Shown: positions 1 to 32,179 of the stretch, piece after piece | How the letters are laid out: every line of letters starts with the position of its first letter | Position numbering within the stretch: the stretch's first letter is position 1 | DNA from: Candidatus Yanofskybacteria bacterium RIFCSPHIGHO2_01_FULL_44_17 | GTDB taxonomy: Bacteria; Patescibacteriota; Minisyncoccia; 2-02-FULL-40-12; IGHO2-01-FULL-4-A | Direction of reading: 5' to 3' | Length of the DNA stretch: 32,179 bases | NCBI GenBank assembly: GCA_001794195.1 | Contig: MGJI01000007.1 | Coordinates: 1-32,179, forward strand | Position numbers and translations under genes: made by a program | The notes under the pieces: model-generated | Database searches by the model: none | Seen by the model: the letters and a program-made list of their open reading frames with translations, nothing else | Told to the model about the DNA's origin: nothing

Positions 1-2
1 AG

Positions 3-1289
3 TTCGAGGATGATATCGTTGAACAGCTTGAGTGGCTGGGTCTAAAATGGGACGAATTTTATAAGCAGAGCGACCGTACTAAAATTTATTCCAAATACAT
101 TCAGAAAATCTTAGATAGCGGTAAGGTATTTTGGTGTTATCACAGCGAAGACGAGCTAGAAAAAGAACGAGAAGAACTGGCAGATGCCAAGAAGCCGCCG
201 GTGCATTGGTGTGAGCATAAAAAACAAGAAGCATTAAACACGAAGCATGAAGCAAAAAATGGAATCATAAGATTGGCAATTGATCAAAATTCAACGAGAA
301 GAATTAAATTTCAAGATATAATCCGCGGGGAGATTGAATTTGAAGAGAAGCTTCTGGGCGATATAAGTATCGCAAAAAACCTTGAAACACCGCTTTATCA
401 TTTTGCTGTAGTCATTGATGACTATGAAATGGACATTACGCACGTAATCCGTGGCGAGGACCACATCGCCAACACGGCCAAGCACATATTGATACAGGAG
501 GCGTTGGGATTTGATCAGCCGCAATATGCTCACATGCCGATGATACTTGCTCCAGACAGGTCTAAATTATCAAAGCGTCACGGTGCGACAGCTGTTGCTG
601 AATATCGTCAGCTTGGTTATCTGCCCGATGCTCTAGTGAACTATATGGCACTGCTTGGTTGGACTCCCAGAAATAGCCAGCGAGAAATAATGACCGCGAA
701 TGAGATTATCCAGCAGTTTGCTATTGAAGATATACATAAGTCGGGGGCGGTTTTTGATATTAAAAAATTGAATTGGATCAACTCACAATATATAAAAATG
801 GAGAACGATGAAGGCTTATGCAGGCTTGCCCGCCCCTTTATAGAAAAGTATTTTGGTCAGCAGGATAAAGAGCCGATGCTTAAAATTGCGCCGCTTTTGC
901 GTGAACGTCTGGAATATTTTGATCAAGTCAAAGAATTCCACTTTTTTTTCAAAGAGCCCGAGTACGATTCGAGTTTGCTTCGCTGGAAATCCAGAGGCGA
1001 TGATGAAATTCGTGAGTCTTTGCAAAAAGTTAAGAAAATAATAGAAAATTGGGACGGTGAAGACAAGTCAGTATTAAGATCGGAGCTTGATGGCTTGGGT
1101 AAGGGAACAGGAGACCCTTCGACCCGTTCGACGGGCTCAGGGCAGGATAGGGGATTAACCTATTGGCCGCTTCGCGTTGCTTTGAGTGGCGAGAAGGCGT
1201 CTCCCGACCCCGTAGAATTAGCATATATTTTGGGCAAAGAAAAAACCCTGGAGAGGGTTGATGCGGCCGTTGCTAAATTAATGAGCTAG
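3..1289 (+). CDS. gltX: Glutamyl-tRNA synthetase, 5' truncated by window edge
   Basis: Open frame from nt 3 (FEDDIVEQLEWLGLKWDEFYKQSDR...), DRSKLSKRHGATAV (KLSKR motif), C-terminal anticodon-binding region; the ORF track starts only at the GTG/ATG at 201. Confidence 0.95.
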   Translation, partial: FEDDIVEQLEWLGLKWDEFYKQSDRTKIYSKYIQKILDSGKVFWCYHSEDELEKEREELADAKKPPVHWCEHKKQEALNTKHEAKNGIIRLAIDQNSTRRIKFQDIIRGEIEFEEKLLGDISIAKNLETPLYHFAVVIDDYEMDITHVIRGEDHIANTAKHILIQEALGFDQPQYAHMPMILAPDRSKLSKRHGATAVAEYRQLGYLPDALVNYMALLGWTPRNSQREIMTANEIIQQFAIEDIHKSGAVFDIKKLNWINSQYIKMENDEGLCRLARPFIEKYFGQQDKEPMLKIAPLLRERLEYFDQVKEFHFFFKEPEYDSSLLRWKSRGDDEIRESLQKVKKIIENWDGEDKSVLRSELDGLGKGTGDPSTRSTGSGQDRGLTYWPLRVALSGEKASPDPVELAYILGKEKTLERVDAAVAKLMS

Positions 1290-1622
1290 AGTATGCATTC
1301 TGTTTAGTTTTTCTACTTCTTCGTGGGCGATCATTCTGGCAAACTCTTGATTTGAGATGGAGTCAGAATGTATGACGTGAATAGTGTCCTTATGCTCTGG
1401 GCGTCTGAAGTCAGATGGTCTAAGTTCCATGCCGATAACCTTGACCTTGAGCGTCTGCTCAATTTCAAATTGAAGATCAATCCAGAATGTTTCAGCTCCC
1501 GGAATTATACCATTGGTAAGATGTCCTATGTTTATTTGTGATCCGTTTTTGCGTGTTTTCATGCTATAATTCAGACCATTAACGACCAGCGGATGAAGCA
1601 AATACTTCTCTTTATCTGACAT
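1278..1622 (-). CDS. Hypothetical protein, 114 aa, SD-led small gene
   Basis: ORF with GAGGG upstream of ATG; promoter-like TTGACC-N17-TAAGAT upstream; no family recognised. Confidence 0.7.
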   Translation of the reverse strand: MSDKEKYLLHPLVVNGLNYSMKTRKNGSQINIGHLTNGIIPGAETFWIDLQFEIEQTLKVKVIGMELRPSDFRRPEHKDTIHVIHSDSISNQEFARMIAHEEVEKLNRMHTLAH

Positions 1623-1646
1623 TGTTTCCCTCTTTCAAAAAACTAA

Positions 1647-2918
1647 ATGTTATTACATCTTAACAAAAAATTTAACTTAGGTCAAGCCATACTATTTCCC
1701 TTGGTCTTAATTTTTTGTTTTTCATTTTTTGTAAACAATGCTTTTGCTCTCGATGGGACTAGCCAAAAAATCTTAGACCTGCGCAAGCAGATAGAAGAGC
1801 TTACTAAACAGGCAGAACAATACAAGGGGACGATAGCTCAAAAACAAAAACAGGCCGATACTTTAAAGAAACAGATTGATATTTTGAATGGGCAGATTAT
1901 CCAGTTGCAGCTGCGTATTAATATCACTGACCGTCAGGTTGATACCACGAAGCTTGAGATAAATAGTCTTGAGGGTGAGATTTTTGATACTTCTGAAAAA
2001 ATCAGTGAGCAAAAGCGGGCGATAGGCGAGTTGATATCGCTAGCTTATGAGCGTGACAAACTAAGTCTTTTGGCCGTCCTTTTGAAGAGTCAGCGTTTAT
2101 CTGATTTTACAGACCAGGCGCATCAAGCCGAAAGTTTAAACAATAAGCTGACCAGCTTATTGGGCGAGCTTAAAACACAAAAAGAATCTCTTGAGGGGGA
2201 TAGGCAATCGCTGGACGCTAAAAGAGTAGAGCTGGAAACGCTCAATCAAAAACAGATAAACCAAAAGAGCGTATTAAGCGGCAGTAAAACCAGTAAAGAT
2301 AATTTATTGATTCAAACCAAGGGTCAGGAGGCAAAATATCAACAACTACTCAGCGAAGTAGAAAAGAAAAAAGCGCAGTTCTTTAACGAATTGCAGCAGT
2401 TTGAGGCAGAGGCGCTTAAGTCCGGAGCGTTTATTGTTCACGTCAAAGCAGATTCAATCCCACCCAAGGGTACGAAGATTTTCCAATGGCCCTACGATGA
2501 TTATTATCTGACTCAGAGCTATGGCATGACATCTTATGCGCGTAGAGGAGCATATGGCGGCGCGCCACATAATGGCGTGGACATAGCGGCTGGCGCTGGC
2601 TCAGCTATAGGGCCGATCGGTGGCGGTGCGATATTGGCAAGTGGTTTCAACGTCGGATTCGGTAACTGGGTGGCGGTAAGGCATGACCGCAATCTGGTCA
2701 GTGTCTATGCTCATATGCGCTCGCCTTCTGGCCTTGCCAATGGTACGCCAGTGAAAGCGAATTCAATTATAGGCCATGAGGGCTCCACGGGCAACTCCAC
2801 AGGCTCTCACCTCCATCTTAGTCTATATCGCGATTTCTTCACCTACATTAATGAAAAAAATGGACAGCTTTATTTCAACTATTTTGACGGATCATTGAAC
2901 CCGATTGACTATTTATAG
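1647..2918 (+). CDS. Coiled-coil murein hydrolase activator, M23 peptidase (EnvC/NlpD-like)
   Basis: Signal/TM N-terminus, long coiled coil, HNGVDIAAGAGS...VYAHM...GSTGNSTGSHLHLSL (LytM/M23 motifs). Confidence 0.9.
   Translation: MLLHLNKKFNLGQAILFPLVLIFCFSFFVNNAFALDGTSQKILDLRKQIEELTKQAEQYKGTIAQKQKQADTLKKQIDILNGQIIQLQLRINITDRQVDTTKLEINSLEGEIFDTSEKISEQKRAIGELISLAYERDKLSLLAVLLKSQRLSDFTDQAHQAESLNNKLTSLLGELKTQKESLEGDRQSLDAKRVELETLNQKQINQKSVLSGSKTSKDNLLIQTKGQEAKYQQLLSEVEKKKAQFFNELQQFEAEALKSGAFIVHVKADSIPPKGTKIFQWPYDDYYLTQSYGMTSYARRGAYGGAPHNGVDIAAGAGSAIGPIGGGAILASGFNVGFGNWVAVRHDRNLVSVYAHMRSPSGLANGTPVKANSIIGHEGSTGNSTGSHLHLSLYRDFFTYINEKNGQLYFNYFDGSLNPIDYL
1657..1685 (-). promoter_or_regulatory. sigma70-like promoter TTGACC-N17-TAAGAT for the 1278-1622 gene
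   Basis: Read on the minus strand: TTGACC (1685-1680), 17-nt spacer, TAAGAT (1662-1657); lies inside the 5' end of the divergent M23 ORF. Confidence 0.55.
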
Positions 2919-2933
2919 TGGCGTGTTTATAAT
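2905..2933 (+). promoter_or_regulatory. sigma70-like promoter TTGACT-N17-TATAAT
   Basis: TTGACT 2905-2910, TATAAT 2928-2933, overlapping the M23 stop codon. Confidence 0.6.
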
Positions 2934-2986
2934 TTAAAACAGCTCATTAAGTTTAAGCACAAGAAATTGTAAAAGGAGTTTCGGCG

Positions 2987-3067
2987 ATGGATTATTGGTT
3001 GGCCCTGGTGTTTATCTCTGGTCTTTTATACTATCTTATAAAGAGAGACGAGAATGATGATCAATAA
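2987..3067 (+). CDS. 26-aa single-TM microprotein (MDYWLALVFISGLLYYLIKRDENDDQ)
   Basis: ATG with AAAAGGAG SD, in-frame stop, followed directly by an SD-led ORF; not in the ORF track because of its length. Confidence 0.55.
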   Translation: MDYWLALVFISGLLYYLIKRDENDDQ

Positions 3068-3083
3068 GGAGGAGTGAATATCC

Positions 3084-3392
3084 ATGGCTGCCATCGTGAA
3101 ATTAGTCGAAAATCTCACCAGAGAATTTGATGCCGGTGACGAGCGTCTTCTGGCTTCTTACGAAGAATCGCTCGCAATTGTGCCCCTCGAACACAGAAGA
3201 GCATTTCAAATGTTTTTTCTAAGTTTCAGAATGAGCGATGACTTTGAGCGGCGGCTTGAGAGAAGTCCCGAGCTGCAATTGGCAATAAAAAGGGTTTGCG
3301 GAACATTATTGCAGAACGTCTCATCAATGATTCCAGCATTAAGCGAATTGGTCGACGATGGCCATAAAAAGTCGACAAATGTCGTGAATTAG
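3084..3392 (+). CDS. Hypothetical protein, 102 aa
   Basis: ORF with AAGGAGGAG SD and downstream hairpin plus T tract. Confidence 0.75.
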   Translation: MAAIVKLVENLTREFDAGDERLLASYEESLAIVPLEHRRAFQMFFLSFRMSDDFERRLERSPELQLAIKRVCGTLLQNVSSMIPALSELVDDGHKKSTNVVN

Positions 3393-3420
3393 CCGGCGCA
3401 TATGCCGGTTTTGTTTTTTT
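3392..3420 (+). terminator. Intrinsic terminator
   Basis: CCGGCgcatatGCCGG followed by TTTTGTTTTTTT. Confidence 0.7.
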
Positions 3421-3467
3421 AAAACTGAGCACTATGGCTGAGCAGGTTTTTTTGTTAAAATTAAAGC

Positions 3468-4790
3468 ATGATTAAAATACTAATCCTTGGCGGCGGCTTT
3501 GGGGGAGTGAGGGCGGCCTTGGATTTGGAGAAAAAACTGGGTGGCAAAAAAGATATAAAAATTAGTCTACTAGACAAGAGCGACTGCCAAATTTTTACCC
3601 CAGCGCTCTATGAGGTGGCTTCTATTTATGGTGCTGATCATCAGCACCCGTTCCATACCGAGCTTCGCAGTGTTAGCAGCATTCCGTATAGTGAAATTTT
3701 TCGCGGCAAAAAGATTGAATTAATACAGGCAGAAGTGAAAAATATTAACCTTGAGGCCAAGCATGCCCCGTTAGAGACAAGCGTAGAACATCGGCTGCTT
3801 GAGACTGATCAGAAGTCTCTAACGGGGCATGCCGTTACCGGTAATGGCTCGACAATAGACTTTGATTATCTTGTCCTGGCTCTTGGCTCTGCTGCCTCAA
3901 CCCTTGGTGTCACCGGTGCCGAGGAATATGCTTTTAAATTTAAAAATATAGACGATGGCCTTATGGTTGCTGATAAACTCGAGGAGCTTTATGCCGGTGC
4001 CGGCCAAAAGGATAGCCCTCTTCCTATTAAAATATTAATCGGCGGCGCCGGTTTTAATGGAGTGGAGCTGGCTGCGGAGCTCTCCAATTGCACAGTGCAT
4101 ATTGCTCACAAACATGCGATAACAAATAAAAACTGTACTGCCATTACGTTAATAGAGGCCGGGCCGGTAATATTGCCGATGGTTTCTGAAAAAGAGAGGA
4201 CCCTTATTACCGAGCGCTTGCATCAACTCGGTATAAATATAATGACAGGTTCGCCCGTTAAGGAGGTCGGACCGAGTTATATTAAATTAAAAGATGATCA
4301 TATTTTAAAAGGGGATTTGATCGTTTGGTCCGGCGGTCTTAAGTCCTTGGATATCTTTAAATCAACTCCTGGTCTTGACCTTGATGAACGCGGACGTATT
4401 ATTTCCAATGATTTTTTACAAGCCAGAAATCATGCCAACGTTTTCGGAGTAGGGGACAATTTAATTTTTATTGATCCGATTACAAATAATCCGATTCCGC
4501 AGATGGCTTTTGTTGCTATAGAACAGGGGATGGTAGCTGCTAAAAATATTAGGCAATTAATCCTTGGCGGTAAGTTAAAAAAATATAAACCAGGCCGCAA
4601 CAGTGTGTGGATTGCTCCTGTAGGTGGTAAATACGCCGTGGCTCACATTGGGAAGCTTAATTTTTCAGGATTTTTTGGCTACCTCGTAAGAAAGCTGGTC
4701 GATCTTAGATATTTTTTATCAGTTTTGCCGTTTTTTAAGGCTATCTGGTTTTTTTGGAGAGGAGAGAGGGCTTTTGCCAGGAATGATTAA
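3468..4790 (+). CDS. NAD(P)/FAD-dependent oxidoreductase, NADH dehydrogenase type II-like
   Basis: ILGGGFGGVRAALDLE, YLVLALGSAASTLG, IKILIGGAGFNGVELAAEL, VFGVGDN motifs. Confidence 0.9.
   Translation: MIKILILGGGFGGVRAALDLEKKLGGKKDIKISLLDKSDCQIFTPALYEVASIYGADHQHPFHTELRSVSSIPYSEIFRGKKIELIQAEVKNINLEAKHAPLETSVEHRLLETDQKSLTGHAVTGNGSTIDFDYLVLALGSAASTLGVTGAEEYAFKFKNIDDGLMVADKLEELYAGAGQKDSPLPIKILIGGAGFNGVELAAELSNCTVHIAHKHAITNKNCTAITLIEAGPVILPMVSEKERTLITERLHQLGINIMTGSPVKEVGPSYIKLKDDHILKGDLIVWSGGLKSLDIFKSTPGLDLDERGRIISNDFLQARNHANVFGVGDNLIFIDPITNNPIPQMAFVAIEQGMVAAKNIRQLILGGKLKKYKPGRNSVWIAPVGGKYAVAHIGKLNFSGFFGYLVRKLVDLRYFLSVLPFFKAIWFFWRGERAFARND
3761..3832 (+). repeat. Palindromic element, perfect 18-bp inverted repeat with 36-nt loop, in frame inside the oxidoreductase CDS
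   Basis: GCATGCCCCGTTAGAGAC (3761-3778) / GTCTCTAACGGGGCATGC (3815-3832). Confidence 0.85.
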
Positions 4791-4857
4791 GGTTGTGGAT
4801 AACTTTTTGACTAGTCTTGATCAATGTGGTGTTATAATAAATAGGCAGGGAAGGGAG

Positions 4858-5256
4858 GTGTGTAAAATTAAAAAAAATATTTTAGTAATAATTCCGGTAT
4901 TGTTAATTTTAAATATCGTTGTTCCTGGCGGAGCGTTAGCATACGCAGATGATTCACCTGCAGTAAGGCCAATGCCATCCTTAATCAACCCCCTAGAGTA
5001 TCTAAATGAAAATTTGTTGTCCAAGCTGCCGGGGATCAAGAGCGAAGGCTCTGGAGCACTGCCATCGGGTCTCGGAGGCCTTCTTTCAGAGGGTGGTGGC
5101 TTGGGAGGAATAAAGTTATTAAATACATCTAGTTTGTCGACTAATGATATTCCAGGAGCTCTTAAATCAATAGCTGTTTTAGCAATCAACCTATTCCTTA
5201 TCGTAATACAAACTGTAGCCGGCGTACTCAAGGCACTATTGCCGTTCTTGCAGTGA
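4858..5256 (+). CDS. Small secreted/membrane protein with signal peptide and C-terminal hydrophobic segment
   Basis: ORF in frame with 4774-5256; likely non-ATG start near GTG 4858 (CKIKKNILVIIPVLLILNIVVPGGALA signal-like); TGTTATAAT extended -10 just upstream. Confidence 0.6.
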   Translation: MCKIKKNILVIIPVLLILNIVVPGGALAYADDSPAVRPMPSLINPLEYLNENLLSKLPGIKSEGSGALPSGLGGLLSEGGGLGGIKLLNTSSLSTNDIPGALKSIAVLAINLFLIVIQTVAGVLKALLPFLQ

Positions 5257-5273
5257 TATTAGACACTAGTTAG

Positions 5274-5297
5274 GTCGCACAACCTACATTGTGCGAC
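5274..5297. repeat. Perfect 9-bp hairpin GTCGCACAA-cctaca-TTGTGCGAC
   Basis: Inverted repeat read directly. Confidence 0.8.
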
Positions 5298-5298
5298 T

Positions 5299-5351
5299 CA
5301 TCATAAATATAAAACCGCTATCTCTCCCCTGGCGGTTTTATATTTATGATG
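5299..5351. repeat. Perfect 20-bp hairpin, 13-nt loop (possible bidirectional terminator or REP-like element)
   Basis: CATCATAAATATAAAACCGC / GCGGTTTTATATTTATGATG. Confidence 0.85.
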
Positions 5352-5364
5352 TAAAATTAATTCA

Positions 5365-6123
5365 ATGTATTATTCTAACGCAGAAAGTTTTAAAAAGGCT
5401 ACTGGATACGAAATCGATGGCGTTTGGTATCCTCGAGTTACCTCCATTGTTTCCATTAAGGCCAAGCCGGCGCTTTATCATTTTTACGCTGGCCAAGCGA
5501 GTTTTGCTGCCGGTGAAGCCGTCAAGGCTAAGTCTGCTGAAGAGGGTACGCTATTGCATGAGACCGTTGAGGCGATACTAAAAGGCGAAGACTCCCCTAT
5601 TCCAGACTCTGTGGCACCCGCGGTCAGCGCATTTTTAGATTTCAAAAAACAAAACGAAATTATTCCGCAGCAAATCGAGGCCCGCATAATAAGCAAGAAA
5701 CATCACTACGCTGGAACCTTGGACTGTCTTGCCGAATTGAACGGTCAGCTGGGCGTACTAGATATTAAGACTTCCTATGCGATTTATCGCGACTATGGCA
5801 TACAGACGGCAGCTTATGTTGAGGCTCTGAGTGAGGCCCCTTCAATGCCTTCCTTAAAACGATGGATATTGAGGCTGGATCAGGCGAGGCATTGCATCAA
5901 GGGCTGCGGATCCAAGATGCGTGAGAAGGGCGGCAACATCAAAATACGCCCAGCCAAGGGTGTGGCGGCAGCCAGGTGCCCGCATGTTTGGGGCGACCTA
6001 CTCGGCGAAGTCGAACTTAAAGAATTACCGGGCCAAGAGCAAGACATCAAAGCCTTTCTGGCCTCTAAGGCTCTCTGGGAGTGGGAGAATGATTATTGGC
6101 TTAGACAGATTTTTAGGAAATGA
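5365..6123 (+). CDS. PD-(D/E)XK nuclease superfamily protein (RecB-like fold)
   Basis: GTLLHETVE ... HHYAGTLDCLAELNGQLGVLDIKTSYAIYRDYGIQTAAY matches the GxxxH, GxxD, DxKT, Q..AY signature. Confidence 0.7.
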   Translation: MYYSNAESFKKATGYEIDGVWYPRVTSIVSIKAKPALYHFYAGQASFAAGEAVKAKSAEEGTLLHETVEAILKGEDSPIPDSVAPAVSAFLDFKKQNEIIPQQIEARIISKKHHYAGTLDCLAELNGQLGVLDIKTSYAIYRDYGIQTAAYVEALSEAPSMPSLKRWILRLDQARHCIKGCGSKMREKGGNIKIRPAKGVAAARCPHVWGDLLGEVELKELPGQEQDIKAFLASKALWEWENDYWLRQIFRK

Positions 6124-6135
6124 CTTGTTGTTATT

Positions 6136-6495
6136 CTACTTCTGGCAGTTTCCCGCAAGGGTGTAGCCGGCCGAGATAGCAGCGGCTTCGGTGGCGAAGG
6201 TGATTTTGTTTTTTTCTGAAATCTTGGAACCGCTGGCGCACCATAAAAAGTGATAGACTTTAGAAGTACTGTTTTTGGAAGCGATGACCTGACTATTTTG
6301 TGTTTGCGTTTCAGAGTGGCCTTCGCTCAGATTGTCCGTGCTAGCTGTTTGCGGTTGGGTTATCGTGATTGGTGTTTTTTGTTGCTTGATTGCTGATATT
6401 TTACCCAGATTAAAAGCTGTAACCGAAATTAGTATTATGGCCAAGGCCAAGACTACATCTGCTTGATAAGTTTTAAGGAATTTGATAAGATTCAT
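6136..6495 (-). CDS. Membrane-anchored protein with C-terminal Ada-type zinc-binding-like motif
   Basis: N-terminal TM; YHFLWCASGSKISEKNKITFATEAAAISAGYTLAGNCQK resembles C...N.I.F.....A...GY..A..C. Confidence 0.65.
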   Translation of the reverse strand: MNLIKFLKTYQADVVLALAIILISVTAFNLGKISAIKQQKTPITITQPQTASTDNLSEGHSETQTQNSQVIASKNSTSKVYHFLWCASGSKISEKNKITFATEAAAISAGYTLAGNCQK

Positions 6496-6499
6496 ATTT

Positions 6500-6772
6500 A
6501 TGGCGCATACAAAGGCTAAATCTACGACAAAATTAGGTCGGGACTCTGAATCTAAGCGTTTGGGCGTGAAGCTTTCTAACGGTCAAACTGCCATTCCAGG
6601 CAACATTATCATACGCCAGCGCGGCAGTAAATACTGGCCCGGCAGTGGTGTCCGCATGGGCAGTGACGATACGATATACTCTATTACAAATGGAAAAGTT
6701 CACTTCTCTACCCGTAAAAAGGGTAACTACGATGGCACCCGTCGGGTAGTTAAGATAGTCAATGTGGTGTAG
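6500..6772 (+). CDS. rpmA: 50S ribosomal protein L27
   Basis: MAHTKAKSTTKLGRDSESKRLGVKLSNGQTAIPGNIIIRQRGSKYWPG. Confidence 0.96.
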   Translation: MAHTKAKSTTKLGRDSESKRLGVKLSNGQTAIPGNIIIRQRGSKYWPGSGVRMGSDDTIYSITNGKVHFSTRKKGNYDGTRRVVKIVNVV

Positions 6773-6799
6773 GCCAGTCCTTTCTAAAAAATCCAACAT

Positions 6800-6831
6800 A
6801 AAACCGAGCCTTGCTCGGTTTTGTTTTTTTA
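6800..6831. terminator. Intrinsic terminator after rpmA
   Basis: AAAACCGAGC-ctt-GCTCGGTTTT then GTTTTTTT. Confidence 0.85.
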
Positions 6832-7086
6832 CTAGTTATCGATCCCACCATATGGATTAATGCCAAGCCTAGCAAGAATTTTTTCTAACTCTTCTGGGAA
6901 TGAATCCTTTTTGGGCGGTTCTTCTTTATAACTGGACCATCCAGCCGGTACGGGGATGTTGAAGCGAAGGCCAGTTTTACATGAGGGGCAGGTTATTATG
7001 ACGGTTTTGCCGAAACTTTTTTCAGTAACCCTAATTTTTATTTTTTGTTTGCAATCAAGGCACAGCAGGTGTCGATATTCGCCCAT
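6832..7086 (-). CDS. Small zinc-ribbon protein
   Basis: CLDCKQKIKIRVTEKSFGKTVIITCPSCKTGLRFNIP, CxxC pairs. Confidence 0.6.
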   Translation of the reverse strand: MGEYRHLLCLDCKQKIKIRVTEKSFGKTVIITCPSCKTGLRFNIPVPAGWSSYKEEPPKKDSFPEELEKILARLGINPYGGIDN

Positions 7087-7174
7087 CTACTATCCGTTCA
7101 TTGATTTTTAATTTTCTGAGAACATAATAACACGAATATTGCTACGTACCAATTAGATTATTGCGGGCGAGCGC

Positions 7175-7621
7175 TTATTTGTTGCCCAAAACAATCACAC
7201 TGATTTTGGCTTTAACCTCTGGGTGCAGTTCTATTTCAACTTCGTGTTCGCCCAGCGTCTTTAGGTGCTGCGGCAAGCTAATATATTCTTCTTTCAGATT
7301 AATCCCTCGCTCTTTTAAAGCGTGGGCTATTTTCTTCTCATTCACTGAACCATAAAGATGCCCTTCGTCATTTGCGTCCTCCTTTATATCGACGGCTAGT
7401 CCTTCGAGTTTTTTCGCTAGTTCGAGGGCCCCCTCTTTATCTGTTTCATATTGTTTCTCGCGTTTTGACCTCAACGATTCGGCAAGTTTAACCGTATCGC
7501 CTGTGGCTGCCTGAGCAAGCTTTTTGGGAAGCAAAAAGTTTCGAGCATAGCCGTCCGATACATTCTTAATGTCCCCTATCTGTGCAACACCTTTTATATT
7601 TTGTAGAAATATTACACGCAT
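7175..7621 (-). CDS. rplI: 50S ribosomal protein L9
   Basis: MRVIFLQNIKGVAQIGDIKNVSDGYARNFLLPKKLAQAAT; start placed at the internal Met rather than the ORF-track start 7711. Confidence 0.95.
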   Translation of the reverse strand: MRVIFLQNIKGVAQIGDIKNVSDGYARNFLLPKKLAQAATGDTVKLAESLRSKREKQYETDKEGALELAKKLEGLAVDIKEDANDEGHLYGSVNEKKIAHALKERGINLKEEYISLPQHLKTLGEHEVEIELHPEVKAKISVIVLGNK

Positions 7622-7821
7622 GTTTTTATTTGGAAAATGCGAGCCGCTTTGCCTTATGGCACCGTCAAAAGGGTGGATTGCATGGTCATCGAGCAGTATA
7701 ATTTTATTCACTGCGAGATGAACCCACGCTTTTGACGGAGTGCTGAATTATCGCTGGTAATTCGAATGGTGATAGAAGGCGTAGCGGCGAGCTAATTTTC
7801 TAAGTTTTTAAAAGATAGTAG

Positions 7822-9024
7822 CTAGCGTAAATTTTTTATTAATTCCCTTGCCTTATCCAATTGTGTATCCTTCTCGTTCTTGGTATCTTCCTCGCTTATC
7901 ACAACTTCGACATCCGGCTTGATGCCATTTTCATGTATCGAAGCTCCTTTGGGCGTGAACCACTTAGCAATCGTGATTTTAACTGAGGCCTTTTTGGGCA
8001 GGTCATCTACTTCTTGGACTGAGCCTTTGCCGAAGCTGGTTTCTCCTACAACCAATATGCCCCTGTTGTCTTTGAGCGCACCAGCCAGAATCTCAGAAGC
8101 CGAAGCCGAACCCTTGTTGATTAAAACAATTAATGGATAGTTTTTCAATAGGCCGTTGGGCTGGGTGCGAAATTCGTTTTCTTTTCCGTCTCCGAACCTT
8201 TCTATCGTTACAACCTTATCAGAATCCAAAAAGTACCCCGCTATATTAACCGCTGAATCCAGCAGGCCGCCAGGATTATTACGCACATCTAATATTATTT
8301 TGGTAGCTTTGGATTTTAGTATCTCCTCGGCGGCCTTTTTGAACTCGTCATCAACATTTTTGTTAAACACGAACATTTCAATGTAGGCTATGTTTTCATC
8401 TAGCATTTTCCAGTCTATGGCCGGTATCTTGATGGTATCGCGGGTCATGGTAATCTCTTTAGCTTTTTCGAGACCGTCACGAGCTATGGTGAGAGTAACG
8501 TTAGTTCCCCTGGGTCCGCGGATGGTGCCGACAGCCTCGTCTATCTTCATTCCCTCAGTCGATTTGTCATCGATTTTTAAAATTTTATCTCCGGCAAGGA
8601 GTCCGGCACGGGCGGCAGGCGTGTCTTTGATCGGTGCAATCACCGTCAGAATATTTTTGCGAAGACCTATCTCAATACCGATTCCACCGAATGAGCCGTT
8701 AATTTGCTGCTGAAACTCTTCGCTCTCTTTGGGCTTAAAGAAAACCGTATACGGATCGCCGGCTGCGTTAACCATTCCATTTATGGCGCCGTAAACTAAT
8801 TCTTGGGTATTTAGTGTGTTCCTCTCAACGTATCGGTCGTGTAATAACTCCCAGACATTCCAAAATAATGAAAAATCAACGCCATTAGGCTGGCTGGCCT
8901 CCCTGTTTATCAGATTACTTAGTACCGGCTCAGGTACTCTATAGTCCCGATAATAAAAACCTCCGGTAAAGCCCACCGCTAACATGAGGACTATTAAAAT
9001 TGGAATAAATCTTTTTTGATTCAT
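7822..9024 (-). CDS. C-terminal processing peptidase, S41 family (CtpA-like)
   Basis: PDZ (FGGIGIEI...AARAGLLAGDKILKID), LDVRNNPGGLLD, KGSASASEILAGALKD, GKGSVQ. Confidence 0.93.
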   Translation of the reverse strand: MNQKRFIPILIVLMLAVGFTGGFYYRDYRVPEPVLSNLINREASQPNGVDFSLFWNVWELLHDRYVERNTLNTQELVYGAINGMVNAAGDPYTVFFKPKESEEFQQQINGSFGGIGIEIGLRKNILTVIAPIKDTPAARAGLLAGDKILKIDDKSTEGMKIDEAVGTIRGPRGTNVTLTIARDGLEKAKEITMTRDTIKIPAIDWKMLDENIAYIEMFVFNKNVDDEFKKAAEEILKSKATKIILDVRNNPGGLLDSAVNIAGYFLDSDKVVTIERFGDGKENEFRTQPNGLLKNYPLIVLINKGSASASEILAGALKDNRGILVVGETSFGKGSVQEVDDLPKKASVKITIAKWFTPKGASIHENGIKPDVEVVISEEDTKNEKDTQLDKARELIKNLR

Positions 9025-9836
9025 GGCGAGAGCTCTATTTTACGCAAGTCTCTATATTTCCAGAAAAATTTAATTGCGCTAGAAATATGCCAGCGCGTTT
9101 TTTTATTAAAAATTGTGTCTAATATGCCCAAGCCTGAATTAGATTCACGCTGATGGTAGTGATACATAACCGCCTCAGGATAGTAGACAACCTTGTAGTC
9201 ATTATGCCAGAAGCGTCTAGCCCAATCAACATCTTCAAAATACATAAAAAAGCGTTCATCCATTCCACCTATCCTACGGATAGCATTACGGCTTAACATA
9301 ATCGCTGAGCCCATAAGCCAGTCGGGGGTTTGTATTTTTGTGGGGTCGACATCGGCCATAAGAAACTCGTTCAGCTCTTTTTTAAACCAACCGAATTTTC
9401 CAAGAAAACTTCGCCGTGCCAATATTGTTACTGGCTTGTAATAGCTGAAGAATGTTTTTTGTTGTGTGCTGTTGAGGTTTAGCATGCGAGGCCCAAGCAT
9501 GCCGACATCTTCATGCTTTTTTATGTAATTGAACATTTTGCTAATTGCGCCGTCGGTGGCTATAATATCCGGATTCAGTATAAGAATATAATCACCCTGC
9601 GAATTTTTGATGCCGATGTTTACACCCTTGGAATAGCCAAGATTTTCTTTGAAAGGAAGATATTTAATTTCAGGGTATTGCTCGCGGATTAAATCTCGCG
9701 CCCCTCTGGATATGGTCGAATCAACGACCACAACCTCATAGTTCAAATTAATCGAGGTTTCTCGTATTGATTTTAAACAAAGCTTCAGAAGCTCGGGTGT
9801 CTGATGGTGAACGATTATGATTGACAAACTTTTCAT
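9021..9836 (-). CDS. Glycosyltransferase family 2
   Basis: LSIIIVHHQTPELLKLCLKSI, ENLGYSKGVNIGI, LILNPD, MGSAIMLSRNAIRRIGGMDERFFMYFEDVDWARR. Confidence 0.92.
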   Translation of the reverse strand: MKSLSIIIVHHQTPELLKLCLKSIRETSINLNYEVVVVDSTISRGARDLIREQYPEIKYLPFKENLGYSKGVNIGIKNSQGDYILILNPDIIATDGAISKMFNYIKKHEDVGMLGPRMLNLNSTQQKTFFSYYKPVTILARRSFLGKFGWFKKELNEFLMADVDPTKIQTPDWLMGSAIMLSRNAIRRIGGMDERFFMYFEDVDWARRFWHNDYKVVYYPEAVMYHYHQRESNSGLGILDTIFNKKTRWHISSAIKFFWKYRDLRKIELSP

Positions 9837-9849
9837 AAAGTGATAGTAT
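9821..9849 (+). promoter_or_regulatory. sigma70-like promoter TTGACA-N17-TAGTAT
   Basis: TTGACA 9821-9826, TAGTAT 9844-9849; -35 inside the divergent GT2 coding sequence. Confidence 0.65.
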
Positions 9850-9883
9850 AAGTAAAGATTTATTAACCTTGCCTGGAGGTTGT

Positions 9884-10282
9884 GTGATTGCTAGTTTTTT
9901 AACATTTTTTATCGGCTGCGGAATATTTTTTCTCGGTAGTTTTAAGATTGTACATGCCAAACTAAATAAAGATGGCCATACCCATACATATTGGCCGCTA
10001 TGGCTAGTAAATTCTCTAAGTGGCGCTGGCTTAGGAAGCATTATCTATTCGTCTGTTCTTTTTGTAGTTAGCCGCATAGACACTGATCCTAGCATATATT
10101 TGTTCATATATTTTTTTTCCAGCAGCGTTTTTATTTATACTCTCTTTTGCTGCAGGGCATTTGTATGTAATTTGGCAGGGTATCTTAATCAAAAAAAGGG
10201 CATACTCACTCACGCTGTTCCTTCAATGTTTTTCGGCTACATTTGTATTCGGCCCGATAAAAGACCGCTGCCCCCAGGATAG
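9884..10282 (+). CDS. Small polytopic membrane protein (GTG start)
   Basis: GGAGG SD 5 nt before GTG 9884; several hydrophobic segments; downstream terminator. Confidence 0.7.
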   Translation: MIASFLTFFIGCGIFFLGSFKIVHAKLNKDGHTHTYWPLWLVNSLSGAGLGSIIYSSVLFVVSRIDTDPSIYLFIYFFSSSVFIYTLFCCRAFVCNLAGYLNQKKGILTHAVPSMFFGYICIRPDKRPLPPG

Positions 10283-10295
10283 GGGGTTTTAATTT
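10272..10295 (+). terminator. Intrinsic terminator CCCCC-aggata-GGGGG-TTTT
   Basis: Hairpin plus T tract overlapping the stop codon. Confidence 0.65.
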
Positions 10296-10329
10296 ACCAC
10301 GGCCCAAGCAACGAATATTTTACGAAGCA

Positions 10330-11406
10330 CTATGGTGAAGCTAAAATATTACTAAATAAATTTTTAATACCCTGATAATTTGCCTCTTTGGATAATAATA
10401 TATACTCCCCCTTTTCAGTTTTAGTTTCATATACCAAATTTTCCGTGGTAATCACATAATTTTTAATTGAAGTTTTAGTTCCGAAGTTGTTCGTTAGTGC
10501 CAGCAAGTCTTTAATGTCCCAGATTTGAAAATCAGTTCGTATATTTTCTTTCAGGCTAGACAGCAGAGATGTTATTTTGGAGGGGCTGGATAGGAGCCCC
10601 AGGGAGAGGGCCTTATTTTTTATTATAGCTATGACGTCTTGCTGTCTGCGGGCTCTGTCAAAATCGTTTGTTGAGTAGCGCGAGCGAACATAATACAACG
10701 CCTGATCTCCATTGAGGTGATTATCCCCTGCCGGCAGATAGAACTCATAGCCCCACTGATTCTTTTCTTCAAACGCTTTGGCAAGGTGTATGTCTATTCC
10801 GCCGATACTATTTACTACTTCACGGAAAGCATTAAAGTCCACTACTAAGGCATTGTCAATATAGATTCCGGTAATTCGAGAGAAAACATGTTTGGCCAAG
10901 GCTGTGCCGCCGCCGTTAGCAAGCCCGCGCTCATAGACTTCATTTACCTTCCCCTTTATTTTCAGCCCCTTATTATTAGCGGCGACCACATCCATTTCTA
11001 TATATAAATCTCGTGGCACGGAGATCAGGGCAGATTTTTTGGTAGTTTGATCCAGACTCATAATTAGTATGGTATCTGTGAGCAGGCCGCCCTCTTTTTC
11101 AACGGATGCCATATCTTCGCCGCGTATGCCCAGCAAAAGCACATCTAACCTAGCGGGCTCCATTTCAGGCATTGGATTTGTATCAGACTTGTTTAGTGGA
11201 TCCTCATTCGTATTGAATACACCAGCAACATTTTTAAACCATGAGCCATTATTTACGGAGATCGTGCTGTAGGCCATGGCGAACTGATAGGCATAGTAGA
11301 CTACGCCTAAAAACAAAAATAGAAAAATATAAAATAACGGCCTCTTGTGCCAAGGCCTTTTAGAGTTAGTGGCTAGCGGTTTGTAGTTAGTATTTAGCGG
11401 ATCCAT
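10330..11406 (-). CDS. LytR-CpsA-Psr (LCP) family protein
   Basis: TDTILIMSLDQTTKKSALISVPRDLYIEM, INSIGGIDI-like, YYVRSRYSTNDFDRARRQQDVI. Confidence 0.93.
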   Translation of the reverse strand: MDPLNTNYKPLATNSKRPWHKRPLFYIFLFLFLGVVYYAYQFAMAYSTISVNNGSWFKNVAGVFNTNEDPLNKSDTNPMPEMEPARLDVLLLGIRGEDMASVEKEGGLLTDTILIMSLDQTTKKSALISVPRDLYIEMDVVAANNKGLKIKGKVNEVYERGLANGGGTALAKHVFSRITGIYIDNALVVDFNAFREVVNSIGGIDIHLAKAFEEKNQWGYEFYLPAGDNHLNGDQALYYVRSRYSTNDFDRARRQQDVIAIIKNKALSLGLLSSPSKITSLLSSLKENIRTDFQIWDIKDLLALTNNFGTKTSIKNYVITTENLVYETKTEKGEYILLSKEANYQGIKNLFSNILASP

Positions 11407-12437
11407 TGTCGAAAATCTTTAGCTGTAATTCGAGCTTTTTGCATAATCTCTTTCCTCCTTTTTAACATAGTTGGCAGCATTTTGGCAACCTTAAAAATTT
11501 CAAGAAACATGGGCGGTTCAAATAGTAAGAAGTAAGCCCAGAGTCTAATTTGACGCCAAAAAATATAAGGCCAATCACGCCATAAATTGACAGCGAAATC
11601 ATTTTTGATAATGGTAATTGTAGTGTTGCGCCAGTCCAGGCGGCGTTTAAACATAGGAACGGCTTTCCTAATTTTAATAAACTTTTTCCAGCCGCCAGCG
11701 ACCCCCTTAGTCGTCTTGCGGTCGTGATAGGCAATGACGCTGGGCGCGTAAACTTGTTTCCAACCGAATATCCTCATGCGCCACGGAAGATCAAGATCGT
11801 CGCCGTACCAGAAGTAGTCATGATCAACAATTTTATTGTTTTGATTTTTTAGACGGCAATCTTCGAGCGCACTTCTTCTGTAAATTGGCACCGCTCCCTC
11901 CGTCGCAAAGATTTCGCGCTGAGAATTATATTGTCCGCGATCTATCTCGCCATGCGCTATGTTCACTATTCTACGCGAGCGAAAAATCTCAAAACCTATC
12001 GTGTCCAGTGTCTCGTACTTAGTATTTTGTATAAAAGGAAATTCGTATTTATAAACCTTCGCCTGAAGTCCGCCTATAGTTTCATCTTGTTCCATAATCT
12101 CAACGGCGTTTTTGATGAAATCTTTATCCAGAACAACGTCAACCGATAAGGCCACAACATATTCACCGTGACTATATTTGAGCAGCTCTTCCTGCCCCGG
12201 CCACATGCCTAAATTTTTTTTTGATTGAATAAAATTAAACTTGAATTTCCGATTTACAATTTCCAATTTCCAGTTGTTTATTTTTTGAACGGTGTCGTCA
12301 GTCGAGGCGTTGTCCAAAATATTTACCTCGATTAATTCATGCGGGTGCGTTTGCGCTAAAACCGAATCCAGGCACTGACGAATGTCTTTTCCGCCATTAT
12401 AGACGACTAAGTTAATTGTAACTATTGAATTTGACAT
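11394..12437 (-). CDS. Glycosyltransferase family 2
   Basis: VTINLVVYNGGKDIRQCLDSVLAQTHP...NILDNASTDDT, DDLDLPWRMRIFGWK. Confidence 0.9.
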   Translation of the reverse strand: MSNSIVTINLVVYNGGKDIRQCLDSVLAQTHPHELIEVNILDNASTDDTVQKINNWKLEIVNRKFKFNFIQSKKNLGMWPGQEELLKYSHGEYVVALSVDVVLDKDFIKNAVEIMEQDETIGGLQAKVYKYEFPFIQNTKYETLDTIGFEIFRSRRIVNIAHGEIDRGQYNSQREIFATEGAVPIYRRSALEDCRLKNQNNKIVDHDYFWYGDDLDLPWRMRIFGWKQVYAPSVIAYHDRKTTKGVAGGWKKFIKIRKAVPMFKRRLDWRNTTITIIKNDFAVNLWRDWPYIFWRQIRLWAYFLLFEPPMFLEIFKVAKMLPTMLKRRKEIMQKARITAKDFRQWIR

Positions 12438-12472
12438 TCTGACTTAAATAAAGTTCTAAGTTCACATGTGGC

Positions 12473-14047
12473 CTACTCGCCGTTTTCTTTTTGAGAAAAT
12501 ATGAGGGCGACTGTCGTCACAAACAACAAAAATGCCCTCTCGTCAAAAATCGCAACATCAGTCAAAGAATAAATTAAAACCCAAGGAATAAAAAGCAGGG
12601 CTCCAGCGAAATAAATAGTTTGTAGCTTATGGTTCGTAGTTTGTAGAAAATTATTATAAACCTTTTGCAGGAGAAGCCATAAAAACCAAAGGGCAAAAAC
12701 AAGTGCGGGAATACCCATCTCAGCGGCTATGTGTAAGTAAAGATTGTGGGCAGACGATCCTGCCTTTGCACGTGCCAGATCCTCCCCCACCACGACCGGA
12801 AAATTACCAATGCCGACACCCAGTAATGGGTGTTTTTTTATTGAGCGAAGCGAGTCCTTCCAAATCTCAATTCGGCGGGCATTTGAAGTTTCCGATATAT
12901 CTATCAACGAGCGTACGCGAGCTCCTAGCAGTGCCGTATCCCCTTTTGCCATCTGGAATTGATCTGTAGCCAATATGTAATATGCTGGTCCAAAGAGTAA
13001 AAAGAATATAGTCAAATACGAAGCTAAATAGGAAAAAATATATCGACATCGCAAGTCCTTATTTAATGGCTTGCGATGTCGATATATTAAAAAACCGGCC
13101 CAGATTGTAGAGGTCGCACCCGCTGCCCAGATACCCCTGGTGCCACTCAGAATCGCCGCCAAGAAGATTATGGGTACGAAAACGACCAAGATATTAGCCC
13201 TGGTTTTTAGTATTACCTTAAGATTGTCCGAGTTTTTTTTGAAAACTCTTTCTAGGGCCAGTGCCAGAACCGTCGGTAGACCCAAAAGTAGAAATATTGG
13301 GAATGAGTGCGAGTCTGGAAAAATTGAAAACATGCGCAGGGATAGTTGGTCACCGAAATATGCAAACCACGTATTGGCTCTAATAGCGGTATCAGCCCAG
13401 GCGTTACCAAATAAATTGCGCTGAACCACTCCACCCCAGAAATCTACGAACTGAAAAATATCCATATAATAAGTCGAAATTTGTTGGAGTATTCCGATGA
13501 GGGCAACGATTATCGTGGGAATGGCAATGTTTTTAATTAATCTTTGGCTGAAATCCTGGTTTTTTTTAACTAAATCATAAATTATGACTCCAATCAGGGA
13601 TAAATTGATGAAATATACTATTCGCTTAACCGCTAGTACGGTACTATCTGCCTGAGTCGCAGAAAGGATGGCCAGTATCAAGATGCCCAAAAGTAGAATA
13701 GTAGCCTTATGATTTCGCCAGACAATCTGTAGTTTTAAAATACGATCGTATTTAAAGGCGACACGTGATAAACCCAAAAACCATTTAATGAAAATCAGGC
13801 AAGAGAGAATACGCCACATATTGAGTGAATCAAAGCCGCCTGTAATTGGTATCGCGATGAAAAACGGAATTGAACGCACAAAAAAAGCCGTCGAATCTTC
13901 AAGTGACGCCAATAACACATAGGCTGTCAGTGCCAGTGTCCAGTATGGCACAACTGTCCGCGGCAAAATCCCGGCTATAAGCAAAAAGAAAATTGCTATA
14001 TGACAAAAAAACATGGTATTGACATTTAAATTCACTTTTGTTATCAT
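12473..14047 (-). CDS. O-antigen ligase / Wzy-like polymerase family membrane protein
   Basis: Polytopic; HPLLGVGIGNFPVV...SAHNLYLHIAAEMGIPALVF. Confidence 0.85.
   Translation of the reverse strand: MITKVNLNVNTMFFCHIAIFFLLIAGILPRTVVPYWTLALTAYVLLASLEDSTAFFVRSIPFFIAIPITGGFDSLNMWRILSCLIFIKWFLGLSRVAFKYDRILKLQIVWRNHKATILLLGILILAILSATQADSTVLAVKRIVYFINLSLIGVIIYDLVKKNQDFSQRLIKNIAIPTIIVALIGILQQISTYYMDIFQFVDFWGGVVQRNLFGNAWADTAIRANTWFAYFGDQLSLRMFSIFPDSHSFPIFLLLGLPTVLALALERVFKKNSDNLKVILKTRANILVVFVPIIFLAAILSGTRGIWAAGATSTIWAGFLIYRHRKPLNKDLRCRYIFSYLASYLTIFFLLFGPAYYILATDQFQMAKGDTALLGARVRSLIDISETSNARRIEIWKDSLRSIKKHPLLGVGIGNFPVVVGEDLARAKAGSSAHNLYLHIAAEMGIPALVFALWFLWLLLQKVYNNFLQTTNHKLQTIYFAGALLFIPWVLIYSLTDVAIFDERAFLLFVTTVALIFSQKENGE
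13037..13088. repeat. Perfect 19-bp palindrome with 14-nt loop inside the O-antigen ligase CDS
   Basis: AATATATCGACATCGCAAG (13037-13055) / CTTGCGATGTCGATATATT (13070-13088). Confidence 0.85.
14019..14047 (+). promoter_or_regulatory. sigma70-like promoter TTGACA-N17-TATCAT
   Basis: TTGACA 14019-14024, TATCAT 14042-14047, inside the 5' end of the divergent ligase CDS. Confidence 0.65.
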
Positions 14048-14080
14048 ATGCTAAGCATAATTTAAAACGAGGAGATTAGC

Positions 14081-14290
14081 ATGTTTGGATTGGCGATGTT
14101 TCTGCTTTGTTTGTCTAACTTGCTTTATCTAGAGGCAATATATGTAGGGCTTAATAATCTACCAAAGTCTTCTAACCTTCCTTTCTTTATAGCTGTAATG
14201 GTTGGTATATTTTCAGAAATCGGACTCCGCATAGCCACAAGGGCCGCCTGTAAAAATTTTATTAAAGACAAGCCAAATGACAAAGGTTAA
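14081..14290 (+). CDS. Small membrane protein, 69 aa
   Basis: GAGGAG SD, two hydrophobic segments, downstream terminator. Confidence 0.7.
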   Translation: MFGLAMFLLCLSNLLYLEAIYVGLNNLPKSSNLPFFIAVMVGIFSEIGLRIATRAACKNFIKDKPNDKG

Positions 14291-14295
14291 GTCCC

Positions 14296-14318
14296 AGCCG
14301 CTCAAAGAGCGGCTTTTA
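14296..14318 (+). terminator. Intrinsic terminator AGCCGCTC-aaa-GAGCGGCT-TTT
   Basis: Perfect 8-bp stem; overlaps the 3' end of the convergent GT4 gene. Confidence 0.7.
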
Positions 14319-15405
14319 AAATTACTAAAAATCTATCTGTGGTTTTGGCCCAGGTGTATTTTTCAAGAATGATCTTGCTGGCGTTTTTTATTTTTTGTTG
14401 TTTTTGTTCGTTGGCCAGGGCATTTTTTATTGTAACGGCAATAGAGTTTGAGGTAAATTTATCTGTAAAAAAAGCATTATTGCCGTAAATTTCATGATTT
14501 AACTTAGACTCTGCTACCACCGCCGGTACGCCGTAGCCCAGCGCTTCAAGCGGTGGCAAGCCGAAGGCTTCTTTTGATGAAACATATAGCAGCAATTTAG
14601 CTCCGGCAAAAAGTTGATTAAGTTCTTCTTCCGGCACGTATTCCTTATAAATTATAGCCTCTCGCCCAAGTCTTTCGTTAACTTCATTTGCCAGATTTTT
14701 TAAAATTGGCGGATTGTATTTGTCCTTACCAACGGCTACGAGATTTAAATCAGGATATTGAGGTGCTAAAATTTCAAAAGCTAATATAGTTTCCCTTAGG
14801 TGACGGCGCGAAAATGCTTGGCCGACATATAATAAGTAGTTCGTAGCCGATGGCTCATAGCTAATAGCTTTCGGCGGATCAATGCCCAAGGTATTAACTT
14901 TAATACGATCGGGGCTTATTTTAAATAATTTGACCAGTTCTTGCTTGGAGGTTTCTGAGATCGCCATGATTTTGGTTGCGTGTTTGGCTGCCCACCAACC
15001 GGCAAATATTTTATAAGCAAGCTTATAGCGTAATGGGAGCGTGCCCTCGTTGATTTCATAATAAATGTCCTCTGTCAGCATCACTAGCGATTTTCCACGA
15101 AAAAGCGGTGAAAGCATGTAGTTTGGGAAAAAAACTAAATCTACTTTTTCAAACCATAATTTTATCGGCAGCCAAAAATAATAGTAAAGACTGAACGAGT
15201 TCGTACCTATGACTTTTTTTACAAAGATGGTATTGTTTAGGAACGGCAAGTCTGGAATCCGTGATTTAAAGTACAGAAAAAGTCTGAACTCATTGGTGAG
15301 TTTAGGTCTTGCCGAAATATTTTCAAGAAGTTTTTTTACGATTCTGCCGACACCCCAAGATTCGGAGCCCTCGATAGACTCACATTCGATACCTATATTA
15401 ATCAT
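14302..15405 (-). CDS. Glycosyltransferase family 4
   Basis: YLLYVGQAFSRRHLRETILAF, YVPEEELNQLFAGAKLLLYVSSKEAFGLPPLEALGYGVPAV. Confidence 0.92.
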   Translation of the reverse strand: MINIGIECESIEGSESWGVGRIVKKLLENISARPKLTNEFRLFLYFKSRIPDLPFLNNTIFVKKVIGTNSFSLYYYFWLPIKLWFEKVDLVFFPNYMLSPLFRGKSLVMLTEDIYYEINEGTLPLRYKLAYKIFAGWWAAKHATKIMAISETSKQELVKLFKISPDRIKVNTLGIDPPKAISYEPSATNYLLYVGQAFSRRHLRETILAFEILAPQYPDLNLVAVGKDKYNPPILKNLANEVNERLGREAIIYKEYVPEEELNQLFAGAKLLLYVSSKEAFGLPPLEALGYGVPAVVAESKLNHEIYGNNAFFTDKFTSNSIAVTIKNALANEQKQQKIKNASKIILEKYTWAKTTDRFLVILKAAL

Positions 15406-16297
15406 TGATTTTGCCGAACTTTTCTCTATAAAAATCCACTACTCCGACCGTTATTGTTCTTGATATTTCTCGTCTCTGCGCCCAGAAAATTATCTTGACG
15501 AGTTGTTTCATTATAATAAAAAGCGACCAAAACGGCAAGGCAAACTTAATCAATAGGGGGCCGTTTTTCCAATTAAATAGATGCGCGTTGCGATAGTGGT
15601 AGCGAAGTAATAATGCTGACCCGAGAGATCCGGTTGAGGCGGAGCCGACATGCGTAACTTTAGCCTGAGGCACTATCGCTAAATTGAATCCTGCCCTACT
15701 TGCTCGCAAACAGTAGTCCGCATCTTCAAAATAAAGAAAATAGCTTTCATCTAGCAGCCCTATTTTTTCAATAACTTCTCGCTTAATGAGAATGGCGGCG
15801 CCGGTGATGTAGCGGTCAGTATCGAGTATTGAGTATTTGTTACTGGGGGTGACAACAAATGAGTGCGTTAATTCTGATTTTAGCCAGCTAATTTTACTGC
15901 CATAAATTGTGCGATTGCCCTCGTTTATCGCCGGTCCAATAATGCCAATTTTTGGATCAGACTCGGCCGCTTCAATCAGCTTGGATAGAGAACCTTTTTC
16001 AATTGCAGTATCCGGATTTAATATAAAAACATAATCTGCCCCATGCTCCAGCGCGTACTTGATTCCAACGTTGTTGCCGCCGGAATAGCCCAGATTTTTA
16101 GCGTTGGCCAGTAATTTTAAACCGGTTCTTGCCTCAATCAATGAAGATAAATTTTCAACTTTTGGACTTTTGGAATTATTGTCCACTATGACTATTTCTC
16201 GGTTTTGATAATCCAAGCCCGCAACAGAATCAAGACACTTGACAGTGTCTAACGATTTGTTATAATTAAGGATAATAAGAAAGACCCTAGGAGGCAT
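15398..16297 (-). CDS. Glycosyltransferase family 2
   Basis: VFLIILNYNKSLDTVKCLDSV, NAKNLGYSGGNNVGI, FILNPDTAIE, YFLYFEDADYCLR. Confidence 0.93.
   Translation of the reverse strand: MPPRVFLIILNYNKSLDTVKCLDSVAGLDYQNREIVIVDNNSKSPKVENLSSLIEARTGLKLLANAKNLGYSGGNNVGIKYALEHGADYVFILNPDTAIEKGSLSKLIEAAESDPKIGIIGPAINEGNRTIYGSKISWLKSELTHSFVVTPSNKYSILDTDRYITGAAILIKREVIEKIGLLDESYFLYFEDADYCLRASRAGFNLAIVPQAKVTHVGSASTGSLGSALLLRYHYRNAHLFNWKNGPLLIKFALPFWSLFIIMKQLVKIIFWAQRREISRTITVGVVDFYREKFGKIND
16239..16266 (+). promoter_or_regulatory. Consensus sigma70 promoter TTGACA-N16-TATAAT
   Basis: Both hexamers perfect; embedded in the 5' coding sequence of the divergent GT2. Confidence 0.75.
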
Positions 16298-16298
16298 T

Positions 16299-16577
16299 AT
16301 GGTTTGGTTTCTTGAAAATTGGTATTTTTTCTATATACCAGTTCATTTTGTAATCGGAGCGCTGAGTTGGGCATGGTTTAATTATAGCGTGTATAAAGCT
16401 CTTGAAGAAGAATACGGCATTGTTTCTAATATGGAGATGAATTCTTTTATCTGCAAATGTAATTTATTTATTGGCTTGATTGGCGGGCCGATTTCATTAT
16501 TTACTACGTTGATCGCTAGTGTTACGCCATATAGAACATATAGAATCAGACTGAGATACGGTCTTAAATTTTTATAA
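16299..16577 (+). CDS. Small membrane protein, 92 aa
   Basis: AGGAGG SD directly upstream of ATG; hydrophobic helices; start codon 1 nt from the divergent GT2 start codon. Confidence 0.75.
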   Translation: MVWFLENWYFFYIPVHFVIGALSWAWFNYSVYKALEEEYGIVSNMEMNSFICKCNLFIGLIGGPISLFTTLIASVTPYRTYRIRLRYGLKFL

Positions 16578-17708
16578 TTTTTCTACAAATTCAGCGATTT
16601 GTTGTTTAAATCTTTTTGCCGAGAATTTCTCGGCTGTTTTTTTTATAATTTCCGGATTATAGTTTTGCAGATTTTGTTTTAATATTCTTGCTCCATTTGC
16701 AAGTACCTCCTCAAGCGGGTCCTCAAAGAATTCTCCATTTACGCCCGCCTGTATATATTCTAGCGCTCCGCCGCGCGCTAAAGCCAGCACTGGCTTGCCG
16801 TAGCTCATGGCTTCGATGGGTGTAATGCCAAAATCTTCTTCCTGGGGCATAATAAATGCCATGCAATTAGCATAAAATTGCCGAACTACCTCGTCAGATT
16901 GATGGCCTAATAATTTTACATTTGCTCCGGCAAGTTTTTTTAGTTTTTTAAACTCCGGCCCTCCGCCTATTATTACCAGTGGCCAGCCAAGTTTATTGAA
17001 TGCCCGAATTGCGATGTCTATATTTTTATGCTTATATAGGCGGCTAACTATAAGGAAGTAATTGTTAGGTTTTTGACTATAGATTTTAGGTAGAACTACG
17101 GGTTGATGAGTAGCGACTGACGCCAATTCTACCGGCGGATAAATAATCGTAGATTCTCGGCCGTAATATTTTTTAATGCGCTGGTGGACGTTTTCTGAAA
17201 TCGCAATAAAATGATCAACTCTAGTCGAGGCGTTACGATCCCAGATGCGCAGTAGGTGCTGCAGTATTGCGGTTAGTATTCGCGGAGTATGGCCTGACTC
17301 TTTTTTATATTCAGCGTGCCAATCCCAGAGCTGCCTGGTCGGGCTATAACAATAACAAATGTGTTTGGTTCGCGGTTTAAGTATTAAACCCTTAGAGAAA
17401 GCAACTGAAGATGAAATAACCAGATCAAACTCACTTAAGTTAATCGATTCTATGGCCATCGGCATGAGCGGTGTAAGCAATTTATGACTGCCTAAAAATT
17501 TATAAAGTCTTTGCAAATTACTCGGCCTGATAACAGCTCTCGGTAAAAACCCGTCAGTGAATTTTCTGTTGTGAAAAAGAGTATAGATCGGTGCTTCCGG
17601 GAATAGCTCATGCAACGACTTAAGAGTATTTTCCGCCCCGCCCACGCCCAAAAGCCAATCATGGACAAGAGCGATTCTGGATCGCGGGCGAGCAAATGTA
17701 TTTGACAT
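16572..17708 (-). CDS. Glycosyltransferase family 4
   Basis: IALVHDWLLGVGGAENTLKSL, YFLIVSRLYKHKNIDIAIRAF, MPQEEDFGITPIEAMSYGKPVLAL. Confidence 0.93.
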   Translation of the reverse strand: MSNTFARPRSRIALVHDWLLGVGGAENTLKSLHELFPEAPIYTLFHNRKFTDGFLPRAVIRPSNLQRLYKFLGSHKLLTPLMPMAIESINLSEFDLVISSSVAFSKGLILKPRTKHICYCYSPTRQLWDWHAEYKKESGHTPRILTAILQHLLRIWDRNASTRVDHFIAISENVHQRIKKYYGRESTIIYPPVELASVATHQPVVLPKIYSQKPNNYFLIVSRLYKHKNIDIAIRAFNKLGWPLVIIGGGPEFKKLKKLAGANVKLLGHQSDEVVRQFYANCMAFIMPQEEDFGITPIEAMSYGKPVLALARGGALEYIQAGVNGEFFEDPLEEVLANGARILKQNLQNYNPEIIKKTAEKFSAKRFKQQIAEFVEKL

Positions 17709-17730
17709 CTATTCGATTTTAATATAGTAT
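17702..17730 (+). promoter_or_regulatory. sigma70-like promoter TTGACA-N17-TAGTAT
   Basis: TTGACA 17702-17707 overlaps the start of the divergent GT4; TAGTAT 17725-17730. Confidence 0.6.
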
Positions 17731-17770
17731 ACTAATTGTGTTCTTTGACGAGTCTAATTAAGGGGTTGAC

Positions 17771-18085
17771 ATGGCTACAAAAAGAAGTAGTATGCTATTT
17801 AACGATTTCAACGAAGAGATTTTGGGTGCATTGTATTCGTGTAAAAATATAAATACGGCCCACATAATAGATATCGAGAAAGCTTGGGCGGTCATTACCG
17901 ATTATTTAAATACAAAAGAAATAATATTTTCCCGATCAGACTTGCAATCATCTCTGAAGTATTTAATTAACAACGGACCCGTACCTATTAGACTACTTTA
18001 CAATAACCCCTCGGATATCACGGTTTATCTGGACCTCGCGGCGCTGGAGTATAAAATAGGCTACCCGCACCTAGGTTCGGCCTAA
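17771..18085 (+). CDS. Hypothetical soluble protein, 104 aa
   Basis: AAGGGG SD; own promoter and terminator; no family recognised. Confidence 0.7.
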   Translation: MATKRSSMLFNDFNEEILGALYSCKNINTAHIIDIEKAWAVITDYLNTKEIIFSRSDLQSSLKYLINNGPVPIRLLYNNPSDITVYLDLAALEYKIGYPHLGSA

Positions 18086-18107
18086 AATTTAACTGATAGC
18101 CATCTTC

Positions 18108-18132
18108 AAAGCGCATAAGCGCTTTTTGTTTT
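18108..18132 (+). terminator. Intrinsic terminator AAAGCGC-ataa-GCGCTTT-TTGTTTT
   Basis: Perfect stem plus T tract. Confidence 0.85.
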
Positions 18133-18159
18133 ACGGCCGCCCGCTTAAGAGATAAACTT

Positions 18160-18349
18160 TAGTGAGCCCATTATCATTTCGAGAGTTCTGTCGAAGCCGA
18201 GCGGGCACGGTGTTGTGGTTTAATTTACGCAGAGCGAATGAAGTGAGCGGGTGGTAAATTATGCCACAACGAGCGAGGCGAGACAAAAAGTGCAGTGAAG
18301 CTTGCATCCCCGCTGGGGATGCTAAACAGAACGTCTCGAGAAATGATGA
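18160..18349. repeat. Structured dispersed repeat, copy 1 (190 bp)
   Basis: Near-identical to 22340-22521; contains GCATCCCC-gct-GGGGATGC hairpin and TTGTGGTTTAATTTAC / GTAAATTATGCCACAA arms. Confidence 0.9.
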
Positions 18350-18367
18350 GGGGCAGACAAACAAAGT

Positions 18368-19375
18368 TTATCTTTTAGCCAGAATATTCTTTTTATAAAC
18401 CTCCAAATTATCCAGCACAATGCCCGTTCCCTTGGCTACGCAAAGCAGCGGATCGTCGGCAATCCTGGCCGCTACGCCAGTAATCCTGGTAATTAAGACA
18501 TCTATATTTTTAAGAAGTGCTCCGCCGCCGGATATGACGATGCCGCGGTCCATTATATCAGAGCAAAGCTCAGGAGGTGTTTCCTGCAAGACATTTTTAA
18601 CAGTTTGTACTATCTCGCGAAGCTGTTCCTGCATGGCTTCGGTTATTTCATTTGATGACAGCTCTATTGTCTTAGGATAACCAGTTGTCAGGTCGCGTCC
18701 TCGGACATTTATTTTTTCTTCATTAGTCTGTTTAACGGCATTGGCTATGGCTATTTTAATTAACTCCGCCGTCCTTTCCCCTATTGCTAGACCGTGTTTC
18801 TTTTTAACATATTCAACAATTGCCTGATCAATTTTATTGCCTCCGACCCTAGCCGAATCCCAGCTGACTATTCCCCCAAGGCTTATAACCGCGACATCAG
18901 AGGTGCCGCCTCCAATATTTAATATAAGGTTGCCCACCGGGCTATTGATGGGCACCTTGGCCCCTATAGCCGCTAAAACGGGCTCTTTAACCAGATAGGC
19001 AGCCTTAGCCCCGGCATTTATCGTTGCCTCTATTACGGCACGACGTTCGGTGGATGTAATACCTGCCGGTACAGAAACCAAAATTTCAGGCTTGTAAAAC
19101 CCGAATCGCCCGACGGCCTTATTAATAAAATACTTGAGCATCGCCTCAGTAATACGATAATCGGCAATAACCCCGTCGCGCAGAGGTCGGGAGACCACAA
19201 TGCTGTCCGGGGCACGACCGAGCATTTCTTTGGCGTAATTACCAACGGCGATAATTTTATTGTCCAGGATTGATATGGCGACAACCGAAGGCTCATTTAT
19301 TACAAGTCCCTTGCCGGGCACAAAAACAAGCGTATTGGTTGTTCCTAGATCAATGCCGATTTTTTTTACAAACAT
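18368..19375 (-). CDS. mreB: Rod shape-determining protein MreB
   Basis: IGIDLGTTNTLVFVPGKG, SVPAGITSTERRAVIEA, NIGGGTSDVAVISLGG, GIVISGGGALL. Confidence 0.96.
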   Translation of the reverse strand: MFVKKIGIDLGTTNTLVFVPGKGLVINEPSVVAISILDNKIIAVGNYAKEMLGRAPDSIVVSRPLRDGVIADYRITEAMLKYFINKAVGRFGFYKPEILVSVPAGITSTERRAVIEATINAGAKAAYLVKEPVLAAIGAKVPINSPVGNLILNIGGGTSDVAVISLGGIVSWDSARVGGNKIDQAIVEYVKKKHGLAIGERTAELIKIAIANAVKQTNEEKINVRGRDLTTGYPKTIELSSNEITEAMQEQLREIVQTVKNVLQETPPELCSDIMDRGIVISGGGALLKNIDVLITRITGVAARIADDPLLCVAKGTGIVLDNLEVYKKNILAKR

Positions 19376-19429
19376 AGATTTGTTAATATTTTTTACTCCG
19401 AATTCGTATATTGGCGACTTATAACAGCT

Positions 19430-19457
19430 TTGACAATATTTACAAAGTGATTAGATT
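19430..19457 (+). promoter_or_regulatory. Promoter-like TTGACA-N16-TAGATT
   Basis: Hexamers read directly; supports the internal start at 19474. Confidence 0.45.
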
Positions 19458-19473
19458 AGTGCACAATAACGAG

Positions 19474-20361
19474 ATGAGGAAGAAAACAAGGCGCCTATTA
19501 TTTTTTACGGCAGTTCTACTGTTTGTTGTAATCGGTTGCGGAGCCGTGCTTTTTGCATTGGGCTATAAATATGATTTTGTTCATAATAAATTTTTAAAAA
19601 TTGGTTCTTTTGAACTTAAAACTAACGTGGCCGCAGAGGTTTATGTAAATGATGTGCTTGCCGGCGAGACTTCATTTTTATCCAATTCATTTTCAAAAAG
19701 TCGTTTGTTGCCCAGAACTTACACGGTAAGAGTTCAAAATGAAAATTATCAGTCATGGCAGAAGCTGGTAAAAGTAGAAGCCGGCTTTTTCATATATTTT
19801 CCAAGGGTTGTTCTGGTGCCTAAAAATTTCAACGAAGAAATTATCGCATCCAGCTCCATCTCGCTTATTTCTGTTAAGAGGTTTGAAACCGAAAGTGGGC
19901 TGGCAATTATCGGTAATAAGCAAAAGCTTGAATCAATAGACCTGAAGACTGGGGAAGTAAAGCCTTTCAAAGAAATCGTAAAAAAAGAGACAGCGCCACT
20001 CGTTGATTCGGACGGTTCTATTATTTCACCGGATAACACAAAAACAGCTTGGGCCAACGATCACGAGGTTTGGGTCAAGTGGCTTAAGGATTCTGATTAC
20101 CAGCCGTTTAAAAAGACGGGAGAAACTGAATTCGTAATACGTTTTTCACAAAAAGCAGACGATATGCAGTGGTACAAAGACTCAAGCCATTTGATTGTAA
20201 GCTCGGGTAGTATTTTAAAGTTTGTAGAGATTGACAAGCGTGGTGGAGTTAATATCAATGATATTTCTGCCATAAGCGGTCCGTTCTACTACGACCACGG
20301 CATCGATGCGATATTTAAGTTCGAAGGTAATAGGGTGGTCAGGATTGGCCTATCTTATTAG
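19474..20361 (+). CDS. PEGA domain-containing membrane-anchored protein
   Basis: MRKKTRRLLFFTAVLLFVVIG TM; FELKTNVAAEVYVNDVLAGETSFLS...TYTVRVQNENYQSWQKLVKVEAG PEGA motif. Confidence 0.8.
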   Translation: MRKKTRRLLFFTAVLLFVVIGCGAVLFALGYKYDFVHNKFLKIGSFELKTNVAAEVYVNDVLAGETSFLSNSFSKSRLLPRTYTVRVQNENYQSWQKLVKVEAGFFIYFPRVVLVPKNFNEEIIASSSISLISVKRFETESGLAIIGNKQKLESIDLKTGEVKPFKEIVKKETAPLVDSDGSIISPDNTKTAWANDHEVWVKWLKDSDYQPFKKTGETEFVIRFSQKADDMQWYKDSSHLIVSSGSILKFVEIDKRGGVNINDISAISGPFYYDHGIDAIFKFEGNRVVRIGLSY

Positions 20362-20436
20362 TTAGCGTTCAAAGGTTTTAAAACCATACGCCAAGTCTGC
20401 GCATCTTATATTATTATACCTTAACAAGGAGTTGCC

Positions 20437-21123
20437 ATGAAACCCAGAAGCATCATATTTGTCCGCCACGCTCAATCTATAGGTAATATAATGACACAAG
20501 ATGAACGGGCTAATTATGAAATTCCAAACCATGCCTATCCGCTTACTGACATAGGTAGGCAGCAGGCCATCCTTACTGGAAAATATCTTAAAGATGAACT
20601 AAGTCCCAAACTCCCAGATATATTTTTGACCTCCACCTTCCTCAGGACTCAGATGACGATGGATCTAATACTTAAAGAGCTGCGAGCGCCAGTAAATTTA
20701 ACCCCGATTATTGACTCGCGCCTAGATGAAAAATGGGACGGAATTTTTCACGAACTTTCCAGGGCTGACGTAGAGAGATTATACCCCGAACAGATAAAGC
20801 TGAGGAAGCTTGTGGGATATTATCACCACCGAGCGCCTGGCGGTGAGAGCTGTCCAGACGTTGAGATTAAGATAAGAAACCTTCTCTCAGATCCAATTAT
20901 CGCTGGCAAGAGGCTTTTGGCTGTTGGTCATGGCAGGTGGTTCGTTATATTCCAAAAAGTCATTCACAATTTGAGTGTTGACGAGTTTTTGCAACTCAAA
21001 GATCAGGGTTCTGAAAACTGTTCTGTCACGGAATATTTATTTGAAAATATACCCAAGTCACCAAGTGAAAGCTTTGTTCCCTGGAAGGGATATTTGGAAG
21101 AGCAAAAAACTGAACTAGCCTAA
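20437..21123 (+). CDS. Histidine phosphatase superfamily (phosphoglycerate mutase-like)
   Basis: IIFVRHAQSIGN (RHG motif), LTSTFLRTQMTMDLI, GHGRWFVIF; AAGGAG SD. Confidence 0.88.
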   Translation: MKPRSIIFVRHAQSIGNIMTQDERANYEIPNHAYPLTDIGRQQAILTGKYLKDELSPKLPDIFLTSTFLRTQMTMDLILKELRAPVNLTPIIDSRLDEKWDGIFHELSRADVERLYPEQIKLRKLVGYYHHRAPGGESCPDVEIKIRNLLSDPIIAGKRLLAVGHGRWFVIFQKVIHNLSVDEFLQLKDQGSENCSVTEYLFENIPKSPSESFVPWKGYLEEQKTELA

Positions 21124-21130
21124 ATTTTTT

Positions 21131-21152
21131 GCCGACTAATAATCGGCTTTTT
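21131..21152 (+). terminator. Intrinsic terminator GCCGA-ctaataa-TCGGC-TTTTT
   Basis: Hairpin plus T tract. Confidence 0.7.
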
Positions 21153-21154
21153 AG

Positions 21155-21183
21155 TTGACAGTTAATTTAAAAAATGCTAATCT
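21155..21183 (+). promoter_or_regulatory. sigma70-like promoter TTGACA-N17-TAATCT with TGN extension
   Basis: TTGACA 21155-21160, TGCTAATCT 21175-21183. Confidence 0.6.
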
Positions 21184-21217
21184 TTTGTTGATCTTTGACA
21201 AGAATTTGGAGGATTGG

Positions 21218-21628
21218 ATGTCGGCAAATGTGGTTTATATAATCACGGTAAGCATTGTTCTGATTATCGGTATTGCCTCGGCCTATCATTTTTTGCAAGC
21301 ATCACGTACAAAAAAAGAAATTGAAGAGCTTTACTCAATTCTGCGCGAACGTTCAGAAGAAATTGGAACAAAATTGTGCCAACTCCTGGTTGTTAATGGA
21401 TTGCAGTTTGAAAGATCGCAGCCAGAACCAGCCGTACATTCAATTATTGTAAGTAAAAACGGTTCTCCTGCGGCACGAGTATTGATAAATGTTGATCGAG
21501 GTTATACACCATTGGAAATTAGCTTTCCAAGTGGCCAAAATTATTACCGAGGCGTGTCGTTTGATAATTTGCCGCAAGCAGCTCTTGATTCAATTCTCGG
21601 TACTCTTAAAGAAGGAGGAAGAGCATGA
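21218..21628 (+). CDS. Hypothetical single-TM protein, 136 aa (first gene of three-gene operon)
   Basis: GGAGG SD before ATG 21218; TM helix VVYIITVSIVLIIGIASAYHFL. Confidence 0.7.
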   Translation: MSANVVYIITVSIVLIIGIASAYHFLQASRTKKEIEELYSILRERSEEIGTKLCQLLVVNGLQFERSQPEPAVHSIIVSKNGSPAARVLINVDRGYTPLEISFPSGQNYYRGVSFDNLPQAALDSILGTLKEGGRA

Positions 21629-22104
21629 AAATGGAAACCTTGGGATCTGGCGAGACTATACTATTAATCCCAAAACACAGCCAAGAAGAATATCCAAACG
21701 AAACCGTTCCCGTCGTTGTTTTAAAAGGCTATTCAGACAGATATAATTCCGAAGTAAAAGAGATATACAGGGGCCCGCTATTTGGTGGGAATGTTGCAAG
21801 AGTAACTGGCTGCGCCTCTGCTGGCTATCTTGCTATGGCTGTCAGAGACACGACGCCTGGAAATGTATATTCTTGGTTAACCAAAGCCATCAAATCTCAA
21901 GACCACGACGGTTTAGCCGCAAAAGCCGAAGCCATAAAAACATGTGGCTTCCAAGATGTTCACGAGGATTTAAGAAATATTTGTCAGATAGTCTTACGCA
22001 GTGGCGTTATCGCTAAGGTAAGATATAACTTTATAGATAAAATAGGGTTAAAAAGATTGGAATACTGCCTTATGACGATTGCTACTGAAGGGAGACGAGC
22101 ATGA
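21625..22104 (+). CDS. Hypothetical protein, 159 aa (second gene)
   Basis: ATGA overlap with the preceding gene; AAGGAGG SD. Confidence 0.7.
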   Translation: MKMETLGSGETILLIPKHSQEEYPNETVPVVVLKGYSDRYNSEVKEIYRGPLFGGNVARVTGCASAGYLAMAVRDTTPGNVYSWLTKAIKSQDHDGLAAKAEAIKTCGFQDVHEDLRNICQIVLRSGVIAKVRYNFIDKIGLKRLEYCLMTIATEGRRA

Positions 22105-22268
22105 CAGAAAAAACAAAAAGGCACACACTGAGGACTCTAAAACCGAGAAAGGCTAAAAAGAACATAATGGACGATGAGCCAATTATAATAGTAGTCGGCA
22201 GTCAACCAACTCTATTGGCGGTTGATAAAGAAGGCAAAACCCACCGAATTACAAAAAGATTTGTTTAA
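22101..22268 (+). CDS. Hypothetical basic protein, 55 aa (third gene; MTEKTKRHTLRTLKPRKAKKNIMDDEPIIIVVGSQPTLLAVDKEGKTHRITKRFV)
   Basis: ATGA overlap; AGGGAG SD; missed by the ORF track because of length. Confidence 0.65.
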   Translation: MTEKTKRHTLRTLKPRKAKKNIMDDEPIIIVVGSQPTLLAVDKEGKTHRITKRFV

Positions 22269-22283
22269 TAAACAAATCCTGAC

Positions 22284-22307
22284 GCCGAGGAAACTCGGCT
22301 TTTTTTT
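22284..22307 (+). terminator. Intrinsic terminator GCCGAG-gaaa-CTCGGC-TTTTTTTT
   Basis: Perfect 6-bp stem, GAAA loop, T tract. Confidence 0.85.
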
Positions 22308-22339
22308 ATGTTTTTTAATCGCAATGAGCAAAAAGATGC

Positions 22340-22521
22340 TAGTGAGCCCCTTGTCATTTCGAGAGTTCTGTCGAAGCCGAGCGGGCACGGTGTTGTGGTT
22401 TAATTTACGCAGAGCAAAACGGGTGGTAAATTATGCCACAACGAGCGAGGCGAGACAAAAAGTGCAGTGATGCTTGCATCCCCGCTGGGGATGCCAAACG
22501 GAACGTCTCGAGAAATGATGA
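22340..22521. repeat. Structured dispersed repeat, copy 2 (182 bp)
   Basis: Same orientation and order as 18160-18349; 8 nt shorter around AGAGC(GAATGAAGTGAG)CGGG. Confidence 0.9.
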
Positions 22522-22529
22522 ATGGCGAG

Positions 22530-23135
22530 CTATCTTTTGGCCCACTGCGGAGCCTTTCTGGCTTTTTTGAGACCGTATTTGCGTCTTTCCTTTTCTCGCG
22601 AATCACGAGTAAGATAGCCCGCCTTACGAAGTTTTTTTGAAAAATTAATGTCGAAAAGAGTTAATGCTCGGCTTAAACCAAGTCTAACTGCATCTGCCTG
22701 TCCATGCGCTCCCCCTCCGCTCACCTTAACCGTAGCCTTGAAACGATTAAGCGACTTTAATTTTTTTAGAGGAGCTTCGATAATGTTTTGCAACGGTATG
22801 GCCTTGAAGTATTCATAATAAGGCTTACTGTTTATAGTGATTATCGCCTTTTCTTCGGAAGGCTCTGGATCTGTTGATTTTTTGGTGTAGACACGAACTC
22901 TTGCCGTCGCTTCCTTGCGCCTGCCGACGGCTTCAAAGTACTTTTCAACCGCATCGCTAGATGCTTTTATTTCTACCGCTTGACTCGTTTCTGTTAACTC
23001 CTGAGACACTAACTCCTCCGCTGGGGTAACGGCTTGTATTATTTCTTTTGTGTCTTCAAGTTTTTTCTTAGGCTTAACTTTAGTAATCGTTGAAGCCCTC
23101 GGCTTTTTAGTTGTAGTTTTTTTTGTAACCATCAT
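22530..23135 (-). CDS. rpsI: 30S ribosomal protein S9 with long N-terminal extension
   Basis: KYFEAVGRRKEATARVRVY...GGGAHGQADAVRLGLSRAL...KKARKAPQWAKR. Confidence 0.96.
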   Translation of the reverse strand: MMVTKKTTTKKPRASTITKVKPKKKLEDTKEIIQAVTPAEELVSQELTETSQAVEIKASSDAVEKYFEAVGRRKEATARVRVYTKKSTDPEPSEEKAIITINSKPYYEYFKAIPLQNIIEAPLKKLKSLNRFKATVKVSGGGAHGQADAVRLGLSRALTLFDINFSKKLRKAGYLTRDSREKERRKYGLKKARKAPQWAKR

Positions 23136-23482
23136 TGTAGGAATTCGATAGTCGCCATTTTTGACCCGTCGCTTATACGAGACGGCAAATTAATTATTCT
23201 TGTATAGCCACCGTGTCGCTCCGGGAATCTTTCAACGATCTCATTGTGCAACTTTTTAGCATATGGGCGTCCAAGTTCCGCGGAAAGAAGTTTGAATGAT
23301 GCCAAGTTTTTATCTTTAGCCTTGGTTACTAACTTCTCAATATATGGACGAAGACTTTTGGCCTTGGCTTGGGTAGTATTTATTTTAGTGTTCAAAATTA
23401 AAGCACGCGCAAGATCACGCAATAATTCTTTGCGCTGCTTAGTTTCTCTTCCGAATTTTCTATTTTTTTTACCGTGCCTCAT
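23132..23482 (-). CDS. rplQ: 50S ribosomal protein L17
   Basis: MRHGKKNRKFGRETKQRKELLRDLARALI. Confidence 0.96.
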   Translation of the reverse strand: MRHGKKNRKFGRETKQRKELLRDLARALILNTKINTTQAKAKSLRPYIEKLVTKAKDKNLASFKLLSAELGRPYAKKLHNEIVERFPERHGGYTRIINLPSRISDGSKMATIEFLQ

Positions 23483-23821
23483 CTATTTGATTTCTAAGTT
23501 TTTTATTATCTTACTTCTAAGCTTATTCGGAGCTAGCATGCGATAAACGGCCAATAAAAGAATTTTCTTGGGGTTTTTCTCAAATTCAATTCCAAGTTTT
23601 CTTGCTTTCATACCACTGGGATAGCCGGAGTAATGATAATATATCTTTTGCTCCGCCTTCTTGCCAGTGAAGCGAAGCTTGCCTATATTACTGACTATTA
23701 CTTTTTCTTGAGGCATAACGCTGGGATTATAGCTGGGATTAGTTTTGCCACGCAAAATTACGGCAATGTTACTCGCTAATCTTCCCAAGGCTTTATCTGT
23801 TGCGTCAATTTCATGTAGCAT
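23483..23821 (-). CDS. rplM: 50S ribosomal protein L13 (short form)
   Basis: EIDATDKALGRLASNIAVILRGK...YYHYSGYPSGMKARKL...AVYRMLAPNKLRSKIIKNL. Confidence 0.95.
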   Translation of the reverse strand: MLHEIDATDKALGRLASNIAVILRGKTNPSYNPSVMPQEKVIVSNIGKLRFTGKKAEQKIYYHYSGYPSGMKARKLGIEFEKNPKKILLLAVYRMLAPNKLRSKIIKNLEIK

Positions 23822-23835
23822 GTTTATTTTTTAAA

Positions 23836-24582
23836 TTAGTCTTCTTTTTTTTTGCGAGCTTTTTTGATCTTTACCGCACTCTTTTTGTCTTGTTCTGGTA
23901 TCTGGAGTTTGTTAATTATTGAAAAATGATCAATAAGAATCTGTGAGGCATCTCGAATAGCCTCTTCCGGACTAACGCTGCCATCTGTTTCTATATCTAA
24001 TATAATCTTGTTATAATCGGTTCGCTGGCCAACTCTGATATTCTCAACATTAAAATTAACATTTTTAATCGGCGTAAAAATGCCGTCTATGGCAATTTTG
24101 CCGACGCCTAATTTTTCTTTCTGTCGTTGTTCTACGGGAACATAGCCCACCCCCTTCTCTATTGTAATCTCCATCTGCAGCTCGGTCTTTTTGGTAGTTA
24201 TCGTGGCAATATGCTGATCCGGATTAACTATCTCTGCGTCTGCGGTTACCTCGATGCTCCCTGCCGTAACGGCGCCTTCTCCCTTGGCGTTAAGAATTAA
24301 TGTAACCGGCTCATCTTTAAAGACCTTGAACCTTATTTTTTTAAGGTTAAGAATTATTTCAATCACGTCTTCAAGCACGCCACTAACTGATGAGAACTCG
24401 TGATCGACTCCGGTAATTTTGACCGAAGTAACTGCGGCTCCGCTGAGAGAAGATATTAAAACTCTTCTGAGCGTGTTACCAATAGTAACGCCATAGCCCG
24501 GATAAAGTGGGCTAATTTCAAAAACAGCCTTATTGTTATCGGTTTTTGATATGACCTTCGGTTCTGAGGGTAGCTGTATCAT
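23836..24582 (-). CDS. rpoA: RNA polymerase alpha subunit (N-terminal domains; no obvious C-terminal domain)
   Basis: PLYPGYGVTIGNTLRRVLISSLSGAAVTSVKI...VPVEQRQ; 248 aa, ends after alpha-NTD. Confidence 0.95.
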   Translation of the reverse strand: MIQLPSEPKVISKTDNNKAVFEISPLYPGYGVTIGNTLRRVLISSLSGAAVTSVKITGVDHEFSSVSGVLEDVIEIILNLKKIRFKVFKDEPVTLILNAKGEGAVTAGSIEVTADAEIVNPDQHIATITTKKTELQMEITIEKGVGYVPVEQRQKEKLGVGKIAIDGIFTPIKNVNFNVENIRVGQRTDYNKIILDIETDGSVSPEEAIRDASQILIDHFSIINKLQIPEQDKKSAVKIKKARKKKED

Positions 24583-24597
24583 TTGCGTAGGTCTTAG

Positions 24598-24628
24598 GTT
24601 TTAGGTCTTAGGTTTTAGAAATGATCTA
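24598..24628. repeat. Tandem duplication TAGGTCTTAGGTTT x2 in the rpsD-rpoA spacer
   Basis: 14-nt unit read directly. Confidence 0.8.
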
Positions 24629-24659
24629 ACACCTATTACCCAGCACCTGACACTTCATT

Positions 24660-25295
24660 TTATCGTGAATAATATTCAATTAAGGAACGAATATCCTTGG
24701 CCTCCAGGCCGCTTTCTTCAATTGATGGTTGGCCAGATATTTTTATGGTAAGCAAATCTTTATCTACCTCCAGCCACTTGGGTGGAACATGGGCCTTTAT
24801 CCATTGTGGAACGGAGATTGAAAAATACGGCGACTTCATGCTGCCCTCTCTTACTTTTAGTGTATCGCCCGCTCTTACTTCGCTCGAAGGAATGTTGACC
24901 CTCTTGCCGTTTACTAATATGTGGCCGTGATTGACTACTTGTCTAGCTTGATCTCGTGATTGGGCAAGTCCTGATCTATAGATCACGTTATCCAGTCTTT
25001 TTTCCAGTTTTCTTACGAGCGTCTCGCTGGTTTCATGTTTCGATTCAACGGCGTCTTTAACCCAATTCTTAAATTGCTTCTCCATCATGCGGTAGGTGTG
25101 CCTGACCTTTTGTTTTGATTGAAGCTGTTGTCCGAATTCAGAAAGCCTTCTTTTAAATGTTTTACCGTGCACTCCTGGCGGATACATGCGCTTAACTGTG
25201 GCTGACTTAGGAGAAAGCGAACGTTCGCCCTTTAGAAAAAGCTTAACGCCTAATCGTCTCTCTATTTTTTCTTTTGGACCTCTATATCTTGCCAT
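24660..25295 (-). CDS. rpsD: 30S ribosomal protein S4 (Cys-free form)
   Basis: MARYRGPKEKIERRLGVKLFLKGERS...RLDNVIYRSGLAQSRDQARQVVNHGHILVNGKRVNIPS. Confidence 0.96.
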   Translation of the reverse strand: MARYRGPKEKIERRLGVKLFLKGERSLSPKSATVKRMYPPGVHGKTFKRRLSEFGQQLQSKQKVRHTYRMMEKQFKNWVKDAVESKHETSETLVRKLEKRLDNVIYRSGLAQSRDQARQVVNHGHILVNGKRVNIPSSEVRAGDTLKVREGSMKSPYFSISVPQWIKAHVPPKWLEVDKDLLTIKISGQPSIEESGLEAKDIRSLIEYYSR

Positions 25296-25299
25296 ATTG

Positions 25300-25737
25300 T
25301 TAGACCCTTCTTGGCTTTTTCGGCCGTACTCCATTATGAGCCACGGGGGTGGCATCTATTATCGCTGTTATGTTAATTCCTGTGCTTGCGATTCCACGGA
25401 TTGCTGCTTCACGCCCTGGGCCGATGCCTCGTATTGATACTTTTGCTTCCTGGAAACCAAGCTTCTTTGCTTTTTCAACGGCATCCTTACCCACTAAGGT
25501 GGCTGCATATGGCGTGGATTTACGTGCGCCTTTGAATCCCATAATACCTGCTGAAGAATAGGCGAACACATTACCATTGGAATCAGCTACGGAAACAATC
25601 GTATTGTTATAGGAGGATGAAATATAAACAACGCCCTTGAATACCTGCTTTCTTGAAGATTTCTTCGTGCTAACGGGGGCTACCTTATCTGTAGCAGTTT
25701 CTTGACTCGGATTTGTTAGTATGCGCTTTTTACCCAT
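25300..25737 (-). CDS. rpsK: 30S ribosomal protein S11
   Basis: YISSSYNNTIVSVADSNGNV...GIGPGREAAIRGI...HNGVRPKKPRRV. Confidence 0.96.
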   Translation of the reverse strand: MGKKRILTNPSQETATDKVAPVSTKKSSRKQVFKGVVYISSSYNNTIVSVADSNGNVFAYSSAGIMGFKGARKSTPYAATLVGKDAVEKAKKLGFQEAKVSIRGIGPGREAAIRGIASTGINITAIIDATPVAHNGVRPKKPRRV

Positions 25738-26123
25738 TATGTTTTTTGTGACGAGGGTTTCCTACCTGAGCCCATCGTTTTTCTTACATTACCTCGCGTA
25801 GTTCTTGAATTTGTTTTAGTGCGGCCATGAATCGGCAAGCGCCTTGCATGTCGAGTCCCCTTCCAAGAACCAACCTCTTTTAGGCGCTTAATATTCTCGC
25901 CCACTTCTCTTCGTAAATCGCCTTCTACTTTATAATTCCTGGAAATGATGCTTTGTATCCGGTTTATTTCATCAGTGGTCAAATCTTTCGCTCTTTTATC
26001 TTTTGGGACGTTAGCGGATTTTAAGATTATCCTGCTATTTGCAGGCCCTACGCCATAAAGATACCCGAGAGCAAACTCTATTTTTTTATTGTCTGGAATA
26101 TTTATTCCTGAAATTCGTGCCAT
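25737..26123 (-). CDS. rpsM: 30S ribosomal protein S13
   Basis: MARISGINIPDNKKIEFALGYLYGVGPANS...GTRHARRLPIHGRTKTNSRT. Confidence 0.96.
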   Translation of the reverse strand: MARISGINIPDNKKIEFALGYLYGVGPANSRIILKSANVPKDKRAKDLTTDEINRIQSIISRNYKVEGDLRREVGENIKRLKEVGSWKGTRHARRLPIHGRTKTNSRTTRGNVRKTMGSGRKPSSQKT

Positions 26124-26134
26124 ATCTTTAGATT

Positions 26135-26248
26135 TTAACCTTGTCTCTGTTTGTGTTTAGGATTACTGCAAATACAATACAGCTTACCCTTACGGCGCAC
26201 AAGCTTGCATTTGTTACATATTTTTTTGACAGAAGCGCGAACTTTCAT
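26135..26248 (-). CDS. rpmJ: 50S ribosomal protein L36
   Basis: Translated by hand: [37 protein letters not shown]; missed by ORF track. Confidence 0.95.
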
Positions 26249-26362
26249 CCCGTTAGAAGTCGCTGCTGCGCAGTTTTACTCATAGGTTACAACTGCACAA
26301 TAAGACCTCAGATTATTTACTAGCCATGACCACGAACCCGTCAGGGCGACTTCTAACGGGAT
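26247..26362 (-). repeat. Structured palindromic element exactly filling the infA-rpmJ spacer
   Basis: 17-bp perfect arms ATCCCGTTAGAAGTCGC (26247-26263) / GCGACTTCTAACGGGAT (26346-26362), plus inner TGTGCAGTT/AACTGCGCA hairpin. Confidence 0.88.
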
Positions 26363-26572
26363 TCATTTTCTAAAAATTATCCTGCCCTTTGTTCCATCTG
26401 GACTTAATTCAAGCGTCACCTTGTCGCCTATCATTACCTTAATATAGTTAATTCTCATTTTGCCAGCCAAATATGCCAAAATCTCTCTGCCATCGTTCAG
26501 CTTAACCTTGAATTTCGTATCAGGCAGGGCGTCTATAATCGTTCCGTCCTCTTTTTGTTTTTGGTCTGACAA
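26363..26572 (-). CDS. infA: Translation initiation factor IF-1 (TTG start likely)
   Basis: EDGTIIDALPDTKFKVKLNDGREILAYLAGKMRINYIKVMIGDKVTLELSPDGTKGRIIFR. Confidence 0.95.
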   Translation of the reverse strand: MSDQKQKEDGTIIDALPDTKFKVKLNDGREILAYLAGKMRINYIKVMIGDKVTLELSPDGTKGRIIFRK

Positions 26573-26656
26573 CCGTTAGTTATATGGAATGATAAAGAAA
26601 AAAACCAGATCTCGCTTGGAAATCAGGCCTATTCTAACCTTATTCCATTGTTCTAA

Positions 26657-26685
26657 AGTTTAGCAAAGGTAACTTGCAATGTCAA
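26657..26685 (-). promoter_or_regulatory. Promoter TTGACA-N17-TAAACT for the infA operon
   Basis: Minus strand TTGACA (26685-26680), 17-nt spacer, TAAACT (26662-26657). Confidence 0.65.
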
Positions 26686-26695
26686 ATCCGGCCCC

Positions 26696-28426
26696 CTATT
26701 CATTGTCTATAATGAGTTTAATTTTAGAGACATTTCTAGGAACGCTATTGACCCAAATTGGTGAGAATTTAACTCTGGTAGATTTAATTTCTTTGATATT
26801 TTTGAAGTATTCGCGGATGGCGTCGCTATTCATACCAGGAACATCTTTCAGAATTTTTTCTTGGTTAATTTTAGCCGCTGACTGGCCGGTTACTTTAATA
26901 TCAAATGACATCGCTGAGCCATCAGAGTTATTTTGCGGGTTAAGATAGGCTATCGTCAGATTCTTTTCCAATAACTCTGAATCGCCATTTTCGGTAACAT
27001 ACTTTTTTACTAGCTCAAGGATGTCCGTCTCGCGAAAAGCCATGGTGCTGGCCGTGCCTTTAATTTTTATTTCCAAAGCTTCTGCGGCCTCACCGACCCC
27101 GGCATTAGTTACCGGTGCATCAAATTTTATCTCCGTTGAGTCAAGTATTTTCAGATCGCCTGCCTGATCCTTGAGAGAGCGCAATATGTTTTCTTTCAAT
27201 TTTATCCTTAGCTCTTCTTGAGCTTTTGTGAGGTCTTCCTCCGTAATTACCTTGGAGGGACCGATTATACCGCCAGACATTGGCTCGTTTGATTTTGCAT
27301 AAAATTCATCAAACTTTGAGCTTCCCTCAAATCCAGGGATTGTAAATGTGGCCGGATCGATATTGTACTCTGCTCCGGCCTTGTCGGCGTAAATTACTGA
27401 TTCTCTACTACCTTCTTTTAAGTTTACACCTACACCCGTGGCTGGCGGAAGTTCTATGGTTTCCGGAATTCTATAAATTAACCCCGAAGGAGATTTAAAG
27501 CGAGTAGTTGCCACCAATCTTTGAGATGACGAACTCTTATTATAGATAGTAATTCTGCCTCTAGCTTTTTGTACAACTTCTTTTGTCCCGCTGGCTGTAA
27601 AAGTTCCTGACACCTCGTCCTTAAAGCCAAATCTTTGACCGGGGATGCGGTTAAAATCAAAATTAATTTCTGTTACCGAACTTAGCGCCGAGGCTTTAAT
27701 CTGAAAGCTAAGCTCTTTCTTTTGCGGCGTTATAATAATCTGAGCGCTGCCCAAGGTGGCATATAGTATCAAGATCAGAACCATACTTGCTCCGGCTACA
27801 AAAAACATCGGTGCTCTTTTTGTTATGCCGCCGCTGCGAGTTTTTAAGATATTGCGATTTCCATTTAAACCCTTAGCGTCTGAAGATTTTTGTGAGGCCC
27901 AGACTTGGGTTATATCGTCGGCAACATCGTGCCCTTGCTCCGGTTCTCGTCTCAACTCGATACTAAATGGTTTTATCTTAGAATCTTTTATCTTGATTTG
28001 ATGTTCTGTTTCTGGCCTGAAAATATCCTTGATTACTCTTAGTTGGCCAGGCTTTTTAGTGGCAGTAAGCATCGCCCTTTCTTCATTTCCTTCTTCGCTT
28101 ATACCAATTAGCTCGCTTGCAATAACTTTGGTTATTTGTTCTGGGCTCTCCGATTGCCTTTTTTTATTTTCAGGAGCTTCCAACAATTCAAGATCGTTTT
28201 GAGCGGCGAAGCCTATTATAACCGGATCGGCCGTCATAATACTCACGCGCTTGCTAGAAGAATCGGCCTCTCGCTTGATAGCGGTGAAATACTTCTCCTG
28301 TTTGGCGAATTTTGAACCCTTAGGAAAAACAAATATTACCTCGCTGGCATCAGTATTTTTGAATAAATCAAAAACTTCATCGAAGCCGTCTGATTTCAGT
28401 ACGTGTATTATTTTAGTTGAGCCCAT
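26696..28426 (-). CDS. Single-TM membrane protein with baseplate-J-like domain
   Basis: Long N-terminal cytoplasmic region, TM FFVAGASMVLILILYATLG, then ELSFQIKA...GRITIYN...RFKSPSGLIYRI repeats. Confidence 0.65.
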   Translation of the reverse strand: MGSTKIIHVLKSDGFDEVFDLFKNTDASEVIFVFPKGSKFAKQEKYFTAIKREADSSSKRVSIMTADPVIIGFAAQNDLELLEAPENKKRQSESPEQITKVIASELIGISEEGNEERAMLTATKKPGQLRVIKDIFRPETEHQIKIKDSKIKPFSIELRREPEQGHDVADDITQVWASQKSSDAKGLNGNRNILKTRSGGITKRAPMFFVAGASMVLILILYATLGSAQIIITPQKKELSFQIKASALSSVTEINFDFNRIPGQRFGFKDEVSGTFTASGTKEVVQKARGRITIYNKSSSSQRLVATTRFKSPSGLIYRIPETIELPPATGVGVNLKEGSRESVIYADKAGAEYNIDPATFTIPGFEGSSKFDEFYAKSNEPMSGGIIGPSKVITEEDLTKAQEELRIKLKENILRSLKDQAGDLKILDSTEIKFDAPVTNAGVGEAAEALEIKIKGTASTMAFRETDILELVKKYVTENGDSELLEKNLTIAYLNPQNNSDGSAMSFDIKVTGQSAAKINQEKILKDVPGMNSDAIREYFKNIKEIKSTRVKFSPIWVNSVPRNVSKIKLIIDNE

Positions 28427-28494
28427 GCCTGACTTTATTATACCACAAAAGCCAGGTATTTAATCAACATGGCTCACCTGTTAACTGCCGGAGA

Positions 28495-30240
28495 CTAGTC
28501 AATGGTTGCGCGTATGCGCCTTGTGCCGGCAGAAACGGCTTCTTCTTTGGTTATTTTTAACTGACCGATTGCGCCAGTATTGGTTACATGCGGGCCGCCG
28601 CAAAGTTCGCGTGAGAACGGTACTTCGGCGGGCTCAGTGCCACCAATTGTAAATATATTCACAGTTGGTGGATATTTTAATTTGAAAAATGCCAGTGCAC
28701 CTGATTTGATCGCCTCCTCATATGACATCTCTTTTTTGGTAACTGTGTAATCTTCTTTGATGGCTCCGTTCACCATGTCCTCAACTTGTTTAATTTCTTC
28801 TGGAGTCATCTTGCGCGGAAATGTAAAATCAAACCTAAGCCTCTCGGCGGTAATGTCCGACCCTGCCTGATGGACTTCTTCGCCAAGTACCTTGCGCAGT
28901 GAGGCGTGCAGCAGGTGCGTGGCTGTATGCAGTCGAGTAACTTTGGCCAGTTCTTCTTCGTTGCCAGCCTTGAGCTCGCCAGTATCCAATATTAACCCAT
29001 GTCCACCGAATTTTTTTTTCGAACCTTCTCGAGATTTGGCTTGGTGTTTTTTAAACTCTTCGTCAAAAGATTCTCTCGTCAATTCGGTAGCTTTTTTCCC
29101 AGCAATTTCTTTGACTACTTCATATGGTAAGCCGAAACTTTCATACAGTCTAAAGGCTTCTGCTGCACCTACGCTGTCCATAATATCCAGCTCCTTTAAT
29201 CCCTGCTGAAGCGTTTTTTCAAATCTTTCTCTTTCACGGTCAAATTCATAAATTATTTCATTGGCATTTAGTTTCGGATAATATTGTCCATAAATCTCAA
29301 CAATCTTAGCAAAAATGTCATGCATCAACGTTTGATCCGACTTGGACATGTAATTAATGACTCGCCGCATTAATCGTCGTAGGACATAACCCTGATCCTT
29401 GTTTGACGGCCTTACGCCGTCAGAAATTAAAAATGAGATAGATCTGGCGTGATCAGCTACTATTCTTTTTGTTCGTATATCTAATTCGAGTGGCGCGAGC
29501 TTTATTATCGGTTCGAATAGGTCAGTTTCAAAAATATTATTTTTTTTCTGCATAACCATCGCCAGGCGTTCAAGGCCCATGCCGGTATCAATACCTGGCG
29601 ATTTCAACGGCTCAACGGCTTTTGCCGTTGAGCCGTTTAGGCAATAGTACTGATTAAACACCAAGTTCCAAACTTCAACCCCATTTACGTAAATTTCCGT
29701 TGTTGGTCCGCATGGGCCTTCGTCGCCAGTCGGTCCCCAAAAGTTATCTGACCTGCCCATTATCCTGACCCCAATATTTGAATTAAGTGATTTCCATATC
29801 TTTTCTGATTCTTCGTCGGCCGGTACTTCATTTTCTCCGGCGAATACCGAAACATAATCAATTTTTAGCCCTACTTCTTTAACTATAAAATCGTGGGCGT
29901 ATTCAATGGCTTCTTTCTTCCAATAACTTGTCCTGAGCATAGTTGAAGGACCTCCGAATGAAAAATTACCCAACATTTCAAAAAAAGTCAGATGAGATTC
30001 GTCCCCTACCTCATCTATGTCTGAGGTGCGTATGCATTTTTGAATTGAAGCGACATTCAATGAACCAAAATCTTTCATGGGGTCGGCTTCGCCGGTATAG
30101 TATGGCTTGAATTGCTGCATGCCGGCGGTAGTAAAGAGCACCGACGGATCAGTCGGCAAAAGTGAAGAGGATGGAACAATCTTGTGTCCTCTGCTCTCAA
30201 AAAACTTGAGAAATTTGTCACGAGTTTCAGCGTGGGTCAT
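28495..30240 (-). CDS. alaS: Alanyl-tRNA synthetase, short form (catalytic plus editing domain)
   Basis: FLKFFESRGHKIVPSSSLLP...FTTAGMQQFKPY; HTATHLLHASL; CGGPHVTNTGAIG; ends at 581 aa. Confidence 0.95.
   Translation of the reverse strand: MTHAETRDKFLKFFESRGHKIVPSSSLLPTDPSVLFTTAGMQQFKPYYTGEADPMKDFGSLNVASIQKCIRTSDIDEVGDESHLTFFEMLGNFSFGGPSTMLRTSYWKKEAIEYAHDFIVKEVGLKIDYVSVFAGENEVPADEESEKIWKSLNSNIGVRIMGRSDNFWGPTGDEGPCGPTTEIYVNGVEVWNLVFNQYYCLNGSTAKAVEPLKSPGIDTGMGLERLAMVMQKKNNIFETDLFEPIIKLAPLELDIRTKRIVADHARSISFLISDGVRPSNKDQGYVLRRLMRRVINYMSKSDQTLMHDIFAKIVEIYGQYYPKLNANEIIYEFDRERERFEKTLQQGLKELDIMDSVGAAEAFRLYESFGLPYEVVKEIAGKKATELTRESFDEEFKKHQAKSREGSKKKFGGHGLILDTGELKAGNEEELAKVTRLHTATHLLHASLRKVLGEEVHQAGSDITAERLRFDFTFPRKMTPEEIKQVEDMVNGAIKEDYTVTKKEMSYEEAIKSGALAFFKLKYPPTVNIFTIGGTEPAEVPFSRELCGGPHVTNTGAIGQLKITKEEAVSAGTRRIRATID
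29606..29637. repeat. Perfect 14-bp palindrome with TTTT loop inside alaS
   Basis: AACGGCTCAACGGC-tttt-GCCGTTGAGCCGTT. Confidence 0.88.
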
Positions 30241-30242
30241 AT

Positions 30243-30404
30243 TTAAGAGCGTAGCTTTTTAATGACTCGGCGAATGAATTTAATAATAAAAAGTATGACA
30301 GCCAAAATCAAAAACAGCCACATAAGCCAGAGCGTGAGGCTTATGATTAGCCCAGCCACAAACAGTACCAAAAAAATTATAATTAATATTTCGAGTATTC
30401 CCAT
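30243..30404 (-). CDS. Small membrane protein, 53 aa, between tRNA-His and alaS
   Basis: MGILEILIIIFLVLFVAGLIISLTLWLMWLFLILAVILFIIKFIRRVIKKLRS*, uninterrupted; ends 2 nt before alaS ATG. Confidence 0.55.
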   Translation of the reverse strand: MGILEILIIIFLVLFVAGLIISLTLWLMWLFLILAVILFIIKFIRRVIKKLRS

Positions 30405-30478
30405 GGGGTGGCTAGAGAGAATCGAACTCTCGATACCAGGTCCACAACCTGGAGTTTTACCACTAAACTATAGCCACC
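30404..30478 (-). tRNA. tRNA-His (GTG), CCA encoded, G-1:C73 present
   Basis: Minus strand GGTGGCTATAG...CCAGG TTGTGGA CCTGG...GTTCGATT...TAGCCACCCCA cloverleaf. Confidence 0.93.
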
Positions 30479-30513
30479 ATGTAATTATTTTAACAAAATT
30501 TTGGTTTTAGGTC

Positions 30514-30538
30514 AAAAAAAGCCGCCTTTTACGGCGGC
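30514..30538 (-). terminator. Intrinsic terminator of murA overlapping its stop codon
   Basis: Minus strand GCCGCC-gtaaaa-GGCGGC-TTTTTTT; encodes the terminal PPP*. Confidence 0.8.
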
Positions 30539-31905
30539 GGAAATTGTTTGGCCTCTACTTCAATTTTAGCGCCGATGGCGGCTAATTTTTCCGGAATATT
30601 TGCATATCCCCTCTCTAAATATTCAATACCGGAGATACAACTAGTTCCTTCGGCAATTAATGCCGCAATAATGTAAGCGAACCCGGCTCTAAGGTCAGGA
30701 ATGTGGATTTTTGATCCTGAAAGTTTGCTGGGGCCGCTAATCACACAACTGTGAAAATAATTTTTATCGTGGAAACGGCACGAAGCCCCCAAACAGAATG
30801 GCAGTAAATCTGTTTTAGCCCCCATCGTGTTGAGATCAGAAGTATAATCAAAACGTTTTTCGTAAACAGTCTCATGTATTACCGAAGTACCATTTGCTTG
30901 AGTGAGGGCAACCGCCAAGGGCTGTTGCCAATCTGTCATAAATCCAGGATGAACATCAGTTTCAATATGCACCGGCTGTATATTTTGTTTACTCTGGAAG
31001 AACATCATTCCGTCCGCACAGCATTCATATCCACCTCCGGCTAAACTAAATTTATCCAAAAAAGATGCCATATGCTCATCCGAGGCGTTTCTTATAAAAA
31101 TGCGGCCATTTGTAGCAAGCGCTAAGCTTGCAAAAGACGCTGCCTCTATTCTGTCTGGTATGGTATGGTGACTTGCTCCGTTCAAGCCCTCGACCCCGTT
31201 TATGGTAATGCATCGGTCGCCGTCTTTTCTGATTTTGGCGCCCATTTTTTGTAAAAAAATTATCGTGTCCCAAACTTCCGGTTCGATTGCCGCATTAAAT
31301 ATCGAGGTCACGCCTTTGGCTAAAACAGCGGCCAAGATTATATTTTCAGTCGCACCAACACTGGGATAGGGCAATACTATGTTAATTATCCCCTGTCCAG
31401 GTATGGAACTCGGCAGTACTAAACCTTTGCCAGTGGGCCCATTACCCATAGCGTCATAATCCTTATTGTCAGGAGAGCTTATTCTGGCTCCCATTGATTC
31501 GAGGGCGAGAAGGTGGAAATCTACCGGCCGGGAGCCAATTTTACAGCCACCTGGAATTGGTACGCTAGCCCGGCCGACTCTGTGCAGCAGCGGTCCAAGA
31601 AGTAAAATCGGTATTCGATTATAGCGTTGGAACCTCGGATTAACTCTTGCATATTTTATTTCCAACGTCTGGATTTTTAGGGTGTGCTCATCTAGCCACT
31701 CATAGACGCTGCCTAGCTCTCCTAGCATTTCTAGAACTTTGTCTATTTCCTTAATTTTGGGCACGTTGTTGAAAATACACGGTTCCGTAGTCAGAAGCGA
31801 TGCCACGAGCTGCTTGGTTATGGCGTTCTTGGCTCCAGTTACGCTTACTTCACCAGATAATGGAGCTTTGCCTGTTATTTTATAATATCTTCTGTCTGGA
31901 AGCAT
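30529..31905 (-). CDS. murA: UDP-N-acetylglucosamine 1-carboxyvinyltransferase (MurA family)
   Basis: VTGAKNAITKQLVASLLT, PGGCKIGSRPVDFHLLALESMGA, FMTDWQQPLAVALTQANG. Confidence 0.92.
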   Translation of the reverse strand: MLPDRRYYKITGKAPLSGEVSVTGAKNAITKQLVASLLTTEPCIFNNVPKIKEIDKVLEMLGELGSVYEWLDEHTLKIQTLEIKYARVNPRFQRYNRIPILLLGPLLHRVGRASVPIPGGCKIGSRPVDFHLLALESMGARISSPDNKDYDAMGNGPTGKGLVLPSSIPGQGIINIVLPYPSVGATENIILAAVLAKGVTSIFNAAIEPEVWDTIIFLQKMGAKIRKDGDRCITINGVEGLNGASHHTIPDRIEAASFASLALATNGRIFIRNASDEHMASFLDKFSLAGGGYECCADGMMFFQSKQNIQPVHIETDVHPGFMTDWQQPLAVALTQANGTSVIHETVYEKRFDYTSDLNTMGAKTDLLPFCLGASCRFHDKNYFHSCVISGPSKLSGSKIHIPDLRAGFAYIIAALIAEGTSCISGIEYLERGYANIPEKLAAIGAKIEVEAKQFPPP

Positions 31906-31962
31906 TTTTGCGCCCCTCTATTTTTTAATGTTCAAATTTACTGAATAATATAGCTATTCCAA

Positions 31963-31991
31963 TTTACTTTCAATGGCAAAAGGGTTATAAT
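31963..31991 (+). promoter_or_regulatory. Promoter TTTACT-N17-TATAAT for the tRNA pair
   Basis: Hexamers read directly upstream of tRNA-Arg. Confidence 0.55.
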
Positions 31992-32004
31992 GAGGGCTTA
32001 TATT

Positions 32005-32076
32005 CCCCTCGTAGCTTAATGGATAAAGCAGGACTCTTCTAAGGTCTTGATGGGGGTTCGATTCCCTCCGAGGGGA
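32005..32076 (+). tRNA. tRNA-Arg (TCT), CCA not encoded
   Basis: CCCCTCG...GGACT CTTCTAA GGTCT...GTTCGATTC...CGAGGGG A. Confidence 0.92.
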
Positions 32077-32089
32077 CACTTTATAAAAG

Positions 32090-32160
32090 CGGGCCGTGGT
32101 GTAACGGTAGCACGAGACGTTTGGGACGTTTTAGTCCGAGTTCGAATCTCGGCGGCCCGA
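32090..32160 (+). tRNA. tRNA-Pro (TGG), CCA not encoded
   Basis: C1:G72 acceptor CGGGCCG/CGGCCCG; AGACG TTTGGGA CGTTT anticodon arm; GTTCGAATC. Confidence 0.92.
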
Positions 32161-32179
32161 CTGACGAACGAAGGTGAGG

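Follow-up and report, generated by a model that had tools for sequence, protein, structure and literature searches.

A family of short palindromic repeats with a conserved three-way-junction fold in CPR (Patescibacteria) genomes

A palindromic repeat family in the CPR

A repeat present twice in a 32,179-nucleotide stretch of DNA from Candidatus Yanofskybacteria bacterium RIFCSPHIGHO2_01_FULL_44_17 (contig MGJI01000007.1, positions 1 to 32,179, hereafter the window) belongs to a large CPR (Patescibacteria) family that had not been catalogued before. The elements of this family have a size of roughly 120-190 bases. We consider it probable that they are short non-coding mobile palindromic elements, whose folded single strand would be the conserved working part. 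The strongly conserved core may leave room for a host function.

Copies in the source genome

Copy 1 (18160-18349, plus strand, the element as first reported) and copy 2 (22340-22521, plus strand) have the coordinates and the shared orientation given in a first-pass annotation of the window; they are 92% identical and lie 4.2 kb apart. The covariance-model matches extend over 18175-18345 (model R2, 64.6 bits, E 1.7e-16) and 22355-22517 (R2, 65.4 bits, E 9.8e-17), respectively. A third full-length copy, with 87% identity, was found on contig C21 of the same genome (G000), between a Nudix-type gene and comEC. In addition, a relative from a different genus (G005) has one copy adjoining the end of rpsI, as copy 2 does in G000. 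The short distance between copies 1 and 2 would suit a local duplication in the window, with only two copies, no family and no covariation. However, this explanation is refuted by the third copy on another contig, the copy in G005, more than a hundred family members and the covarying fold described below, and we give it next to no credence.

The annotation had called the repeat highly structured. The RNA fold of copy 1 reaches -84.3 kcal/mol, compared with -56.4 (sd 4.4) for shuffled sequences (z = -6.4). The hairpin GCATCCCC-GCT-GGGGATGC named there is present at 18304-18322, and so are the long arms TTGTGGTTTAATTTAC/GTAAATTATGCCACAA (18213-18228/18254-18269) and the near-inverted ends, where pairing in the flanks of both copies reaches further outward than had been noted. 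The setting was also correctly described: each copy is flanked by a plus-strand ORF and by the 3' end of a minus-strand gene, which is mreB (18368-19375) for copy 1 and rpsI (22530-23135) for copy 2.

Conserved fold and folded strand

The alignment of 101 members revealed a common three-way-junction fold. P1 is the long outer stem and P3 is a hairpin with an NCGCUGG loop. P2 is composed, in this order, of the pairing UCC/GGA, the core helix GCC-GA-GC/GC-GA-GGC with tandem G.A pairs (P2a), a one-sided bulge of 7 nt (GCAYGGU) and a free hairpin (P2b). In copy 1, the 5' strand of P2a (GCC-GA-GC, 18196-18202, plus strand) pairs with GC-GA-GGC at 18273-18279 via the tandem G.A pairs. The conserved 7-nt bulge GCACGGT is located at 18205-18211 (plus strand, alignment A3), hairpin P2b at 18212-18270 (plus strand) and hairpin P3, with its conserved CGCTGG loop, at 18304-18322 (plus strand). 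P2b differs between members in both length and sequence. The conserved letters are central, not terminal.

Covariance modelling, which the annotation had proposed, gave covariation well above the shuffle and slide controls. The stems are variable in sequence and keep their pairing. Double changes fill 874 cells, compared with 327 in shuffles, and occur at 35 of the 36 pairs; P1 varies at all 13 of its pairs. The covariation score was 0.544, compared with 0.197 for shuffled alignments and at most 0.165 when the partners were slid. Pairs in P2b, P3 and P2a have APC values of 100-145, and shuffling gave 23.6 at most. The covarying columns are 27-117, 29-115, 31-113, 36-109 and 37-108 in P2a, together with the non-canonical 33-111 and 35-110, and 151-164 and 150-166 in P3. 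The tandem G.A pairs are exchanged for Watson-Crick pairs on both sides (G.A for U-A or G-C; A.G for U-A, A-U or C-G). In one member of each sample the bulge G and the loop C are jointly switched to C and G, a hint of a possible tertiary contact between bulge and loop. The second sample, which comes mostly from other families and was aligned to the model itself, gave the same picture of the fold in 71 non-redundant rows.

Mismatches in P1 identify the folded strand. There were 83 G.U against 15 A.C and 88 G.A against 10 T.C in the first sample, and 87 G.U against 43 A.C in the second. Since G.U is far above A.C, the G/A-rich strand, which is the plus strand in the window, is the folded one. 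This strand may work as RNA or as single-stranded DNA.

Distribution

Covariance model R1 has a match in 117 of the 384 genomes of the class (about a third, at a rough E-value of 0.001 or less), with up to at least 9 copies per genome; all copy numbers are lower bounds because at most 9 candidates were scored in each genome. Model R2, whose E-values are also rough, has matches in 27 of 380 genomes of the phylum (E of 1e-4 or less), 20 of these 27 being outside the class. About 70% of the class genomes have no R1 match, three congeners of the host among them, and G002 has a divergent member only.

The weak class-wide matches share two common blocks, GCCGAGCGGGCAYGGTGT and ACGAGCGAGGCGAG, which flank an unrelated hairpin. 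A scan of genome contigs with the exact core pattern gave no match. Across about 85,000 species scanned, the two-block pattern was present in 14 stretches, and every one of them with a lineage name belongs to the CPR (Berkelbacteria, Taylorbacteria, Jorgensenbacteria, Parcubacteria and Patescibacteria). No member of the family was detected in phage, plasmid and viral collections. No description of a CPR element of this kind was found in the literature searched, a search that had preprints and most subscription papers outside its scope.

Position relative to neighbouring genes

For copies outside genes, in the two samples combined, the 3' side of the element lies a few bases from an opposite-strand stop codon in 76 cases, against 24 with the mirror arrangement, according to mechanical ORF calls around the copies. 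The orientation is strong in the first sample (46 vs 8, p 1.4e-7) and weak in the second (30 vs 16, p 0.054). Most copies thus have a folded strand antisense to the gene they abut, which argues against a role in the 3'-UTR. The annotation had offered a structured 3'-UTR RNA as one identity of the repeat. The strongly covarying single-strand fold agrees with the structured part of that proposal, but the 3'-UTR part finds no support in most copies, as these adjoin the stop codon of a gene to which their folded strand is antisense, and a sense-direction 3'-UTR function was rejected by the strand test.

The neighbours are unrelated housekeeping genes, encoding RNase J (3 of the first 20 scanned), RuvA, SerRS, HisRS, EF-G, FtsZ, GroEL, RpoC, SecY and others. 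This diversity means that there is no single cis target. The element is found directly 3' of the RNase J gene in three families (L037, L070 and L092); two copies are directly 3' of ruvA and two of serS.

The element may instead be a structured RNA that benefits the host, either a small RNA or an element at 3' boundaries to which an RNase binds or which stops antisense or read-through transcription, with copies spread passively by recombination. The junction conserved across the phylum, the covarying stems and the possible tertiary pair of bulge and loop are what such an RNA would show, and the preference for sites just after housekeeping stop codons, with RNase J at 3 of the 20 neighbours scanned first, points in the same direction. 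However, an RNA useful to the host agrees poorly with the lack of a match in about 70% of the class genomes, three host congeners included, and with the clustering of copies by genome, the in-frame insertions within conserved genes and a folded strand that is antisense to the abutting gene. We regard this explanation as unlikely.

Copies inside genes

Only about 5-7% of the copies are intragenic. All nine that were judged, seven in the first sample and two in the second (L194 was left out), are in frame and free of stop codons. The seven host proteins of the first sample are Mfd, TsaD, LepA, Tgt, a glycosyltransferase and two O-antigen-ligase-like proteins, and some of these copies are inside a Pfam domain. 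Since the frame is open and there are no stops, translation of the insert (about 48 aa in Mfd, LepA, TsaD or Tgt) is the simplest reading, and not an intron. A self-splicing or otherwise RNA-excised intron would account for a structured, conserved core located within conserved genes, but excision would not need the frame-keeping and lack of stops seen in all judged intragenic copies, and most copies are intergenic and antisense, so that an intron is hardly tenable. Tandem genes around the element were also considered as halves of one split gene; this was rejected, as the ORF ends show separate genes with shifted frames.

Mobility

Comparisons between genomes indicate that copies insert at new sites and multiply within individual genomes. 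Of 111 copies taken from 21 genomes, 88 have their nearest relative within their own genome, against 5.6 with shuffled labels; this clustering could come partly from gene conversion between copies. Further copies and empty sites, which the first-pass annotation had named as checks, both exist, as the third copy in G000, the 117 class genomes with a match and the empty sites in relatives attest. The element that G000 has at the 3' end of mreB is missing from its congeners G003 and G004, in which nothing but the stop codon and a short terminator is present there, and G002 and G005 carry a divergent subfamily. At the hisS/HIT junction the element is present in G255, and G002 and G003 are without it, the two genes directly adjoining. 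No clean target-site duplication was obtained at these mreB and hisS/HIT empty sites, where the relatives are too divergent for exact junctions. P1 might itself be a target duplication.

Groups of 2-3 copies, spanning some hundreds to some thousands of bases, were seen in G737 (C12, 59171-59504, and C4, 60409-63038) and in G694 (C1, 160649-160937), and clustered copies of this type include head-to-head pairs. In G199, two sites at which its congener G255 has the element are occupied by other palindromic or AT-rich repeats (L183 and L184), which suggests that some gene junctions attract several repeat types. A different hairpin cluster, with a GCTAGCCTGCGAGTC loop, is found at the same rpsI position at the rpsI 3' ends of G003 and G004 (L160 and L161); in L161, the gene end seems to be present as inverted and direct duplicates.

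The search for a Y1 or RAYT transposase suggested in the annotation bears on another explanation, in which the element is a non-autonomous, REPIN-like transposon of single-stranded DNA that is moved in trans by a Y1 transposase (IS200/IS605 or RAYT). Folded single strands are the usual substrate of Y1 transposases, and a Y1 domain is present in 46 of the 73 genomes checked. However, the expected link did not emerge: Y1_Tnp was found in 26 of 36 high-copy and 19 of 36 zero-hit genomes (p 0.14), no significant association, where zero-hit genomes are those without a match in the class search, by which weak matches can be overlooked. Ten of the 36 high-copy genomes have no Y1, among them the single-contig G110 with its 5 copies, and the conserved letters are in the centre and not at the termini. 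Movement by a Y1 transposase is therefore quite unlikely. Reverse transcriptase (RVT_1) also gave no significant association (15 of 36 high-copy and 21 of 36 zero-hit genomes, p 0.24).

Outer arms and proposed mechanism

Pairing of the flanks continues past the model (score 8 or more) at 76% of the loci, against 17% when the right flanks were swapped, and the more distant flanks show no relation to one another among the copies in a given genome. The outermost left P1 arm of copy 1, AAGAGATAAACTTT (18147-18160, plus strand), lies outside the family-homologous part and pairs with the outermost right arm AAAGTTTATCTTTT (18363-18376, plus strand), which is overlapped by the last codons of mreB and includes its stop codon. 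In copy 2, the outer right arm (22530-22549, plus strand) is the rpsI coding sequence itself, its last 20 nt, of which the outer left arm CGCAATGAGCAAAAAGATGCTAG (22320-22342, plus strand) is an imperfect inverted copy. In G000 and G005 alike, about 20 coding bases of rpsI are mirrored by the far arm. The idea that a terminator palindrome already present at the site serves as the target fits L122, but was rejected because it fails for the LepA and rpsI copies, in which coding sequence is mirrored.

In the mechanism that we favour, of a mobile element working through its folded strand, this single strand (RNA or single-stranded DNA) would be recognised by some enzyme or host process, or would itself act, during copying, and the core would for this reason be kept as the stems drift. 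From the mirrored flanks we infer that host sequence is copied into the opposite arm, either upon insertion or by template switching at a later time, which would give each copy its own outer P1. Surviving copies would be those at sites of low harm, which are positions behind stop codons and, for in-frame copies, the loops and linkers of proteins. It is also conceivable, though unlikely, that the G/A strand is an RNA with a ribozyme-like or RNA-guided activity of its own that spreads via RNA or cDNA, its 3' end being joined beside stop codons and fold-back copying producing the gene-specific outer arm. If true, this would be a minimal, protein-free selfish RNA across CPR lineages.

Comparison with known elements

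The nearest known kind, by analogy, is the Rickettsia palindromic element. As summarised in PMC10969869, these elements (Ogata 2000, 2002) are about 150 bp long, palindromic, present in many copies, often in frame in unrelated genes, and translated. The CPR element resembles this description in being palindromic, about 100-150 bp, multi-copy and in frame in unrelated genes. It differs in belonging to another phylum, in its one conserved multi-helix junction, in its locus-specific outer arms and in its location mostly after stop codons.

REPINs and RAYT-associated REPs are likewise short, dispersed intergenic palindromes that cluster by genome, but the CPR element has no Y1 association and a far larger conserved core, with the conserved letters in the centre. 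The GTAG or CGTC tag at the end of REP hairpins did not stand out in the alignments on inspection. MITEs, including BIME, ERIC and Correia elements, are also non-coding and dispersed, with inverted ends; in the CPR element, however, the terminal arms differ between members, even within one genome, and no parental transposon was found. The MITE/BIME-like label of the annotation is appropriate for the dispersed and mobile character of the repeat, seen in its many copies, empty orthologous sites, in-frame copies in genes and clustering by genome. It is not appropriate as an ordinary label, as members lack shared, conserved terminal arms and there is no association with Y1/RAYT-type transposases.

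In integrons, the folded strand of attC is opposite to the gene it follows. The CPR element shares this strand relation, the position after stop codons and a conserved fold with variable sequence, in which stems vary and pairing is kept, as would a folded single-stranded DNA site, like attC or the Xer hairpins, at which a tyrosine recombinase acts. However, it has a three-way junction instead of one hairpin, ordinary chromosomal neighbours instead of a cassette array, and copies inside genes. The attC R boxes RYYYAAC/GTTRRRY were not seen by inspection of the aligned ends, where GCGAGG and CCGAGC recur. Membership of attC is not supported, although the element may work somewhat alike, and a recombination site of this type is highly improbable. 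Finally, the compact junction, conserved bulge, hairpin loop and covarying stems recall the structured non-coding RNAs and ribozymes of Rfam, but the element matches no family of Rfam 15, in either gathering-score or E-value mode.

These comparisons point to a dispersed palindromic mobile element that would parallel the Rickettsia palindromic elements on the scale of a whole phylum and would stand out by a single RNA-like core conserved throughout it. Despite the small size and high gene density of CPR genomes, the element is present in about a third of those sampled from the class, in some of them at least 9 times, and also inside conserved genes. The conserved core opens two questions to testing: by what means protein-free palindromes are mobilised in reduced genomes, and by which route conserved proteins acquire new peptide segments. 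It could directly be used in ribozyme, RNA-protein or single-stranded DNA recombination assays.

Other repeats were observed in the source genome. One, in the window at 13037-13088, is an inverted repeat of 25 nt (92% complementarity, 2-nt spacer) located within a 524-aa O-antigen-ligase-like ORF. On contig C6, a different hairpin-rich element of about 280 bp (L004, 1501-1774) sits just upstream of an ORF start. Its ends are alike (TCATTTCGAGAG ... CTCGAGAAATGATGAGGGG) and its interior is another one, so that it is possibly a sister family.
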